From positions 1,860,001 to 1,924,000 of the forward strand of contig NZ_CP042582.1 in assembly GCF_008728835.1 (NCBI RefSeq): a DNA stretch of 64,000 nucleotides. The letters run 5' to 3'. Positions 1 through 64,000 of this stretch are shown here, in pieces; the first letter of the stretch is position 1, and the number at the start of each line of letters is the position of its first letter. The notes under the pieces are model-generated. The model saw only the letters and a program-made list of their open reading frames with translations, was not told where the DNA came from and made no database searches. The translations under genes were made by a program, and so were the position numbers. Origin of the DNA: Hypericibacter adhaerens. Its GTDB lineage: Bacteria; Pseudomonadota; Alphaproteobacteria; Dongiales; Dongiaceae.

Positions 1-1
1 G

Positions 2-31
2 GACCCGAAGAACGAGCGGCTGCGTGGGTAG
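2..31 (+). CDS. possible 3' end of a gene entering from the left
   Basis: A short in-frame run of ten codons (Asp-Pro-Lys-Asn-Glu-Arg-Leu-Arg-Gly, then TAG at 29-31) starts at the window edge. The codons are GC-rich like those of the neighbours, but nine residues cannot identify a family. It could also be noncoding. No terminator follows it directly; the inverted repeat at 61-142 is the next structure. Confidence 0.22.
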   Translation, partial: DPKNERLRG

Positions 32-60
32 GAGCAGCGATGCGGGAAACGCTCTCTATT

Positions 61-142
61 CGTCATCCCCGCGAAAGCGGGGATCCAACTTCAAGCTAGG
101 TGCGCTGGGTCGAGATGGATCCCCGCTTTCGCGGGGATGACG
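61..142. repeat. perfect 27-bp inverted repeat
   Basis: The arm at 61-87 (beginning CGTCATCCCCGCGAAAGCGG) is repeated exactly in reverse complement at 116-142, separated by 28 bp. Each arm is itself a small hairpin around the GAAA/TTTC centre. Elements of this kind are common dispersed intergenic repeats in proteobacteria. It could act as a transcript-end structure for a gene entering from the left or for the minus-strand gene ending at 210. No second copy was noticed in the window. Confidence 0.75.
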
Positions 143-209
143 ATGGAGGGCGCGGGCAGAGTGTGTGATGACGTCGCGGCCTCGGCGCCGCGACGTCACC
201 GGATGCGCG

Positions 210-797
210 TCAGACCGCGAACGACCAGGGCTTCCGCCCGATGATGCGGCGGACCATCGGTTCGAAGGCCGAGAGCGGCATGTTCTCGTACTCCGGGTCG
301 AAGGAGTTCTGGTCGTAATTGTGGCACCAGGCGGCGGTGCGCTCGAACAGCGGATGGCCGCGATACTGCTCGCGCGCATTGCGGTCGCCGCCCATATGGT
401 GCCAGAAGTAGTAGCCCTGGAAGATGCCGTGATGCTTCACCAGCCAGTGATTGTCCTTGGAGATGTAGGGTTGGAGGATCGCGGCGGCGAGATCGGAATG
501 GTTCTCCGGCGCCATGATGTCGCCGATATCGTGGAGGAGGGCGATCACCACCACCTCCTCATCCTCGCCGGCGCGAAAGGCGCGTGTGGCGGACTGGACC
601 GAATGCTCGAAGCGGTCGATCTTGTAGCCCATCTTGTCGCCCGCCAGGCGCTGCAGCTGGCTCAGCAGCTCGCCCGGCAGATTCTGGTTGTGCTTCTGGT
701 AGAGGCGGTCGAGAAGCTGATACTCCTCGTAGCTGCCATTCTCCATGCGGATGAAATCGACCGTCTCTTCCATCACCTGCTCTCCCTCGGGGGCCAT
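210..797 (-). CDS. HD-domain metal-dependent protein, possible oxygenase or phosphohydrolase
   Basis: The protein has 195 residues. It carries a His at 65, a His-Asp pair at 89-90, further His at 100, 117 and 122-123, and an Asp at 162. This His...HisAsp...His...Asp order is the metal-binding signature of the HD superfamily. The small size and the 24-residue gap from the first His to the HD pair resemble the diiron HD oxygenases (PhnZ/TmpB/MIOX-like) as much as phosphohydrolases, so the reaction is open. GGAGG lies 11 nt before the ATG at 797. It is divergent from the ferredoxin-like gene at 861, with 63 bp between. There is no signal peptide, so it is cytoplasmic. Confidence 0.7.
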   Translation of the reverse strand: MAPEGEQVMEETVDFIRMENGSYEEYQLLDRLYQKHNQNLPGELLSQLQRLAGDKMGYKIDRFEHSVQSATRAFRAGEDEEVVVIALLHDIGDIMAPENHSDLAAAILQPYISKDNHWLVKHHGIFQGYYFWHHMGGDRNAREQYRGHPLFERTAAWCHNYDQNSFDPEYENMPLSAFEPMVRRIIGRKPWSFAV

Positions 798-860
798 GCA
801 AACATCGTCCTCCCGGGGCCCGACGGGCGCGGGGGACGACCGACAACGGCCTAGCCTAGC

Positions 861-1589
861 ATGAGCGACCCCCGATTTTCCAAGACCCCTAATTGGTCCA
901 AGAGCTTAGCCGCCGCGCTCGCTGCCCACGGCCTGATCCTCCGGGGTGGCTTCCAGCCGGCGGCCGAGGATGGGCTGCCGGCGCTGCCCGGGGACCGGCC
1001 GACGCGGCTGCTGATGCTGGTCGGCAATGCCGGTCCCGCCCTCTGGGCGGCCTTCAGTCGCGCGCCGGAGGCGGCCGATGGGGCGCCGCACCCGCTCAAT
1101 CGCTGGACGCGCCGGGTGGTGGAGACGGTGGCGGCCGAGTTCGGCGCCCGGGCCCTTTATCCCTTCGAAGCCAGCCCCGCCTGGCCGTTCCAGCGCTGGG
1201 CGCAATGGGCGGAGCCGGTCTTTCCCTCGCCCTTGGGCCTTCTGATTCATCCGGAATTCGGCCTCTGGCACGCCTATCGCGCGGCCCTGCTTTTCGCCGA
1301 GCCGCGCTCGCTGACGCCGCCCGCCCGGGCCAGCCATCCTTGCGAGATCTGCGCCGAGAAGCCCTGCCTCGCCGCCTGTCCGGTCGGGGCCTTCCAGCCG
1401 GGTGAGGGCGGGGTGCGCTACGACGTGGCGGCCTGCCTTAACCACATCGAAGCTCCTGCCGGGCATGATTGCCTGGAGGCCGGCTGCCGGGCGCGGCGGG
1501 CCTGTCCGGTCGGCGCCGAATGGCGTTCCGAACCGGCGCAGGCCGGGTTCCATATGCGCGCGTTCCTGCGCTCGGGCCGCGGCCATTGA
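861..1589 (+). CDS. 4Fe-4S ferredoxin-like protein
   Basis: The protein has 242 residues. The C-terminal half has two cysteine groups: C161, C164, C169, C173 (the last followed by Pro-Val-Gly) and C192, C204, C209, C215 (again followed by Pro-Val-Gly). This suggests two 4Fe-4S clusters. The layout resembles the ferredoxin part of QueG-like and related reductases, but the N-terminal 150 residues show no motif I recognise. The likely role is electron transfer in the cytoplasm with an unknown partner. No clear ribosome binding site precedes the ATG. The amidotransferase gene at 1696 follows after 106 bp and may be cotranscribed. Confidence 0.65.
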   Translation: MSDPRFSKTPNWSKSLAAALAAHGLILRGGFQPAAEDGLPALPGDRPTRLLMLVGNAGPALWAAFSRAPEAADGAPHPLNRWTRRVVETVAAEFGARALYPFEASPAWPFQRWAQWAEPVFPSPLGLLIHPEFGLWHAYRAALLFAEPRSLTPPARASHPCEICAEKPCLAACPVGAFQPGEGGVRYDVAACLNHIEAPAGHDCLEAGCRARRACPVGAEWRSEPAQAGFHMRAFLRSGRGH

Positions 1590-1695
1590 TGCGGCCGAGG
1601 ACACGGGCCCGGCGATTGACGACTCAGGGTCTGCGACCCCAGCATGGCGATCCTATGATCGGCCTTGCGGGGCATCGGGCGGCGAAGGGCGTAGG

Positions 1696-2445
1696 ATGAG
1701 CAATCGCATCGTGATGGTGGTGCATAGCGAGTGGCGTGAAAGACGGATCACCCCTCATCTCGCCAGCCACGGCTACCAGGTGGAATGTCGCTGCCCCGCC
1801 CAGGGCGAGCCTCTGCCGGACAATCTCGACGATTATGCGGGCGCCATCGTGCTCGGCGGCGTGCAGAGCGCCAACGACGCCGACAGCGTCGACTATATGC
1901 GCCAGGAGCTCGACTGGATCCGCCGCTGGGTCGAGGGAGGACGGCGCTATCTGGGCATCTGCCTCGGCGGCCAGCTGCTGGCCCGCGCCTTGGGCGCGAC
2001 GGTGAAGCCGCATCCGGAAGGCCTGCACGAGATCGGCTACTGGCCGATCGAGCCGACGCACGAGGCCGGCGATCTCTTCTCGGGTCTGAGCCATGTCTAT
2101 CACTGGCACAAGGAGGGCTTCGATCTGCCGCGCGGCGCCGAGCTTCTGGCGCGGGGTTCGCGCTTTCCGCATCAGGCCTTCCGCTGGGGTGCCGCCTACG
2201 GGCTGCAGTTCCATCCGGAGGTGACGGGCGCGGATGTGCATGGCTGGCTCGGCGAGACCTCCGACTACGAAAGCCGGCTGGGGGCGCCGCCGCGCGATGT
2301 CCATCTCGCCGGCATCCAGGAACATGATCCCACCCTCGACCGCTGGACGCGGCGCTTCATCGATCGCTGGATCGGGAAGGCGCGCGCGACGGCGGAGCCG
2401 GCCTCTGTGTCGATTGTTACAGCATCGCGCGCCGCGCACGGTTGA
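1696..2445 (+). CDS. class I glutamine amidotransferase domain protein
   Basis: The protein has 249 residues and is a stand-alone class I glutamine amidotransferase. The nucleophile elbow is Gly-Ile-Cys-Leu-Gly-Gly-Gln with C89, and the rest of the triad is H173 and E175 in Phe-His-Pro-Glu-Val. Such GuaA-like single-domain proteins hydrolyse glutamine or gamma-glutamyl compounds. Some, like the PuuD or FolM-type groups, act on gamma-glutamylated polyamines, but the true substrate here is not visible. The frame is open further upstream to 1402, but that part overlaps the ferredoxin-like gene, and the ATG at 1696 begins the conserved region. There is no signal peptide. Confidence 0.8.
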   Translation: MSNRIVMVVHSEWRERRITPHLASHGYQVECRCPAQGEPLPDNLDDYAGAIVLGGVQSANDADSVDYMRQELDWIRRWVEGGRRYLGICLGGQLLARALGATVKPHPEGLHEIGYWPIEPTHEAGDLFSGLSHVYHWHKEGFDLPRGAELLARGSRFPHQAFRWGAAYGLQFHPEVTGADVHGWLGETSDYESRLGAPPRDVHLAGIQEHDPTLDRWTRRFIDRWIGKARATAEPASVSIVTASRAAHG

Positions 2446-2521
2446 AAGACCCGCGCTCGCTCCGCATGCTGATTGAATAGTCCACGAACACCGTCGGCCT
2501 TCGATGGCGGCGGTTTGCGGC

Positions 2522-2551
2522 TTGTGCCGCTTCGCGCCGCTGTTGTATAGG
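2522..2551 (+). promoter_or_regulatory. candidate sigma-70-type promoter for the secreted repeat protein
   Basis: TTGTGC at 2522-2527 and TATAGG at 2546-2551 are spaced by 18 bp. Transcription would begin near 2558, giving a leader of about 30 nt to the TTG start at 2589. Both hexamers are imperfect, so the call is moderate. Confidence 0.4.
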
Positions 2552-2588
2552 GCTGACGCCCGTCCGACCGATGATAGGGGGATCCGCT

Positions 2589-3542
2589 TTGCGCCTCGTT
2601 CTCGCGATTTGCGCCCTCTGCGGCGCGCTCGGCTTTGCCGCGCCCGCGTTCGCAGATTCGTCCACCGTCGACCCGACCGCGGTCCAGCTGGCGCAGAACA
2701 GCCAGTTCGCGAACCTGCTGGGCCAGAGCGCCTACAAGGACCTCCCGGTCGAGACGCCGAAGCCCGCGGATTCGACGGCCACCCTGAAGCTGACGGCCGT
2801 GGTCGCCACCGGCGCCATCAAGAACATCGCCGACCCGATCTCCTGGACGGTCGTGCGCAAGGCCGAAGGCGGTATCCCGCAATCCGTGATCGCCCGCGAC
2901 AAGAGCCCGGCCCCCACCTTCAAGCTGCCGCCGGGCAAATACATCGTCGAGGGCATCTGGAAGGCGATCGTCGTGCAGCGCGACGTCGATGTCCCGGCCG
3001 GCAAGCCGCATACCGAGCTCTTCAACTACAATGCGGGCACCATCAGCCTGCGGATGATCCCCTATAGCGGCGCCTCTCCCATCACCACCGCGGTCAAATG
3101 GGATCTCTACTTCATGCGCAAGGGGAGCGGGGCCAACCTCCAGGACAACGACAAGCTGTTCACGGTGGTGGCGCCGACCCAGCAGTTCTCGCTGCCCGCC
3201 GGCAACTACGTCGTGCGCGCCAGCTATGGCGGCACCTCCGCCGACCTGGTGATGCCGATCGAGGCCGGGCACTCCTACAAATACACGATCAATCTCTATT
3301 CGGCGCAGGTCACCTTCAACGCCGCGGGCGCCGACAAGACCACGATCTGGCAGGTGCTGCGTGCCAAGCCGGACGGGGACGGCCAGCGCCGCATGGTCGC
3401 GAGCCAGACCGGCGCCTCGCCCACCTTCCTGCTGCGCGAAGGCAAATACATCGTGAGGGTCGCGACCGGCGATCTCCATGGCGAGCAGGCCTTCGACGTG
3501 AAGGCCGCGAAGAATTCGACCGTGAAGGTCAAGCTGCAGTAA
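2589..3542 (+). CDS. secreted protein with three internal repeats, function unknown
   Basis: The preferred start is TTG at 2589, because AGGGGG sits 7 nt upstream and the candidate promoter leaves a normal leader. An ATG at 2571 is in frame but has no Shine-Dalgarno sequence. The 317-residue product begins with a clear signal peptide ending near Ala-Phe-Ala. The rest consists of three similar units of about 75-90 residues. Each contains a Phe-x-Leu-Pro/Arg-x-Gly-Lys/Asn-Tyr-Ile/Val-Val strand (near 2929, 3187 and 3427) followed by a hydrophobic pattern that suggests beta-sandwich folds of the PEGA or carboxypeptidase-regulatory kind. It is likely periplasmic or surface-exposed. A strong terminator follows at 3589-3620. 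Confidence 0.7.
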   Translation: MRLVLAICALCGALGFAAPAFADSSTVDPTAVQLAQNSQFANLLGQSAYKDLPVETPKPADSTATLKLTAVVATGAIKNIADPISWTVVRKAEGGIPQSVIARDKSPAPTFKLPPGKYIVEGIWKAIVVQRDVDVPAGKPHTELFNYNAGTISLRMIPYSGASPITTAVKWDLYFMRKGSGANLQDNDKLFTVVAPTQQFSLPAGNYVVRASYGGTSADLVMPIEAGHSYKYTINLYSAQVTFNAAGADKTTIWQVLRAKPDGDGQRRMVASQTGASPTFLLREGKYIVRVATGDLHGEQAFDVKAAKNSTVKVKLQ

Positions 3543-3588
3543 GGCGCGGGGGCGGGCGCTCCGTCCGCATCGGCGCAAAGACGAAACC

Positions 3589-3620
3589 AAAGGCGCCGGG
3601 GCCATTCCCCGGCGCCTTTT
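3589..3620 (+). terminator. intrinsic terminator
   Basis: A 13-bp GC-rich stem begins with AAAGGCGCC at 3589 and its other arm is 3607-3619, with a 5-nt loop and a run of four T. It lies 47 bp after the stop of the secreted repeat protein. The A-tract on the other side would let it also work for the minus-strand DinB gene ending at 3645. Confidence 0.82.
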
Positions 3621-3644
3621 CTCTTGGTCGTCGGTTCGTGGGCG

Positions 3645-4157
3645 TCAGGCGATCAGCCGCGCCTCGCCGACCACCGGCAGGAAGAAGGCTAGATCGACAT
3701 CCGGCATGGCGAGGCCGCGCTGCTGCAGCACGGCGAAGATCTGGCCGCGATGATGGGTCTGGTGGTTGAACAGGCCCGAGAGCAGGTCGCGCACCCGCGC
3801 CTCGAAATGGCGGTCGCGCTTGATGGTCGAGAAACGCACCATCGCCTCGATCTGCTCCTCCGTCATCCCGTCCACCAGCTCGATCAGGCCCTGGTCCTCG
3901 GCTTCCCGCGCCGCGCGCAGGGCGGCGAAATCGTCATGGAGCAGCTGGTCGAGGGAGCGGATGCCGCGATCGGTGCCGGTGACGCGGCCGATCCAGAGAC
4001 GGTCCACTACCAGCAGGTGATTGAGGGTGCGGTGGATCGAGCCGAAGAAGATGCCCGCATCGGCGCGATAGGCCGCATCGTCCAGCACCGCCACCTTGTC
4101 GTAGAGCTGGTTGTTGACCCAGGCGTTGAAGCGCGCCATCAGGGGAAAGTGCCGCAT
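3645..4157 (-). CDS. DinB-family protein
   Basis: The 170-residue protein starts with the typical His-Phe...Ala-Arg-Phe-Asn-Ala-Trp-Val-Asn opening of the DinB/YfiT four-helix bundle. It carries the spaced histidines of the family metal site (Thr-Leu-Asn-His-Leu near residue 44 and His-His-Arg-Gly-Gln near 134). DinB-like proteins are putative metal-dependent enzymes, some of them thiol-dependent transferases; the substrate here is unknown. The gene is transcribed alone on this strand. The glutathione peroxidase gene lies upstream, separated by about 245 bp that contain GC-rich palindromes. Confidence 0.85.
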   Translation of the reverse strand: MRHFPLMARFNAWVNNQLYDKVAVLDDAAYRADAGIFFGSIHRTLNHLLVVDRLWIGRVTGTDRGIRSLDQLLHDDFAALRAAREAEDQGLIELVDGMTEEQIEAMVRFSTIKRDRHFEARVRDLLSGLFNHQTHHRGQIFAVLQQRGLAMPDVDLAFFLPVVGEARLIA

Positions 4158-4257
4158 GGTGAATCTCTCGCGAATGGCCGATCGATCGGCAGAAGGTTAG
4201 CGGGGGACTATGTTTTCGACCGCTGAGGTTTTCTCACGCGGGCTGTGAGCTTATGTC

Positions 4258-4380
4258 CTCTCCCCCGTTCAGGGGGAGGGCCAGGGAGGGGGATGACTCG
4301 GTAGAAGACACTGATCGAGAGCATCTCGCTCTTGCTTCATCGATCGCGTCAGCCCCCTCCCCCAGAAAGTGGGGGAGGGG
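4258..4380. repeat. GC-rich palindromic repeat element
   Basis: Two hairpins of the same type occur between the peroxidase and DinB genes. One pairs CTCCCCC (4260-4266) with GGGGGAG (4272-4278). The other pairs CCCCTCCCCC (4354-4363) with GGGGGAGGGG (4371-4380) around a 7-nt loop. The outer arms also match each other, so the whole block can fold as one long inverted repeat. It resembles dispersed REP-like elements of alphaproteobacteria. It lies just after the stop of the peroxidase gene on the minus strand and may limit readthrough, though no T-run follows. Confidence 0.6.
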
Positions 4381-4402
4381 ATAATATTCCAAGAGTCCCG
4401 CT

Positions 4403-4984
4403 TCACCCCGCCGGCGCGGCCAGCGCCTGCTCGATCGCCTGGGTCAGCTTCGCGTCCGACGGCTTCACGCTGCTGGTGAACCAGGCCGCGAGCTTGCCGT
4501 CGCGTCCGATCAGGATCTTGTGGAAGTTCCATTTGGGCGCGCCCTGCGGGCCCGTCTGCTCGAGCGCCCAGCGATAGAGCGGGTGGGCCTTGGCGCCGAC
4601 GACCGTCTGCTTCGCCATGATCGGGAAACCGATGCCGTAGGTCGTCTCGCAGAAGCGCTTGATCTGGCTGTCGGCATCCGGCTCCTGCTCGCCGAAATCG
4701 TTGGCGGGCACGCCCAGCACCGCGAAGCCGCGGTCGCGATAGCGCTGCCACAGCGCCTCGAGCCCGCGATATTGCGGGGTGAAGCCGCAATAGGAGGCGG
4801 TGTTGACCATGAGCACGACCTTGCCGCGGAACTGCTCCGGCTTGAAGGCCGTGCCTTCGACGGAGGGCAGGGGGACCTTGCCCCAGTCGATGGGGGTCGG
4901 ATGGTCGGTGGTGCTGGTACCTTGGCCGCCGGTGATGCTGGTCATGATCATGCCTGCGAGCGAGAGCAGATGTCGGGGCTTCAT
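4403..4984 (-). CDS. glutathione peroxidase family protein, exported
   Basis: The 193-residue protein reduces peroxides with a thiol donor. The catalytic cysteine is C66 in Asn-Thr-Ala-Ser-Tyr-Cys-Gly; the remaining residues of the catalytic tetrad are Q100 and W152-N153 (Trp-Asn-Phe-His-Lys). The peroxidatic residue is Cys, not Sec, so the donor may be thioredoxin rather than glutathione. The first 30 residues form a short hydrophobic stretch after Lys-Pro-Arg, compatible with a weak signal peptide and periplasmic location. It is longer than the usual 160 residues because of that extension. Confidence 0.88.
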   Translation of the reverse strand: MKPRHLLSLAGMIMTSITGGQGTSTTDHPTPIDWGKVPLPSVEGTAFKPEQFRGKVVLMVNTASYCGFTPQYRGLEALWQRYRDRGFAVLGVPANDFGEQEPDADSQIKRFCETTYGIGFPIMAKQTVVGAKAHPLYRWALEQTGPQGAPKWNFHKILIGRDGKLAAWFTSSVKPSDAKLTQAIEQALAAPAG

Positions 4985-4994
4985 GCGGATCGCA

Positions 4995-5699
4995 TTATAG
5001 CCGGGATCGCGGCTTGCGGCTGCGTTTCCTGCGCACCGGACGCGCCGCGGCGGACGGCGCCGGCGGCTCGATCCGATAGGCGCAGCGCCGCTCGCCCGCC
5101 GCGAGACCCTCGCCGCTGATCAGATGCTGGGCCCGCTCGATCCTCACGCCAGGACCCAGCACGGCGCGGAAGAGCTGCAGCTCCGAGCGGCAGAAGCCCC
5201 GGCAGGCGGTGGCGGCGGCGCAGATCGGGCAATGATGCTCGATCAGCAGCCAGCCGCCATCGTCCGTCGCACGGATCTCGGCCATGTAGCCCTCGCGCGT
5301 GCGCTCCTGGGCCAGCCGCTGCAGCTTCGCCCGCAGATCGCCGGCGGGTGCGAGGGCCGCCTGATAGCGGCGGCGCTGCTCGGCCTCGCGGGCTGCGATC
5401 AGCCGGTCGAGCGCCTTGGCGCCGAGCTTGCCGCGGATGATGTCGATGAGCTCGACCGCGAAACGGTCATGGCCGTCCGGGAACTGCGCATGACCGGCCT
5501 CGCTCAGGAACCAGCTCAGGCCGGGTCGGCCGATCGCCCCCTTGGCCTCGCCGGTCTCCACCAGGCCCGCGGCACGCAGGCTTTCCAATCGCTGGCGGGC
5601 GCCCTGGGGCGTGACGTCGAGGGTCGCGGCGACGTCCACGGTCGAGATCGGTCCGCGGGTCTTGAGCAGCTCGAGGATGTCGCGGTCGCTGGCCGCCAT
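4995..5699 (-). CDS. SufR-like iron-sulfur transcriptional regulator
   Basis: The 234-residue protein has an N-terminal winged helix (Asp-Ile-Leu-Glu-Leu-Leu-Lys...Ser-Thr-Val-Asp-Val-Ala, then a recognition helix with Thr-Pro-Gln-Gly-Ala-Arg-Gln-Arg). A C-terminal region has cysteines at 157, 160, 166, 170 and 206 in a Glu-His-His-Cys-Pro context, with Cys-Arg-Ser-Glu and Cys-Ala-Tyr-Arg-Ile further on. These are the marks of the COG2345/SufR group, whose members bind an Fe-S cluster. The ATG at 5699 has AGGAAAG 7 nt upstream; an in-frame GTG at 5738 lies at the predicted transcription start and is less likely. A basic tail (Arg-Lys-Arg-Ser-Arg-Lys) ends the protein. It is divergent from the MFS gene across a perfect operator. 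Confidence 0.75.
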   Translation of the reverse strand: MAASDRDILELLKTRGPISTVDVAATLDVTPQGARQRLESLRAAGLVETGEAKGAIGRPGLSWFLSEAGHAQFPDGHDRFAVELIDIIRGKLGAKALDRLIAAREAEQRRRYQAALAPAGDLRAKLQRLAQERTREGYMAEIRATDDGGWLLIEHHCPICAAATACRGFCRSELQLFRAVLGPGVRIERAQHLISGEGLAAGERRCAYRIEPPAPSAAARPVRRKRSRKPRSRL

Positions 5700-5746
5700 C
5701 AGCCGGCTTTCCTGGGTCGGTCGCCTGGGGCAGGTCACCCGATGTC

Positions 5747-5776
5747 ATCCTAGTTTGACAACAAACTCGTTGTCAA
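5747..5776 (-). promoter_or_regulatory. candidate promoter of the SufR-like regulator
   Basis: On the minus strand, TTGACA (5776-5771) and TAGGAT (5752-5747) are spaced 18 bp apart. Transcription would start near 5740, about 41 nt before the ATG at 5699. The operator arms overlap the -35 box and the spacer, so the regulator probably represses itself. Confidence 0.5.
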
Positions 5777-5777
5777 A
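5754..5777. promoter_or_regulatory. SufR-type operator, CAAC-N6-GTTG core
   Basis: TTTGACAAC (5754-5762) and GTTGTCAAA (5769-5777) form a perfect 9-bp inverted repeat around a 6-bp centre. The inner part is exactly CAAC-N6-GTTG, the inverted repeat reported for cyanobacterial SufR. It sits between the SufR-like gene and the MFS gene and overlaps candidate promoter boxes on both strands (plus strand TTGTCA 5770-5775 and TAGAAA 5793-5798, spacer 17). A degenerate half-site, GTTGTT, follows at 5806-5811. Confidence 0.7.
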
Positions 5778-5825
5778 TGAACCGGCCCCCTTTAGAAACG
5801 AGAAAGTTGTTAAAGGGGAGAGAGC

Positions 5826-7229
5826 ATGGAACCGGCCGGCGCCGCCGCCGACCCCTATGCCGGGGAAGGCTGGCGCGAGATCCTGGGCCAGGGCCGCTGG
5901 GCGCCCTTCCTGCTGATCTGTTTCGGCATCTGGCTGCATGCGGCGGACGGGCTGATCGTGGTCACCACGATCCCGGCGATCGTCGCCGACATCGGCGGCC
6001 TCGCCTGGACCGGCTGGACCTTCGCGCTCTATCAGGTGGCCTCGATCGTCGCCGCCTCGCTGGGCGGCCTTGCCGCCTTGCGCTTCGGCATCGGCCGGGC
6101 CACGGCCGGCGCCAGCGCCGTCTTCACGATCGGCTGCGCGCTCGACGCGCTGGCGCCCGACATGGGCCTCTTCCTGATCGGCCGCCTGGTGCAGGGCCTG
6201 GGCGGCGGCGTGATGGTGGCACTGTTCCATGTCGCGGTGACCCGGGCCTTTCCCGAGCGGCATTGGACCCGGATCTTCGCCTGGGTCTCGGCCGTCTGGG
6301 GCGTCTCGGCGCTGGTCGGTCCCCTGATCGGCGGGCTCTTCGCCGAAGCCGGGCTGTGGCGCGATGCCTATTGGGCCTTCGCGGCCCAGGCGCTGCTGGT
6401 GACGATCTGCTCGCCCTTCCTGTTCAGCAACGTCGCGGGCGCTCCCCAGGGCCTGGAGCTGCGCGTGCCCTGGCGCGCGCTGGCGGCGCTGGTGCCGGGC
6501 GTGCTGGGCATCGCGGTCGCGAGCGTGGTCGATTCCGCGGGCCTGGCGGTGCTCTCGGTCGCCGTGGGTGCCGGTTTCCTCGCGCTCTTCTTCTATTTCG
6601 ACCGGCGCGAGCATTCGCCGCTGCTGCCCGAACGGTCCCTGTCCGAGGTGCCCGTGCGGTTCGGCCTGCTGATGGTGCTCTGCTTCGCGGTGGCGACCAT
6701 CTCCTTCAGCGTCTACGGCCCGCTGCTCCTGGCACAGCTCCATCATGTGAGCTTGATCCTGGCAGGCTACCTGATCGCGATCGAATCCGTCGCCTGGAGC
6801 GTCACGGCGATGATGGTCGGCTGGGTCCGGCCCAAGGGCGAGCCCCTCTGCATCAAGCTGGGCGCCAGCGTGATCGCGCTGGGTCTTCTCGGCTTCGCCT
6901 TGTCCGTCCCGCATGGGCCCATCTGGGCCATCGCGCTGTCTGCCGCGCTCCAGGGCGGCGGCTTCGGATTGGCCTGGGCCTTCATCGCGCGGCGCGTGGC
7001 GGCGGGCGCCATCGCGGCGGAGCGGGAGCGGGCGGCCGGCGCGCTCCCCACCACGCAGATGCTGAGCTATGCGATCGGCGCGGCGCTCGCCGCCATCATC
7101 GCCAACAGCCTGGGGCTCGAGTTGGCGACGCCGCCGGACCGGCTGCAGACGATCGGCTTCTGGATCTTCTTCGCCTTCCTGCCCTTGACCCTGCCGGGTT
7201 TTCGCGCGGCCTGGCGGCTCGCGCGTTGA
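5826..7229 (+). CDS. MFS transporter, drug-exporter type
   Basis: The 467-residue protein has about 12-14 hydrophobic segments spread over its length. It shows major facilitator features: a loop with Gly-Arg-Ala after segment 2-3, Gly-Arg-Leu-Val-Gln-Gly-Leu-Gly-Gly-Gly near residue 118, and a Gly-Pro-Leu-Ile-Gly-Gly motif C-like stretch near residue 173 that is typical of drug:H+ antiporters. AAAGGGGAG stands 6-7 nt before the ATG. It is divergently transcribed from the SufR-like regulator and shares its operator, so its expression probably follows Fe-S or redox state. The substrate cannot be read from the sequence; a cupin gene follows 150 bp downstream. Confidence 0.85.
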   Translation: MEPAGAAADPYAGEGWREILGQGRWAPFLLICFGIWLHAADGLIVVTTIPAIVADIGGLAWTGWTFALYQVASIVAASLGGLAALRFGIGRATAGASAVFTIGCALDALAPDMGLFLIGRLVQGLGGGVMVALFHVAVTRAFPERHWTRIFAWVSAVWGVSALVGPLIGGLFAEAGLWRDAYWAFAAQALLVTICSPFLFSNVAGAPQGLELRVPWRALAALVPGVLGIAVASVVDSAGLAVLSVAVGAGFLALFFYFDRREHSPLLPERSLSEVPVRFGLLMVLCFAVATISFSVYGPLLLAQLHHVSLILAGYLIAIESVAWSVTAMMVGWVRPKGEPLCIKLGASVIALGLLGFALSVPHGPIWAIALSAALQGGGFGLAWAFIARRVAAGAIAAERERAAGALPTTQMLSYAIGAALAAIIANSLGLELATPPDRLQTIGFWIFFAFLPLTLPGFRAAWRLAR

Positions 7230-7235
7230 GGCCGG

Positions 7236-7259
7236 CGACCGGAGAATCTCCTCCGGTCG
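7236..7259 (+). other. hairpin after the MFS gene
   Basis: CGACCGGAG (7236-7244) and CTCCGGTCG (7251-7259) form a 9-bp stem with a 6-nt loop seven bases after the MFS stop. No T-run follows, so it may stabilise or attenuate rather than terminate the transcript. Confidence 0.4.
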
Positions 7260-7379
7260 GTAACTTGACGCCGGCCCCGGCTTGGGCGCGGAATGGGCCA
7301 TCATTACCGGCCTTCGGCCCATGGCGTGCTTCCGCCGTGCCGGCCGGACGCCGGCCCCGAGCAGGAGAGAGCTCCATCC

Positions 7380-7769
7380 ATGAATGCCGATTCCGGAAGG
7401 CTGGCGGCGCTGCGCCGCATCACCAACATCAACGAGGCGCCCTTCGTTCCCGACGACCGCTATGGCGCGGCGGCACCCGGCTTCACCTGGCTGCCGCTCG
7501 ATTACGATAAGAAGACGGGCGACGGTTTCTTCCTGCTGCGCTTCGCGCCCGGCACCCGCTCCCTGCCGCACGAGCATAGCCACGGCGAATCCTTCCTCAT
7601 CATGGAGGGCGAGCTCCGCGACAGCGACGGCGTCGTTTTCCGTGCCGGCGATTTCGTGCGCTACGAGCCCGGCAGCAAGCATTGGAGCGTGGCGCCCGAG
7701 GGATGCCTGATGGCGGTCTTCCTGCGCGGCTTTAACCGCCGGCTGAATCCGGGTGAAAGCGAAGCTTGA
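7380..7769 (+). CDS. cupin-domain protein (ChrR-like)
   Basis: The 129-residue single-domain cupin has the metal-binding motif 1 region His-Glu-His-Ser-His-Gly-Glu-Ser-Phe near residues 64-72 and a motif 2 His in Gly-Ser-Lys-His-Trp near residue 100. The fold resembles the anti-sigma ChrR cupin lobe and small cupins that act as sensors or dioxygenase-like enzymes. AGGAGAG lies about 10 nt before the ATG. It lies between the MFS gene and the glutamate-synthase-like gene on the same strand, 47 bp before the latter, so the three may be cotranscribed. Confidence 0.8.
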   Translation: MNADSGRLAALRRITNINEAPFVPDDRYGAAAPGFTWLPLDYDKKTGDGFFLLRFAPGTRSLPHEHSHGESFLIMEGELRDSDGVVFRAGDFVRYEPGSKHWSVAPEGCLMAVFLRGFNRRLNPGESEA

Positions 7770-7816
7770 CGCCGGAAGGCTTCAGCGCATATCGGCGTCA
7801 TCGAGGGAATCCCGAC

Positions 7817-9481
7817 ATGAGTCTCGGAACGACGGCGGATTTCCGGGCCGCCGCCCGGCGGTTCAGCCTGTTCACCATCGTGCTGCTGCTGGCTTTGCTG
7901 AGCCTCCTCCTGGGCGTCGAGCTCGCCAAGGGCTGGCTCTGGCCGCTCGTCCTGCTGCTGCCGCTCCTGGCGCTGGGCGTCTGGGACCTGGTCCAGCCCG
8001 CTCATTCGCTCATGCGGAACTATCCGCTGATAGCGCATTTCCGCTGGCTGTTCGAGGAGCTGCGGCCCTACTTGCGCCAATACATCGTCGAGGACGATCA
8101 CTCGGGCAAGCCCTACAGCCACGACGAGCGCGCCCTCATCTATGCGCGCGCCAAGGGCCAGGAGGACCGCCAGCCCTTCGGCACCGAGCTCGACGCCTAT
8201 CACGGGGCCTTCGAATGGATGACCCATTCGATCGCGCCCAAGCCCGTGGTGACCGAGCCCTTCCGGATCAAGGTCGGCGGTGCCGACTGCAAGAAGCACT
8301 ACGAGGCCGCGATCCTCAACATCTCGGCCATGAGCTTCGGCTCGCTGGGGCCCAATGCGATCGAGGCGCTCAATTGGGGGGCCAAGCTCGGCGGCTTCTA
8401 TCACGACACGGGCGAGGGCGGCATCAGCCGCTACCACCGGATCCATGGCGGCGACATCGTCTATGAGCTGGGCACGGGCTATTTCGGTGCGCGCAACCCG
8501 AACGGCAGCTTCAGCCCGGAGCGCTTCGCCGAGCAGGCGCGGAACGACCAGATCCGCATGGTCGAGATCAAGCTCAGCCAGGGGGCCAAGCCCGGCCATG
8601 GCGGCATCCTGCCCGGCGCCAAGGTCTCGCCCGAGATTTCCGAGGCGCGCGGCGTCGCAGCGGGCGTCGACTGCATCTCGCCCAGCCGGCACACGGCCTT
8701 CTCGACCCCGGCGGAGATGATGGAGTTCATCGCCACCTTGCGCGAGCTCTCGGGCGGCAAGCCGGTCGGTTTCAAGCTCTGTGTCGGCCATCCGACCGAG
8801 GTCTTCGCCCTGGTCAAGGCGATGCTCAAGACCGGCATCAAGCCGGACTTCATCGTGGTCGACGGCAAGGAAGGCGGCACGGGGGCGGCACCGGCCGAGT
8901 TCTCGGACCATCTCGGCATGCCGCTGCGTGAAGGCTTGATCCTGATGCGCAACGCGCTGGTCGGCGCCAATCTGCGCGGCGAGATCCGGCTCGCGGCCAG
9001 CGGCAAGATCGTCAGCGGCTTCTCCATGGCGGCCAATCTCGCCATCGGCGCCGACTGGTGCAACGCGGCGCGCGCCTTCATGTTCTCGCTGGGCTGCGTG
9101 CAGTCGATGCGCTGCCACACCAACCGCTGCCCGACCGGTGTCACCACCAACGATCCCGTGCTGCAGCGCGGCCTCGTGGTGGCCCTGAAGGCGCAGCGCG
9201 TCGCGAGCTTCCAGCGCCACACCGTCGAGGCGCTGGCCGAGCTGGTCGCGGCCGCCGGCGTGACACACCCACAGGACCTGATGCCGCGCCATATCTGGCA
9301 CCGCCTCAACCCGATTGAGGTCCGCACCCTCGACCGCATCTATAATTTCCTCGAACCGGGCGTGCTGCTCGCGGCGCCCGATATGACGCCTTATGCCGAG
9401 GAATGGCGCGCGGCCGACCCGGACTCCTTCGAGCCGCGGATGGAGGTGGGGCCGCAGCGGGAAGCGACGGGCGCGGCTTAG
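7817..9481 (+). CDS. FMN-binding glutamate-synthase-like protein, membrane anchored
   Basis: The 554-residue protein has two hydrophobic segments near the N-terminus (about residues 18-35 and 40-58) followed by a domain like the FMN-binding central part of glutamate synthase. It has Ser-Phe-Gly-Ser-Leu-Gly, Gly-Glu-Gly-Gly-Ile-Ser, Lys-Pro-Gly-His-Gly-Gly and Asp-Gly-Lys-Glu-Gly-Gly-Thr-Gly-Ala. A C-x5-C-x4-C cluster (Cys-Val-Gln-Ser-Met-Arg-Cys-His-Thr-Asn-Arg-Cys) matches the 3Fe-4S ligands of that family. The amidotransferase domain of true GltB is absent, so ammonia or another donor, or an electron-transfer role, must apply. GAGGG lies 9 nt before the chosen ATG; an upstream TTG at 7766 overlaps the cupin stop and is less convincing. 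Confidence 0.82.
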   Translation: MSLGTTADFRAAARRFSLFTIVLLLALLSLLLGVELAKGWLWPLVLLLPLLALGVWDLVQPAHSLMRNYPLIAHFRWLFEELRPYLRQYIVEDDHSGKPYSHDERALIYARAKGQEDRQPFGTELDAYHGAFEWMTHSIAPKPVVTEPFRIKVGGADCKKHYEAAILNISAMSFGSLGPNAIEALNWGAKLGGFYHDTGEGGISRYHRIHGGDIVYELGTGYFGARNPNGSFSPERFAEQARNDQIRMVEIKLSQGAKPGHGGILPGAKVSPEISEARGVAAGVDCISPSRHTAFSTPAEMMEFIATLRELSGGKPVGFKLCVGHPTEVFALVKAMLKTGIKPDFIVVDGKEGGTGAAPAEFSDHLGMPLREGLILMRNALVGANLRGEIRLAASGKIVSGFSMAANLAIGADWCNAARAFMFSLGCVQSMRCHTNRCPTGVTTNDPVLQRGLVVALKAQRVASFQRHTVEALAELVAAAGVTHPQDLMPRHIWHRLNPIEVRTLDRIYNFLEPGVLLAAPDMTPYAEEWRAADPDSFEPRMEVGPQREATGAA

Positions 9482-9727
9482 TCCTGTAACGCTCATCCGT
9501 CGCCATGCAATGCAACCGCGCGGCGCGACGGCGTTTCGGGAGTTACGGTAGTCGTCAAAGCGATAGCCAAGGTCATGCCGATCGGCGACTGCAGAAGAAG
9601 TTTCGGGCATGCCGTTTCCGCCAAGGCCCAGGCTCCGTCGCGCATGCCGCTGGTGTTGGACATCCGTAGAGCGGCGGGACGATGAAGCGGCCAAGGACGC
9701 CAAGAGAAACAGGATGACCCACGCGGA

Positions 9728-10882
9728 ATGAACACGCATATCACCGTCCGGTCCGTCGAGACCGGGAAGGATCGCAAGGCCTTTGTCGAGCTGGCATTCC
9801 GCCTGAACGCGGGCGATCGCAACTGGGTGCCGCCGCTGAAGCAGGAGGTTTACGGCCTCATCACGCCTGGCAAGAACCCGTGGTTCGGCCATGCGGAGGC
9901 GCAGCTCTTCGTTGCCGAGCGCGACGGCCGCGTGGTCGGCCGGATTTCCGCGCATATCGACCATCTGGCGCTCGTCCAGCCCGCCGCGCAGGGGATGGGT
10001 CCGGGCACCGGCAATTGGGGCATGATGGAAGCGGAGGACGAGACGATCTTCCAGGCGCTCATCGCGCATGCCGAGGATTGGCTGCGGGCCAAGGGCATGC
10101 TGCGCTCGCTCGGCCCTTTCGGCCTTTCGGTGTGGGACGAGCCCGGCCTGCTGGTCAGCGGCTTTGAACATCCGCCGACGGTGATGATGGGGCATAACAG
10201 CTCCGCCTATCGCGGTTGGGTGGAAGCGGCGGGCTATGCGCCCGCCAAATCGCTCTACACCTATGAGCTCGATATCACGCAGGAGTTCCCGCCGCTCGTC
10301 CAGCGCATCATCCAGTCGGGCCAGCGCAACGGCCGCATCGTTATCCGCAAAGTCGACAAGAGGCGCTTCAACGAGGAAGCCGCGCTGATTTTGGGCATAT
10401 TGAACGATGCCTGGTCGGACAACTGGGGCTTTGTGCCGCTGACGGACGCCGAGATCGCCTATGCCGGCAGGAAGCTCAAGCCGATCGTCTTCGAAGACCT
10501 GATCCGCATCGCCGAGGTCGAGGGCGAACCCGTCGCCTTCATGATCACGCTGCCCGATCTCAACGAAGCGCAGAAGACCCTGAACGGCTCGCTCTTTCCC
10601 TTCGGCTGGGCGAAGTTGCTCTGGTGGCTGCGCGCGCCCAAGGTGAAGACGACGCGGGTGCCGCTCATGGGCGTCGTCAAGCGGCTCCAGGCCTCGCGCC
10701 TCGCGAGCCAGATCGCCTTCATGATGATCGAGCAGACCCGTCGCGCCGCGGTCGCCGACTATGGCGCTTCGCGTGGCGAGATCGGCTGGATCCTCGAGGA
10801 CAACCAGGGCATGCGCGCGATCGCCGAGACGATCGAGAGCAGGATCAATCGTGAATATGTGATCTACGAAAAGGCGCTGTAA
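9728..10882 (+). CDS. GNAT-like acyltransferase family protein
   Basis: The 384-residue protein resembles a conserved alphaproteobacterial group with a GNAT-type fold. The N-terminal part has Phe-Val-Glu-Leu-Ala-Phe-Arg-Leu, Val-Ala-Glu-Arg-Asp-Gly-Arg-Val-Val-Gly-Arg-Ile-Ser, and a second half with Ala-Phe-Met-Ile-Thr-Leu-Pro-Asp. Some members sit in sphingolipid gene sets and are variably annotated; the reaction is not known. The gene stands alone, 246 bp after the preceding gene. It seems slightly less GC-rich in third positions than its neighbours, which may hint at separate origin, but I did not calculate this. Confidence 0.6.
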   Translation: MNTHITVRSVETGKDRKAFVELAFRLNAGDRNWVPPLKQEVYGLITPGKNPWFGHAEAQLFVAERDGRVVGRISAHIDHLALVQPAAQGMGPGTGNWGMMEAEDETIFQALIAHAEDWLRAKGMLRSLGPFGLSVWDEPGLLVSGFEHPPTVMMGHNSSAYRGWVEAAGYAPAKSLYTYELDITQEFPPLVQRIIQSGQRNGRIVIRKVDKRRFNEEAALILGILNDAWSDNWGFVPLTDAEIAYAGRKLKPIVFEDLIRIAEVEGEPVAFMITLPDLNEAQKTLNGSLFPFGWAKLLWWLRAPKVKTTRVPLMGVVKRLQASRLASQIAFMMIEQTRRAAVADYGASRGEIGWILEDNQGMRAIAETIESRINREYVIYEKAL

Positions 10883-10984
10883 GGGCGCAGCCAAGATGAC
10901 TTGCTGATCCACCGCTTCCCCGAGATTGCGCCCGTGGGCATGCGACGGCGGTGGATTGGGCGCGCAGCGCCGGATCGCCCGACG

Positions 10985-11308
10985 TCATCCGCGAACGACG
11001 ACCTCGTCCACCAGGCCCCAGCTGGTGCGGGCCATGTCCATGCAGTTGGGATTGTCCCCCGCCGCGCGCCGGCCCTCGGGCGAGGCCCAGGCCGCGTCGT
11101 AGGCGGCGCGGTCGGCGAACCAGAACTCGATCACCGCGTCCCAGGGCGGATCGCCCTCGATTTCGTCCGGCTCGACGAAATTCTGCACATAGCGGGTGAC
11201 ATGCGGGATGGCGGTCGCCAAGGGGCCATGCACCTCGCGGAAGTAGCGGCGGAACCGCTCGCGCGACCAACCCTCGCGCCGATGGCAGACCACGACGAGC
11301 TTGAGCAT
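10985..11308 (-). CDS. EthD-domain protein
   Basis: The 107-residue protein has the EthD/dimeric alpha-beta barrel pattern: Leu-Lys-Leu-Val-Val-Val-Cys-His-Arg-Arg, Phe-Arg-Arg-Tyr-Phe-Arg-Glu-Val-His-Gly-Pro-Leu-Ala, and a closing Trp-Ala-Ser-Pro-Glu-Gly segment. The His-Gly-Pro motif is the hallmark. Such proteins act as small isomerases, decarboxylases or accessory proteins in aromatic and ether degradation. It lies 31 bp downstream of hutU on the same strand and may be cotranscribed with it. Confidence 0.82.
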   Translation of the reverse strand: MLKLVVVCHRREGWSRERFRRYFREVHGPLATAIPHVTRYVQNFVEPDEIEGDPPWDAVIEFWFADRAAYDAAWASPEGRRAAGDNPNCMDMARTSWGLVDEVVVRG

Positions 11309-11339
11309 CCGTTTCCTCCCCGCCGGCAGACATGCCGGC

Positions 11340-13043
<1,704 letters not shown>

Positions 13044-13130
13044 GTCGGTTTCTCGCGTGAGGCGGCCCGAGGCGGTCCGCCGTGATGGATGTCGATACCG
13101 GCCGCAGGGCCCGGCCGGGGATGCCGCCGA

Positions 13131-14111
13131 TCAGTCGCTGAGGAGGCGGACCACGATGGTGTTGGTGCCGGTGACGATGATCGCGGACCCTCTCTTATAG
13201 CGCTCGCCGAAGAAGGGCGAGGGATCGATGGAGCGGGGCGGGCGCGCCTGTATCGCGGCCTTCACGTCGGCCGGGAACCAATGCTGGATCTCGATTGCCG
13301 CATCCGCGGCCTGGGGCTTGTCCTGGGCCGCGGCCACGAGCGCCGCCATGTCCTCGTAGGAGAACTGCATCACCGCGATGATCTGCCAATGCGTCGCCTC
13401 GTTGACGCTGGCGCCCGCCTCGTCATGCGGCATCATCTGCCAGGTGGTCGAGACCGGCTTGCGCGGCAGCGTGATGCTCTCGCCGAGGAAGTCGGTGTTA
13501 TGGCGGATCATCGCGCCCAGGTCCCGGCCCGGGATATGGACCCAGTCGGTGCCGAAGAGAACCGTGGCGATGACGACGATCGCGGTGACGCAGACCGCGA
13601 CGATGATCTTCTGGTGACGCGCGAGCTGCCCGAACTTGGGCATCCGCTTCACGGGCGTGAAGGGATCGGCATAGGCCGTCTGCACCTGGCGCGGGCCCTG
13701 CTTCTGGCCGCCGCCCGGTCTCGACCCGGCACCCTGGCCTTGTCCGCCCGGGCCGGCGGGTCGTTGCTGTCCCGCGCCCGGCGGCCTTGCCCGGGCGGCG
13801 GAAGCGGCGGTCGGGATCAGTCCCGGCGGCCCTTGCCGCGCATCCGCGGCTGCGTTCTGGCGCGCCAGCATGGCCGCGGCCAGAAGCTGCTTCTTCTGGG
13901 CCGGGGTCATGGCGCGGATCTTCGCCTTCTGCTCCGGCGTGAGATTGCGGACCCAGGCCTTCTCTTCCTCGGTCAGCTCGCGGCCGATGCCGCCGCCCGG
14001 CTTGCCGCCGCCCGCGGCCCCGGGACCGTTCGGCTTGGCGCGCGGCCCCTCGGGCGTCGCGCCACCGGACGCGGCCTCGCCATTGGGGCGCTCGGTCTTG
14101 TTTTCGTCTGC
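13131..14111 (-). CDS. single-span membrane protein with Pro/Gly-rich N-terminus, unknown function
   Basis: The 326-residue protein starts at the ATG at 14111, with GAGG eight bases upstream. An earlier in-frame start at 14165 adds only 18 poorly conserved residues. Residues 1-130 are rich in Gly, Pro and Ala and contain two tandem Leu/Met-Thr-Pro-x-Gln-Lys helix units (Leu-Thr-Pro-Glu-Gln-Lys-Ala-Lys-Ile then Met-Thr-Pro-Ala-Gln-Lys-Lys). A hydrophobic segment (Ile-Ile-Val-Ala-Val-Cys-Val-Thr-Ala-Ile-Val-Val) near 165-185 would span the inner membrane. The remaining C-terminal part is unassigned. It lies 87 bp downstream of... hutU's start, in tandem with it, so it could be cotranscribed into hutU. 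Confidence 0.6.
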   Translation of the reverse strand, partial: ADENKTERPNGEAASGGATPEGPRAKPNGPGAAGGGKPGGGIGRELTEEEKAWVRNLTPEQKAKIRAMTPAQKKQLLAAAMLARQNAAADARQGPPGLIPTAASAARARPPGAGQQRPAGPGGQGQGAGSRPGGGQKQGPRQVQTAYADPFTPVKRMPKFGQLARHQKIIVAVCVTAIVVIATVLFGTDWVHIPGRDLGAMIRHNTDFLGESITLPRKPVSTTWQMMPHDEAGASVNEATHWQIIAVMQFSYEDMAALVAAAQDKPQAADAAIEIQHWFPADVKAAIQARPPRSIDPSPFFGERYKRGSAIIVTGTNTIVVRLLSD

Positions 14112-14313
14112 CATGTCAGGGGCCTCGTGCTGGCCGATGATCGCAGATGCGATGCGGGCTGCCAATCGCCGAGGCGGCTATCGCCTGCCGGCGGAGGATC
14201 AGGGTTAATAACGGGCATGCCCCCGCGGCTCTTCACAAGAGCGGCGCCGGGGGGCAGAGTCGGGCGTCGCCCCCTGCGTCCCCGGACGAGATTTCAAGGA
14301 ATTCAGGATTGCC

Positions 14314-15123
14314 ATGGAGCCCTTCCGATTCGAGCCCGGGCCGGCGCCGCTGTTGATCAGCATGCCCCATGTGGGGACGCATCTGCCTGATGTCCTGGCG
14401 CGGCGGATGACCGATGTCGCGCGCACGGTGCCGGACACGGATTGGCATGTGGATCGGCTCTACGATTTCGCCGCGGCGCTCGGCGCCAACCGGCTGATCG
14501 CCACCCATTCGCGCTATGTCATCGACCTGAACCGGCCGCCGGACGGGACCGTGCTTTATCCCGGCGCCAGCAACACCGAGCTCTGCCCGACCACGAGCTT
14601 CGACGACGAGCCGCTCTGGCAGCCCGACCAGGCGCCGGGCGCGGAGGAAATCCGCCAGCGCGTCGAGAGCTTCTGGCGGCCTTATCACAAGCAGCTCGCG
14701 GACGCCCTGGCCGCAATCAAATCCCGCTTCGGCATGGCGCTTCTCTTCGATGCCCATTCGATCCGCTCCGAGGTGCCGCGCTTCTTCGCCGGCCGGCTGC
14801 CGGACATCAATCTGGGCACGGCCGACGGCAAGAGCGCGCCGTCCGAGCTGGCGGCCCGCCTGATCGAGGCCGCGGGCGAGGCCGACGGCTATAGCAGCGT
14901 GCTGAATGGTCGTTTCAAGGGCGGCTACATCACCCGCCTCTACGGCAAGCCCGCCGAGGGCATCGCCGCGGTGCAGCTCGAGCTGTCGCAGATCACCTAT
15001 ATGGACGAGGCGCCGCCCTTCGGCTTCCGCGAGGACCGCGCCAAGGCTGTCCGCCCGCATCTGCGCCGGATCCTCGAGACGATGCTGGAATGGGCGAAGG
15101 AAACGAAGGGCGTGAGCTGGTAG
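14314..15123 (+). CDS. hutG: N-formylglutamate amidohydrolase
   Basis: The 269-residue protein hydrolyses N-formylglutamate to glutamate and formate. It has the family segments Ile-Ser-Met-Pro-His-Val-Gly-Thr-His, Thr-Asp-Trp-His-Val-Asp-Arg-Leu-Tyr, Ile-Asp-Leu-Asn-Arg-Pro-Pro-Asp and Phe-Asp-Ala-His-Ser-Ile-Arg-Ser-Glu, which carry the metal ligands. With HutF in the same window it completes the five-step histidine route that uses formimidoylglutamate deiminase. It is divergent from the membrane protein gene at 14111, and 46 bp upstream of a thioredoxin-like gene on the same strand. Confidence 0.93.
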   Translation: MEPFRFEPGPAPLLISMPHVGTHLPDVLARRMTDVARTVPDTDWHVDRLYDFAAALGANRLIATHSRYVIDLNRPPDGTVLYPGASNTELCPTTSFDDEPLWQPDQAPGAEEIRQRVESFWRPYHKQLADALAAIKSRFGMALLFDAHSIRSEVPRFFAGRLPDINLGTADGKSAPSELAARLIEAAGEADGYSSVLNGRFKGGYITRLYGKPAEGIAAVQLELSQITYMDEAPPFGFREDRAKAVRPHLRRILETMLEWAKETKGVSW

Positions 15124-15169
15124 CGGGCAGCCGCCCGGTTCCGGCCGCTCTTTGCGAAAGGAGGCGTCG

Positions 15170-15724
15170 ATGGCTTATGCGTCGGGCGGCCAGCATGAAC
15201 TCGGTTGGCACGCGGCCGGGTTCGAGCTCGAAGGCGTCGACGGCCGCCCGCACAAGCTCGCCGAGCTCAAGGGCGAGAAGGGCACGCTCGTCATGTTCAT
15301 CTGCAACCACTGCCCTTACGTCAAAGGCGTGATCGACGGGGTGGTCGAGGATTGCAAGGCGCTGGCAGCCGAGGGCGTGAACGCGGTCGCGATCATGTCC
15401 AACGACACCGATGCCTATCCCGCGGATTCCTTCGACAAGATGAAGGAATTCGCGCGGGCCCATGGATTCGGCTTTTCCTACCTGATCGACCGGACCCAGG
15501 CCGTGGCGCGGGCCTATGGCGCTGTCTGCACGCCGGACATCTACGGCTTCGATGCGGGGCTCGCCCTGCGCTATCGGGGCCGCGTGCAGGAGATGCGCGG
15601 CAGCTCGCCGGTGAAGGGCGCGAAGCGCGAGATGCTGGAGGCCATGCGCCTGATCGCTCGTACCGGTAAGGGGCCGGCGGAGCAGGTGCCGGCGATCGGC
15701 TGCTCGATCAAATGGCGGTCTTGA
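15170..15724 (+). CDS. thioredoxin-fold redoxin family protein
   Basis: The 184-residue protein has a redoxin fold with an Ile-Cys-Asn-His-Cys-Pro-Tyr-Val-Lys motif near residue 45, the signature of a widespread group of AhpC/TSA-like proteins. The two cysteines could act as a redox pair; another Cys lies in Ala-Val-Cys-Thr-Pro-Asp. AAGGAGG stands 6 nt before this ATG, which fixes the start even though the frame is open 18 bp upstream. It has no signal peptide and follows hutG closely. Its partner and substrate are unknown. Confidence 0.85.
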   Translation: MAYASGGQHELGWHAAGFELEGVDGRPHKLAELKGEKGTLVMFICNHCPYVKGVIDGVVEDCKALAAEGVNAVAIMSNDTDAYPADSFDKMKEFARAHGFGFSYLIDRTQAVARAYGAVCTPDIYGFDAGLALRYRGRVQEMRGSSPVKGAKREMLEAMRLIARTGKGPAEQVPAIGCSIKWRS

Positions 15725-15740
15725 GCGAACCCGGCCAAAA

Positions 15741-17009
15741 TTAGCCCGGATTGAGCGCCGGCACGGGCTCGGCCTGGGCGCGCGGCTCGGCCGCCGCCTT
15801 GGCATCCGACCGGCCCTGCCAGACCCGCAGATGGAGCGGGTTGAAGCCGATGCGGTAGCTCAGCTCGGCGGGCCGGTCGATGTTCCAGACCGCGAAGTCG
15901 GCGCGCTTGCCGGCCTGCAGCGTGCCGGTGCTGCCGCCGAGGCCGAGCGCCTTGGCCGCGTTGCGCGTGATCCCGGCCAAGGCCTCCTCCGGCGTCAGCC
16001 GGAACAAGGTGGTGCCCATATTGAGCATCAGCAGCAGCGAGGTGACGGGCGAGCTGCCGGGATTGCTGTCGGTCGCGATCGCGATCGGCACGCCGGCCTT
16101 GCGCAGCGCCTCGATCGGCGGGAGCTGCGTCTCGCGCAGGAAATAGAAGGCGCCCGGCAGCAGCACCGCGACGGTGCCGGTGTTGGCCATGGCCTGCACG
16201 CCATCCTCGCCCAGATATTCCAGATGATCGGCCGAGAGCGCGCCATAGCGTGTGCCGAGCACGGCGCCCTTCTGGTCGGAGAGCTGCTCGGCATGGATCT
16301 TGACCGGCAGGCCGAAGGAAGTGGCCGCGCGGAACAGCTTCTCGGTCTGGGCCGCGGTGAAGCCGATGCGCTCGCAGAAGGCGTCGACCGCATCGACCAG
16401 CCCCGCCGCATGGGCCGCCGGCAGCATCTTGCTCGCGACCGCGTCGATATATTCGTCCGGCCTTCCGTCATATTCAGGCGGGAGCGCGTGGGCGGCGAGG
16501 AAGGTGGTGCGCACGGTGACCGGGAAGCGCTCGCCCAGCGCGCGGGCGACCCGGAGCTGCTTGATCTCGGCGTCGCGCTCGAGCCCGTAGCCCGACTTGA
16601 TCTCGATGGTGGTGAGGCCTTCGGCCAGGAGCGGCTTCAGCCGCTCGGCGGCGCTCGTGAGCAGGGAGGCCTCGGTCGAGGCGCGGGTGGCGGTCACGGT
16701 CGAGCGGATCCCGCCGCCGGCCTTGGCGATCTCCTCATAGGTGGCGCCGTTGAGCCGCATCTCGAACTCATGCGCCCGGTTCCCGCCATAGACGAGATGA
16801 GTGTGGCAGTCGATCAGGCCGGGCGTGACCCAGCGTCCGTCGAGATCATGGATCTGGCGGGCGGTGCGCCGCGGCAGCTCGCCCATGGGCCCGACCCAGG
16901 CGATCCGCGAGGCCTCGACCGCGATGGCGCCGGGCTCGATGGTGCCGTACGGCACGCTGCCCTCGCGCATCGTCGCCAGGCGCCCATTGATCCAAAGAGA
17001 GTCCCACAT
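15741..17009 (-). CDS. hutI: imidazolonepropionase
   Basis: The 422-residue protein opens the ring of imidazolone propionate to form formimidoylglutamate. It belongs to the amidohydrolase superfamily: the Asp-Cys-His-Thr-His-Leu metal motif is near residue 79, the Gly-Gly-Asn-Arg-Ala-His-Glu-Phe-Glu loop follows, and the Ala-Thr-Asp-Ser-Asn-Pro-Gly metal-site Asp is near 320. The ATG at 17009 has GAGGAG five to seven bases upstream; an in-frame GTG at 17015 would fall on that site and is rejected. The gene is convergent with the thioredoxin-like gene, ending 16 bp away. Confidence 0.95.
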
Positions 17010-17150
17010 GGTCACTCCTCTCCCGTCGCTCTCCCGATCCGAGGCGGCGTGGTCTGGGCGCCGGCCTTGAGGGCTCGATTATAATGGCGGGCGCCCGACG
17101 ATGGGCGTCATTTTTGTTTGAGATGAGCGCGTTGGTCGGGGATTCAAGCG

Positions 17151-18512
17151 TCAGTGAGACCGCGCCACCAGCCGCGCCTTGCCCGAGCTGCCGATGCGCT
17201 CGATCTTGTCCACGGCCTCGATCGTCACCGCCGGCTTGGCGCCCGCCTGGTCGAGCGCCTGCAGCAGGGCTCCGCGCAGCGAGGCCAGGGCCGTCGCCGG
17301 CTCGCCCGCATCCGCACCCAGCACCACCCGGATATGGAGACCGTCGGGCCGCGCCTCGATCTGATATTGGCGCAGGCCCGGATTCAGGAGCAATGGATCG
17401 CGGAAATGGACAGGCGGGATGCGGAGGATGCCGCCATCCTTCGCCGGCAGATCCAGCATCTCCTCGCGCCGGCCCTGGATCGAGGCCAGCCGCCATTGCG
17501 GCCGGCCGCAACGGCAGGGCTCGGTCGCCAGCGCCACCCGGTCGGTGATCTCGTAGCGGATGAGCGGCAGCACCGGATTGAAGAGCGGCGTCACCAGCAT
17601 GCGCTCGCCGACGGTGCCGTTGGGCACGGGTCGATAATTCTCGTCGACGATCTCGACGATCATGAGCTGCTCCAGCAGGTGGATTCCGGCGGCCTCGGGG
17701 CAGTCGGTGCCGATCATGCCGGTCTCGGTCGTGGCGTAGGTGTCGATGATGGGCGCCTTCCAGGCCTCGAAGGCCAGGCGGCGCACCTCCGGCGCCAGCA
17801 TCTCGGACAGCGAGCTGCAGCAGCGCGGCGCGATGGCGAGCCGGCCGGCGAGCTGCTCCAGGGCGAGCTCGCGCAGGATGGAGGGGTAGGTGATGAGCAC
17901 TTCCGGCTGGTAACGGTTGAGCGCCGCCACCAGCTCGGGGATCGGCATGGTGACGTCGAGGGCCGGCGCGTCCGGCCGGGTCTTCCGCAGTTCCAGGAAT
18001 ACCTGGTTGGAGACGTGGATCATCGTGGCGGCGCCGATCCCGACGACCCGCGTCGTCTCGCTCACGCCCATCCGCTGCAGCCAACGCAGCATGTTGGCGA
18101 CGCCGATCATCCGGGTGGTGCGGTCATAGACCATCATGGCGCGCAGGCCACTGAAGCCGCCGCTCGGTACGACATGGTATTTCAAGAGCAGCTCTCGGCC
18201 GGAGCCCTGCTCGCTCAGATGCTTCTCGATCACGGCGCGGCTGAGCATCGGGTCCGTCAGGAGCCGGTCATATTCGGCGACCAGGATGGATTTGGTCAGG
18301 ACCGGAAAGTCCTGAAGCCGCGTGATCCTGCGGCCGAGCTTGGCCGCGATGTCCCGGTAGTAGGGGGATTCCTTCACCGCCTTCTCGACGAAAGCCTTGA
18401 GCCGGCGGCGCTGCAGATCGAGCAACTGCTGGCGCGGCCAGGTCTCTTGCTGGGCGAGCTCCGCCACGAACAGCAAGGTCCCCGGGCGTCGGCTCATCGG
18501 CGGTCTGGGCAT
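17151..18512 (-). CDS. PaaK/CapK-like adenylate-forming ligase
   Basis: The 453-residue protein resembles phenylacetate-CoA ligases and CapK-like adenylate-forming enzymes. Visible motifs are Ser-Pro-Tyr-Tyr-Arg-Asp near the N-terminus, Ser-Gly-Gly-Phe-Ser-Gly as a phosphate-binding-like loop, Tyr-Ala-Thr-Thr-Glu-Thr-Gly near residue 265 and Tyr-Glu-Ile-Thr-Asp-Arg near 330. It should activate an aromatic or other carboxylic acid with ATP. It is the last gene after hmgA and the fumarylacetoacetase gene on the minus strand, 47 bp behind the latter, which points to an aromatic acid, but its substrate cannot be fixed. Confidence 0.7.
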   Translation of the reverse strand: MPRPPMSRRPGTLLFVAELAQQETWPRQQLLDLQRRRLKAFVEKAVKESPYYRDIAAKLGRRITRLQDFPVLTKSILVAEYDRLLTDPMLSRAVIEKHLSEQGSGRELLLKYHVVPSGGFSGLRAMMVYDRTTRMIGVANMLRWLQRMGVSETTRVVGIGAATMIHVSNQVFLELRKTRPDAPALDVTMPIPELVAALNRYQPEVLITYPSILRELALEQLAGRLAIAPRCCSSLSEMLAPEVRRLAFEAWKAPIIDTYATTETGMIGTDCPEAAGIHLLEQLMIVEIVDENYRPVPNGTVGERMLVTPLFNPVLPLIRYEITDRVALATEPCRCGRPQWRLASIQGRREEMLDLPAKDGGILRIPPVHFRDPLLLNPGLRQYQIEARPDGLHIRVVLGADAGEPATALASLRGALLQALDQAGAKPAVTIEAVDKIERIGSSGKARLVARSH

Positions 18513-18559
18513 GGAAAGTCCCCGCCGGCGGAATCCCCCTGGCGCCGGCGCCGCCGACC

Positions 18560-19603
18560 CTAGCAGGATGCGGGGAAGGGGTGTAGGGGCGGCGGATCGC
18601 CCGTCACCGCCTGGTCGATCGCGCCGAAAATGGAATGGCCTGACAAATCCCGCATCTCGATCCGGACCCGGTCGCCGGCGCGCAGGAACGCCGTCCTCGG
18701 CCGGCCTTCCCGGATCGTCTCGACCATGCGCTGCTCGGCGATGCAGGAATAGCCGACCCCGCCTTCCGCGATCGGACGGCCCGGCCCGCCGTCGGATCCG
18801 CGGTTGGACACGGTGCCCGAGCCCAGGATGGTGCCGGCGCGCAGGTTGCGCGTCTTGGCCGCATGCGCGATCAGGGTCGGGAAATCGAAGGTCATGTCGA
18901 GCCCGGCCTCGGCCTTGCCGAAGGGCTCGCCATTGAGATGGACCAGGAGCGGCCGGTCGAGCCTGCCGCCATCCCAGGCCTCGCCCAGCTCGTCGGGCGT
19001 CACCGCGACCGGGGAGAAGGCCGAGGCGGGCTTGGACTGGAAGAAGCCGAAGCCCTTGGCGAGCTCGCCCGGGATCAGGTTGCGCAGAGAGACGTCGTTC
19101 GCCAGCATCACCAGCCGGATCCGCTCACCCGCCTCGGCGGGCGCGCTGCCCATGGCCACATCGTCCAGGATCACGGCGATCTCGGCCTCGAAATCGACGC
19201 CCCAGCCTTCATCGACGGCGGGGATCGGGTCGCGGGGCCCGAGGAACTCGTCCGAGCCGCCCTGATAGATCAGCGGATCGGTCCAGAAGCTTTCCAGCAT
19301 CTCGGCGCCGCGGGCGCGGCGCACCAGCACCACATGGTTCACATAGGCCGAGCCGTCGGCCCATTGATAGGCCCGCGGCAAAGGCGAGGCGCAGCGCATC
19401 GGATCGAAGGCGAAGCTGCCGCTGGCCCGGCCGGCCTCGAGCGCTTGGTACTGGGCTTCGAGCCGTGGGGAAAGGTTTGCCCAGCCGTCGAGTGCCGCCT
19501 GGAGCGTGGGCGCGGCCTCGGCCAGGACCGCGCGCGTCAGGTCGCGGCGGACCAGGACGAGACGCCCGTCGCGGCTCTCGGTCTTGAGGCTTGCCAGCTT
19601 CAT
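18560..19603 (-). CDS. fumarylacetoacetase / fumarylacetoacetate hydrolase family
   Basis: The 347-residue protein shows the FAH fold with metal-binding acidic residues in Val-Asp-Phe-Glu-Ala-Glu-Ile-Ala-Val-Ile-Leu, followed by Asn-Asp-Val-Ser-Leu-Arg-Asn-Leu and Phe-Gln-Ser-Lys-Pro-Ala-Ser-Ala-Phe. The Gly-Ser-Gly-Thr-Val-Ser-Asn-Arg segment is also typical. In the homogentisate route it cleaves fumarylacetoacetate to fumarate and acetoacetate. It starts 13 bp after the hmgA stop, clearly the same transcript. The short form (about 340 residues) is the one usually found in bacteria. Confidence 0.88.
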   Translation of the reverse strand: MKLASLKTESRDGRLVLVRRDLTRAVLAEAAPTLQAALDGWANLSPRLEAQYQALEAGRASGSFAFDPMRCASPLPRAYQWADGSAYVNHVVLVRRARGAEMLESFWTDPLIYQGGSDEFLGPRDPIPAVDEGWGVDFEAEIAVILDDVAMGSAPAEAGERIRLVMLANDVSLRNLIPGELAKGFGFFQSKPASAFSPVAVTPDELGEAWDGGRLDRPLLVHLNGEPFGKAEAGLDMTFDFPTLIAHAAKTRNLRAGTILGSGTVSNRGSDGGPGRPIAEGGVGYSCIAEQRMVETIREGRPRTAFLRAGDRVRIEMRDLSGHSIFGAIDQAVTGDPPPLHPFPASC

Positions 19604-19616
19604 GGATCGCGAGCGT

Positions 19617-20777
19617 TCAGGAACGCGAGGGGCGCCGTGGCGCCGCCACCGGGCCCGGCGACTGCCAGGACCGGGCGTAGGCCTCGAGCTCCGTGGCGGC
19701 CGCGGCCTCGCCCATCTCGAGCGGATCGCGCGCGTCGATCATGACGGCATATTCGTCGGTGCCGGGCTTGCTCTGCTCGTACATGCGCGCGAGCGCCTTG
19801 GGATGGGGCCCGTGCGTGAAGCCGCAGGGATGCCAGGTCACCATGCCCGGCTTGATGTTGTCGCGGCTGAAGAAGTCGCCCGCGTGATAGAAGATGACCT
19901 CGTCATAGTCGTCGTTGTTGTGGAAGAACGGCACCTTGATCGCGCCGGGATCGGTCTCGAAGGGGCGCGGCACGAAGCTGCAGACGACGAAACGATCGCC
20001 GAGGAAGGTGGTGTGGGCCGACGGCGGCAGGTGCTGGCGGTGCGACATCAGCGGCCGGATATCCTTGATGTTGATGCGCACCGGCATCAGGTCGCCGTGC
20101 CAGCCCACCGCGTCCAGCGGGTTGAAGGGATAGGTCACGGTCGAGAGCCGGTTCTGCCGCTTGATTACGACCCGCGTCTCGTGCTCGCCCTGCTGGGCGA
20201 GGAAGGCGCCGTCGATGGCAGGCACGTCGAGCATGGCGGCATCGAAGATCGCATGCTGCCCCACCAGCCCCTTCTCGGGCAGGGTATAGGAGCCGTTGCT
20301 GCATTCGATCAGCAGGAAATCGGCCGCACCGGCGGTCTCGATGCGCCACATGGTCGAGCGCGGCAGCATGAGATAGTCGCCCGCCTCGAGCGATAGATGG
20401 CCATAGTCGCAGAAAAGCTCGGCCTTGCCGCGATGCAGGAACAGGAGCTCGTCGCCGTCGGCATTGCGGACCAGATGATCCATCGAACGGTCGGCGCGCC
20501 ACCAGCGGAGCTTGACCGAGGCGTTGGCCAGGATCGGCGCCGCCTTCCAGGGCGATGCCATGCCGGCGGAAATCTTCTCGAGATCGAAGGCGCGCGGGCG
20601 CAGCGGCCCTTCCCACGAGAGCCAGCCGGTCGGCGGATGCGTGTGATACATCATGGTCGCCGGGCCGAAGAAACCTTCCTTCCCCAGCTCGCGCTCGAAC
20701 GTGCCGTCCGGCAGATCGCAATGCGCCTGACGCGAGGCGCGGCCTTCGATGCGGGGCAGGGCGATGAACTTGCGCAT
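19617..20777 (-). CDS. hmgA: homogentisate 1,2-dioxygenase
   Basis: The 386-residue iron enzyme opens the ring of homogentisate to maleylacetoacetate in tyrosine and phenylalanine breakdown. It has the family segments Met-Tyr-His-Thr-His-Pro-Pro-Thr-Gly-Trp, Phe-His-Asn-Asn-Asp-Asp-Tyr-Asp-Glu and the metal-binding Pro-Cys-Gly-Phe-Thr-His-Gly-Pro-His-Pro. The ATG at 20777 has GGGAGA six bases upstream; an in-frame open stretch to 20831 falls in the promoter. The operator palindrome lies 46 bp upstream. It is the first gene of a three-gene transcript with fumarylacetoacetase and a PaaK-like ligase. Confidence 0.93.
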   Translation of the reverse strand: MRKFIALPRIEGRASRQAHCDLPDGTFERELGKEGFFGPATMMYHTHPPTGWLSWEGPLRPRAFDLEKISAGMASPWKAAPILANASVKLRWWRADRSMDHLVRNADGDELLFLHRGKAELFCDYGHLSLEAGDYLMLPRSTMWRIETAGAADFLLIECSNGSYTLPEKGLVGQHAIFDAAMLDVPAIDGAFLAQQGEHETRVVIKRQNRLSTVTYPFNPLDAVGWHGDLMPVRINIKDIRPLMSHRQHLPPSAHTTFLGDRFVVCSFVPRPFETDPGAIKVPFFHNNDDYDEVIFYHAGDFFSRDNIKPGMVTWHPCGFTHGPHPKALARMYEQSKPGTDEYAVMIDARDPLEMGEAAAATELEAYARSWQSPGPVAAPRRPSRS

Positions 20778-20818
20778 GCGACATCTCCCGACGAAATCGA
20801 CGCCGAAACGATCGGGGC

Positions 20819-20847
20819 AAATTAGTTTCAAATGAAACTATTGTCAA
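20819..20847 (-). promoter_or_regulatory. candidate hmgA promoter
   Basis: On the minus strand TTGACA (20847-20842) and TAATTT (20824-20819) stand 17 bp apart. Transcription would start near 20812, giving a leader of about 35 nt to the hmgA ATG. The spacer contains the palindromic operator described next. Confidence 0.5.
20823..20840. promoter_or_regulatory. palindromic operator of the hmgA operon
   Basis: TAGTTTCA (20823-20830) and TGAAACTA (20833-20840) form a perfect 8-bp inverted repeat with an AA centre. It fills almost the whole spacer between the -35 and -10 boxes of the hmgA promoter, a classic repressor position. The size and symmetry fit a MarR- or TetR-type regulator. No such regulator gene is in the window. 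Confidence 0.65.
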
Positions 20848-21180
20848 GAAGCGACGATGCCAGGCCGGTTCCCGCGATCGCCATGGCGCCGATTCGCGTC
20901 GACCCGAGTCCTGCCACAATTGGCATGCCGGCAGCGCACTGGCATGGCGAGTCGTTCGACCGTCGCGCTCGGGACTCGCCTCGCCATGGAGGGCGAAACG
21001 AAAAAACTGCGTGGCGACGGCATTATTTTGACGCGGCCTTGTTCCGAATCGGCGCGAGACATGTTATGGGCGTGTGAGCCAACGAGGTTTGAGTTGGCGA
21101 TATGGCTTTTGCCATTGAACTTCCGCTCCCGGCGCTTCCTCGCGCGGGCGGCGGAGAGTCCGTAACAACAGGGGATACCC
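20848..21180. other. long intergenic region upstream of the HU gene
   Basis: This 333-bp stretch has no supported gene. It contains an inverted repeat CATGGCGAG (20943-20951) / CTCGCCATG (20980-20988) and a candidate HU promoter: TTGTTC at 21039-21044 and TGTTAT at 21062-21067, spaced 17 bp. From there to the HU ATG the leader would be about 110 nt. A ribosome binding site AGGGGAT lies 4-5 nt before the ATG. Confidence 0.45.
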
Positions 21181-21477
21181 ATGGCTGAGAAAGCTGCAGT
21201 GACCACCATTCCGCTCTCGAAGCTCATCGCAGAGCTCGCAACCCAGCACGACCTGCCGAAGAAGGCCGTCGCCGCGCTGTTCGACGACTTCGTCGGCCTG
21301 ACGGTCAAGAATCTCAAGAAGGGCAACAAGGTCCGTATCACGGGCCTCGGCATCCTCCAGGTTCGCAGGCGCGCCGCCCGCATGGGCCGCAACCCGGCGA
21401 CCGGCGAAGCGATCAAGATCAAGGCGTCGAAGAAGGTCGCCTTCCGCGTCGCGAAGGATCTCAAGGAAGCGATCTGA
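21181..21477 (+). CDS. HU/IHF-family DNA-binding protein
   Basis: The 98-residue protein binds and bends DNA as a dimer and compacts the chromosome. The HU pattern is clear: Leu-Ile-Ala-Glu-Leu-Ala, Lys-Lys-Ala-Val-Ala-Ala-Leu-Phe-Asp-Asp, Val-Arg-Ile-Thr-Gly-Leu-Gly-Ile-Leu, and the DNA-binding arm Ala-Arg-Met-Gly-Arg-Asn-Pro-Ala-Thr-Gly-Glu. The family usually has 90 residues; here about eight extra ones (Ala-Glu-Lys-Ala-Ala-Val-Thr-Thr) precede the first helix. The gene is monocistronic, with long intergenic stretches on both sides, which fits strong separate regulation. Confidence 0.93.
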   Translation: MAEKAAVTTIPLSKLIAELATQHDLPKKAVAALFDDFVGLTVKNLKKGNKVRITGLGILQVRRRAARMGRNPATGEAIKIKASKKVAFRVAKDLKEAI

Positions 21478-21801
21478 TCGCATTCTCGCTGCTGCAGCTT
21501 CGATCGCTCGGCATTCTTTGAGTTGATGACGTCGGCTGCGGTCCTCTTGAGGGCGCTTCATGGCCCCGAGGACCGCAGTCCCGTCGCCGGCGCGAAGCTG
21601 CGGCAGGGGATGACCCGGCGCCCCGCCTTCCTCGGGCGCCGGCTTCGGCCAGCGAAAGAGCCGGCGACAGGGCCGGCGGCGTGGTTTCTGGCCTTCCAGT
21701 TCTTTGCTATATAGCGGGGATCGGCGCCATGCGGCCGTCAGTCGGGTTGCCGGCATGACGGCGCCAGGCGGTCGTTCGGCACGGCAGACCCTGTCCCCTT
21801 C
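21478..21801. other. intergenic region between HU and hutF genes
   Basis: This 324-bp stretch holds no supported gene. CTGCGGTCCTC (21536-21546) pairs perfectly with 21568-21578, giving an 11-bp stem after the HU gene that may end its transcript, though no T-run follows. Near the right end an extended -10 box TGCTATATA (21705-21713) could start hutF transcription, leaving a leader of about 80 nt. No HutC-type palindrome was found here. Confidence 0.45.
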
Positions 21802-23205
21802 ATGAGCATCGTCCATCGACTTTTCGCCGAAAGAGCGCTCCTGCCCGAGGGCTGGGCCCGGGATGTGCTGTTCGAGATCGCGGTCGATGGCAGCCTGGCG
21901 GCGGTGACACCCGATGCAGCGGCCCAACCCGCGGCCCGTCATGTCGTGCGGGCGGCCGGCCCGGTCCTGCCGGGCATGCCCAATCTCCATTCCCACGCCT
22001 TCCAGCGCGCCATGGCGGGACTGACGGAACGCGCGGGGCAGGGCGGTGCTGCCGGCGAGGACAGCTTCTGGACCTGGCGCACCGTCATGTACGGCTTCGT
22101 CGAGAAGCTCTCGCCAGGCCAGGTCGAGGCGATCGCCGGCCAGCTCTATGTCGAGATGATCAAGGCCGGCTATACCGCGGTCGGCGAGTTCCATTATCTG
22201 CATCACGACCAGGAAGGCCGGCCCTATGCCGACCCGGCCGAAATGTCGGAGCGGATATTGGCGGCCGCGACCCATAGCGGGATCGGGATCACCCATCTTC
22301 CGGTGCTCTATGCCCAGGGCGGGTTCGGCGGCCAGCCGCCCAAGCCCGGCCAGCGCCGCTTCCTCCATTCGCTGGACGCCTATCTCGCCCTGATCCAGGA
22401 ACTGACGCGCCGTCATCGTGCCGATCCGCAGGTGCGGATCGGGATCGCGCCGCACAGCCTGCGCGCGGTGACGCCTGAGCTGCTGACCGGTGCCGTGGCC
22501 GGGCTCGATGCGCTCGACGACACCGCGCCGATCCATATCCACATCGCCGAGCAGACGCTCGAGGTCGAGGATTGCATCGCCTGGTCGGGAAGGCGCCCGG
22601 TCGATTGGCTGATGGGCCATCTGCCGGTCGGCCCGCGCTGGTGCCTGGTGCATGCCACGCACATGACCGAGGCGGAGACCCGGGCGTTGGCGATCTCGGG
22701 TGCCGTGGCGGGCCTCTGCCCGACCACGGAGGCCAATCTCGGCGACGGCTTCTTCCCGGCCATCGCCTATCAGCGCCTGGGCGGCCTCTTCGGCATCGGC
22801 TCGGACAGCCATATCTCCGTCAGTCCCGTCGAGGAGCTGCGCTGGCTCGAATATGGCCAGCGGCTCCTCGAGCGCCGGCGCAACCGCCTGACCGGCCGCA
22901 CCGGCTCGGTCGGTGCCGATCTCCACCGCGCGGCCCTCGAAGGCGGGGCGCGCGCCTTGGGACGACCGATCGGCCGGCTGGCGGCGGGCCATCGCGCCGA
23001 CCTGGTGGTGCTCGATGCCGAGCACCCGCTGCTCTATGGCCGCGAGGACGACCGGCTGGTCGACGCGCTCGTCTTCGCCGGCAATGCCAACCCCGTCCGC
23101 GACGTGATGATCGGCGGACGCTGGGTGGTCGAAGCCGGCCATCACGTTGCCGAAGAGGCGATCCTGGCGCGGTTCCGCGGCGCGATCTCCGCGCTGGCGG
23201 CGTGA
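21802..23205 (+). CDS. hutF: formimidoylglutamate deiminase
   Basis: The 467-residue amidohydrolase converts N-formimidoylglutamate to N-formylglutamate and ammonia, feeding HutG. The metal motif is Asn-Leu-His-Ser-His-Ala-Phe-Gln-Arg near residue 62. Further family blocks are Val-Gly-Glu-Phe-His-Tyr-Leu-His-His, Ile-His-Ile-Ala-Glu-Gln, Leu-Val-His-Ala-Thr-His-Met, Cys-Pro-Thr-Thr-Glu-Ala-Asn-Leu-Gly-Asp-Gly and Gly-Ser-Asp-Ser-His. The length is typical. No Shine-Dalgarno sequence is evident before the ATG. It is monocistronic or leads the secreted protein gene 74 bp downstream. Confidence 0.94.
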   Translation: MSIVHRLFAERALLPEGWARDVLFEIAVDGSLAAVTPDAAAQPAARHVVRAAGPVLPGMPNLHSHAFQRAMAGLTERAGQGGAAGEDSFWTWRTVMYGFVEKLSPGQVEAIAGQLYVEMIKAGYTAVGEFHYLHHDQEGRPYADPAEMSERILAAATHSGIGITHLPVLYAQGGFGGQPPKPGQRRFLHSLDAYLALIQELTRRHRADPQVRIGIAPHSLRAVTPELLTGAVAGLDALDDTAPIHIHIAEQTLEVEDCIAWSGRRPVDWLMGHLPVGPRWCLVHATHMTEAETRALAISGAVAGLCPTTEANLGDGFFPAIAYQRLGGLFGIGSDSHISVSPVEELRWLEYGQRLLERRRNRLTGRTGSVGADLHRAALEGGARALGRPIGRLAAGHRADLVVLDAEHPLLYGREDDRLVDALVFAGNANPVRDVMIGGRWVVEAGHHVAEEAILARFRGAISALAA

Positions 23206-23279
23206 CGAGGCGCCGAAGGCCATCTCCACAACCCGATAAGACGCGGCTTCCCGGAACCCAGGAACCAGAGAGGACAATC

Positions 23280-24203
23280 ATGTCGGCCCGCCTGCTTCTG
23301 ACCGCCAGCCTTGCCGGATTGCTGTCGTCGGCCCTGCCGGCCTTGGCCCAAAGCCCGGTCAGCGACAGCGCCGCCTCCGAGATCAAGATCACGGTGAAGG
23401 ACGGGGTGTTCGAGACGGACAGTACCAACCGGCGCTTCACGGTCGTGCAGTACTGGCCGGAGGGCAGCAGCGAGCCGGTCCATGTCCTGATCAAGGAGGA
23501 GATGGCGGCGGTCCTGCGCGACGATTCCGAAGGCCCGGTCAGCGCGAGCGTCACGGTCTCGACCTGGCGCGTCGGCACCGACGGTTCGCGCAAGCCCGGC
23601 CCGGGCTTCAAGCTGACGGGCGATTCCGGCTCCGCGGCCGGGCTCGACGGCAACGACGCCTTCTATCGCGTGGTCGAGTATGGCTGCTGCGGCGCGCTCG
23701 ACCGTTCGACCTTCTTCAGCCTCGAGAGCGGAAAGCCGCTCCTCTCCGTGACGGGGGAACCCGCGACGCTCGAGGTCCCCAATGCCGGCGGGATCATGCG
23801 CGTGGCCGGCATCCTGCCTTTCTGGGCGGCCGACCGCGACGAGACCTTCGCCAAGTTCAAGGATGCGCTCGCCATCGTCACCTATGCGGATCGCACCCAC
23901 ACCTTGCAGCGCGCCCTGCTCAAGGGGCCGGTCGACAAATCCTTCGACGATCTTATCAACGAGGTGATGAGCGAGCCGGTGGTGGGCTTCCGCAAGGCGG
24001 ACGGCAGCGACGCGCCCGACGCGCAGTTCACGCTCTGGAGCGCCGACGGCAAGAAGGACCCCGCCGCCATCACGGATGCGGTCTTCTCGATCGAGTTCAC
24101 GCCCGACTACAAGGTCGAGATCCCGGTTGCCGCCGACAAGCTCGACATCGCCCACGCCACCCTGCCCAAGGGCTTCACGCTGGAGGCGTTGCCGGCGAAC
24201 TGA
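23280..24203 (+). CDS. secreted protein of unknown function
   Basis: The 307-residue protein has a signal peptide (Leu-Leu-Leu-Thr-Ala-Ser-Leu-Ala-Gly-Leu-Leu, cleavage near Ala-Leu-Ala). The mature part is acidic, contains a Cys-Cys pair near residue 136, and has no motif I recognise. It includes several beta-rich stretches. AGAGGA lies a few bases before the ATG. The gene follows hutF on the same strand, and the next gene (DUF1127) is convergent. It is probably periplasmic. Confidence 0.6.
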   Translation: MSARLLLTASLAGLLSSALPALAQSPVSDSAASEIKITVKDGVFETDSTNRRFTVVQYWPEGSSEPVHVLIKEEMAAVLRDDSEGPVSASVTVSTWRVGTDGSRKPGPGFKLTGDSGSAAGLDGNDAFYRVVEYGCCGALDRSTFFSLESGKPLLSVTGEPATLEVPNAGGIMRVAGILPFWAADRDETFAKFKDALAIVTYADRTHTLQRALLKGPVDKSFDDLINEVMSEPVVGFRKADGSDAPDAQFTLWSADGKKDPAAITDAVFSIEFTPDYKVEIPVAADKLDIAHATLPKGFTLEALPAN

Positions 24204-24265
24204 CGGCTGTTGCGAAGCGGCCGGCCCGGCTGGCCCGGGCGGACTTCCTCGCCGGACCCGAGAGG

Positions 24266-24589
24266 CTATCGGTCCTGCCAGTCATCGTTGACCACGCGAC
24301 GGGCGTCCCGGGCCTGTCCCATCGTCCCGAAGCGCTGCTCCCAGAGCAGGCGGTCGACCGCGTCGGCGATCTCGGGGCGTGCGATCCCGATATCGCGCAA
24401 CATCCGCTCGTTCAGCCGCATCAGCTGGTTGATGCTCCGGCGGCGCCGATGGTGCACCAGCAGCCACTGCCAGAAGCGGCCAACGGCGCTTCGCCGGCGC
24501 GACGGGGAGCGGGGTGACCGCAAGCGGGCGCCGCCGCTCCACCCTGTCGCGGGCAGGGGAGCCGAGGCGCGCTGAGCCAGGTTGGACAT
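24266..24589 (-). CDS. DUF1127 domain protein
   Basis: The 107-residue basic protein carries the DUF1127 signature: Arg-Arg-Arg-Ser-Ile-Asn-Gln-Leu-Met-Arg-Leu-Asn-Glu-Arg-Met-Leu-Arg-Asp-Ile-Gly-Ile. Family members are small, Arg-rich alphaproteobacterial proteins, some of which bind RNA or influence phosphate and stress responses. The start at 24589 has AAGGAG six bases upstream; the frame is open to 24604. The N-terminal 45 residues are Ser/Arg/Pro-rich and unusually long for the family. It is divergent from the LysR gene with 124 bp between. Confidence 0.85.
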   Translation of the reverse strand: MSNLAQRASAPLPATGWSGGARLRSPRSPSRRRSAVGRFWQWLLVHHRRRRSINQLMRLNERMLRDIGIARPEIADAVDRLLWEQRFGTMGQARDARRVVNDDWQDR

Positions 24590-24713
24590 GCGAATCTCCT
24601 TCAAATAATCCTATGGCTTGAGAGCCCGGTTACCGCGATTTGAAGCCAGGAAATGGCGAGATACAAACGACTTCGCCTTGACCTATTGATGAGGAATATT
24701 TGAAAATGACGCC

Positions 24714-25670
24714 ATGACCTCGCACCTTCCGGGACTGGGCGGGCTGCGTGGCTTCGAAGCCGCGGCCCGTCATTCCAGCTTCACCAAGGCGGCGGCCGAG
24801 CTGGGCGTCACGCCGGCCGCCGTCAGCCATCTCGTGCGCGAGATCGAGGACCAGCTCGGCGTCAAGCTGTTCTCGCGCTCGAGCCGCGTGGTCCGGCTGA
24901 CGCCGGCCGGAGAAATCCTGCATCAGGCGGCGACGGAGGCGATCCAGAGCGTGAGCCGCGCGGTGGCGCGGCTGCGCGACGCGGCAGGGCGGCAAAGGCT
25001 GATGGTGACGAGCTCGCCATCCTTCGCCGCGAAATGGCTGGTGCCGCGGCTCGACCGGTTCTTGCTGCAGCATCCCGAAACGGATGTGCGGATCGAGGTC
25101 TCGCAGCGGCTGATCGATTTCGCGCGCGAGGACATCGATATCGGCATCCGCTTCGGCGACGGCGTCTATCCGGGCCTGCGCGCGGACCGGCTGTTCCACG
25201 ACACGATGTTCCCGGTCTGCAGTCCGAAGCTGCTCAAGGGCGCGCATCCATTGCGTCATCCGCGCGATCTGCGCCGCTACACCCTGATCCATGTCGATTG
25301 GAACGCGCAGGGCGAGATCTGGCCCAACTGGGAGATGTGGCTGCGGGCGGCCGGCGTGCACAAGGAAGCGGGCGGCGCCCGCGGCATTCACTTCACCCAG
25401 ACCGATCTCGCGATCCAGGCCGCGATCGACGGGCAGGGCGTGGCGCTCGGCGATTCGTCGCTGGTGGCGGACGATCTGGCGAGCGGCCGGCTGGTGCGGC
25501 CCTTCGACCTATCGCTCAAGGGCCCGTCGCACTTCGCCTATTATCTGGTCTGTCCGGCGAGCACCGCGGAGCAGCCGCTGGTCAAGGCCTTTCGCGAATG
25601 GATCCTGGCCGAGGCCGCCTTGATGGCGAATCCCGTGGCACCGAACCGCGCGGGCAAGCGCCCGGTCTAG
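24714..25670 (+). CDS. LysR-family transcriptional regulator, GcvA-like
   Basis: The 318-residue protein has the LysR helix-turn-helix in the first 60 residues (Phe-Glu-Ala-Ala-Ala-Arg-His-Ser-Ser-Phe-Thr-Lys-Ala-Ala, then Thr-Pro-Ala-Ala-Val-Ser-His). A periplasmic-binding-type effector domain follows from about residue 90, with Thr-Ser-Ser-Pro-Ser-Phe-Ala-Ala-Lys-Trp-Leu-Val-Pro-Arg-Leu typical of GcvA-like members. It ends with the stop overlapping that of the HAL-family gene by 4 bp, tail to tail, so it is not divergent from it. The target may be the DUF1127 gene, the HAL-like gene or others; none is proven. Confidence 0.9.
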   Translation: MTSHLPGLGGLRGFEAAARHSSFTKAAAELGVTPAAVSHLVREIEDQLGVKLFSRSSRVVRLTPAGEILHQAATEAIQSVSRAVARLRDAAGRQRLMVTSSPSFAAKWLVPRLDRFLLQHPETDVRIEVSQRLIDFAREDIDIGIRFGDGVYPGLRADRLFHDTMFPVCSPKLLKGAHPLRHPRDLRRYTLIHVDWNAQGEIWPNWEMWLRAAGVHKEAGGARGIHFTQTDLAIQAAIDGQGVALGDSSLVADDLASGRLVRPFDLSLKGPSHFAYYLVCPASTAEQPLVKAFREWILAEAALMANPVAPNRAGKRPV

Positions 25671-27223
25671 CCGCGCCCCAGCTTGTCGGCGACCCGGCCC
25701 GCCAGGACGCCCGATCGCAGCAGCTTCTCGCACACGGCTTCGATCTCCGTACCATAGGGCCGGTCGCTCGCGAGCGGCGCCACCAGCTCGCGCACCGCCT
25801 CATGGGCGAGCTTGGGCCCGGCGCCCAGTGCGGGCGGCCGGGCATGATCCACGGCCTCGGCGCCGACGATCAGCTCGCAGGCGATGAGAAGCGCGTAGCG
25901 CTCGAGCGCGGTCTCGAACTTCGTGACAGCCAGCGGGGCGTTGGTGGTGTCGTCCTCGATGCCCTCGGCGCTCTGGCGCTGGTCCGCGGCGACGGGATTG
26001 GCGGCAAAGCGGATCTCGGCCGCCAGCGCTTCGGTCGTCTTGGTCATCGGGCCGAATCCCACCGAGGGCGGCGGCTCGCGGGTGAGGAGATCGGGCAGGT
26101 CGGTCAGGCGGCGCGCCATCATCCGCCCGAAGCGGGCGACGGCGAGGTTGGCGGCCTGGGCCAGGCCGATGGCGGCCGCGTCGAAGGCGAGCGCCAGGGC
26201 CGGCGTGTGGAAATTGCCGTTCGACAGGATCAGGTCGGCCTCGGGCAGCACCAGCGGGTTGTCGCCGGCGCCGTTGAGCTCGGGCAGCAGCGCCTGTTCG
26301 GCTTGCGCCAGCGCCACCGAGAAGGAGCCGTGGACCTGGCTGACGCAGCGGAAGGAAAGCGGATCCTGCAGCCGCCGGGCGCTGCCCGGCTGCATCAGCG
26401 CGGAGCCGTCGAGAAGCCGCAGCAGGTGCGCCGCCGAGGCGGCCTGTCCCGGCTGCGGCCGCGCCGCGGCGACGCGCGGATCCAAAGGCGAGAGATTGGC
26501 GCGGAAGCCTTCCATGCTGAGGGCGGCGGCGAGATCGGCGAGCAGCGCCAGGTCGCGCGCCCAGGCGAGGGCCAGGGCGGCGCGGGCCGCCGTGGCCGAG
26601 TTGGCGCTGCAGAGGGCGAGCCCTTCCTTGGGCGCGAGCGCCATCGGCGCCAGTCCCGCCCGCCGCAGCGCCTCGGCGCCCGGCATTACGGCACCGTCGA
26701 GCTCGGCCTCGCCTTCGCCGATCACCACCAGCCCGATATGGGCCAACTGGCAGAGATCGGAGGCGCCGATCGAGCCGATCGAGGGAATGACCGGATGGAG
26801 CTTGCGGTTGAGCAGCTCGAGCAGGAACCGGGCCAGCTCGGGGCGGACCCCGGCGCCGCCAGCGGCCATGCTGGCGGCGCGGATCAAGAGGGTGGCGCGC
26901 GTGGCGGTCCGCGAGAAGCGAGGACCGACCGACTGGGCGCGGCCCAGCACGGTCAGGCGGGAAAACTCGGCCAGCGCCTCGGCCGGCACCGATTTGGTCA
27001 CCTGGGGCCCGAGCCCGCGGGTCATGCCATAGACCGGCCTTCCTTCGGCCAGATGCCGGTCGACCACGGTTCGGGCGACCGCCATCCGCTGTTCGGCGGC
27101 GGGGGAAAGCTGGACCGGGAGATCCTCCCGGGCGATGGCGCGGACGGCGTCGATGTCGAGCGGGCCGTCGCCGACCCGGTGCGGGCCGGCCGATGCGGCG
27201 TCGAAAGCGGTCGTGCGGTTCAT
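25667..27223 (-). CDS. HAL/PAL-family lyase without the standard MIO Ala-Ser-Gly motif
   Basis: The 518-residue protein has the overall aromatic amino acid lyase layout, including a Tyr at 65 (Val-Tyr-Gly-Met-Thr-Arg-Gly-Leu-Gly). In true histidase, Gly-Ala-Ser-Gly-Asp-Leu makes the MIO cofactor from Ala-Ser-Gly. Here residues 153-157 read Gly-Ala-Ser-Asp-Leu, one Gly short; the codons near 26756-26773 confirm it. The following Asn region also differs (Leu-Cys-Ser-Ala-Asn-Ser, not Ile-Asn-Gly-Thr-Gln). It may be a diverged histidase or an MIO-independent lyase such as the ergothionase group. The MttB-like gene at 27401 is divergent. No other histidase gene is in the window. Confidence 0.72.
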   Translation of the reverse strand: MNRTTAFDAASAGPHRVGDGPLDIDAVRAIAREDLPVQLSPAAEQRMAVARTVVDRHLAEGRPVYGMTRGLGPQVTKSVPAEALAEFSRLTVLGRAQSVGPRFSRTATRATLLIRAASMAAGGAGVRPELARFLLELLNRKLHPVIPSIGSIGASDLCQLAHIGLVVIGEGEAELDGAVMPGAEALRRAGLAPMALAPKEGLALCSANSATAARAALALAWARDLALLADLAAALSMEGFRANLSPLDPRVAAARPQPGQAASAAHLLRLLDGSALMQPGSARRLQDPLSFRCVSQVHGSFSVALAQAEQALLPELNGAGDNPLVLPEADLILSNGNFHTPALALAFDAAAIGLAQAANLAVARFGRMMARRLTDLPDLLTREPPPSVGFGPMTKTTEALAAEIRFAANPVAADQRQSAEGIEDDTTNAPLAVTKFETALERYALLIACELIVGAEAVDHARPPALGAGPKLAHEAVRELVAPLASDRPYGTEIEAVCEKLLRSGVLAGRVADKLGRG

Positions 27224-27400
27224 GGCGGCCTGCCTATCGCGGAATGGGGCCTTGCGTCCATGGGATTGCGGGCGCCCCGATTGGCCGTTCGGGGCGGGGG
27301 CGGCCTTGACGGCATCGGGCCGGGGCCCCTAGCTTCCCCCGCGCCCCCGAGCCGGGGCATCCCTGCTGCCGGCTTCGCGCGGGTTCGATCGGGAGACAGC

Positions 27401-28927
27401 ATGTCGCGTGACCAGCAAGGACGCCGCCGTGAACGTCGCGCGGCGGGCGGCCTCAAGCAACTGCCCTGGCGTCGGTACCGCAACCTCTACAAGCCGATCG
27501 AGGTTCTGCGCCCCGAGCAGCTCGAGAAGATCCACGAGGCCTCGCTCCGGATCCTCGAAGAGATCGGCATCGAATTTCTCGATGCCGAGGCGCTGTCGCT
27601 CCTGAAGGCGGCCGGCGCGGATGTCGATATGGGCACCCAGCGCGTCAAGTTCGATCGCGGGCTGGTGCTGGAATCGATCGCCAAGGTGCCGCGCGAGGTG
27701 ACGCTCCATGCGCGCAACCCCGAGCGCAACCTGACCTTCGGCGGCGATCATGTGAATTTCGGCTCGGTGGCGAGCGCCCCCAACGTCAACGACCTCGATC
27801 GCGGTCGCCGGCCCGGCAACTTCCAGGACTATTGCGACCTGCTGAAGCTGGTGCAGACCTACAACATCGTGCAGTTCACCGGCGGCTATCCGGTGGAGCC
27901 CGCCGACCGGCCGCCGGCGACCCGTCATCTCGATGCGCATCTGGCAGCGATCACGCTGACCGACAAGCTCTGGCATCCCTATTCGCTAGGGCGCCACCGC
28001 ATCGCCGATGCGATCGAGATGATCTGCATCGCGCGCGGCATCACGAAGGAGCAGCTCAAGCGCGAGCCGAGCCTGTTCTCGATCGTCAACTCCAACTCGC
28101 CGCTGCGGCTCGACGGCCCGATGCTGCAGGGCCTGATGGAGATGGCGCGCCACGGCCAGCCGGTGGTGCTGACGCCCTTCACGCTCTCGGGCGCCATGGC
28201 GCCGGTGACGATCGCCGGTGCCTTGGCGCAGCAGAACGCCGAGGCGCTGGCCGGGATCACGCTGATCCAGATCGTGGCGCCGGGCGTGCCGGCCATGTAT
28301 GGCGGCTTCACCTCGAACGTCGACATGAAGTCGGGGGCGCCCGCTTTCGGCACGCCGGAATATGCGCGCGCCGCCATGGCCGGCGGCCAGCTCGCGCGCC
28401 GCTACGGTTTCCCCTACCGCTCCTCGAACGCCTGCGCCGCCAACGCGGTCGATGCGCAGGCGGCTTACGAATCCGAGATGTCGATCTGGGGGGCGGTGAT
28501 GGGCGGCGTCAACATGATGCTGCATGGCGCCGGCTGGATGGAAGGCGGGCTGGTCGCCTCCTTCGAGAAATTCATTCTCGATGTCGAGATGCTGCAGATG
28601 ATGGGCGAGTTCCTGCAGCCGCTCGAGGTCACCGACGACACGCTGGGTCTCGAGGCCATGACGGATGTCGGTCCGGGCGGCCATTTCTTCGGCACGGCCC
28701 ACACCATGGCGCGCTACGAGACGGCGTTCTACTCGCCGATCCTCTCCGATTGGCGTAACTACGAGAGCTGGCGCCTCGCCGGCGCGCAGACGGCCGAGCA
28801 GCGGGCCAATGCGATCTGGAAGCAGGCGCTGGCGGAATTCCAGCCGCCGCCGCTCGATCCGGCCATCGTCGAGGCGCTGGAAGCCTTCGTCGCCAAGCGC
28901 AAGGAAGAGGGCGGCGTTCCGGTCTGA
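27401..28927 (+). CDS. trimethylamine methyltransferase (MttB) superfamily protein, non-pyrrolysine
   Basis: The 508-residue protein belongs to the MttB superfamily, which moves a methyl group from a quaternary amine to a corrinoid protein. Recognisable parts are Asp-Gly-Pro-Met-Leu-Gln, Ala-Ala-Met-Ala-Gly-Gly-Gln-Leu-Ala-Arg-Arg-Tyr and Met-Leu-His-Gly-Ala-Gly-Trp-Met-Glu-Gly-Gly-Leu. No in-frame TAG exists, so it lacks pyrrolysine and should act on a betaine-type rather than trimethylamine substrate. GGGAG lies 5-6 nt before the ATG. No corrinoid protein, methyltransferase or reductive activator gene is nearby, so partners must be elsewhere. It is divergent from the HAL-like gene, 177 bp away. 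Confidence 0.85.
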   Translation: MSRDQQGRRRERRAAGGLKQLPWRRYRNLYKPIEVLRPEQLEKIHEASLRILEEIGIEFLDAEALSLLKAAGADVDMGTQRVKFDRGLVLESIAKVPREVTLHARNPERNLTFGGDHVNFGSVASAPNVNDLDRGRRPGNFQDYCDLLKLVQTYNIVQFTGGYPVEPADRPPATRHLDAHLAAITLTDKLWHPYSLGRHRIADAIEMICIARGITKEQLKREPSLFSIVNSNSPLRLDGPMLQGLMEMARHGQPVVLTPFTLSGAMAPVTIAGALAQQNAEALAGITLIQIVAPGVPAMYGGFTSNVDMKSGAPAFGTPEYARAAMAGGQLARRYGFPYRSSNACAANAVDAQAAYESEMSIWGAVMGGVNMMLHGAGWMEGGLVASFEKFILDVEMLQMMGEFLQPLEVTDDTLGLEAMTDVGPGGHFFGTAHTMARYETAFYSPILSDWRNYESWRLAGAQTAEQRANAIWKQALAEFQPPPLDPAIVEALEAFVAKRKEEGGVPV

Positions 28928-28930
28928 GGG

Positions 28931-28952
28931 GCGGGCCTAACCGGGGGCCCGC
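28931..28952. terminator. hairpin between convergent genes
   Basis: GCGGGCC (28931-28937) and GGCCCGC (28946-28952) form a 7-bp stem with an 8-nt loop. It sits between the stop of the MttB-like gene and the end of the diguanylate cyclase gene, overlapping the latter's last codons. It lacks a T-run, so it is a weak bidirectional terminator at best. Confidence 0.35.
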
Positions 28953-30670
28953 GCCGACGATCCGGCGGGCGCCAGGGCGCGGGCCTTGTCGTCCGAGGGG
29001 GCAGGTCCCGCGCTGGTTCCCTCGTAGGCCGTCACCTTGTTGCGCCCGTTGCGCTTCGATTCGTACATCGCGCGGTCGGCGCTGGCCAGGATGTCGGTGG
29101 GATCGTTGCAGAGATCGGGATAGAGGCTGAAGCCGATCGAGACGGTGACCCGCACCGCACCCGGCACCAGCTCGCCCAGATCGATGTTGGCCACGCCCTC
29201 GCGTAGCTTCTCGCAGACGCGCACGCCGTTCTCGAGATCGATCTCGGGCAGGAGGACAACGATTTCCTCGCCGCCGTAGCGGCAGGCGAGATCGCTGCGC
29301 CGCAGCATCCGGGCCACCTGGTCGCAGACCGCCCGGAGCACGACGTCGCCCGCCTTGTGGCCGAACTGGTCGTTGAAGCCTTTGAAATGGTCGATATCGA
29401 TCATCGCCACGCCGAGCCGCGAGCGCGCCCGGTCGGCGCGCGCCAGCTCGCGCGCCAGGATCTCGTCGAGGACCCGGCGGTTGAAGAGGCCCGTCAGCGG
29501 ATCGCGGATGGCGAGGCTGCGCAGCTTTTCGCGCAGATCCATGTTGGCCAGCGCCAGGGACAGGCGGTTGGCCAAGCCGCGGGCCGTGTCCTGGACCGGA
29601 TCGAAGGCGCGCTCGGGATCGGTCTGCGGCGTCGCCAGGTGAAGCACGCCATAGACGGCGCCCTGGGCCGCGATCGGCACGCACATATAGGAATGGGGCG
29701 AGCCCAGGACGTGATGGCAATTCAGCCCGGGATTGCCGGAATAGGCGATATGGGGCGTGCCGCGCCGCAGGGCCCAGCACTGGTCCGGCGCGAAGGATTC
29801 GGCGAGCTGCGATTTGACGGTTTCGCCGCCCCAGGAGGCGGAGAGCACGAGCTGGTCGCGGGCGTTGTTGTAGGTATAGAGGCCGCCCGTCATGTCGGAG
29901 ACGATCTTCGAGGAATAGTCGGCGATCACCAGCAGGCTTTCCTCGCGGGTGGGAACGGCCTGCAGCGCATTGGTCATGTCGGCCGCGAGCTCGACCTCCC
30001 GGCTGCGCAGCTGGAGGGCCGCTTCCGTCGTCTCGCGCCGGCGAAGCTGGCGGTTGAAGGCGAAGAACTGCGCGACGCTGAGCGCGATGGCAATGATGCC
30101 GGCCGCCGTGACGAGGCCGAAGGCCAGAAGGTTCTGCGTGTCGAGATCGCGGCCCTGGGCGGCGATCTCGTCGCGCCGCTGCGCCAGGGTCGTGCCGACC
30201 GCCTTGCGAATCCCGTCCACGAGCTGCTTGCTGCGCGCCAGGATCTCGAGATTGCCGCCGCCCATGGGGCCGTGCTGCTCGATCTGGGCGATTCCCAGCT
30301 TGAACTGCTCGAGAGGGGCCGCGATCAGGTCGGAGAGCGAGGTTGTGGCGCCGTCGATATCGAGCTTCGCGCTGAACAGGTCGGGTGACGCGTTCTCGAT
30401 CTCGCGCAGCCGGTCCAGGCCCTGATAGTAGGGCTCGAGATAGCCGGCATCGCCCGTCAGCGCATAGCCGCGAAATCCAGTTTCCGCGTCGACCAGCGCC
30501 GAGAGGCTCCGCTGGATCTCGCCGGATTCGCTCTCCAATACGCGAATGGTTTCACTCTTGCGGCCGACATCGATCCCCAGGATGAGCGCTGATCCCGCCA
30601 TGATGGCGAGCAGCAGGATGCCGACGAAGAAAGGCACGATAACCGCAAGAGAGCGGTGCTTTTGGGCCAT
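28937..30670 (-). CDS. membrane diguanylate cyclase with CHASE3-like, GAF and GGDEF domains
   Basis: The 577-residue inner-membrane sensor makes cyclic di-GMP. Transmembrane segments lie near residues 8-32 and 181-205. Between them is a helical periplasmic domain that resembles CHASE3 (Ala-Glu-Thr-Gly-Phe-Arg-Gly-Tyr-Ala at 62-70). A GAF-like domain follows at about 235-375 and a GGDEF domain at 385-545. The active site reads Gly-Gly-Glu-Glu-Ile (466-470), a permitted variant. The product-inhibition site Arg-Arg-Ser-Asp lies at 457-460, five residues before it. The C-terminal 30 residues are a flexible Ala/Pro tail. The gene looks monocistronic. Confidence 0.9.
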   Translation of the reverse strand: MAQKHRSLAVIVPFFVGILLLAIMAGSALILGIDVGRKSETIRVLESESGEIQRSLSALVDAETGFRGYALTGDAGYLEPYYQGLDRLREIENASPDLFSAKLDIDGATTSLSDLIAAPLEQFKLGIAQIEQHGPMGGGNLEILARSKQLVDGIRKAVGTTLAQRRDEIAAQGRDLDTQNLLAFGLVTAAGIIAIALSVAQFFAFNRQLRRRETTEAALQLRSREVELAADMTNALQAVPTREESLLVIADYSSKIVSDMTGGLYTYNNARDQLVLSASWGGETVKSQLAESFAPDQCWALRRGTPHIAYSGNPGLNCHHVLGSPHSYMCVPIAAQGAVYGVLHLATPQTDPERAFDPVQDTARGLANRLSLALANMDLREKLRSLAIRDPLTGLFNRRVLDEILARELARADRARSRLGVAMIDIDHFKGFNDQFGHKAGDVVLRAVCDQVARMLRRSDLACRYGGEEIVVLLPEIDLENGVRVCEKLREGVANIDLGELVPGAVRVTVSIGFSLYPDLCNDPTDILASADRAMYESKRNGRNKVTAYEGTSAGPAPSDDKARALAPAGSSARAPG

Positions 30671-30813
30671 GAGCGACGTCTCCCTGAATTCGATCCTACC
30701 GGTATAGGCCGGGAAATCCAGCGCCTGTTCGCTTGCGAACGGCCGGTCAGGTTCGAAGGCGAACGCCCTCGTTCAGGCGGTGGTTCCGGGACGAAAAGGA
30801 AGAAACATCCGAT

Positions 30814-30829
30814 TCGGGCGAAGGCCCGA
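30814..30829 (-). terminator. candidate terminator of the desaturase gene
   Basis: On the minus strand TCGGGC and GCCCGA pair around a 4-nt loop CTTC. It is followed by a T-rich stretch (GTTTCTTCCTTTTC) 25-50 bp after the desaturase stop. The T-run is broken, so the call is moderate. Confidence 0.4.
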
Positions 30830-30853
30830 TCGATTTCACAGCTTCAAGGGCGG

Positions 30854-31783
30854 TTAGGGCCGGCCCTGGGGATGAACAACGGGCTCTTTTGGCGTGAACA
30901 GCCAGCGGCGAAAGACCTCGCCGTAGCCCGACAGGCAATAGCCGCCATTGGCGGCAAGTACTTGATTGCGAACCTGGCGATAGCGCGCGGGGCGGCCGTG
31001 CCAGGGCGCACTGGGCTCGTTGTGATGCACGAAATGGAGATTGTTGTTGAGATAGAGGAACGACATGAACGGTCCGGCTTCGATCACGGCCGTACGGTGG
31101 CCGATCCGGGGCGCCGCCTGATGCTCGCAGTAGGACCGCAGCAGCGTCAGCGACAAGCCCGGATAAGCGAAACAAACGACATATTTCCAAAAGGACATGT
31201 CGCAGACGCCCATCACCCACCAGAGCACGATGGCGACCGCAGGCACATGCACCAGCCATTGCCCCAGATGCAGCCTGTCGCCGGTGACGATCGCCTTCAG
31301 CAGCTGGCGCGCCGCCCGGTAGACGCAATAGGCCGGCGTGATCAGCAGGCGGCCGGCGACCGTGGTCATCGCCCGGCGCAGCGCCCGGTGCAGCGGATTG
31401 AGCGCCGCATACTGCTCGGCGGTCAGGTAATTCGATTCGGGATCGTCGATCGGGCAGGTCAGCCGCTCGTCGCGGTGATGCGTCAGGTGCGATTCGCGGT
31501 AGGTCAGGTAGGGCAGCCACAGCCAGAGCGAAGGATAGACCAGCAGGCTGTTGAGGAACCGGCCGCGAAAGGGGAAACCGTGCACCGCTTCATGCTGGAG
31601 CGAGCCATGCAGGCAGACCGTGATGCCGCCCAGCGGCAGCAGCAGCCAGAAGGGAATCGAGCGGTGATACCAGGTGAGCAGGCCGAAGGCCGCATAGATC
31701 CCCAGCGCAACCAATAGTGTAGGAACGTCGACGGATCTGCGAACGTAGCTGGAGGGCGGGTCGAACGTGACGATGCGGGCCAT
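30854..31783 (-). CDS. membrane fatty acid desaturase family protein
   Basis: The 309-residue integral membrane protein has the three histidine boxes of diiron desaturases: His-Glu-Ala-Val-His (64-68), His-Leu-Thr-His-His (99-103) and His-Phe-Val-His-His near residue 252. Hydrophobic segments lie between them. It should introduce a double bond into an acyl chain or a related lipid. The closest likeness is to bacterial delta-9 or carotenoid-type desaturase/hydroxylases; the substrate is not visible. The gene stands alone, facing away from the GFA cluster on the plus strand. Confidence 0.85.
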   Translation of the reverse strand: MARIVTFDPPSSYVRRSVDVPTLLVALGIYAAFGLLTWYHRSIPFWLLLPLGGITVCLHGSLQHEAVHGFPFRGRFLNSLLVYPSLWLWLPYLTYRESHLTHHRDERLTCPIDDPESNYLTAEQYAALNPLHRALRRAMTTVAGRLLITPAYCVYRAARQLLKAIVTGDRLHLGQWLVHVPAVAIVLWWVMGVCDMSFWKYVVCFAYPGLSLTLLRSYCEHQAAPRIGHRTAVIEAGPFMSFLYLNNNLHFVHHNEPSAPWHGRPARYRQVRNQVLAANGGYCLSGYGEVFRRWLFTPKEPVVHPQGRP

Positions 31784-32027
31784 GGCAGAACGGATGTATG
31801 CCCCTTCTCGGGCAAGGGCCGCAAGGGTGCGCGGCTGCGGCCAAACGCACCAATCCTGGACCAGGAGCGGTTAACGTTCCGCTCGTGGCGCCTGCCAGGG
31901 TGGGATTGGGGGCCCCGGTGGGCCGGGTGACAAGGCGTGCCGCGACCGCCATACTTCGCCCCGGATGCGCCCAGCGCCGGACCCGGCTCGCTGGGCGAAC
32001 CGTTTCAGGCGGGCAGGACAAGCCGGA

Positions 32028-32459
32028 ATGAGCCAGATTCGCCAATTGCCGATCCATGCGACAGGCCGCTGTCTTTGCGGGGAAATCCGCTTCGAGATCA
32101 ACGGGCCGATGCGCGACGTGGTGGTCTGCCATTGCGGCCAATGCCGGCGCCAGCATGGGGCGCCGCCCGGCTATACCCAGGCCGCCTGGGAGCATGTCCG
32201 GTTCGAAGGGGAAGAGGCCCTGGCCTGGTACCGCTCGTCCGAGAAGGCGCGCCGCGGCTTCTGCCGCATCTGCGGCTCGAGCCTGTTCTGGGAACCCATC
32301 GGCACCGGCCGGGTCTCGATCGCGGCCGGCTCGCTGGACGCGCCGACCGGGCTCAGGACCGTCCGCCATATCTTCGTCGCCGACAAAGGCGACTATTACG
32401 AGATCGGCGACGGGGCGGAGCAGCTCTCGGGCTCCATGCTGACCGCCTATCGCTCGTGA
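32028..32459 (+). CDS. GFA-family zinc protein, copy 1
   Basis: The 143-residue protein has the zinc-binding cysteine set of the glutathione-dependent formaldehyde-activating (GFA/CENP-V) family: Gly-Arg-Cys-Leu-Cys-Gly-Glu-Ile, Cys-His-Cys-Gly-Gln-Cys-Arg-Arg and Phe-Cys-Arg-Ile-Cys-Gly-Ser. Family members often bind glutathione adducts, but few reactions are proven. The ATG at 32028 opens the conserved part, with AGGA about 11 nt upstream; the frame is open to 31965. It is the first of four closely packed genes and is a tandem paralogue of the next one. Confidence 0.88.
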   Translation: MSQIRQLPIHATGRCLCGEIRFEINGPMRDVVVCHCGQCRRQHGAPPGYTQAAWEHVRFEGEEALAWYRSSEKARRGFCRICGSSLFWEPIGTGRVSIAAGSLDAPTGLRTVRHIFVADKGDYYEIGDGAEQLSGSMLTAYRS

Positions 32460-32469
32460 GCCGCCCGTC

Positions 32470-32880
32470 ATGACAGGAACCCCCACGGCGACGGGACATT
32501 GCCTCTGCGGTGCGGTGCGGTATCGGGTCTTCGCGCCGCTGCGGCCGGCGAGCGTCTGCCATTGCAGCCAATGCCGGCGCCAGCATGGTGCGCTCGGCAG
32601 CTACACGGGCGGCATCCCCGTCGACAGCCTCGAGATCGACGGCGCCGATCGCCTGGCCTGGTATCAGTCCTCGGCTTCGGCGCGACGCGGCTTCTGCCGC
32701 GAATGCGGCTCCAAGCTGTTCTGGCAGGCCATGGATCGGCGCACCCTCGACGTTGCGCTCGGCAGCCTCGATCCGCCCACCGGCATCGTGCTGGCGCGGC
32801 ATATCTTCGTCGCCGACAAGGGTGACTATTACGAAATCGCGGACGAGCTGCCGCGTTTCGCAGGTAGCAGCGCCGCATGA
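32470..32880 (+). CDS. GFA-family zinc protein, copy 2
   Basis: The 136-residue protein shares the same layout as copy 1: Cys-Leu-Cys-Gly-Ala-Val, Cys-His-Cys-Ser-Gln-Cys-Arg-Arg-Gln-His-Gly-Ala and Phe-Cys-Arg-Glu-Cys-Gly-Ser. The identical Arg-His-Ile-Phe-Val-Ala-Asp-Lys-Gly-Asp-Tyr-Tyr-Glu-Ile block near the end shows a tandem duplication. It starts 11 bp after copy 1. Its stop overlaps the start of the PhnD-like gene (ATGA), so the two are translationally coupled. Its reaction is unknown. Confidence 0.88.
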   Translation: MTGTPTATGHCLCGAVRYRVFAPLRPASVCHCSQCRRQHGALGSYTGGIPVDSLEIDGADRLAWYQSSASARRGFCRECGSKLFWQAMDRRTLDVALGSLDPPTGIVLARHIFVADKGDYYEIADELPRFAGSSAA

Positions 32881-33683
32881 CGATCGCCGGGTTGACGATG
32901 TACGACCTGCCGCCGCTGGAGGCGGCGACCGATGCCTGGTGGTCGGGCCTGGCGCGGGCCTTCCGGCATGAGGGGCTCGAGGATCTGCCCGGGCGGCTGA
33001 CGCGTGGCCTGACGGAACACGATCTCTGGTCGCGGCCCGATCTGATCTTCGGCCAGACCTGCGGTTATCCCCTGATGAAGAGCTTCCGCGACCGCCTCAA
33101 GGTGGTGGCGACCCCGGTCTATGCCGCGCCGGGCTGCGAGGGGGCGCATTACCGCAGCTGGGTGGTGGTGCGCGACGCGAGCGCGATCACGCAGGTCGCG
33201 GAGCTGAGGGGCACGCGCCTCGCCTACAATTCGACCGATTCGCAATCGGGCTACAACGCGTTGCGGGCGCTGCTGGCGCCGCTAGCGATCAATGGCCATT
33301 TCGTCTCGGCGGCGATCGAGACCGGCGGCCATCGGCGGAGCATCGCCGCCATTCGCGAGGATCGGGCGGATTTCGCCGCGATCGACTGCGTGAGCTACGC
33401 CTTGGTGATGCGTCACCAGCCCGAGCTGCTCTATGGCACGCGTATCATCGCCGCCACACCGCAAGCGCCGTCCCTGCCTTACATCACGGCCAAGGAGACG
33501 ACGGAGGACGATCTGGCGCGGCTGCGCAACGGCCTCAAGGAGGCGCTGATCGAGCCCGACCTCGCCTGGGCGCGAGAGGCGCTGCTGATCGCGGGGGCCG
33601 AGATCCTGGCGGAGGACGCGTACGAGATCGTCCTGACCCAGGAGCGCGAAGCGCAGGCGCAAGGCTATGGCCAGCTCGTCTGA
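32877..33683 (+). CDS. PhnD-like periplasmic-binding-fold protein without signal peptide
   Basis: The 268-residue protein resembles substrate-binding proteins of phosphate/phosphonate ABC transporters (PhnD type): Ser-Trp-Val-Val-Val-Arg, Leu-Arg-Gly-Thr-Arg-Leu-Ala-Tyr-Asn and Ser-Gly-Tyr-Asn-Ala-Leu are typical. It has no signal peptide, starting directly with Met-Thr-Ile-Ala-Gly-Leu-Thr-Met-Tyr-Asp-Leu, so it should stay in the cytoplasm and may sense or carry a ligand or have an enzymatic role. It overlaps the preceding gene by 4 bp and the EamA gene by 17 bp, so it belongs firmly to this operon. Confidence 0.78.
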   Translation: MTIAGLTMYDLPPLEAATDAWWSGLARAFRHEGLEDLPGRLTRGLTEHDLWSRPDLIFGQTCGYPLMKSFRDRLKVVATPVYAAPGCEGAHYRSWVVVRDASAITQVAELRGTRLAYNSTDSQSGYNALRALLAPLAINGHFVSAAIETGGHRRSIAAIREDRADFAAIDCVSYALVMRHQPELLYGTRIIAATPQAPSLPYITAKETTEDDLARLRNGLKEALIEPDLAWAREALLIAGAEILAEDAYEIVLTQEREAQAQGYGQLV

Positions 33684-34596
33684 CAAGGTCGCCGGCGGCC
33701 TGCTCCTCGCCAATCTCGCGGTGGCGGGCTCGGCCCTGTTCTGGGGCACGCTCTGGTGGCCCATGCGCCAGCTCGCGGCCCGCGGCGTCGACGGGCCCTG
33801 GGTCGCGGTCCTGACCTTCGCCACGCCGGTGCTGTTCCTGCTGCCGGTGGCGCTGTGGCGCCGCCGGCAGTTCCTGGCAGGCGGGCGGCTGTTGCTCGGG
33901 ACCGGCCTGCTGATCGGCAGCTCCAGCATCCTCTATGCCGACGGCGTGCTGGTGGGCGAGATCGTCCGGGTGCTGCTGCTGTTCTATCTGATGCCGGTCT
34001 GGAGCGTGCTGTTCGAGCGCCTCATCATCGGCACGCCGGTCAGCCTGACGCGGTTCGGCACGATCGCGCTGGGCCTCGTCGGCATGGTGGTGTTGATGGG
34101 GTTCGAGGACGGGTTTCCGTTCCCGCGCTCGCTGGGCGATTGGTTCGGGCTCACCTCGGGCGTGGCCTGGGCGCTCGGCATCGTGCTCGTCCGCCTCCAA
34201 GGGCCGACCGGCGCCTTCGAAAAGACCTATGCCCAGTTCGCCGGCGCCGTGCTGACCGGGATTCTGCTGATGCCGCTGATCCTGAGCCCGGTGCCGGCTT
34301 TCCCCGTCTTTGCCGTCACGGAACACTGGCCCTGGCTGATCGCGATCGCCGTCTGCTGGCTGGTGCCGACGGCGGGCCTGAGCCTCTGGGGGGCGGGCCA
34401 GCTTTCGCCGGTGCGCTCGGCCCTGCTGCTGATGTTCGAGGTTCCGGTCGGGGTGGTTTCCTCGGTGCTTCTGACCGACGAGCCGTTCGGGGTTCGCGAG
34501 ATGATCGGCGGCGCGCTCATCGTGGGGGCTGCGATCCTCGACGTGGTGCTGGTGCCGCAGGCACCGGAGCAGGCCCAGGCGGGCAAACCGACCTGA
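33667..34596 (+). CDS. EamA-family (DMT) transporter
   Basis: The 309-residue protein shows ten predicted membrane segments in two EamA halves. Typical traits are the N-terminal Ala-Leu-Phe-Trp-Gly-Thr-Leu-Trp-Trp, Leu-Tyr-Ala-Asp-Gly-Val near segment 3-4 and Glu-Val-Pro-Val-Gly-Val-Val-Ser-Ser near the end. Such proteins export amino acids or metabolites. It overlaps the PhnD-like gene by 17 bp, which is a large overlap and implies tight coupling. The substrate may relate to the formaldehyde-adduct or thiol chemistry suggested by the GFA genes, but this is only an inference. Confidence 0.85.
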   Translation: MASSSDKVAGGLLLANLAVAGSALFWGTLWWPMRQLAARGVDGPWVAVLTFATPVLFLLPVALWRRRQFLAGGRLLLGTGLLIGSSSILYADGVLVGEIVRVLLLFYLMPVWSVLFERLIIGTPVSLTRFGTIALGLVGMVVLMGFEDGFPFPRSLGDWFGLTSGVAWALGIVLVRLQGPTGAFEKTYAQFAGAVLTGILLMPLILSPVPAFPVFAVTEHWPWLIAIAVCWLVPTAGLSLWGAGQLSPVRSALLLMFEVPVGVVSSVLLTDEPFGVREMIGGALIVGAAILDVVLVPQAPEQAQAGKPT

Positions 34597-34702
34597 AATT
34601 CCGTCGGCGGGCGCTCCCCCCGGCCGGCGCGGCGATTGATCTAGCGCAAGGCGGCCTCCCGCCGCTCGCGGCAGCATCGCTTCCAACCTCGGAGGGCGGC
34701 CG

Positions 34703-36553
34703 ATGGCCATGGACAAGCAACAGACCTTCAACACCTGGTATTTCCTGGCGGCGATCGCCGGGGTGCTGCTGCTGCAGTATTTGTTCTCGACGGTGCAGCA
34801 GGTGCAGCCGATCTCCTACAGCGAGTTCCAGGACCAGCTCAAGTCGGGGAAGATTGCCGAGATCACGGTGACCGAGACCCAGATCTCCGGAACCTACAAG
34901 ACGCCGGAGACGAACGGCGTGCTTTACTTCGTGACCCGCCGCGTGCCGGAGGATATTGCCGCCCTGGGCGCCAGCTACGGCGTCAAGGTCACCGGCGGCA
35001 CCGACAACACCTGGCTCAGGGACATCCTGTCCTGGATCGTGCCGGTGGCGCTCTTCTTCGGGCTCTGGATGTTCGTGTTCCGGCGGATCGTCGAGAAGCA
35101 GGGCCTGGGCGGCGGGTTCATGACGGTCGGCCGCAGCAAGGCCAAGGTCTATGTCGAGACCGACACCAAGGTGACCTTCGCCGATGTCGCCGGCGTGGAC
35201 GAAGCCAAGGCCGAGCTGCAGGAGATCGTCGCCTTCCTCAAGGAGCCCGACCGCTATGGCCGCCTCGGCGCGCGGATTCCCAAGGGCATCCTGCTGGTGG
35301 GCCCGCCCGGCACGGGTAAGACCCTGCTGGCGCGAGCCGTCGCCGGCGAGGCCAACGTGCCGTTCTTCTCGATCAGCGGCTCGGAATTCGTCGAGCTCTT
35401 CGTCGGCGTGGGCGCCGCGCGCGTGCGCGACCTTTTCGAGCAGGCGCGGGCGAAGGCGCCCGCGATCATCTTCATCGACGAGCTCGACGCGCTGGGCCGC
35501 GCGCGCAGCCCCTTTGCCATGGGCGGCGGCAATGACGAGAAGGAGCAGACCCTCAACCAGCTGCTGGCGGAGCTCGACGGCTTCGATCCGCGCAAGGGCC
35601 TGGTGCTGCTGGCCGCCACCAACCGGCCCGAGATCCTGGATCCGGCCCTGCTGCGTGCGGGGCGGTTCGACCGGCAGGTGCTGGTCGACCGGCCCGACCG
35701 CAAGGGCCGCGTGGACATCCTGAAGGTCCATCTGAAGAAGGCGAAGCTCGGCACCGACGTGGATCCCGAGCAGATCTCGGCACTCACGCCGGGCTTCTCC
35801 GGCGCCGATCTCGCCAACCTCGTCAACGAAGCGGCCTTGCTGGCGACGCGGCGCGGCGGCGATTCCGTCTCGATGCAGGATTTCACCATGGCGATCGAGC
35901 GCATCGTCGCGGGGCTGGAGAAGCGCAACCGGCTGCTCAATCCGCTGGAGAGGGAGGTCGTCGCCTATCACGAGATGGGGCATGCCCTCGTGGCGATGAC
36001 GCTGCCGGGGTCCGACAAGGTCCACAAGGTCTCGATCATCCCACGCGGCATCGGCTCGCTCGGCTACACCATCCAGCGTCCGACCGAGGACCGCTACCTG
36101 ATGCGCCGCGACGAGCTCGAGAACAAGATGGCCGTGCTGCTGGGCGGGCGGGCCGCCGAGAAGATCGTCTTCGGCGAGCTCTCCACCGGTGCCGCGGACG
36201 ATCTGGCGAAGGTCACCGACATCGCGCGCAGCATGGTCACGCGCTACGGCATGGTCGACACGCTGGGCCAGGTCACCTTCGAGGAGGAGCAGAGCCGCTT
36301 CCTCGCCGGTCCCGGCTCGCCGCCGGTCCCGGTCGAGAAGCATTACAGCGAGGAGACGGCCCGCGAGATCGACCATGCGGTCAAGAGCTTCATCGACGAA
36401 GCCTTCGCCCGGGCGATCAAGGTGCTGACCGAGCGCCGGCCGATCCTGGAGCGCGGCGCCAAGCTGCTGCTGCAGAAGGAGACGCTGGTCGAGGCCGAGC
36501 TGGCGGCGCTGGTCGCGGGCGCCCCTGACGCTTCGAACGCAGCGGCGAAATAG
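34703..36553 (+). CDS. ftsH: FtsH-type membrane AAA protease
   Basis: The 616-residue ATP-dependent protease degrades membrane and regulatory proteins. Two transmembrane segments (about 11-31 and 108-127) flank a periplasmic domain. Walker A is at 200-207 (Gly-Pro-Pro-Gly-Thr-Gly-Lys-Thr), Walker B at 256-261, and the zinc site is His-Glu-Met-Gly-His at 423-427, with Met in place of the usual Ala. The second region of homology (Asn-Arg-Pro...Leu-Leu-Arg-Ala-Gly-Arg-Phe-Asp-Arg) is intact. The usual alphaproteobacterial neighbours (tilS, glmM) are absent, so this may be a second copy. The upstream region has GGAGGG 6-7 nt before the ATG. Confidence 0.92.
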
Positions 36554-36566
36554 GCCGGCTCCGCCG

Positions 36567-37724
36567 CTAGAAGCCGAACCGTTCGGGCCGGAAGGGAGAA
36601 AGAGCGGCGGGCGCCGTTCCCGTGGTGATCTCCTCGGCCAGCAGTTCGGCGATCGCCAGCGCCAGCGTCACGCCGCTATGGGTCACCGCCACATAGGCGC
36701 CGGGCGTGTCCTTCAACGGCCCCAGGATCGAATGGCCATCGGCCGGAATCGCGCGCCGGCCGATGCGGTGACTGGCGCCGCGGCCGAGATCGACCTTGCG
36801 CAGCTCCGGCATCCAGCCGAGCGCGCGCTCGATCAGCGCGGCCCGGCCCGATGCAAGGCTGGCTTCGGACGCGTCGGCCCGGATCTGAGCGTCGATATCG
36901 TCGGCGCCGAGCAACAAGCCGCTGCCGGAGGTGAGGCGCAGATGGAATCCCGCCTCGTCGGGCGACCAGAGCACCATGTCGAAACCCGAGGCCACCGGCA
37001 CCGCCGGCGTCTCGACCAGCAACCCCGCCAGCTCTTCCACGGGAAAGCCGCCCCGGCCGGTCGCCATCTGGACGATGTCCGGCGTGGCCGTACCTGCGGC
37101 GATGACCAGATGCTTGCAGGGAATGACGCCCTCGGCGGTGATCGCGGCGCGAATCTCGCCATTGGGACTGCGCTCCACGGCCTTGATCGCGCAGTTCTCC
37201 CGCAGGATGGCGCCGCGTTCGGCGAGCTGTGCCTTGAGCCAGTCCAGCAGACGCGGCACCGCGATCCAGCGGTCGAGCGAGGCGAACAGTCCTTCGGCAC
37301 CGTCGGGCACCGCGAGGCCCGGCGCCAGTCGGCGCATGGCGGGCGCGTCGACGGGGTCCGCCGCATAGCCCCAGCGCCGCAGGATCTGGCCCTGGTCGCG
37401 CATCCGATCGAGCAGGCGGGGATTCTCCGGTCCCGCCCAATGCAGCGAGCCGTTGCCGGCAAGCCCGATCGCCGCGGCGCCGATCTGGCGGGCGAGCTTC
37501 TCGTAGGCGTCGACGCCGGCCCGGTTGAGCCGGTGATAGGCCTCGTTCTCGGTCTTGGAGGTACCGTTGATCCAGGCAAAGGTCGCGGCGCTGATCTTGC
37601 CGCCGGCCGGGCCGGCATCGAGGGCGACGATCTTGAAGCCGCTGCGCGCCAGGCGCCAGGCGAGCGCCAGGCCGACGATGCCGCTGCCGGCGACGACGAT
37701 ATCGGCTGTCCGGGGGATGGGCAT
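36567..37724 (-). CDS. DadA-like FAD-dependent oxidoreductase
   Basis: The 385-residue protein has an N-terminal FAD-binding Val-Val-Ala-Gly-Ser-Gly-Ile-Val-Gly-Leu at about 9-18 and a C-terminal Thr-His-Ser-Gly-Val-Thr motif near 355 typical of D-amino acid dehydrogenase and glycine oxidase relatives. It should oxidise an amine or amino acid. Its ATG overlaps the stop codon of soeC by one base (TGATG at 37722-37726), so it is translated from the same transcript as the sulfite dehydrogenase. The substrate is unknown; sulfur-containing amino acids or amines are an obvious guess. Confidence 0.8.
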   Translation of the reverse strand: MPIPRTADIVVAGSGIVGLALAWRLARSGFKIVALDAGPAGGKISAATFAWINGTSKTENEAYHRLNRAGVDAYEKLARQIGAAAIGLAGNGSLHWAGPENPRLLDRMRDQGQILRRWGYAADPVDAPAMRRLAPGLAVPDGAEGLFASLDRWIAVPRLLDWLKAQLAERGAILRENCAIKAVERSPNGEIRAAITAEGVIPCKHLVIAAGTATPDIVQMATGRGGFPVEELAGLLVETPAVPVASGFDMVLWSPDEAGFHLRLTSGSGLLLGADDIDAQIRADASEASLASGRAALIERALGWMPELRKVDLGRGASHRIGRRAIPADGHSILGPLKDTPGAYVAVTHSGVTLALAIAELLAEEITTGTAPAALSPFRPERFGF

Positions 37725-38671
37725 CAGACCTCGCTCGATCCGTAGTAAAGTGTCACGGCATGGCGGGCCTGGGCAAAGAAAAGCCACCGCTCCACCAGCA
37801 CGCCGGCCATGGCCGAGAGCGCGGCGAGGAAGGCGAGGGCCACGCCCACCGCCGGCGTCAGCAGCAGCAGCAACAGCGTCAGCAGGAGCGGCAGGACGAA
37901 AGCCAGCAGCGCCGCGATCCGCCGGAGCTTGGTCGCATGTTTGCGGGCGATGCGGAAGCCCATCTCGCGCATGAGATAGTTTTCGCTGCTGTGGGGCGCT
38001 TCGAGAAGGCGGACCTTGCCCAGGCGACCGAGGCCGGTCGCGGATTCCGCCGTGCTGCGCGGCGTCTCCCGGTCGATATGGCGCCAGTAGGCCAGCTTCA
38101 CCGCCGCGGCGGCCAGGATCAGGGCGAGGGCGATCCAGGCCTGCAGCGGGTCGCCCAGGCCGAAGGCCAGCGCCAGCGCGTCGAGCCAGAGCGCCCCCGT
38201 CATCAGGCCCAGCGCCAGATAGGCCGGCAGGGTCCAGCCGTTCGACCAGCGCGGGATGGGCTTGAGCGAGGCATAGATCATGGCGGTGCAGGCGATCGTC
38301 GCCAGCGACATGACGAAAGTGACAAGGCCCAAGACCGACCAGATCCCGTCATGCCGGCCCAAGAGCACCCAGCCCAGCGCGAACAGGCCCGCCGGCAGGA
38401 AGGTCGCGCAGGCGATCAACCCCTCGCGCGATAGCCAGGAGGAGCGCCATTGCGACATCGCCCGCCAGGCCCGTTCGGGATGGCCCAGATGGAAAGTGGA
38501 GGAGAGAAGGCCGGTGACGACGGCGACAAGCCCCAACCCCAGCCCGGCCAGACCGAACCAGCGGTCGGCCGGCAGCCGGTCGAGCGCGCCCATCAGGCTC
38601 ATCAGCGCCAGCAGGCCATAGCCGGCGCCGGAGGCCGTGGTGAAGAGGATGACCGAGAAGGCGGGATGCAT
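37724..38671 (-). CDS. soeC: SoeC/DmsC-type membrane anchor subunit
   Basis: The 315-residue protein has about eight membrane segments. The pattern matches DmsC/NrfD-like anchors that bind quinone: Thr-Gly-Leu-Leu-Ser-Ser-Thr-Phe-His-Leu-Gly-His-Pro near residue 55 is the characteristic motif of the SoeC/DmsC group. It transfers electrons between the iron-sulfur subunit and the membrane quinone pool. It starts 15 bp after soeB and overlaps the following DadA-like gene by one base, so all four genes form one unit. Confidence 0.82.
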   Translation of the reverse strand: MHPAFSVILFTTASGAGYGLLALMSLMGALDRLPADRWFGLAGLGLGLVAVVTGLLSSTFHLGHPERAWRAMSQWRSSWLSREGLIACATFLPAGLFALGWVLLGRHDGIWSVLGLVTFVMSLATIACTAMIYASLKPIPRWSNGWTLPAYLALGLMTGALWLDALALAFGLGDPLQAWIALALILAAAAVKLAYWRHIDRETPRSTAESATGLGRLGKVRLLEAPHSSENYLMREMGFRIARKHATKLRRIAALLAFVLPLLLTLLLLLLTPAVGVALAFLAALSAMAGVLVERWLFFAQARHAVTLYYGSSEV

Positions 38672-38686
38672 GTCAGAAGCCGCGCA

Positions 38687-39436
38687 TCATCGCGACAGGA
38701 CCCGGTCGACCCAGCGCAGCAGCGCATTGCCGATGCCGTCGTCGCTCGCCGGCTCGAGGCAGGCCGGAGCGCCGACGGCATCGCTGGCGGTTTTGCGGGG
38801 GCGGGGCGGCAGATATTTGTTGGTCGGGCGGTAACCCTGCTCGGGCATCAGATCGAAGCCCTGCCGTTCGGCGACGAGCTGCGAGACGGCCGACAGGGGA
38901 TCGCCCAGGTCGCCGAAATGACGCGCGCCGACGGGACAGGTCGCCACGCAGGCGGGCACGCGGTCGGCCTCGGGCAGGTTCTCGTTATAGATGCGGTCGA
39001 CGCAGAGCGTGCATTTCTTCATCACCCCGCCATCGTAGTCATATTCGCGGGCACCATAGGGGCAGGCCCAGGAACAGAGCTTGCAGCCGATACAGATATC
39101 CTCGTTGACGAGCACGATCCCGTCCTCGGCGCGCTTGTAGGAGGCGCCGGTCGGGCAGACGGTGACACAGGCCGGTTCCGCGCAATGGAGGCAGGAGCGG
39201 GGAAAGTGCACGGTGCGGCTGTCGTAACCGTCGCCTGCCTCGAAGCTATGGATGCGGTTGAACCAGACGCCGAGCGGGTTGGGCCCGTAGGGATCCTCGT
39301 CCGTCATCGGCGCCATATGGCCGCCGCTGTTCCACTCCTTGCAATTGACCGCGCAGGCATGGCAGCCGACGCAGATATCGAGATCGATGACGAGGCCGAG
39401 CTGCCTTCCCGCCGGCTGAGCAGGCAGGGACGTCAT
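38687..39436 (-). CDS. soeB: SoeB-type iron-sulfur subunit
   Basis: The 249-residue protein has four ferredoxin cysteine groups: Cys-Val-Gly-Cys-His-Ala-Cys, Cys-Leu-His-Cys-Ala-Glu-Pro-Ala-Cys, Cys-Ile-Gly-Cys-Lys-Leu-Cys and Cys-Thr-Leu-Cys with a later Ala-Cys-Val-Ala-Thr-Cys-Pro. It should carry four 4Fe-4S clusters that pass electrons from the molybdenum subunit to the membrane anchor. Its ATG overlaps the stop of soeA by 4 bp (39433-39436), a clear coupling. The frame is open well upstream, but that part lies within soeA. It also fits DmsB; the Soe call rests on the large subunit. Confidence 0.85.
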   Translation of the reverse strand: MTSLPAQPAGRQLGLVIDLDICVGCHACAVNCKEWNSGGHMAPMTDEDPYGPNPLGVWFNRIHSFEAGDGYDSRTVHFPRSCLHCAEPACVTVCPTGASYKRAEDGIVLVNEDICIGCKLCSWACPYGAREYDYDGGVMKKCTLCVDRIYNENLPEADRVPACVATCPVGARHFGDLGDPLSAVSQLVAERQGFDLMPEQGYRPTNKYLPPRPRKTASDAVGAPACLEPASDDGIGNALLRWVDRVLSR

Positions 39437-42399
39437 CGCACCTTCTCCGTCCGTCCGCGGAAGGCGGCGCCGTAGCGCAGCAGCTTCGGACGCCGGGGCG
39501 AGCCCGGGAGCGGCTTGGCCGCGGGGAACTGCGGTTCGGTGAGGCCCGCCTCGTCGGGCGCGCATTTCTCGAGCCGCACCTTCAGGTCGTACCAGGCGGC
39601 TTGGCCCGTGACGGGATCGCTGTTCGAGTAGCGATGGCCGTCCGGTTTCGGCGGCAGCAATTCGGAGATCACATGATTGAGCAGGAAGCCATGCTGCGAC
39701 TCCGGCGCTTTCGGCGACAGGTTCCAGGCGCCCTTGCGCTTCCCGATCGCGTTCCAGGTCCACACCGTGCGCTCCTCGACACCTTCCATCAGCTTGATCG
39801 GCGCCTTGACGCGGCCGTGGGGGCTGACGATCCAGGCCCAATCGCCGTCGGCCAATCCCAGGGCCTCGCCGGTGCGGCGGTTGACGAAGAGCTTGTTCTC
39901 GCCATGGATCTGGCGCAGCCACGCGTTCTGCGAACCCCAGCTGTGATACATCGCCATCGGACGCTGGGTGATGGCATGGAGCGGGAAGGCGGCACCGGCC
40001 GTCGCCTCCTGTTCCAGCGGGCGATACCAGAAAGGCAGCGGGTCGAAATAGGTCGCGATGCGCTCGCGGTGAGCCTCGGGTGGCTGCAGGCGGCCGTGGC
40101 CCGCGGCCGCGAGCCGGAACTTCTGCAGCACCTCGCTATAGATCTGCATCGGGATCGGCTCGGGTCGATCGATGAATCCCATCTGCGCGGCCCAGCGCAG
40201 ATAGTCGGCATTGGCCATGCGGTAATAGCGCTGATGCGGCTCGAGCTCGTGGCGCCAGAAGCAGCCATTGGCCTTGTAGGCCTCGAGCTGGTTCGGATTC
40301 ACCTCGCCGCGCCCGATCTTGTCGCCTTGGGCGCCGCGCCAGCCGGCGAGGGGGCCGATGCCGGGCCGGCGTTGATGATTCACGAGGTAGTCGGGATAGA
40401 AGCCCGGATAGCGGGGTTGGCCGTCGGGAAGCGTAAAGCCCGGAAGCCCCAGCCTGGCGCCGAGGTCGATCAGCACATCCTGGAACGGCCGCACGTCGCG
40501 GTCGGGCTGGATCACCGGCTGGCGGATGGCGTCGGCGCAGCCATCGGCGTCCGAGATCGGCCGGTCGAGCAGCGAGATGCAGTCATGCCGCTCGAGATAG
40601 GTGGTGTCCGGAAACACGAGGTCCGCATAGGACACCATCTCCGAGGCATAGGCGTCGGCATAGATGATGTGCGGGATCTTGTAGCGGCCGGTCGCGGGAT
40701 CCTTGTCGGTCAGCATCTTCATCGTGCCGGCGCTGTTCATGGCCGAGTTCCAGCTCATGTTGGCCATGTACATGAACAGCACGTCGATCGGGTAGGGATC
40801 GCCGGCCCAGGCGTTGGCGATCACCATATGCATGAGCCCGTGGGCCGCGAGCGGCGCTTCCCAGCTATAGGCCTTGTCGATGCGCCGCGCCGTGCCGTCG
40901 GGATCGACCAGCAGATTCTCCGGGCCGGTGGGAAATCCGAGCGGCATCCCGCCCAGCGGCTCGCCGGGCTTCATCTCGAGCGCATGGCCGGCCGGCAAGG
41001 GTGCCGGCGGCACGGGCCTGGGATAGGGCGGCTTGTGCCGGAAGCCGCCGGGGCAGTCGATCGAGCCCAGCAGCATCTGCAGCAGATGGATGGCGCGGCA
41101 GGTATGGAAACCGTTCGAATGGGCGGAGATGCCGCGCATGGCGTGCATGCTGACCGGGCGTCCGATCACATGATCATGGTGCCGCCCCAGCCAGTCGGTC
41201 CAGGGGATGTCGAGGCGGATCTCCTGCGCGAATGCCGCATGGGCGAGCTCGGCGGCGATGCGGCGCGTCGTGTCGGCCGGGATCCCGGTCTCCTCGGCGA
41301 CCGCCTCGGGGCTGTAGCGCGGGTCGAGATAGCGTTCCGCCATGAGCTGGAACACGGACACGGTTCGCCGGCCGTCGGGCAGGATGAATTCGCCGATGAG
41401 TCCCGGATCGAGATCGGCCTCGTAGGCGGTCATGGGCGCGTTCGCGCGCTTGTTCCAGGCCAGCGGCTGGCCTTCGTCGTTGCGCGCGAAGAGGCCGTCC
41501 TCGGCCGTTCCGGGTGCCCGGATCACGAGCCAGGAGGCGTTGGTGTAGCGCACCAGATAGTCGACATCGATCTTGTCGGCCCTGAGCAGCTCGTGGATCA
41601 GCGCCAGCACGAAGAGGCCGTCGCTGCCGGGACGAACGCCCAGCCACTCGTCCGCGATGGCGGAATAGCCGGTGCGCACGGGATTGATCGACAGGAACTT
41701 GGCGCTGCGCTCGGGGGGGCGTCCCTTGAGCTTGCCGAGCCCGATCTTGATCGGGTTGCTGGCATGGTCCTCCGCCACGCCGAACATCACGAAATAGCGG
41801 GTATGCTCCCAGTCCGGCTCGCCGAATTCCCAGAAGGACCCGCCGATGGAGTAGAGCCCGGCGGCCGCCATATTGACCGAGCAGAAGCCGCCGTGAGCGG
41901 CATAGTTGGGGGTGCCGAACTCCTTGGCCCAGAACCCGGTCAGCGCCTGGCTCTGGTCCCGGCCGGTGAAGAAGGCGAGCTTCCGCGGGTCGCGCCAGCG
42001 CAGCTCCGACAGCCATTGCGTGGCCAGGCGCAGGGCCTCTTCCCACTCGATCTCGACGAATTCGCCCGTACCGCGCTCGCCCACGCGCTTCAGCGGCTTG
42101 CGCAGCCGCGCGGGCGAATACTGGGTCATGATGCCCGCGGACCCCTTGCCGCAGAGCACGCCCTTGTTCACGGGATGGTCGCGATTGCCCTCGATATAGC
42201 GGACCCGGCCGTCCTTGATATGTACCTTGATCCCGCAGCGGCAGGCGCACATGTAGCAGGTGGTCGTCTTGACCTCGTCCGCGACCGGGGGCGAGGTGTC
42301 GACGTCTTCCTGGACGGTGGCGAAGGGGTCGAATCGCAACGGAAAGAGGACCTCGAAATGGACGCGGGCCGCGAGCATAGCCGCTGGCGGTCCGATCAT
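39433..42399 (-). CDS. soeA: SoeA-type molybdopterin catalytic subunit (sulfite dehydrogenase)
   Basis: The 988-residue molybdopterin-guanine-dinucleotide protein has an N-terminal 4Fe-4S site: C48, C51, C55 (Cys-Tyr-Met-Cys-Ala-Cys-Arg-Cys) and C83. No twin-arginine signal is present, so it faces the cytoplasm, as in SoeABC, which oxidises sulfite to sulfate and reduces quinone. The Tyr-Met-Cys-Ala-Cys-Arg-Cys start, the Phe-Thr-Gly-Arg-Asp-Gln block and the Gly-Gly-Phe-Cys-Ser-Val-Asn-Met-Ala-Ala block are close to my memory of SoeA sequences. DMSO, thiosulfate or polysulfide reduction remain possible. AAGG lies 9 nt before the ATG. The gene is divergent from tusA, 102 bp away, supporting a sulfur role. 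Confidence 0.72.
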   Translation of the reverse strand: MIGPPAAMLAARVHFEVLFPLRFDPFATVQEDVDTSPPVADEVKTTTCYMCACRCGIKVHIKDGRVRYIEGNRDHPVNKGVLCGKGSAGIMTQYSPARLRKPLKRVGERGTGEFVEIEWEEALRLATQWLSELRWRDPRKLAFFTGRDQSQALTGFWAKEFGTPNYAAHGGFCSVNMAAAGLYSIGGSFWEFGEPDWEHTRYFVMFGVAEDHASNPIKIGLGKLKGRPPERSAKFLSINPVRTGYSAIADEWLGVRPGSDGLFVLALIHELLRADKIDVDYLVRYTNASWLVIRAPGTAEDGLFARNDEGQPLAWNKRANAPMTAYEADLDPGLIGEFILPDGRRTVSVFQLMAERYLDPRYSPEAVAEETGIPADTTRRIAAELAHAAFAQEIRLDIPWTDWLGRHHDHVIGRPVSMHAMRGISAHSNGFHTCRAIHLLQMLLGSIDCPGGFRHKPPYPRPVPPAPLPAGHALEMKPGEPLGGMPLGFPTGPENLLVDPDGTARRIDKAYSWEAPLAAHGLMHMVIANAWAGDPYPIDVLFMYMANMSWNSAMNSAGTMKMLTDKDPATGRYKIPHIIYADAYASEMVSYADLVFPDTTYLERHDCISLLDRPISDADGCADAIRQPVIQPDRDVRPFQDVLIDLGARLGLPGFTLPDGQPRYPGFYPDYLVNHQRRPGIGPLAGWRGAQGDKIGRGEVNPNQLEAYKANGCFWRHELEPHQRYYRMANADYLRWAAQMGFIDRPEPIPMQIYSEVLQKFRLAAAGHGRLQPPEAHRERIATYFDPLPFWYRPLEQEATAGAAFPLHAITQRPMAMYHSWGSQNAWLRQIHGENKLFVNRRTGEALGLADGDWAWIVSPHGRVKAPIKLMEGVEERTVWTWNAIGKRKGAWNLSPKAPESQHGFLLNHVISELLPPKPDGHRYSNSDPVTGQAAWYDLKVRLEKCAPDEAGLTEPQFPAAKPLPGSPRRPKLLRYGAAFRGRTEKVR

Positions 42400-42501
42400 C
42401 GGTAAAAACCTTATGCCGTCCAGGGTCGCGGCGTCTTCGACGGCCCCTGGCCTCGGATTTTGCTAGGATGTGGCCCAGCCTTTCGAGCGGTTTCTCAGAG
42501 C

Positions 42502-42726
42502 ATGACAACCACCCTTGATGCCCGCGGCCTGAAATGCCCGCTGCCGGTCTTGCGGGCACGCAAGGCCATGAAGGAGATCACGCCCGGCGGATTGCTCAGG
42601 GTGCTGGCGACCGATCCGGGCGCACCGAAGGATTTCGTGCATTTCTGCGCGACCACCGGCCACGAGCTGGTCGAATCGAGCGAGTCGCAAGGAGTCTACA
42701 GCCTGGTGATCCGCAAGATCGCCTGA
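42502..42726 (+). CDS. tusA: TusA-family sulfurtransferase
   Basis: The 74-residue protein has the family core Leu-Asp-Ala-Arg-Gly-Leu-Lys-Cys-Pro-Leu-Pro-Val-Leu; C12 carries the persulfide. TusA proteins deliver sulfur to tRNA, molybdopterin or sulfur-oxidation enzymes. Divergence from the soeABC genes suggests a role in sulfur dissimilation here rather than only in tRNA thiolation, though one TusA homologue is common in such genomes. An extended -10 box TGCTAGGAT lies upstream near 42460-42470. The ATG at 42502 opens the conserved region; the Shine-Dalgarno sequence is weak. Confidence 0.85.
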   Translation: MTTTLDARGLKCPLPVLRARKAMKEITPGGLLRVLATDPGAPKDFVHFCATTGHELVESSESQGVYSLVIRKIA

Positions 42727-42783
42727 CGGCTGGCCTTGGGACGGCAACACCGCCCGTCGTCGGTGAAGGAATCGCAAGGGGTC

Positions 42784-43749
42784 ATGATCAGCTGGAAGAC
42801 GCGGCTGCCTCCCGCACTGCGAAATCCCCTTCGCCGATTCCTGGTGCGGGTGATGGAGACGAGCAATCTCCGCGCCGGCAATGATTTCTCCTGGCTCCTC
42901 CGGGAGTCCTACTGGCGCGCCGACCTGCAGGCGCTCGACGAGGCTTGTGCGCGCGGCTCCGATGAAGCGGCCTGGCGGCCGCTGATCGAAAGGCTGCCCC
43001 TCGAGATCTTCCTGCTCCTGCTCTTCACCCGCCAGACGGAGTGGCCGAACATCGCGCGACGCTTTCCCTCGCTGCCCGCGGCCGGGCTGCAGGAGACCTA
43101 CACCTCGAAGGTCAATCAGGGGCATCTCGCGACCCTGGCCTGGTTCGTTCCCGCCGTGGTCCAGCGCTACCAGGCCGGTGGCCGGCGGATCGAGGAGGCG
43201 ATGGCGCTCGATATCGGCTGCGGCTGGGGCCGCTTCCTCCGTGCCTTCTGGCGATATATCCCCGGCAGCCAGCTCTACGGCATGGATATCAGCCCGGACA
43301 TCCTGAAGTCCTGCGACGAATGCGGGGTGCCCGGCCGGCGACTTCTTCCCGGCGGCTTGGCGACACCGGAGATGCGCCGTCGGTTCTCCCTGATCTATGC
43401 TTATTCAGTCTTCACCCATCTGGCCGAGGCCACGCATCTCGAGCTGCTGGCGCGGCTGCGGGAGGTGGTGACGGACGATGGGCTGGTCGCGTTGACGATC
43501 CGTCCACGCGCCTTTTGGGATCTCCTCCAGGTACAGTGGCCCCAGCGGGCCGCGACCTGGGCCGAGCTCGACAAGACGCACCAGAGCAGCGGCTATGGAT
43601 TCACCGGGCATGCCGGCCCGACGACCTATGGCGAGGCCTCGATCGACCGCAGCTATATCGAGCGAAGCTGGAAGGATTGGCAGGTCGAAGGATTCGGCTT
43701 CGTTCCCGGCGAGGCCTATCAGATCGTGGTCTGGCTCAGGCCGCGCTAG
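42784..43749 (+). CDS. SAM-dependent methyltransferase
   Basis: The 321-residue protein has a class I methyltransferase motif I, Leu-Asp-Ile-Gly-Cys-Gly-Trp-Gly-Arg-Phe near residue 139, then Tyr-Gly-Met-Asp-Ile-Ser and Leu-Ile-Tyr-Ala-Tyr-Ser-Val-Phe-Thr-His-Leu. The N-terminal 110 residues look like an unassigned helical part with a basic start. The ATG at 42784 is chosen over a TTG at 42736. It starts 57 bp after tusA but composition and neighbours to the right suggest it opens the surface-polysaccharide block. Confidence 0.78.
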   Translation: MISWKTRLPPALRNPLRRFLVRVMETSNLRAGNDFSWLLRESYWRADLQALDEACARGSDEAAWRPLIERLPLEIFLLLLFTRQTEWPNIARRFPSLPAAGLQETYTSKVNQGHLATLAWFVPAVVQRYQAGGRRIEEAMALDIGCGWGRFLRAFWRYIPGSQLYGMDISPDILKSCDECGVPGRRLLPGGLATPEMRRRFSLIYAYSVFTHLAEATHLELLARLREVVTDDGLVALTIRPRAFWDLLQVQWPQRAATWAELDKTHQSSGYGFTGHAGPTTYGEASIDRSYIERSWKDWQVEGFGFVPGEAYQIVVWLRPR

Positions 43750-43963
43750 GTATCGATTCAGGGGATGGAAAGAGCGGCGTGGGCCATATCTTGCCGGTAT
43801 GACGGCGACGTGGCGGCGTGTGGCAATCGTGGAGGCGGCGCTTGCCTGACGGTTTGCGCGACAACGGGTGTTTTCGGCACCTGACGGGTGCCGCCGCGCC
43901 TTCGATCCGGCGGTTGGCGGCGATGGCTGTTGGCACGATCGGGCGCACCTCCAAGGGGGGCGC

Positions 43964-45130
43964 ATGAAGCTCGAGGTCGTTCCCGAGCAGGCGGCTTTCC
44001 CACGCGCGGGCGGTATCGTCGATCTGATGGGCGATTGGCCGTCTTCCATGCGCGGCCGTTGGGTGCAGCTTCTGCCCGAAGAGTATATCGGCGAGCTCGA
44101 TCTTCGCAGCCGCCTGCGGATACGCACCGCGGGCGAGCCGCTTCCGCCTTGGCATGATGGGGCCGAAGGCCGTGTCAGGGGTGAGCTCGTCCTGACCCGG
44201 GTGCGGGACGCATACTGCATGCCGAAATATGGTGCCGTCATCGATGCCGATGGAAGGATTCTTCACAGCTCGGTCGAAGAGGCGCTCTATATCACGCCCA
44301 CGCTGGGGAGATTGCCCTTCGTCAAGCGGGAGGAGAACCGGGTGATCTTCGATCCCCCGGTAAGCTGCGAGGAATACGAACGAGGCACCGTGTTTCTGCC
44401 GTGGGGCGCACTCAACAATTATGGGCATTTTGTGATCGACGGGTTGGCGGCCCTTGCCGCGGTCTCCGAGCAGGTGCTCCTCCCTTCCTTCCCTCCGCTT
44501 GTCCCGTCATTGGCCCCGTGGCAGCGCGAGCTGCTGGACCTGTTTCTCGGCGATCAGCCGCGGATCGAGGTGCGGAGCGACGTGGTCAGGATCAAGGATG
44601 TCCTCTTTGCCAACCCGATGGCGCATTTCCTGCACAAGCCGAACGGGCTGATCCGCACCGTGCGCCGAAGGATCCTGGCACGGGCGCCGAACCGGCCTTC
44701 CTCGACCGGAGCCCGGCTCTATTTTTCGCGCGCGGGCCTGAAGAAAAGGGTCATGACGAATGAACCCGAGCTCGAGGCGCTGTTGAAAGCCGAGGGTTTC
44801 GTGATTCTCCATCCGGAGCGGTTCAGCGTCGCCGAACAGATCCGGATGGTGCAGGAGGCCAGTGTCATCGTCGGCGCGACCGGCGCCGCGCTGGCGAACG
44901 GCATCTTCCTGCCGGAGAGATCGGCGGTCGTGGAGATCCTGCCGGACCGGGTCATGAGCCGATGGGTTCGTTCTCTATGCGACGAGAACGCGTTGCGCTG
45001 GCACGGGTTCTTCTGCCGCGTCGTCGAGCCCGTGCAACCGACGAAGATCGAAGGGATCGACCGGATTGTGAACTTCGACTACGAACTACCCCTCGGCCCG
45101 TTCAAGGGTTTTCTTGAGAGCCTGCTCTGA
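43964..45130 (+). CDS. glycosyltransferase family 61 protein
   Basis: The 388-residue protein has the GT61 (DUF563) pattern: Pro-Trp-Gly-Ala-Leu-Asn-Asn-Tyr-Gly-His-Phe-Val-Ile-Asp, Leu-Tyr-Phe-Ser-Arg-Ala-Gly, Asn-Glu-Pro-Glu-Leu, and the end motif Ile-Val-Gly-Ala-Thr-Gly-Ala-Ala-Leu-Ala-Asn-Gly-Ile-Phe. These enzymes transfer a sugar to glycans or lipid-linked acceptors. AAGGGGGG lies 4-5 nt before the ATG. It is convergent with the sulfotransferase-like gene and has a second, diverged GT61 gene in the same block. Confidence 0.8.
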   Translation: MKLEVVPEQAAFPRAGGIVDLMGDWPSSMRGRWVQLLPEEYIGELDLRSRLRIRTAGEPLPPWHDGAEGRVRGELVLTRVRDAYCMPKYGAVIDADGRILHSSVEEALYITPTLGRLPFVKREENRVIFDPPVSCEEYERGTVFLPWGALNNYGHFVIDGLAALAAVSEQVLLPSFPPLVPSLAPWQRELLDLFLGDQPRIEVRSDVVRIKDVLFANPMAHFLHKPNGLIRTVRRRILARAPNRPSSTGARLYFSRAGLKKRVMTNEPELEALLKAEGFVILHPERFSVAEQIRMVQEASVIVGATGAALANGIFLPERSAVVEILPDRVMSRWVRSLCDENALRWHGFFCRVVEPVQPTKIEGIDRIVNFDYELPLGPFKGFLESLL

Positions 45131-45178
45131 CGGGACGGGCCATCGAGCCCGGCCAGGCACGTTCAACGCTGTCCCGTC
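45129..45178. terminator. stem-loop between convergent genes
   Basis: GACGGGAC (45129-45136) pairs with GTCCCGTC (45171-45178) around a smaller GGGC/GCCC hairpin. It spans the ends of the GT61 gene and the sulfotransferase-like gene and may stop transcription from both sides. Confidence is low because no T-run follows. Confidence 0.3.
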
Positions 45179-46296
45179 GCAGACAGAACTTGCCTGAGCG
45201 AACGCAAGCGCGAGGCGACAGCCGACAAGCGGCCTCGCAGGGCGGAGCCCAGCGTCTCGGCCCTCGTTTCCGGCGATGAGCGCGCGGTGGCTTTGACATT
45301 CTGGGCGGCGAGGGCGCGGCTTATCGCCATCACGGCACCCGCCAGGTCATCGACCAGTACCTTGTTGTCGATCGCGGCCAGTACGGCTTCCGACCGGTCG
45401 TTCACCTCCAGGCCGACGACGGAACGAGAGGCACGAAGAAGAGCAAGCTGTTCCAGGTATTTCTGCTTGAGTTCATGACGGATATCGGCCGGCAGGTTTG
45501 TCTGCGGCTCCGCGACGGCGAGCCGGGAGAAGCCCTGGAGCACCTTGTCGATCTCTTCTTCCTTGCGGCCTTGCTGCCTGAGCGCGCGAGCGATCGCGAC
45601 CAGATAGGCCGGAGCGCTGACGAGCAGCCGTTCCTCCTTGCCGTTCAGCAGCAGCTCGCCGATCGGCGCGCCGATCTCGCGCATGAAGGTGTCGACGACC
45701 CCACGCTCGCGGATGCCGTCGAAATTGATCACACGGATCCGCTTGTCGAAAGCGACCGCGGCCCAGGCCTCCGCCCTCGACGCAAGCGAGAAGGCACCCT
45801 CGTAGACCGACAGGCATTTCTCGATCGACCAGGAGGTCCTGTAGGTGATGGAAAGAAGCTGATAGATGGCGTCGATATAGTCCGGAAAATTCCTGACGAA
45901 GAGAACCGGCACAACATCGAACTCGGAGAACGCCGCGCCGAAGCGCTCGATGCTGTCATGCCGCATGACGGAGAAGATCTCGGACGACAGGACGGCGCAG
46001 GGGCAGGTGCTGACGGCGATCTCGTCTTTCAGGTCGGCAACGATCTTCGCGTAGTCGAGACCATCGAATGCCTTGTCCCCATGGGTCGTGCCCAGCCGCT
46101 CTTCTTCCGTCATGAGAGCGAGAGAACCGGCCACGTGCTGGGGAAAGCTCCCGGGGCCCCGGCCGGAGCGGGGGTACAGGATTCCCTTCTCGCTCAGCCA
46201 CTGTTCATGGCTCTTCATGAAATACTGAAGGCTTGTCGTCCCGGTCTTGTGCATGCCGAGATGGAGATACAGCCTCTTTCTCGAGCCGTTCCTCAA
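45163..46296 (-). CDS. sulfotransferase-like protein
   Basis: The 377-residue protein starts with Leu-Tyr-Leu-His-Leu-Gly-Met-His-Lys-Thr-Gly-Thr-Thr-Ser-Leu-Gln, a phosphosulfate-binding P-loop of the sulfotransferase type. The following Tyr-Phe-Met-Lys and Ser-Glu-Ile-Phe-Ser segments also fit. It would move a sulfuryl group from PAPS to a sugar or other acceptor. The C-terminal 60 residues are basic and helical. It belongs to the polysaccharide block; a sulfated glycan is the obvious prediction, but no assay-level evidence exists. Confidence 0.72.
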   Translation of the reverse strand: MRNGSRKRLYLHLGMHKTGTTSLQYFMKSHEQWLSEKGILYPRSGRGPGSFPQHVAGSLALMTEEERLGTTHGDKAFDGLDYAKIVADLKDEIAVSTCPCAVLSSEIFSVMRHDSIERFGAAFSEFDVVPVLFVRNFPDYIDAIYQLLSITYRTSWSIEKCLSVYEGAFSLASRAEAWAAVAFDKRIRVINFDGIRERGVVDTFMREIGAPIGELLLNGKEERLLVSAPAYLVAIARALRQQGRKEEEIDKVLQGFSRLAVAEPQTNLPADIRHELKQKYLEQLALLRASRSVVGLEVNDRSEAVLAAIDNKVLVDDLAGAVMAISRALAAQNVKATARSSPETRAETLGSALRGRLSAVASRLRSLRQVLSATGQR

Positions 46297-46419
46297 CTGG
46301 GTATCTGTCCTTCTGTTTGATGATCGGGCTTGGCGCCGGTCGATCTTCTGGAAAAAGTCCTTCCGGCCGGCGGCGACAGGCGAACCCCTTGAAGGAACGT
46401 AAGCCCACTTGCCACAAGT

Positions 46420-47733
46420 TCAAAGCATGGATCTGACCGCCGCCACAACTTTTTGGATGTCGACGGCATAAAGCACGCCCCGGTTGGTGATGGCGATGTT
46501 CTCGATCCCGTCGGTATGAATCAGCGGCCAGCTCATCTGCCCGAAGATGAGCGTGTAACGCTGGGATAGCATATTGGTGAGGCGGTATATCCATTTGGCT
46601 TGGATGGTGTCGGCCCAGCTTTCCGGCATCAGGTCGATGACGGCGGCGTTCGACGGCGCGAAGACGAGATTGGCCAGGGCGGAGCCGTGAGGCGCGATCA
46701 CCATCCGCGCGTTGGAGAACAGCGCAATCTGCTCGCGAAAGCCCATCTGGCCGGGAAGGACCTTCTCGAATCCCAGCGGCACCAGCTGCGCCAGAAGCTC
46801 GTCCTCATTGACGAGGTCGCGCTTCGAATGGACGTTGGCTTCCTGCCGGCTGATATAGATCAGTCGCTCGCCCTCTCGATTCCGATCTCGCCCCACCGAT
46901 CGGATCAAATGGTCTCCCATCTCGCGTATCGCCGCCGGCGGGTTGAGGACGTTGCCCATGCTGCAGCTTGAGCTCACCACCGCGTCCGAGAGGCCGAGAA
47001 CGGGACTTTCCGGCTTGAACAGGGCGCCGACCGGGATGCCGAGCAACTCCAGCGAATCCGCCTGCCATTTTCTTGTCGGCGAGAGCGGCAGCATGAGCTT
47101 CATGGCGCCGCCCGCGAGAGCCTCGCGCCAAAGCCAGACCGACGGCAGCGTGTCGGTCATCCAGTGACCGTAGACCATGGAAGATCCATGCACGCTGAGC
47201 AGACAGGAGTCCCGGACTTGCGGCGTACGTGCGGCGACCGAAGGGTCGAAGACGATCGCACCGCCTTTGGCGCCATAGCCGGGCACCAGGCTGTAATCCT
47301 GTCGAAAGGAGACGGCGGCCCGCGACGTCTCCCAGATGGCGATGCCCGGGGCGGCCATGGCAAGGCCCATTCTCGGAAAATAGATGAGGTGCGGGAAGCG
47401 GGTGTAGCTCTGCTCGTAGCTGTCGAAAGGATCGCCCTCCATCATCTGGCGAGGAACGGCGTGATCGGGCGTTCCTTGCGAGTGAGCTCGATCGAATCCC
47501 CGATGAGGGCCCACATGGCGCGAGGGCTCGAGCACGACGCGCAGCGGTCCGGATGGCGGGTCGGGCCGCGCCAACCTGCTCGGAGCCGCCGCCCCGCCGG
47601 CGCGAAGGAACGCCTCCGGCGCCACTTCGCTTCCGGACAAGTTCTTCAGGAACTCGAATCTGATCGGCAAGGGCTCGCTGCCGAGCGCCTGATAGGAGCG
47701 GTTGCTGGCATTGTGATCCCGACTTCGAAACAT
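46420..47733 (-). CDS. glycosyltransferase family 61 protein, second copy
   Basis: The 437-residue protein shows the GT61 pattern more loosely: Ser-Ser-Met-Val-Tyr-Gly-His-Trp-Met-Thr-Asp, Leu-Ile-Tyr-Ile-Ser-Arg-Gln-Glu-Ala, Asn-Glu-Asp-Glu-Leu and Val-Ile-Ala-Pro-His-Gly-Ser-Ala-Leu-Ala-Asn-Leu-Val-Phe. The ATG at 47733 is preferred; an in-frame GTG at 47763 has no Shine-Dalgarno sequence. It lies in tandem with the sulfotransferase-like and WbsX genes on the minus strand, so these may form one operon. Its codon usage appears less GC-biased than the flanks. Confidence 0.75.
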   Translation of the reverse strand: MFRSRDHNASNRSYQALGSEPLPIRFEFLKNLSGSEVAPEAFLRAGGAAAPSRLARPDPPSGPLRVVLEPSRHVGPHRGFDRAHSQGTPDHAVPRQMMEGDPFDSYEQSYTRFPHLIYFPRMGLAMAAPGIAIWETSRAAVSFRQDYSLVPGYGAKGGAIVFDPSVAARTPQVRDSCLLSVHGSSMVYGHWMTDTLPSVWLWREALAGGAMKLMLPLSPTRKWQADSLELLGIPVGALFKPESPVLGLSDAVVSSSCSMGNVLNPPAAIREMGDHLIRSVGRDRNREGERLIYISRQEANVHSKRDLVNEDELLAQLVPLGFEKVLPGQMGFREQIALFSNARMVIAPHGSALANLVFAPSNAAVIDLMPESWADTIQAKWIYRLTNMLSQRYTLIFGQMSWPLIHTDGIENIAITNRGVLYAVDIQKVVAAVRSML

Positions 47734-47799
47734 CGCTTTCTCGGGAAAGCAGGTCTGCAGCACGCCGGCGAATGGGGAACCGCGCCGCCGGCCTCGACG

Positions 47800-49089
47800 T
47801 CACTCGGGGCGAGGGCCACGCGTATCGATGAATTCTCTCAATGCGGTCTTCAGTTTCGGAAAGGGCGTGAGCACGTAACCGACGAAGCGCCGCAACCGAC
47901 GTTTGCCCTGGGCAAGCACGGGACGGCCGTGAGTGTCGATGAGCGCTTTGAGGTCCTGGCGGAGGGAAGGTGGCGCGGTTTGGGAACGGACCGCTTCGGC
48001 GGGAATCCCGAAATGCGTGAAAGCCGTGAGAGTGGACGCTCCCGCTTTCGCCGAGGCGGTGGCTTCAAGGAAACGCCGGCCGAAGCGTCTGTCCGGTTCC
48101 AAATGGCAGCCTTCGGCCCATTCGTTCCAGGCGTTGATGAAGACGGGCCGCTCCTCGCCCGGGTATTTCCATTCGACCTGCCGTACGGTCTTCGCCAGCC
48201 AGTATTCGTAGTTCTCGGGCGTGCCGTTGAGCACGATCAGCGCCCGTCTGCTGGTCCGGGCGGTGTTGTCCCACGATGGAAACACGGTGGGGAATATGTT
48301 CTGCCCCTGGTGGTCCTTGCTGAGATACAGACTCGCGATGTCCTGGTAGTCGACGACCAACCCCTGGAAAGGCTCGTCGAAGGCGATGTCCGCATTCTTG
48401 GCGTTGATGATCAGGTTGTGGGGAGGAAACTCGACCCCGGCGTCGAAGCCGTAGCTCTCGTAGTTCCAATTGCCGTGCGTGAGCGCCGCGCAGAGCAGGA
48501 GCTTCGGGATGCCGATCGAGGCGCAGTAGTCCCGCCAGGTCTGCAGCGCCTTCGGCGCGTCGGGTATCTTCTGGGGCCGGTAGACGATCAGCAGGGGTGC
48601 GCCACCGATCCGCAGATAGCGCGGATCGGAGAGGAACGGCGCCACGCTTTTGATGAAGGCGAGGTCGTCGCCGGGCAGGTATTTCTGCTCGATCAGGATT
48701 TCCTGTTCCGCCGCGTCCCATCGTCTGGTCCAGTTCTCGTTGGCCCAGCACAGGCAGAACGGCATGTCGCTCGCGGGATCGGCAAGCATGTCGTCGAGGG
48801 GCTGGTTGAGGAGGCGCGTGCCCGAGAACCAGTAGTAGTGATAGCAGAAGGCGTCGATCCCGTAGGCTTTCGCCATCGCGATCTGCTCGCGCCGTGTCGC
48901 CCGGACGCGAAGATCGTAGAAGCCCATATCGGCGGGAAGGTGCGGCTGGTAGTGGCCGGGAAAGAGCGGTCGCGCCTTGGTGACGTTGGTCCACTCGGTG
49001 AATCCCTTGCCCCACCACGCGTCGTTTTCCGGTATCGGGTGAAACTGCGGCAGGAAGAACGCGATCAGTTTGACGTTGCCGCCGGTCAT
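47800..49089 (-). CDS. WbsX-family glycan protein
   Basis: The 429-residue protein matches the WbsX (GH99-like) family: Ala-Phe-Phe-Leu-Pro-Gln-Phe-His-Pro-Ile-Pro-Glu-Asn, Trp-Gly-Lys-Gly-Phe-Thr-Glu-Trp-Thr-Asn, Phe-Cys-Tyr-His-Tyr-Tyr-Trp-Phe, Cys-Leu-Cys-Trp-Ala-Asn-Glu-Asn-Trp and Ile-Asn-Ala-Trp-Asn-Glu-Trp-Ala-Glu-Gly. It is usually found in O-antigen or capsule gene sets, acting on a polysaccharide or its precursor, but the reaction is unclear. AGGAAG stands about 8 nt before the ATG. It sits in a minus-strand row with two glycan enzymes and a methyltransferase. Confidence 0.85.
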   Translation of the reverse strand: MTGGNVKLIAFFLPQFHPIPENDAWWGKGFTEWTNVTKARPLFPGHYQPHLPADMGFYDLRVRATRREQIAMAKAYGIDAFCYHYYWFSGTRLLNQPLDDMLADPASDMPFCLCWANENWTRRWDAAEQEILIEQKYLPGDDLAFIKSVAPFLSDPRYLRIGGAPLLIVYRPQKIPDAPKALQTWRDYCASIGIPKLLLCAALTHGNWNYESYGFDAGVEFPPHNLIINAKNADIAFDEPFQGLVVDYQDIASLYLSKDHQGQNIFPTVFPSWDNTARTSRRALIVLNGTPENYEYWLAKTVRQVEWKYPGEERPVFINAWNEWAEGCHLEPDRRFGRRFLEATASAKAGASTLTAFTHFGIPAEAVRSQTAPPSLRQDLKALIDTHGRPVLAQGKRRLRRFVGYVLTPFPKLKTALREFIDTRGPRPE

Positions 49090-49194
49090 CTCACCGCTTC
49101 CTCTCCGTCGCGACGCTATCCATCCCGTCGCCGTCCCGGTTCTTCCTGTCTGGAATCGACGCCGGATCCCTGCGCGCGATTGTCGGCGCGGCCG

Positions 49195-50049
49195 TCAAGC
49201 TGCCAGCCCCAGCATCCTGGCGGCGCGGCGCAGAATGCTCCTGGTTCTGGGGTCGAGATATTTCCGCAACACCCTGCGATGCCACCTTTCCCATGGAGGC
49301 ACTTGCAGCGGCGGGATCTCCACGGGCAAGTCCATGAGCTGGATCGTCGACGAGGAGCGCTCGGCGGGGACGGACTTTGTCACGACCTGATAGACATGGC
49401 CGAATTTTTCCGCATGGAGAATCTTGCGGGTCGATATCGGCAATTGTTGCCACTGCCAGGCGTACTCGGTCGATTCCGGAGCCTTGATGACGAACCCGGC
49501 GTCGATGATCTTGAGGCCGGCGTCGGCAATGAGGGCCTCCATGTTCTTGAGGCCGAAGAAGCGGAGATGGGTCCTGTCGAGAAGCCCCCAATCCCGGTAC
49601 TCGAAGTTCTGCTCCATCAGGCAGGCGACGATGGAGAGGTGACCGACATGGGGCAGGGAGAGGACGACGAAGCCCTCTTCGTTCAGCAGGTTGCGGAGAT
49701 CCTTCAGCGCGCGCCAGGGGTCCGTCAGATGCTCGAGAACGTCCGCAGCCACCACCGTGTCGAATTTCGGCAGGCCCGCCAGGCACCGATGCCACTGGGG
49801 ATCGTTGAGGTCGGCGGAATGGACCTGCGGGCAGAACGATTTGAGACGCTCGACAGCGTCCGGATCGATCTCGACGGCGACGACGTCGCACTGGCCGTGA
49901 TCGATGAGATGGCGCGTGATCGATCCGGGGCCCGCCCCGACCTCGAGCACGCGCTTTCCCTTTCCGACCATGGCGATCACGCGGGCGCCGGCGCTGTCTG
50001 ACGCCAAATCGATCGAATATTCGTACTTGTGAGGAGTCCCGTGCGCCAT
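49195..50049 (-). CDS. SAM-dependent methyltransferase
   Basis: The 284-residue protein has a motif I Val-Leu-Glu-Val-Gly-Ala-Gly-Pro-Gly-Ser at about 34-43, an acidic end of strand 2 (Ala-Val-Glu-Ile-Asp) and Ala-Ala-Asp-Val-Leu-Glu-His-Leu, the pattern of small-molecule or sugar methyltransferases. The ATG at 50049 is chosen because conserved sequence begins there (His-Lys-Tyr-Glu-Tyr-Ser-Ile); no good Shine-Dalgarno sequence is seen. It heads the minus-strand row that runs to the sulfotransferase-like gene, so it could methylate a surface glycan. Confidence 0.78.
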   Translation of the reverse strand: MAHGTPHKYEYSIDLASDSAGARVIAMVGKGKRVLEVGAGPGSITRHLIDHGQCDVVAVEIDPDAVERLKSFCPQVHSADLNDPQWHRCLAGLPKFDTVVAADVLEHLTDPWRALKDLRNLLNEEGFVVLSLPHVGHLSIVACLMEQNFEYRDWGLLDRTHLRFFGLKNMEALIADAGLKIIDAGFVIKAPESTEYAWQWQQLPISTRKILHAEKFGHVYQVVTKSVPAERSSSTIQLMDLPVEIPPLQVPPWERWHRRVLRKYLDPRTRSILRRAARMLGLAA

Positions 50050-50275
50050 ATCGGGAGGTGTCGGATCCGCGGTTGCCCGGCATCGTAAGGTGCAAGGATA
50101 ACACAGGCTTAATGGTGTGCGAACATGACCGGCCCTGGATCCGAGGGGCTGCAACCCGCTGCCCCTCGGCTGTGTCTCGCGAGAGCCGATCGACGGGCGG
50201 AAGCGGCGCTGGGGCAGAAAAAGGGCAAAGGCGATGCGAATTCGCGGAGGGACCCCCGCGGGTTTCGGCGGATGG

Positions 50276-51403
50276 CTAGTTCGACGTGCCGGTCGGCGCC
50301 TTGCCGAGCTCGGCATAGTATCGCGCCGCACCCGCATGGAGCGGGATCGGCAGACGCAGCAGGGCGGCGTCGAGCTTGATCTTCTGGCCGATCGGCCCGG
50401 CCTGGTCGAGAAGCCGCCGTGTCGATTGGTGCCAGAGGGCGCGGGTCAGCTGATAGACCAGCTCGGAATCGAGCTTCTCGTCCACCACCCAGAGGGCGCC
50501 GATCCCGAGCGTCACGGTGCTGCCGACGCCTTCATAGGCGCCGGCTGGGATCAGGTCGACCGTGAGATAGGGTTCCGCCTCGCGCAGCGCCAAGGCCTTG
50601 TCGTCGTTGAGCGGCACCAGCTTGATGGGCACGTCGCCGGCGAGATCGACCAGGGCCGGAATCGGATAGCTGCCGACCGTGATGATGGCGTCGATCTCCC
50701 GCGCGGCGAACTTTTGCACGGCGTCGGCGAGGCCCAGATAGGCGGGCTTGATGCGCTTGGCCGAGAGCCCATAGGCGCCGAGGACCAGGAAGGAGGTCGA
50801 GGCGGCGTCGGAGTCCGGCTCGCCGACCGCCACGCGCCGGTTCTTGAGATCGGACACGCTGTCGATCGCGGCGTCGGCATGGACCACCACATGCACGCCT
50901 TCCTGATAGAGATTGGCGATCGCGCGCAGGCCGGGCATGGCGTGATCGCCGTCGAAGGGAGGCTTGCCGGCGATGGCGGCGGCGGCGATGTCCGCCTGGC
51001 ACAAGCCGGAATCGATGGTGCCGGCGGCGATCTGATTCAGATTGTCGATCGAGCCGTTGGTCGTCTGCGCGAGCGCGATGAGACCGGGCACGCCGCAGCT
51101 ACCGCCCTGGTTGCAGCCCCGCCCGCCGGGCGGATTGGAGACGGCGCTGGCAATGATGCCGCCGATCGGAAAGTAGCTGGTCTCGGGTGCACCGGTGCCG
51201 ATGCGGAAATAGCGGATATCCTGGGCCTGGGCCGGCTTCGGGAAGCCGGCGGCGAGCAGGCCGACGGCAAGGATCGCGACGGCGAAACACCCGCCCAGCC
51301 GGCGCCACCCTCGGCGCTCCTGCCGGTCCGCAGGGCCCTGCGCGGCCGCGGCCTCCGAGCGACGCGATGCGGCAGCCGGTGCGGGCTCGGTCGAGATACG
51401 CAT
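50276..51403 (-). CDS. TAXI-family TRAP solute-binding protein
   Basis: The 375-residue protein has an N-terminal signal segment (Cys-Phe-Ala-Val-Ala-Ile-Leu-Ala-Val-Gly-Leu-Leu-Ala-Ala-Gly) preceded by a long Ala/Arg-rich stretch. The mature part has Phe-Arg-Ile-Gly-Thr-Gly-Ala-Pro-Glu-Thr-Ser-Tyr-Phe-Pro-Ile-Gly, the TAXI start. It would bind a small organic acid or glutamate-like solute for a TRAP transporter; no DctM-like membrane gene is nearby, so the partner is elsewhere. The start may be the ATG at 51403 or a GTG at 51412. It sits between the polysaccharide block and the lipid cluster. Confidence 0.85.
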   Translation of the reverse strand: MRISTEPAPAAASRRSEAAAAQGPADRQERRGWRRLGGCFAVAILAVGLLAAGFPKPAQAQDIRYFRIGTGAPETSYFPIGGIIASAVSNPPGGRGCNQGGSCGVPGLIALAQTTNGSIDNLNQIAAGTIDSGLCQADIAAAAIAGKPPFDGDHAMPGLRAIANLYQEGVHVVVHADAAIDSVSDLKNRRVAVGEPDSDAASTSFLVLGAYGLSAKRIKPAYLGLADAVQKFAAREIDAIITVGSYPIPALVDLAGDVPIKLVPLNDDKALALREAEPYLTVDLIPAGAYEGVGSTVTLGIGALWVVDEKLDSELVYQLTRALWHQSTRRLLDQAGPIGQKIKLDAALLRLPIPLHAGAARYYAELGKAPTGTSN

Positions 51404-51532
51404 TCGCCTCACGGATGCTGCGCCGATGTTGGGGCGCTCAGCATCATGAATAGTTAGACCAAAACAAGGCGGCAGGAAGGGCCATTTGTGGCAAAGGCGT
51501 GGGCCAGCTCGCGTACCTTGCCGGTCCCGATC

Positions 51533-52747
51533 TTAGGAATCGAAGCGCTTCAACGCCAGAACGCAATTGAGCCCGCCGAAGGCGAAGGAATTGGAGAGGG
51601 CCGCCTCGATGGCTGCCGGGCGGGCCTGGTTCGGCACATAATCGAGATCGCAGTCGGGATCCGCCTCGGTGAAGCCCGCGGTGGGCGGAAGCACGCCTTC
51701 GCGCAAGGCGCCCAGCACCGCGACCAGTTCGATGGCCCCGGCCGCCCCCAGCGCATGGCCATGGACCGCCTTGGTCGAGGAGACCGCCAGGCGCTCGGCA
51801 TGGCGGCCGAACACCTGGCGGATCGCTTTGGTCTCGGCGGGGTCGTTGGCGGGCGTGGCCGTTCCATGGGCGTTGATGTAGCCGATGCGCTCGGGCGCGA
51901 GCCCGGCATCGGCGAGCGCACCGGCGATGGCGGCGGCGGCGCCATCGGCCGACGGCGCCACGATGTCGCCGGCATCCGCCGACATGCCGGCACCGACCAG
52001 CTCGGCCAGCGGCCGGGCTCCTCGTGCCTGTGCCGCTTCCAGCGGCTCGAGCAGGAACATGCCGGCACCCTCGCCCAGAACCATCCCACGCCGGTCGCGA
52101 CAGAAGGGGCGGCAGCCATCCGGCGACATGACCCTGAGCGCTTCCCACCCCTTGATCGTGCCGAACGTCATGCAGGCTTCGCTGCCGCCGGCCAGCGCCG
52201 CCGGCACACGTCCCAGCCGCACCATGTCGAAGGCGAGCGCCAGGGCATGATTGGCCGAGGCGCAGGCGGAGGTGACGCCGAAGGCGGGTCCGCGCAGGCC
52301 GAACTCCATCGTGACATGGCTGGTGGCGGCACTCGGCATGGCGCGCGGCACGCTCAGGGGAGGGACGCGGTCGGCCTTCTCGGCATAGAGCCGCTGGAAC
52401 CCTTCATCCTGGGTGGTCTGGCCGCCGATGCCGCTGGCGACGATGACGGCGCAGCGCCGGGCAACATCGCCGGCGAACGCTATCCCCGATTGCGCGACGG
52501 CTTCGCGGGCCGCCACCAGCGCGAACTGGGTGAACCGATCGTAGAGGGGCAGCTTCTTCTCATGAAAATGGCGGGCCGGGTCGAACCCCCGGACCTGGGC
52601 GCCGATCGTGATCCGCATCCGCTCCAGCGGCAGCCCCTCGAGCGTCCCGATCGCGGAACGTCCCTCGCGCATCCCCGCCCAGGTCGTCGCCAGGTCCGGT
52701 CCCAGCGGCGAGATGCATCCGGCGCCGGTAATGACAACACGGTTCAT
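51533..52747 (-). CDS. beta-ketoacyl-ACP synthase II-like protein
   Basis: The 404-residue condensing enzyme has the active-site C162 in Val-Thr-Ser-Ala-Cys-Ala-Ser-Ala-Asn and both catalytic histidines, H294 in Asn-Ala-His-Gly-Thr-Ala-Thr and H329 in Thr-Lys-Ala-Val-His-Gly-His. It elongates an acyl chain on ACP. Unlike the standard FabF, it has Thr-Met-Glu-Phe-Gly-Leu-Arg-Gly and other local changes, suggesting a paralogue for a special acyl chain. It lies 16 bp after the acyl carrier protein gene on the same strand. Confidence 0.9.
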   Translation of the reverse strand: MNRVVITGAGCISPLGPDLATTWAGMREGRSAIGTLEGLPLERMRITIGAQVRGFDPARHFHEKKLPLYDRFTQFALVAAREAVAQSGIAFAGDVARRCAVIVASGIGGQTTQDEGFQRLYAEKADRVPPLSVPRAMPSAATSHVTMEFGLRGPAFGVTSACASANHALALAFDMVRLGRVPAALAGGSEACMTFGTIKGWEALRVMSPDGCRPFCRDRRGMVLGEGAGMFLLEPLEAAQARGARPLAELVGAGMSADAGDIVAPSADGAAAAIAGALADAGLAPERIGYINAHGTATPANDPAETKAIRQVFGRHAERLAVSSTKAVHGHALGAAGAIELVAVLGALREGVLPPTAGFTEADPDCDLDYVPNQARPAAIEAALSNSFAFGGLNCVLALKRFDS

Positions 52748-52763
52748 GACATCCGGTCGGGTC

Positions 52764-53012
52764 TCAGGCCGACTTGGCCGCGAGCTGCCGCTCGATCTCG
52801 GCCACCAGGCTGGCGACCGATCCGGTCTCGGCCCGAGGATCGTTCGTGGGCAGGTATATCTTGTACTCCTCCTCGATCGCGAACATGATCTGCACGAAAT
52901 CGAGCGAGGGAATATCCAGATCCTTCAGTGTCGAGTTGGCTGAGATCTTCGCCCGGTCCAACCCGCTCTCGCGGGCGATGATCTCAATCACCTTGGTCTC
53001 GATCGCCGACAT
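52764..53012 (-). CDS. acyl carrier protein
   Basis: The 82-residue acidic helical protein carries the 4'-phosphopantetheine site at S36, with Asp-Ile-Pro-Ser-Leu-Asp-Phe-Val in place of the common Asp-Ser-Leu motif. It is distinct from housekeeping AcpP and fits a dedicated carrier for the neighbouring synthase and acyltransferase. The ATG at 53012 begins the conserved part. An alternative GTG at 53039 overlaps the LpxD-like stop by 4 bp (GTGA) and could be used through coupling. Confidence 0.82.
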   Translation of the reverse strand: MSAIETKVIEIIARESGLDRAKISANSTLKDLDIPSLDFVQIMFAIEEEYKIYLPTNDPRAETGSVASLVAEIERQLAAKSA

Positions 53013-53035
53013 GCTTCCCGTTTCTCCCCTGCTGA

Positions 53036-54151
53036 TCACTCATCCGGGCGGTCCTTGCGACGTTCCAGCCCACTCAGCCGTTCCCCCAGGCTCCTTATTT
53101 CTTCGGCCATTCGCTTCAGCCTTGCAAGCCAAACCCACTGCTCGAAGAGCTGTTGCCTCGGCAGGGCCGGGGTTCCTCCCACGACCGTGCCGGAAGCGAC
53201 ATCGCGGCCCACCCCCGAGGAAGCCATCACCACCGCGTCGTCGCCGATGGTCAGGTGATCGGCGATCCCGACCTGCCCACCCAGAACCACCCGGTTGCCG
53301 ATCCGGGCGCTGCCGGCGATTCCGACCTGGCCCGCGATCAGGCAGTCCTCGCCGATCCGGCAATTGTGCCCGATCATAACCAGATCGTCGATCTTGGTGC
53401 CCCGCTGGATCAGGGTTTCCCCGAGCGTGCTGCGATCGACCGTGCTGTTGGCGCCGATCTCCACATCGTCGCCGATGACGACGCGCCCCAGGGAGGGGAT
53501 CCGCTCGATGGCATGGTTGCGGGCCTGGACCTTGGCTTCCGCCGCCAGCGTCTCGATGCTGCCGGGTTCCGGCGTCGCGTAGGAAAATCCGTCGGCGCCC
53601 AGGCACACGTTGAAATGCAGGATCACCCGCGCCCCCAGCCGGGTGCCGGCCCCGAGCCGGACGCCCGCGTGAAGCCGGCAGCCCGGGCCGAGGCGGCAGC
53701 CGTCGCCGATCGTCACATGGCCGTCGATGATGCAACCGGCGCCGATCTCGACATCGGCACCGATCTGGGTGAAGGGCCCGATCGAAACGTCGGAGGCAAG
53801 CCGCGCGCTCGGATCGACGATCGCCGTCGGATGAGGACCGGCGCTCGGCCGGCCGGGCGGCAGGAAGAGCGGCAAGAGCCGGGCCAGGGCATAGCGCGGG
53901 CGCGCGACCCTAATCACGCCGGCAAACCGGCCGGCCGGGAGGCCGAGACCTTCCGCTGCCAGCGCGGCGCGCGGCAGATCGGAACGCAATTGCTGGAGGG
54001 CGTCGTTGGAGAAGAGCAGGGGCAGATCGGACGCCGATCGCGCATCGGCAGGCTCGCAGGGCCGGTCGACCTCGATGCCGGCATCGCCTTCGCAGCGTCC
54101 GCCGATGCGGGAGGCCAGCGTATCGAGACGGTGACGTGACGCGGAGCTCAT
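53036..54151 (-). CDS. lpxD: LpxD-like acyltransferase with hexapeptide repeats
   Basis: The 371-residue protein resembles UDP-3-O-acylglucosamine N-acyltransferase of lipid A synthesis. The N-terminal part is uridine-binding-like, and residues 110-325 form a left-handed beta-helix with many Ile-Gly-x-x-x-x repeats. The catalytic His is in Met-Ile-Gly-His-Asn-Cys-Arg-Ile near residue 260, and Gly-Ala-Asp-Gly-Phe-Ser-Tyr near 190 is the LpxD-type signature. True lpxD usually lies next to bamA and lpxA; none is here. With ACP and a ketoacyl synthase behind it, a modified acyl lipid or surface-glycan acylation is likely. Its stop overlaps the ACP GTG. Confidence 0.82.
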   Translation of the reverse strand: MSSASRHRLDTLASRIGGRCEGDAGIEVDRPCEPADARSASDLPLLFSNDALQQLRSDLPRAALAAEGLGLPAGRFAGVIRVARPRYALARLLPLFLPPGRPSAGPHPTAIVDPSARLASDVSIGPFTQIGADVEIGAGCIIDGHVTIGDGCRLGPGCRLHAGVRLGAGTRLGARVILHFNVCLGADGFSYATPEPGSIETLAAEAKVQARNHAIERIPSLGRVVIGDDVEIGANSTVDRSTLGETLIQRGTKIDDLVMIGHNCRIGEDCLIAGQVGIAGSARIGNRVVLGGQVGIADHLTIGDDAVVMASSGVGRDVASGTVVGGTPALPRQQLFEQWVWLARLKRMAEEIRSLGERLSGLERRKDRPDE

Positions 54152-54173
54152 GCCGATCGCCGCGCGGGGTGGC

Positions 54174-54491
54174 TCAGGGCTGCAGGTTCTTGGCCTTGCA
54201 GCTCGACGCGATCGACTTCAGCTTGTTCAGGGAATCGGCGTTTGCCAATGCCGCCGAATTGAGGTCCTTGGCGAGCTGCTGATACTCCTCATAGGTGAAC
54301 TGCGCCTTGGCTCCCTCGTTGTTGCATTTGCAGAAGTTCGTGCATTTCGTCTGATCGAAATTCTGTGTGCAGTTCTGCATGCAGCTCTTGAAATCGGCGT
54401 CGAGCTGTTCCTGCGGGATCTCGGTGGCAAGGACCGGCCCGGCTGCCAGGAGGAAGGCGAGGCCGAAGCAGGCAATAAGAGAGCGGAGCAT
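54174..54491 (-). CDS. small secreted cysteine-rich protein
   Basis: The 105-residue protein has a signal peptide (Leu-Leu-Ala-Ala-Gly-Pro-Val-Leu-Ala) and a mature part with cysteines at 37, 41, 50, 54, 56 and 98. The first four form a twin Cys-x3-Cys layout, reminiscent of helical disulfide hairpins. It should be periplasmic with disulfide bonds. GAAGGA lies about 12 nt before the ATG. It ends... the minus-strand row upstream of the LpxD-like gene, separated by 22 bp from it, so it may be cotranscribed. No homologue is recognised. Confidence 0.6.
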   Translation of the reverse strand: MLRSLIACFGLAFLLAAGPVLATEIPQEQLDADFKSCMQNCTQNFDQTKCTNFCKCNNEGAKAQFTYEEYQQLAKDLNSAALANADSLNKLKSIASSCKAKNLQP

Positions 54492-54749
54492 GGGAAAAGA
54501 CGTCCTTCCATATGGAATGATGGCGGCATCCTCGCCTTGGCCGACAACGCCGTCAATCGCGGGCGGATAGTATCCTCTTGGGCGGGATCGGTCGGCGTTG
54601 GACAGGCCGGTTGTGGCCAATCTCGGGCGTCTGCGGTTTCGATGGGTGCGGGAGAGGAGCCCTCGACGGGGACCGAAGGAGCCGCTAAAGAGACGGCGCC
54701 GCCTATGCGGAAACCACAACGGATTTGTCGGGTTTTCAGCCGCCGCTTC

Positions 54750-55556
54750 ATGTCGCCATCCACGCCCATCGCTGCCTCGACGATTTTTCGACCAGGCCTG
54801 CTGGCCGGGCGGACGGCGCTGGTTACGGGCGGAGGCACCGGCATCGGCCTGGCCATTGCACACGAACTGGGCGCGCTGGGCGCGCGGGTGACGATCGCGG
54901 CGCGCGACCGCGACCGGCTTGCCGAGGCCGCCGCGGGTCTTCGGGCCGCGCAGATCGAGGTCCGGGCGGAGACCGTCAATATCCGCAAGGAGACCGAGAT
55001 CGAGGCCTTGCTGGATCGGCTGCAGGCGGAAGGCTGGCTGCCGGACATTCTGGTCAACAATGCCGGCGGCCAGTTCCAGGCCGATCCTCTGGCGATCAGC
55101 GCCAATGGCTTTCGCGCCGTGGTGGATCTCAATCTGAACGGCACCTGGCACATGACCAAGGCGGTCGGCGGGCGGCTCCTGGCCGCCGGACGCCCGGGCC
55201 GGATCGTCAATATCGTGCTGTCCCTGTTTCAGGGACTGCCCGGCGCCGCCCATGCCGGGGCCGCGCGGGCCGGCGTCATCAACCTGACCAAATCCCTGGC
55301 GCTGGCCTGGGGCCGGCACGGCATCACGATCAACGCGGTGGCGCCCGGCACCATCGATACGCCGGCGCTGGCCCAATATGACCAGGCGGAGATGGCGGCC
55401 GATATCCAGCGGCTGCCGATCAAGCGGATGGGGCGGCCGGAGGAGGTGGCGCAGCTCGTCGCCTTCCTGGTGTCGCCGGCGGGCGATTACATGACGGGCA
55501 CGACGCTGATTCTGGATGGCGGCGACCATCTGATAGGGCCGGTTCCGGCCGCCTGA
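54750..55556 (+). CDS. short-chain dehydrogenase/reductase
   Basis: The 268-residue protein has a Rossmann fold with Val-Thr-Gly-Gly-Gly-Thr-Gly-Ile-Gly near residue 26, Asn-Asn-Ala-Gly-Gly near 95, and a catalytic region in which the usual Ser and Tyr-x3-Lys are changed: Asn-Ile-Val-Leu-Ser-Leu-Phe-Gln and His-Ala-Gly-Ala-Ala-Arg-Ala stand where Ser and Tyr-x3-Lys are expected. The Tyr and Lys appear to be missing, so it may be a non-catalytic or altered member. The start at 54750 is a compromise; another ATG at 54705 is in frame and neither has a good Shine-Dalgarno sequence. Confidence 0.75.
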   Translation: MSPSTPIAASTIFRPGLLAGRTALVTGGGTGIGLAIAHELGALGARVTIAARDRDRLAEAAAGLRAAQIEVRAETVNIRKETEIEALLDRLQAEGWLPDILVNNAGGQFQADPLAISANGFRAVVDLNLNGTWHMTKAVGGRLLAAGRPGRIVNIVLSLFQGLPGAAHAGAARAGVINLTKSLALAWGRHGITINAVAPGTIDTPALAQYDQAEMAADIQRLPIKRMGRPEEVAQLVAFLVSPAGDYMTGTTLILDGGDHLIGPVPAA

Positions 55557-55636
55557 GCCCTTCCTATCCCGGCCTAGCCAGCCCCTTTCATCTCGGCCAG
55601 ACTGGATGCCGAAACCTGCCCCGTAGCCCCGTTCCC

Positions 55637-57787
55637 ATGAACATCGCGATCGATCCCACGCCCATGTCCGCGCCCGACGACCGGCAGAAACGCCGCCTGG
55701 CCAACCTGCGCCGCCTGCTCTCGCCGCGCCATGTCGCCTTCATCGGCGGCCAGGGCGTCGCCGTCCCGATCGAGCTCTGCCAGAAGGCCGGCTTCTCCGG
55801 CAAGATCTGGCCGGTCAATCCGAAATATCCCGAGATCGCCGGGCTTCCCTGTTTCAAGACGCTGGCCGATCTGCCCGAGCCGCCCGACGCGGTGTTCCTG
55901 GCGGTGCCGCGCGAGATGACGGTCGAGATGGTGGGCGAGCTGGCGCGGATGGGGGCGGGCGGGGTGGTCTGCTATGCCGCGGGCTTCGCCGAGGTCGGCG
56001 GCGAGGGGATCGAGCTGCAGAAGGCGCTGGTGACCAATGCCGGCGATCTCGCGGTGGTCGGCCCCAACTGCTACGGCCTGCTCAACTATGTCGACGGCGT
56101 CGCCATGTTCGCCTCGGGGCCGGGCTGGGCGCGCTCCCAGGGCGGCGTGGCGCTCGTGATGCAGAGCGGCAATATCGCGCTCAACCTCACCAACCATCAG
56201 CGTTCGGTGCCGCTCTCCTACGTCATCACCTGCGGCAACCAGGCGGTGTTCGATATCGCCGACTATATCGAGTGCCTGGCGGACGATCCGCATGTGTCGG
56301 TGATCGGCCTCTACATGGAAGGCATGCCGGATGCGGCGCGCTTCGCGCGCTCGGCGCTCAAGGCGCTCAAGGCCGGCAAGCCGGTCGTGGCGCTCAAGGC
56401 CGGCAATTCCGAGCTCGGCAGCAAGCTCGCCATGAGCCACACCAGCTCGCTCGCCGGCAACGACAAGCTCTACAGCACGCTGTTCGACCGGCTGGGCGTG
56501 GTGCGGGTGCGCGAGCTCTCCGAGCTGCTGGAGACCGCGAAGCTGCTGTCGATCGGCGGCGTGCCCGCGGACAACCGCCTCGTGGTCTTCACCTGCTCGG
56601 GCGGCGACAGCCTGATGACGGCCGACCGCTCGGCCGAGGTCGGCGTCGAGCTGCCCAACTTCCCGCCCAAGACGGCGGCTTCCTTGCGCGCGCAGCTGCC
56701 GAACTTCGCCACGGTCAACAACCCGCTCGACTACAACACCTCGCTCTGGGGCCACAAGGACAAGCTCGAGACCTGTTTCGAGACCGCGCTGCACGGCGAC
56801 TATGACGCGGCGATGCTGGTGATCGACTTCCCGATCGACGACAAGAGCGGCTACGACGCCTGTTTCATCGCCACCGACGCGGTCATACGCGCCGGCAAGA
56901 TCCATGGCAAGCCGGCGCTGGTGACAAGCTCGCTCTCGGAACTGATGCCGATCGAGGCCCGCGACCACATCATCAAGTCCGGCGGCACGCCGCTCCAGGG
57001 CCTGCAGACCGCCATCGACTCCTTCGCCGGTGCCGCCCGCTTCGGCCGGCGCCACCGCGAGTTGACGGCGCCGGGCGCGCTCGAAGCGGCCTTGCTGCCG
57101 AGCTTGCCGCCGGTGCCGGCGAAGACACGCCTTTTGGGCGAGGCCGAGGGCAAGGCCGCCTTGAAGGCCCATGGCCTGACGGTTCCGGAGGGCCGCCTGG
57201 CGAGCGCCGCCGATGCGGCGGCGGCCGGCGCGGCGCTGGGCTTTCCGGTGGTGGCGAAGCTGGCGGAGCCGGTGCTGGCGCACAAGACCGAGGCGGGGGC
57301 CGTCAAGCTCAACCTCAAGAGCGCGGACGAGCTCAAGGCGGCGGTTGCCGCCATCGGCGAGAATCTCGGCCGCTACAAACCAGGCGCCAAGGCGGAGCGC
57401 TTCCTGATCGAGCGCATGGTGTCGGATGTGGTCGCCGAGCTGATCGTGGGCGTGAAGCGCGATCCGCAGTTCGGCCTGGTTCTCGTGGTCGGTGCCGGCG
57501 GCATCCTGGTCGAGATGGTCGAGGATGCGGCGACCCTGCTGCTGCCGGTGGTGCGCCAGGATGTGGCGCGGGCGATCGGCGGCCTCAAGATCGCGAAGCT
57601 GCTCAAGGGTTATCGCGGCAAGTCTGCCGGCGATATCGAGGCCGCGGTCGACGCCGTGATGGCGATCGCGGGCTATGCCTATGCACAGCGCGACAAGCTG
57701 GTCGAGCTCGACGTCAATCCGCTGATGGTGCTGGCCCAGGGCAAGGGCGTCGTCGCGGTCGACGCGCTGGTGGTGATGGGCGCCTGA
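55637..57787 (+). CDS. NDP-forming acyl-CoA synthetase
   Basis: The 716-residue protein has the CoA-binding, ligase-CoA and ATP-grasp parts of the acetyl-CoA synthetase (ADP-forming) family fused in one chain. It shows Phe-Ile-Gly-Gly-Gln-Gly at the start of the CoA domain, Val-Gly-Pro-Asn-Cys-Tyr-Gly-Leu near 140, a phosphohistidine-region Ser-His-Thr-Ser-Ser-Leu-Ala-Gly near 265, and a C-terminal ATP-grasp with Val-Val-Ala-Lys-Leu and Glu-Leu-Asp-Val-Asn-Pro-Leu. It couples acyl-CoA cleavage or formation to NTP. The substrate is likely a short or aromatic acid. The gene stands alone. Confidence 0.88.
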   Translation: MNIAIDPTPMSAPDDRQKRRLANLRRLLSPRHVAFIGGQGVAVPIELCQKAGFSGKIWPVNPKYPEIAGLPCFKTLADLPEPPDAVFLAVPREMTVEMVGELARMGAGGVVCYAAGFAEVGGEGIELQKALVTNAGDLAVVGPNCYGLLNYVDGVAMFASGPGWARSQGGVALVMQSGNIALNLTNHQRSVPLSYVITCGNQAVFDIADYIECLADDPHVSVIGLYMEGMPDAARFARSALKALKAGKPVVALKAGNSELGSKLAMSHTSSLAGNDKLYSTLFDRLGVVRVRELSELLETAKLLSIGGVPADNRLVVFTCSGGDSLMTADRSAEVGVELPNFPPKTAASLRAQLPNFATVNNPLDYNTSLWGHKDKLETCFETALHGDYDAAMLVIDFPIDDKSGYDACFIATDAVIRAGKIHGKPALVTSSLSELMPIEARDHIIKSGGTPLQGLQTAIDSFAGAARFGRRHRELTAPGALEAALLPSLPPVPAKTRLLGEAEGKAALKAHGLTVPEGRLASAADAAAAGAALGFPVVAKLAEPVLAHKTEAGAVKLNLKSADELKAAVAAIGENLGRYKPGAKAERFLIERMVSDVVAELIVGVKRDPQFGLVLVVGAGGILVEMVEDAATLLLPVVRQDVARAIGGLKIAKLLKGYRGKSAGDIEAAVDAVMAIAGYAYAQRDKLVELDVNPLMVLAQGKGVVAVDALVVMGA

Positions 57788-57833
57788 GCTTCGGTGCGTC
57801 CTGCCCGCGCGCCCGGGAACGCAGGCGCTCTTC

Positions 57834-58199
57834 CTAGGGCACGCCGATCCGCGGCGGGCCGCCGGTAGCGGCCTGGCTCGGCCCGAGGGTGTTCAGCAGG
57901 CGCGTGGAATCCTCCGCCAGCTTGATGCACTCGGTCAGCATGCCCATGATCCGGACATTGTTGTAACGCACCGGGGCCGCAACGGGGCTCGGATCGTCGA
58001 GGATCTTGTTGCAGCGGCGGATGATGTCCTTCTGGATCTCGCTGAGGATGTCCTCGAGGCGCCATCCGGTCGGGTTCTCGGTTGTGACGAGGAAGCGGGT
58101 CACGGGGGTCGATCCTTCTGTGCCTGGCCTCATGGGCGCAAAAACCAGAGGCCGCTCCAGATTGACCTTAAGGGACAAGGGTAGCGATTTGGTTACCAT
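57834..58199 (-). CDS. hypothetical protein
   Basis: The 121-residue protein has no signal peptide or membrane segment and no motif I recognise. Its middle (Leu-Glu-Asp-Ile-Leu-Ser-Glu-Ile-Gln-Lys-Asp-Ile-Ile-Arg-Arg-Cys) looks helical and charged, and its end is Pro/Gly-rich. GGAAG lies about 5 nt before the ATG at 58199. The upstream 58228-58256 stretch is AT-rich and likely holds promoters for this gene and the divergent SDR gene. It could be a small regulator or structural protein. Confidence 0.55.
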   Translation of the reverse strand: MVTKSLPLSLKVNLERPLVFAPMRPGTEGSTPVTRFLVTTENPTGWRLEDILSEIQKDIIRRCNKILDDPSPVAAPVRYNNVRIMGMLTECIKLAEDSTRLLNTLGPSQAATGGPPRIGVP

Positions 58200-58349
58200 G
58201 CCGTCTTCCGGCAGCGCTTTAACGGTTCCAAAAATATCCTGAAAAATCCTATGGTTGTGCGCCGCTCTTGAAGGGCGTCAACTGGCGTCGGCGCGCCATC
58301 CGGCAGGCGGGCGCGGAGAGGTGCTGGACGGAAAAAAGGAGCCCAGGGG

Positions 58350-59105
58350 ATGGCGAAGGCGCTTGGCGTGGCGGTGGTGACCGGCGGCAATCGGGGCATC
58401 GGCCGGGAGATCTGCCGGCAGCTTGGCGGGCAGGGGTTTCACGTGGTGCTGACCGCGCGCGACCCGGCCAAGGGCAAGGAGGCCGTCAAGGCGCTCAAGG
58501 GAGAGCTGGGGCCGAAGGCGGGGCCGGTCGAATTCTTCAGGCTCGACGTCACCGACGCGAAGCGGATCCGCGCGCTCGCCCGCCATCTGGAGAGCAAGCT
58601 CGGCGGGTGCGACCTGCTGGTGAACAATGCCGGCATCTATCTCGAGGGCGGCTATGACGCCAAGGGCTCGCCGATCGACAGCATCCAGTCGGAGCCGATG
58701 TCGAAGGTCCGCGAGACCATGGAGACCAATCTCTACGGGCCGCTGCAGCTGATCCAGGCGATCCTGCCGATGATGAAGCGGCGCAAGCATGGCCGGATCG
58801 TCAATGTGTCGAGCGGATCGGGCCAGCTCGAGGACATGGGGGTGGGCGAGGCGGGCTATCGCATCGCCAAGACGGGCTTGAATGCCGTCACGGCCATCTT
58901 CGCCGCCGAGCTCAAGGCGGACCCCAAGGCCAAGGACATCCTGGTCAACTGCATGTGCCCGGGATGGGTGAAGTCGGACATGGGCGGCCCCTATGCGACC
59001 CGCAGCCTGGCCGAGGGCGCCGATACGGCGGTCTGGCTCGCGACCTTGCCGAAGGGCGGGCCCTCGGGCGGCTTCTTCCGCGACCGCAAGCGGATCCCCT
59101 GGTAG
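58350..59105 (+). CDS. short-chain dehydrogenase/reductase, carbonyl reductase-like
   Basis: The 251-residue protein has the full SDR set: Val-Thr-Gly-Gly-Asn-Arg-Gly-Ile-Gly for the cofactor, Asn-Asn-Ala-Gly-Ile-Tyr, a catalytic Ser in Asn-Val-Ser-Ser-Gly-Ser, and Tyr-Arg-Ile-Ala-Lys as the Tyr-x3-Lys pair. The insertion after Asn-Asn-Ala-Gly (Asp-Ser-Ile-Gln-Ser-Glu-Pro) is typical of carbonyl reductase-like members. It should reduce a carbonyl with NADPH. The next gene begins 10 bp after its stop, so the two are one operon. Confidence 0.9.
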   Translation: MAKALGVAVVTGGNRGIGREICRQLGGQGFHVVLTARDPAKGKEAVKALKGELGPKAGPVEFFRLDVTDAKRIRALARHLESKLGGCDLLVNNAGIYLEGGYDAKGSPIDSIQSEPMSKVRETMETNLYGPLQLIQAILPMMKRRKHGRIVNVSSGSGQLEDMGVGEAGYRIAKTGLNAVTAIFAAELKADPKAKDILVNCMCPGWVKSDMGGPYATRSLAEGADTAVWLATLPKGGPSGGFFRDRKRIPW

Positions 59106-59115
59106 ATTCCGCTTC

Positions 59116-60147
59116 ATGCAGATCGTCTTCACCGAGGCGCAGCTCGGCCATCATCCTTCGGGCTTCCTGGTGCGCGGACAGCGCCAGCCCTGTCCCGAGA
59201 TCCCGGCGCGGGCGATGGTGCTGAAAGAGGCGGCCGAAAGCCGCGGCCACCGGCTGGTGGCGCCCGAGAGCCACGGACCCGGCCCTCGGGCTGCGGTCCA
59301 TACGCCGCGCTATCTGCGCTTCCTCGAGACCGCGCATGAGCGCTGGCAGGCGCTGCCGGGCGCTTCGGCGGAGGTCATCCCCAATGTCCATCCCAACGGC
59401 CGGCGCGCCGGCTATCCGGAGAGCGTCGTGGGGCAGGCGGGCTATCACATGGCCGACACCGCCTGTCCGCTCGCTTCCGGGAGCTGGGCCGCGATCACGG
59501 CCAGCGCCGACACGGCGGTTCATGCCGCGAGGCTGGTGCAGGCGGGCGCCCCGGCCGCCTACGCCCTCTGCCGTCCGCCCGGGCATCATGCCTTCGCCGA
59601 CATGGCCGGCGGCTTCTGCTACCTCAACAATTGCGCGATCGCGGCGACCGAGCTGCGCCGCACCGCGTCACGGGTCGCCATCCTCGATGTCGATCTCCAT
59701 CACGGCAACGGCACGCAGGGCATCTTCTACCGGCGCGCGGACGTGCTGACCGTCTCGATCCATGCCGACCCCGCGAACTTCTATCCGTTCTTCTGGGGCC
59801 ATGCCGCGGAGCGGGGCGAGCAGGCGGGCGAAGGCTACAATCTCAACCTGCCGCTGGCGCTGGGCAGCGGCGACGAGCCCTTCCTGGCGGCGCTTGACCG
59901 TGCGCTCGGCGAGGTCCGCCTCTACGCGCCCGAGGCATTGGTGGTGGCGCTGGGGCTCGACGCCTATGAAGGCGATCCGCTCGCGGGCCTCAAGGTGACG
60001 ACGCCGGGCTTCGAGGAGATCTGCCGGCGCATCGGCAAGCTCAGGCTGCCGACCGTGCTGGTGCAGGAGGGCGGCTATCCCTCGCCCGAGCTGGGGCGGA
60101 ACCTGGTTGCGAGCCTGAAGGGGTTCGAGGAGGGGCTGCGGGTGTGA
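59116..60147 (+). CDS. histone-deacetylase-family amidohydrolase (acetylpolyamine amidohydrolase-like)
   Basis: The 343-residue zinc enzyme has Arg-Pro-Pro-Gly-His-His-Ala (charge relay His pair), Asn-Asn-Cys-Ala-Ile-Ala, the zinc site Asp-Val-Asp-Leu-His-His-Gly-Asn-Gly-Thr-Gln and Gly-Leu-Asp-Ala-Tyr-Glu-Gly-Asp-Pro with the third ligand. It removes an acetyl or acyl group from an amine, probably an acetylpolyamine. The ATG at 59116 follows the SDR stop by 10 bp. It is convergent with the peptide-binding protein gene, 24 bp away. Confidence 0.87.
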   Translation: MQIVFTEAQLGHHPSGFLVRGQRQPCPEIPARAMVLKEAAESRGHRLVAPESHGPGPRAAVHTPRYLRFLETAHERWQALPGASAEVIPNVHPNGRRAGYPESVVGQAGYHMADTACPLASGSWAAITASADTAVHAARLVQAGAPAAYALCRPPGHHAFADMAGGFCYLNNCAIAATELRRTASRVAILDVDLHHGNGTQGIFYRRADVLTVSIHADPANFYPFFWGHAAERGEQAGEGYNLNLPLALGSGDEPFLAALDRALGEVRLYAPEALVVALGLDAYEGDPLAGLKVTTPGFEEICRRIGKLRLPTVLVQEGGYPSPELGRNLVASLKGFEEGLRV

Positions 60148-60171
60148 CCGCATCCCCTCCCGACGACCGCG

Positions 60172-61701
60172 TTACTGCGTCAGTTCCGTATCCTCGAGCG
60201 TGAAGCGCCCCAGGGGATTCTGGGTGAAGTTCTTCACGTTGGTCCGCGTCGCGTTGCGATAGGGCGAATAATAGAGGTCGATCCAGTTCACATCGTCCTT
60301 CGCGATGGCCTGGATCTTGTCGTAGATCGCCTTGCGCTTGGCGGGGTCCATCTCGGTTCGCCCCTCGTCGATCAGCTTCGAGACCTCGGGGTTCTTGTAG
60401 CGCGTGTGATAGGACATGTTGTCCGGATCGCCATAGAGGCTGAACGAGGTCTTCTCGTCCGGATCGATGATGTCGTTGGTCCAGTAGTTCATGCTGAGAT
60501 CGTAATCGCCCGCGATCTCCGTCTCCCAGGCCTGCCCCACCTCCTGCTTCTCGATAGCGACGGTGATCCCGACCTGGGCGAGTTGGCTCTGCACCAGCAC
60601 CGCGACCTGCTCGGCCGTGACGTCGCCCGACGAGATCAGCAACTTGAGCGTGAGCCCGCTGACGCCGGCGGCGGCCAGCATCTGCTTGGCCTTGTCGGGC
60701 TCGTAGGCGCAGCGCGGGTTGTCGGGGTTGTAGAAGAGGCTGCCCTTGGGGATATAGGAATTCGCCGGCGTTCCGATGCCGAAGGTCGCGACCTTCACGA
60801 TGGCGTCGAGATCGATCGCCTTGCAGAGCGCCTGGCGCACCTCCTTCTTGTCCAGGGGCGGGTGGCTGTGATTGACCAGCAGATGATCCTCGCGGGTCGA
60901 GAGGTCGAGATGGACCTGCAGATTGGGGTCCTTCTGCAGCTCGGCCACGCGGTTGAAGGGCACGAAGATCATCGCGTCGATCTCGCCCGCCTGGAGCTTG
61001 AGGATGCGGGTGTTGTCGTTCGGGATGTAGTGCCACTCGACGCGGTCGAGCTTCGGCTTGGCCGGCCCCTCCCAGGAATAGGGGTTCTTCTCGAGCGCGA
61101 CATACTCGCCGCGCTTCCACTCGACGATCTTGAAGGCGCCGGCGCCGATCGGGTGCTCGAGATACTCGTCATAATGGTTCTTGACGTAGTCTTCCGGCAG
61201 GATCGAGGCCGCGAACATGGCGATGAAGGTGATGAAGGGCGCCGTCGGCTGGGAGAGCGTGATCACCACGGTCCGATCGTCGGGCGTCTCGATCGTCTTC
61301 ATCGGCGCATACATCGCCCCGAACACGGACTCCTTCGTGTCGCGCAGCCGCTCGAGGCTGAAGCGGATGTCGGAGCCCTTGATCGGCGAGCCGTCGCTGA
61401 ACTTGAGGCCGTCGCGCAGCTTGAAGGTATAGACCAGTCCGTCCGGCGACACCGTCCAGCTCTCCGCCAGGTCGGGCTCGACGGCGGTGCCGTCGAAATT
61501 GTTCCGGACGAGCGTGCCGTTGGCATTGATGATGACCCAGAGATCGGCGTTCTGGCTGATCAGGATGGGGTCGAAGGTCGTGCTGTCCTGATCGCGCCCG
61601 ATCTTGAGTGTGCCGCCGGCGCTGGCGGCGCCGGCGCCCAGGGTCAGGGCGAACAGCCAGGCAATCGAGATCGCCGCGAGGCGGTGAAGCGTGGCGCGCA
61701 T
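60172..61701 (-). CDS. ABC transporter substrate-binding protein, family 5 (peptide)
   Basis: The 509-residue protein has a signal peptide (cleavage near Ala-Ser-Ala-Gly) and the family 5 layout: Gly-Arg-Asp-Gln-Asp, Asp-Leu-Ala-Glu-Ser-Trp, Phe-Lys-Leu-Arg-Asp-Gly-Leu-Lys-Phe-Ser-Asp-Gly-Ser-Pro, Gly-Ala-Gly-Ala-Phe-Lys-Ile. It binds a peptide or similar solute outside the inner membrane and delivers it to the permease. It is the last gene of the transporter row on the minus strand, 73 bp after the second ATPase gene, so it may have its own promoter as well. Confidence 0.92.
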   Translation of the reverse strand: MRATLHRLAAISIAWLFALTLGAGAASAGGTLKIGRDQDSTTFDPILISQNADLWVIINANGTLVRNNFDGTAVEPDLAESWTVSPDGLVYTFKLRDGLKFSDGSPIKGSDIRFSLERLRDTKESVFGAMYAPMKTIETPDDRTVVITLSQPTAPFITFIAMFAASILPEDYVKNHYDEYLEHPIGAGAFKIVEWKRGEYVALEKNPYSWEGPAKPKLDRVEWHYIPNDNTRILKLQAGEIDAMIFVPFNRVAELQKDPNLQVHLDLSTREDHLLVNHSHPPLDKKEVRQALCKAIDLDAIVKVATFGIGTPANSYIPKGSLFYNPDNPRCAYEPDKAKQMLAAAGVSGLTLKLLISSGDVTAEQVAVLVQSQLAQVGITVAIEKQEVGQAWETEIAGDYDLSMNYWTNDIIDPDEKTSFSLYGDPDNMSYHTRYKNPEVSKLIDEGRTEMDPAKRKAIYDKIQAIAKDDVNWIDLYYSPYRNATRTNVKNFTQNPLGRFTLEDTELTQ

Positions 61702-61774
61702 GGGAAACCCCCGAAGGTTCGTTGGTTTTTATTCCTCAGCGGCCGGAATTATGGCGCTTCGGGCCCGAGCGCCG

Positions 61775-62782
61775 TCAATGGCCGGCGGGGGCGCTGCCGT
61801 TCACGAGAGGGGGATAGAGCTCGCAGGCCACCTGGACCGGTTCCTGGCGGCGCAAGGCGGGAGCGGGGCCCTGTCGGCAGAGAGCGAAGGCCTTGGGGCA
61901 CCGGGGATGGAAGGCGCAGCCTTGCGGCAGGCGGGTGGGGCTGGGCGGCTCGTCCAGGAGCTGCGGCGGCGGCAGGCTGCCGTCAGGCGCCATGCGCGGG
62001 ATCGAAGCGAGCAGGGCCGCGGTATAGGGATGGCGGGGGTTCGTGAAGACCGCTTCGGTCGGGCCTTCCTCGACGATCCGCCCGAGATACATGACGGCCA
62101 CGCGCCGGCAGAGATGCCGGATCACGCCCAGATCGTGCGAGATGAAGATCAGTGCCAGATGCCGCTCGGCGCAGAGCTGCGTCAGCAGGTTGAGGATCTG
62201 GGCCTGGATCGAGACGTCGAGCGCCGAGACCGCCTCGTCGGCGATCAGGAGCTCGGGCCCCACGGCCAGCGCGCGGGCGATACCGACGCGTTGGCATTGG
62301 CCGCCGGAAAGAGCGGCCGGTCGGCGCGCGGCCAGGTCGGGCGACAGGCCCACGCTCTGCATCAGCGCCGCCAGCCGTTGCGGGATCTCGCCGGGGGCGC
62401 AGAGACGATGGACACGGAACACCTCGGCGAGGGTCTCGCCGATGGTCAGCCGCGGATTGAGCGCCGCGAAGGGGTCCTGGAAGATCATCTGCGCCCGGCG
62501 GCGGAAGCGCGTGAGCCGCGCGGGGTCGAGGGCGGCGAGATCGGTCCCGCCGAACCGCACGCTTCCGGCGCGCGGCTCCACCAGCCGCAGCATGGCGCGT
62601 CCGAGCGTGCTCTTGCCGCAGCCGCTCTCGCCGACCAGCCCCAGGGTCTCGCCGGGAGCGACCGACAGCGAGACGCCGTTGACCGCATGGGTCACGCGCG
62701 CGCCCGCGGGATTGAACAGCGCGCCGAGCCCGCCCTCGCGGAACTCGACGGTCAGGGCGTCGGTCTCCAGGAGCGCCGTCAT
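61775..62782 (-). CDS. oligopeptide ABC transporter ATP-binding protein (DppF/OppF type)
   Basis: The 335-residue ATPase has Walker A Gly-Glu-Ser-Gly-Cys-Gly-Lys-Ser-Thr, the signature Leu-Ser-Gly-Gly-Gln-Cys-Gln-Arg and Walker B Leu-Leu-Ile-Ala-Asp-Glu. Its C-terminal extension carries the Cys-rich oligopeptide-type motif (Cys-Ala-Phe-His-Pro-Arg-Cys-Pro...Cys), usual for DppF/OppF. Signature residue Cys replaces a more common Arg (Gln-Cys-Gln-Arg). Its start overlaps the stop of the preceding ATPase gene by 4 bp. Confidence 0.92.
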   Translation of the reverse strand: MTALLETDALTVEFREGGLGALFNPAGARVTHAVNGVSLSVAPGETLGLVGESGCGKSTLGRAMLRLVEPRAGSVRFGGTDLAALDPARLTRFRRRAQMIFQDPFAALNPRLTIGETLAEVFRVHRLCAPGEIPQRLAALMQSVGLSPDLAARRPAALSGGQCQRVGIARALAVGPELLIADEAVSALDVSIQAQILNLLTQLCAERHLALIFISHDLGVIRHLCRRVAVMYLGRIVEEGPTEAVFTNPRHPYTAALLASIPRMAPDGSLPPPQLLDEPPSPTRLPQGCAFHPRCPKAFALCRQGPAPALRRQEPVQVACELYPPLVNGSAPAGH

Positions 62783-63780
62783 GCGCGCCCTCCGGCCGGG
62801 CCCGCATAGAGCTCCTCCCAGCGCAGGCAGGCGGTGACGCGATTTCCCGCGGCCGCGGCCAGCGTGGGCGTGGTGGCCTCGCAGGCGGGGCGGCTGTGCC
62901 TGCAGCGCGGATGGAACCGGCAGCCCGCCGGCAGTTGCGACAAAGTGGGCGGCTGGCCTTCGATCGAGGGCAGGAGCCGGCCCACGGGCACCTGCTCGGG
63001 ACGCGAGCGCATCAGCGCCTCGGTATAGGGATGCAGGGGCCGGCGCAGCAGGTCGGCCTTGCGGGCGCGCTCGACGATCCGTCCGGCATACATGACGGCC
63101 ACGCTCTCGCAGGTCTGCGCCACCACGCCGAGGTCGTGCGTGATGAGGATGATGGCGAGCCCCGTGCGGTCGCGCAGGTCGAGCAGCAAGCGCAGGATCT
63201 GGGCCTGCACCGTGACGTCGAGCGCCGTGGTCGGCTCGTCGGCGATGAGGAGCTTGGGCCGGCAGGCGAGCGCCGCCGCGATCATGGCGCGCTGGCGCAT
63301 GCCGCCGCTGAACTGGTGGGCATAGGCGTCGAGCTGGCGGGCGGGATCCGGAAAGCCCACCTGGCGCAGCAGCTCCGCGGCCTGCGCGCGCGCCGCCTTC
63401 CTGCTCATGGGCTCGTGAGAGCGGATGGCTTCGGCGATCTGCTCGCCGATGGTCATGACCGGGTCCAGATGCGAGGAGGGATTCTGGAAGATCATCGCCA
63501 TCTGCGGGCCGCGCAACGCGCGCATCTGCGCTTCGGGGAGCCCTGCGATGTCGCGGCCCTCGAACAGCACCTTGCCGCCGGCGATGCGCGCCTGTCGGCC
63601 GGGGAGCAGGCGCATCAGCGCGCGGCAGGTCATGGATTTGCCGGAGCCGCTTTCGCCCACCAGCCCCATGACCTCGCCGGCCCGGAGCACGAAGGAGACC
63701 CGGTCCACGGGCCGCAGCCGGTTGCCCCGGGTCTCGATCTCGACCGTGAGGTCCTGGGCCTCGATCAGCGCCGCGGTCAT
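62779..63780 (-). CDS. oligopeptide ABC transporter ATP-binding protein (DppD/OppD type)
   Basis: The 333-residue ATPase has Walker A Gly-Glu-Ser-Gly-Ser-Gly-Lys-Ser, the signature Phe-Ser-Gly-Gly-Met-Arg-Gln-Arg, Walker B Leu-Leu-Ile-Ala-Asp-Glu-Pro and a C-terminal Cys motif (Cys-Arg-Phe-His-Pro-Arg-Cys...Cys-Glu) of the OppD/DppD group. It pairs with the DppF-type ATPase to power solute import. It overlaps the permease gene by 4 bp and the following ATPase by 4 bp, so the operon is translated in a chain. Confidence 0.93.
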   Translation of the reverse strand: MTAALIEAQDLTVEIETRGNRLRPVDRVSFVLRAGEVMGLVGESGSGKSMTCRALMRLLPGRQARIAGGKVLFEGRDIAGLPEAQMRALRGPQMAMIFQNPSSHLDPVMTIGEQIAEAIRSHEPMSRKAARAQAAELLRQVGFPDPARQLDAYAHQFSGGMRQRAMIAAALACRPKLLIADEPTTALDVTVQAQILRLLLDLRDRTGLAIILITHDLGVVAQTCESVAVMYAGRIVERARKADLLRRPLHPYTEALMRSRPEQVPVGRLLPSIEGQPPTLSQLPAGCRFHPRCRHSRPACEATTPTLAAAAGNRVTACLRWEELYAGPAGGRA

Positions 63781-64000
63781 TCGCGGATTCCCAACGTCTC
63801 CGCCAGCCCGTCGGCCAGCAGGCTGAAGCCCAGGGCAAGCGTCACGATGGCAAGCCCGGGGAAGAAGCTGATCCACCAGGCCGTGGCCAGGAAGGTCTGG
63901 CCCTCGGCGATCATCACGCCCCATTCGGCCGCGGGCGGCTGCACGCCCAGCCCCAGATAGGAGAGCGACGAGCCCAGCAGGATCGTCAGCACCACGTCGG
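63777..64000 (-). CDS. oligopeptide ABC transporter permease, partial (DppC/OppC type)
   Basis: Only the C-terminal 74 residues are in the window; the start lies beyond base 64000. They include Ser-Leu-Ser-Tyr-Leu-Gly-Leu-Gly-Val-Gln-Pro-Pro-Ala-Ala-Glu-Trp-Gly and two hydrophobic segments, which match the end of DppC/OppC permeases. The upstream partner permease should lie further right. It overlaps the DppD-type gene by 4 bp. Confidence 0.88.
   Translation of the reverse strand, partial: DVVLTILLGSSLSYLGLGVQPPAAEWGVMIAEGQTFLATAWWISFFPGLAIVTLALGFSLLADGLAETLGIRE

Follow-up and report, generated by a model that had tools for sequence, protein, structure and literature searches.

What does a SufR-like regulator control when no suf genes flank it and an MFS exporter gene stands opposite? 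The question is raised by a divergent gene pair of Hypericibacter adhaerens, located in a stretch of 64,000 nucleotides that was analyzed as a whole (the window). The two genes are separated by a gap of 126 bp. The features in and around this gap are as follows.

4403..4984, minus strand: glutathione peroxidase gene (gpx), 10 bp past the regulator stop codon
4995..5699, minus strand: regulator gene, 234 aa from the ATG at 5699, with a winged-helix N-terminus and a cysteine-rich C-terminal part
5747..5776, minus strand: promoter-like site of regulator-gpx, TTGACA-18-TAGGAT, a consensus match only, interleaved with box 1
5754..5777, unstranded: predicted operator box 1, TTTGACAAC-N6-GTTGTCAAA, the palindrome of a preliminary description of this DNA
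5770..5798, plus strand: candidate exporter promoter TTGTCA-17-TAGAAA, found by eye, with its -35 in box 1 and its -10 in box 2
5791..5814, unstranded: predicted operator box 2, TTTAGAAAC-N6-GTTGTTAAA, overlooked in the preliminary description
5826..7229, plus strand: MFS transporter gene, 467 aa, DHA2-like, resembling EmrB and SdrM
7237..7258, plus strand: GC-rich hairpin after the exporter stop codon, without a T-run
7380-7769, plus strand: cupin gene
7817-9481, plus strand: Glu_synthase protein gene

The earlier placement of the regulator opposite an MFS exporter was borne out: the product of the gene at 5826-7229 scored 92.9 bits against the MFS profile PF07690 (gathering cut-off 33.4). 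Its scores lie below the curated cut-offs of the EmrB-type DHA2 permease model TIGR00711 (63.8 bits, cut-off 230.2) and of the SdrM model NF040895 (91.8 bits, cut-off 550). The region of the hairpin (7225-7300) folds with a z of -2.27, 5 of 200 shuffles folding at least as well, and the hairpin may mark the transcript end on the exporter side. The cupin gene and the Fe-S glutamate-synthase-like gene that had been described behind the exporter are both present, but they probably lie outside the exporter unit (150 bp from the exporter stop codon to the cupin gene, with the GC-rich hairpin in between). In a second genome of the genus 11 of 12 neighbouring genes tested are collinear, a GNAT-like gene being without match, so that synteny cannot separate the cupin and Glu_synthase genes from the unit. 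The glutathione peroxidase gene behind the regulator had been overlooked. It follows the regulator at 10 bp in both genomes of the genus, with the same gene order, is likely co-transcribed with the regulator and is probably part of the regulator unit. Labelling of linked genes by tblastn found no gpx beside the other regulators kept in the family comparison described below, and the link is seen only in the genus.

In the list of open reading frames the regulator occupies 4995-5738 on the minus strand, with a GTG start at 5738. The start is more likely the ATG at 5699, giving 234 aa, because the orthologue in genome G014 starts there, AGGAAA stands in front of it and the position of the promoter fits; the upstream GTG would leave almost no leader. 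Upstream of this start, the minus-strand promoter-like site was returned by a consensus scan and by none of 50 shuffles. Candidate promoters overlapping the palindrome had been proposed on both strands; the one on the minus strand is thus backed by the scan, but the one on the plus strand was recognized by eye and is absent from the scan, which demands a T at the last -10 position. If the by-eye promoter is right, the exporter -35 lies under box 1, and the -10 and start point of the exporter lie under box 2.

The regulator scored above the gathering cut-off of HTH_20 (PF12840; 34.5 bits, cut-off 27). It also matched the SufR model TIGR02702 (SufR_cyano) over profile positions 4-206 of 208, with 118.9 bits and an E-value of 2.3e-34, below the cut-off of 178.8. 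A canonical SufR from a cyanobacterium (L127) reached 311.9 bits against the same model, and the genome of this cyanobacterium holds both the canonical and the five-cysteine kind. The C-terminal part of the regulator contains C157, C160, C166, C170 and C206, as well as H156 and H192. At the SufR ligand positions C157, C170 and C206, cysteine is found in 81, 81 and 80 of 81 aligned rows, and the arrangement of C157-X12-C170 followed by C206 is that of the SufR ligands, also present in L127. The second interval differs, C170-X35-C206 in the regulator against X28 in L127 (counted by eye). At C160 and C166 cysteine occurs in 76 and 80 of the 81 rows, in contrast to Ser and Phe in L127. In the available text of a review the SufR cysteines follow the formula C-X12-C-X13-C-X14-C (PMC8593673); its fourth cysteine has, by eye, no counterpart in the regulator. 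Three cysteines of M. tuberculosis SufR are needed for function, according to the accessible part of PMC6034842, and our own matching by spacing pairs them with cysteines of the regulator.

By these sequence comparisons the regulator is a five-cysteine sister of SufR, not SufR proper, because it scores below the cut-off and carries two extra family-wide cysteines. The description of a SufR-like protein with several cysteines is therefore kept as far as the HTH_20 and SufR_cyano matches go, but it has to be amended in that the score lies below the SufR cut-off and that five cysteines, not three, are family-wide. The name COG2345 for this protein comes from the preliminary description. In a predicted model of the regulator (pLDDT 89.7) a winged helix can be distinguished from a C-terminal part of mixed structure. 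The PDB fold matches listed for it cover the winged-helix part and at most the next helix too, and a sequence search for solved relatives gave none that was convincing (best E 0.07). SoxR is of MerR type and holds a [2Fe-2S] cluster; the nine Pfam matches of the regulator at E 0.01 include no MerR model, which sets it apart from SoxR.

The palindrome reported at 5754-5777 was located exactly. Its full sequence is TTTGACAAC-AAACTC-GTTGTCAAA, 24 bp with perfect 9-bp arms and a 6-bp spacer, and the CAAC-N6-GTTG core at 5759-5772 is the sole match in the window, where 0.25 would be expected by chance. The presence of this exact core had been taken as the mark of SufR. The core is there, but it is not diagnostic alone: the genome holds 18 such sites against 15 for a backwards control pattern, and two of them, 40 bp apart, stand at the start of an ArsR-like gene, which is followed by a second ORF. 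A direct repeat at the core sites of the ArsR-like gene was searched for and not found. The core therefore does not by itself name the regulator, and as proof of SufR it was rejected. With up to 3 mismatches, the full 24-bp pattern has 1 match in this genome, 1 in the other genome of the genus that was searched and 0 for the control. An occurrence of the palindrome under another regulator had been named as speaking against the proposal; such an occurrence exists for the core, at the ArsR-like gene, and not for the full-length box.

A longer operator rule was derived from relatives of the regulator. These were gathered from 14 other genomes of the bacterial family (15 of 17 match, the own genome included), from 63 species-genome loci and from a class search with matches at E 0.001 in 49 of 385 genomes, of which four matched only weakly (E 6e-5 to 6e-4); this search contributed at most 30 loci. 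Short regulators (L078, L093, L095), the canonical L127 and repeat copies (L128-L135) were removed before de-replication, and 80 of the 103 remaining regulators longer than 190 aa were kept at <75% identity. The comparison comprised 78 promoters; those with <130 bases upstream were dropped from the dyad analysis and those with about 100 bases or fewer from the matrix analyses.

In 10 of the 14 relatives from the bacterial family, a divergent MFS alignment begins within about 300 bp; in 3 it is about 1 kb away, and in 1 there is none. The genes linked to the 80 kept regulators code for MFS transporters (23, window included), VOC/glyoxalase-fold proteins (17), Rieske proteins (13) and YfbR (4); single cases are superoxide dismutase, a ferredoxin-NADP-reductase-like protein and SufA-SufB, and 20 carry no label. 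These labels were assigned by tblastn with query proteins picked from the same loci after inspection, and five examples were checked with Pfam. Within the MFS-labelled set, the transporters of L038 and L108 belong to other types, and the link in L042 is weaker and more distant. In a tree made by a quick method with SH-aLRT support only, the regulators linked to exporters group together (9 changes, against a mean of 20.2 in shuffles) without forming one clade; the canonical SufR row sits on a very long branch and its placement is unsure. The exporter had been presented as a new use of this family. A SufR-type regulator and SufR-type operators do appear to stand at an MFS gene, but the arrangement recurs in Proteobacteria and relatives face other genes.

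Promoters holding a dyad in which 8 or more of the 9 arm positions match outnumber those of the shuffles at the even spacers 2 to 12. At odd spacers there are 1-3 such promoters, the pattern that a single dyad with its centre between two bases should produce. Spacers 6 and 10 are each represented by 15 promoters (null means 1.8 and 1.6, maximum 4), and the mean arm match peaks at spacer 6. Alignment of the best sites (n=15) gave TTTnnnAA(G/C)-N6-(C/G)TTnnnAAA. A matrix built from 14 Rieske- and VOC-linked sites found a site at p<=0.01 in 19 of 22 exporter-linked promoters, the window included; in the reverse direction, a matrix from 15 exporter-linked sites, the window excluded, succeeded in all 13 Rieske-linked promoters, in 16 of 17 VOC-linked ones and in 12 of 26 others (floor of the shuffle p-value in this cross-group test, 1/201). 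At spacer 6, 13, 16, 14 and 19 loci reach at least 10 bits, and for none of the other spacers between 3 and 9 does this count exceed 9. Compared with GC-matched stretches of the same loci, a box is present in 49 of 63 promoters where 4.8 are expected (window not counted). Two or more boxes occur in 32 of 78 promoters (1.5 expected), with a centre distance of 33-51 bp in 28 of these 32.

The rule has exceptions. At 9 bits a box is absent from 14 of the 78 promoters, the four YfbR-linked loci have no 11-bit box within 1 kb of the regulator start, and no 11-bit box was found in L101-L103, L109, L110, L113, L087 and L136. The position of the box goes with the transcription unit: in the Pseudomonas loci L036 and L037, where the MFS gene comes ahead of the regulator, the box precedes the MFS gene, and in the Nitratireductor loci L034, L040 and L041, where the order is reversed, it precedes the regulator. 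Inspection by eye of the canonical sufR promoter of L127 shows TTTAGCAAC-N6-GTTGTCAAA and, some 40 bp from it, another CAAC-N6-GTTG; with the Rieske/VOC matrix the first of these scored 12.4 bits and was the sole site of at least 11 bits in the 3.6-kb locus. Residues of the helix were also compared with the C or G beside the spacer; 1 of 500 shuffles did as well as the strongest of 16 positions, and 10 and 11 did as well as the two next, with kinship and the 16 tests ignored, and no claim is made from it.

Where a single operator had been described, the rule recovers two. Box 1 scored 14.0 bits (p=0.001) and box 2 14.2 bits (p=0.0005, the floor at 1/2001) with a matrix free of exporter-linked loci, and no other site in the 64-kb window reaches 11 bits. 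Box 1 thus stands as described, but box 2 at 5791-5814 is added to it, its centre 37 bp from that of box 1 and its core, AAAC-N6-GTTG, one base off CAAC-N6-GTTG. Both boxes are present in the other genome of the genus with identical spacing; the arms show 1 and 3 substitutions in 18 bases, confined to the free nnn positions. The strict consensus TTTNNNAAS-N6-STTNNNAAA, which was chosen after sight of the family alignment and of the window boxes, has 2 matches in the 5.87-Mb genome, both in the 126-bp gap, and 0 for the control.

The locus is probably best read as an autoregulated divergent switch, in which a cluster-holding repressor of the MFS exporter and of regulator-gpx is released by redox stress. 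A dimer of the regulator would bind the two 24-bp boxes between its own gene and the exporter gene. Box 1 would be interleaved with the promoter of the regulator itself and cover the exporter -35, and box 2 would lie over the exporter -10 and the likely start point. With an intact [Fe-S] cluster, transcription would be repressed in both directions. Loss of the cluster or a redox change (peroxide, superoxide, redox-cycling compounds, iron shortage) would release the repressor, and the exporter and the regulator-gpx operon would be switched on together. The exporter would then probably remove a toxic redox-active compound and the gpx product the peroxide. The circuit would be local, with no other target under the strict consensus. 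Computed support comes from the two boxes, which are unique in the genome and recur with the protein family, from the gene order, from the conserved cysteines and from the missing suf match (see below); that the regulator binds DNA, represses and holds an Fe-S cluster is inferred, as are the signal and the compound exported. The release signal would be that of SufR by analogy, which lets go of DNA on cluster reduction and whose targets are upregulated under oxidative stress and iron limitation (PMC13421787, available text).

A genuine SufR of Fe-S cluster assembly, with the exporter adjacent by accident, would also explain the TIGR02702 match of 118.9 bits and the CAAC-N6-GTTG core, but this is very improbable. 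It was stated earlier that no suf genes flank the regulator, and this holds more strongly than claimed: neither SufB nor the SufB/D core has a match anywhere in the genome, while the same searches were positive in 14 of 14 control genomes. Control of suf genes, which characterizes SufR, thus has no counterpart here. Among the 15 genomes in which the bacterial family search found the regulator, 13 likewise lack the SufB/D core, the H. adhaerens genome contains no further strict box, and the score lies under the SufR cut-off. A NifU_N/IscU-type scaffold is present in the genome. More widely, a sufB match was found in 31 of 50 genomes examined, out of the 63 behind related loci; near the regulator, a Chitinophaga SufB query detected sufB only in the Chitinophaga loci L049 and L060, many loci being short. 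The data suggest that the divergent switch is a self-contained stress switch that no longer serves Fe-S cluster building.

The pair of additional cysteines, together with the altered spacing, would also be compatible with a different metal or with a disulfide. In one alternative the circuit and operators are the same, but the cysteines serve as zinc ligands or as a thiol switch, and the signal is metal or electrophile stress. We regard this as unlikely but as the most serious competitor. Five near-invariant cysteines together with H156 and H192 exceed what SufR needs, C160 and C166 are not cysteines in canonical L127, and metal-binding winged-helix repressors exist, ZitR being among the Foldseek matches, aligned mainly over the winged helix. 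However, the three SufR-ligand positions are among the most conserved, and relatives face SufA-SufB, superoxide dismutase, ferredoxin-NADP-reductase-like and Rieske proteins, to which a redox or Fe-S signal fits better; moreover, the M. tuberculosis counterparts of these three positions are needed for function (PMC6034842, accessible part). Less probable still is a ligand-responsive efflux repressor in the style of MarR/MepR, which would be released by the exported compound and in which the cysteines would be structural. Divergent repressor-MFS pairs of this style are common, and chains of MarR, MepR and MexR are matched by the model in its N-terminal part. These matches, however, fall within about residues 1-120, that is the common winged helix and the next helix, and a sensor of one compound is unlikely with exporter, Rieske, glyoxalase-fold and SufA-SufB partners across lineages under the same box.

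With regard to the family as a whole, we see about an even chance that the regulator is one member of an undescribed sister family of SufR with five cysteines, represented, going by record titles, in six phyla or more, and that this family works as a portable redox switch: sensor and operator grammar would be fixed and the controlled gene exchanged. The exchanged targets would include the MFS exporter, Rieske and glyoxalase-fold proteins, superoxide dismutase, a ferredoxin-NADP-reductase-like protein and SufA-SufB, under boxes that are often two, 33-51 bp apart. If this were true, canonical SufR would be one specialised branch of an older, general family of Fe-S stress sensors. The locus matters in that a SufR relative keeps the matching cysteines and the operator, yet its genome is without suf match and an exporter gene stands opposite. 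The operator rule allows target prediction from sequence for a little-studied family in many genomes, and offers a testable route to the cargo of the exporter. No literature tying SufR or COG2345 proteins to an exporter was found in a search by title and abstract start, with subscription journals largely outside its coverage.

Among known systems, divergent repressors of the MarR/MepR type share the winged-helix N-terminus and the divergent repressor-exporter layout. They have no comparable cysteine-rich C-terminal region and are released by ligand.

The closest known relative is SufR (TIGR02702; Synechocystis sll0088, M. tuberculosis Rv1460), which like the regulator combines a winged helix with a C-terminal cysteine region. 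SufR binds a [4Fe-4S] cluster, for which the regulator is a candidate. Three cysteine positions match, with C-X12-C kept in the regulator. The CAAC-N6-GTTG operator is shared and was also reported for SufR of Streptomyces avermitilis (PMC11995493, available text). Two operators lie in the divergent gap, about 40 bp apart in L127 and 37 bp here; in Synechocystis, SufR has two sites, located in front of sufBCDS and of sufR itself (PMC6034842, accessible part). Autorepression is probable here too. The regulator differs in its score below the cut-off, in two extra family-wide cysteines, in a genome without suf match, in the MFS exporter opposite and in the gpx gene behind it, whereas SufR is described, in the available text of a review, as dedicated to Fe-S cluster assembly (PMC8593673).

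In function the nearest parallel is SoxR-MfsA of Stenotrophomonas maltophilia, where a redox-responsive regulator controls an MFS pump linked to paraquat resistance (PMC4411124, available text). The likeness is one of function, a redox-responsive regulator joined to an MFS pump, and not of kinship: the protein families are unrelated and the operators differ, and derepression by cluster change would be expected here, instead of activation by oxidation. The locus would thus represent a second design, beside SoxR, in which an Fe-S sensor is connected to a pump.

In Alphaproteobacteria and Actinomycetota, SufR-sister regulators, the five-cysteine relatives of SufR, were found divergent from a protein that is ~440-600 aa long and carries a Rieske domain at its N-terminus (loci L059, L080, L100, L104, L105, L112, L115 and L121). 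A Pfam check, performed on the L104 protein only, covered this domain, and the long part beyond it gave no family match above the cut-off. Regulators from Planctomycetota and from a single locus of Acidobacteriota stand divergent from a glyoxalase-fold protein, of ~125 aa in those loci where its length was read (L061, L063, L070, L072, L079, L090 and L092). Each of these intergenic regions harbours at least two boxes, the putative operator TTTnnnAA(G/C)-N6-(C/G)TTnnnAAA.

The window itself harbours, downstream of a ChrR-type cupin gene:
7817-9481 (+), stand-alone Glu_synthase-domain protein

This protein has a C-x5-C-x4-C stretch, which resembles the 3Fe-4S motif of glutamate synthase.

Elsewhere in the same genome, a 184-aa ORF, SRPBCC/AHSA1-like by appearance, lies behind a presumably ArsR-like gene, and two CAAC-N6-GTTG cores, spaced 40 bp, were found immediately upstream of, or inside, the 5' end of that gene:
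L006 1501-1554 (G000:C1:907211-907264), paired cores

The flanks of these sites are unlike those of the SufR-type box, which suggests that a different regulator family may also use this core.

In Chitinophaga (L049 and L060) SufB is divergent from a five-cysteine regulator, with SufA located between the two in L049. These loci constitute a suf link of the SufR-sister family beyond Cyanobacteria and Actinobacteria.
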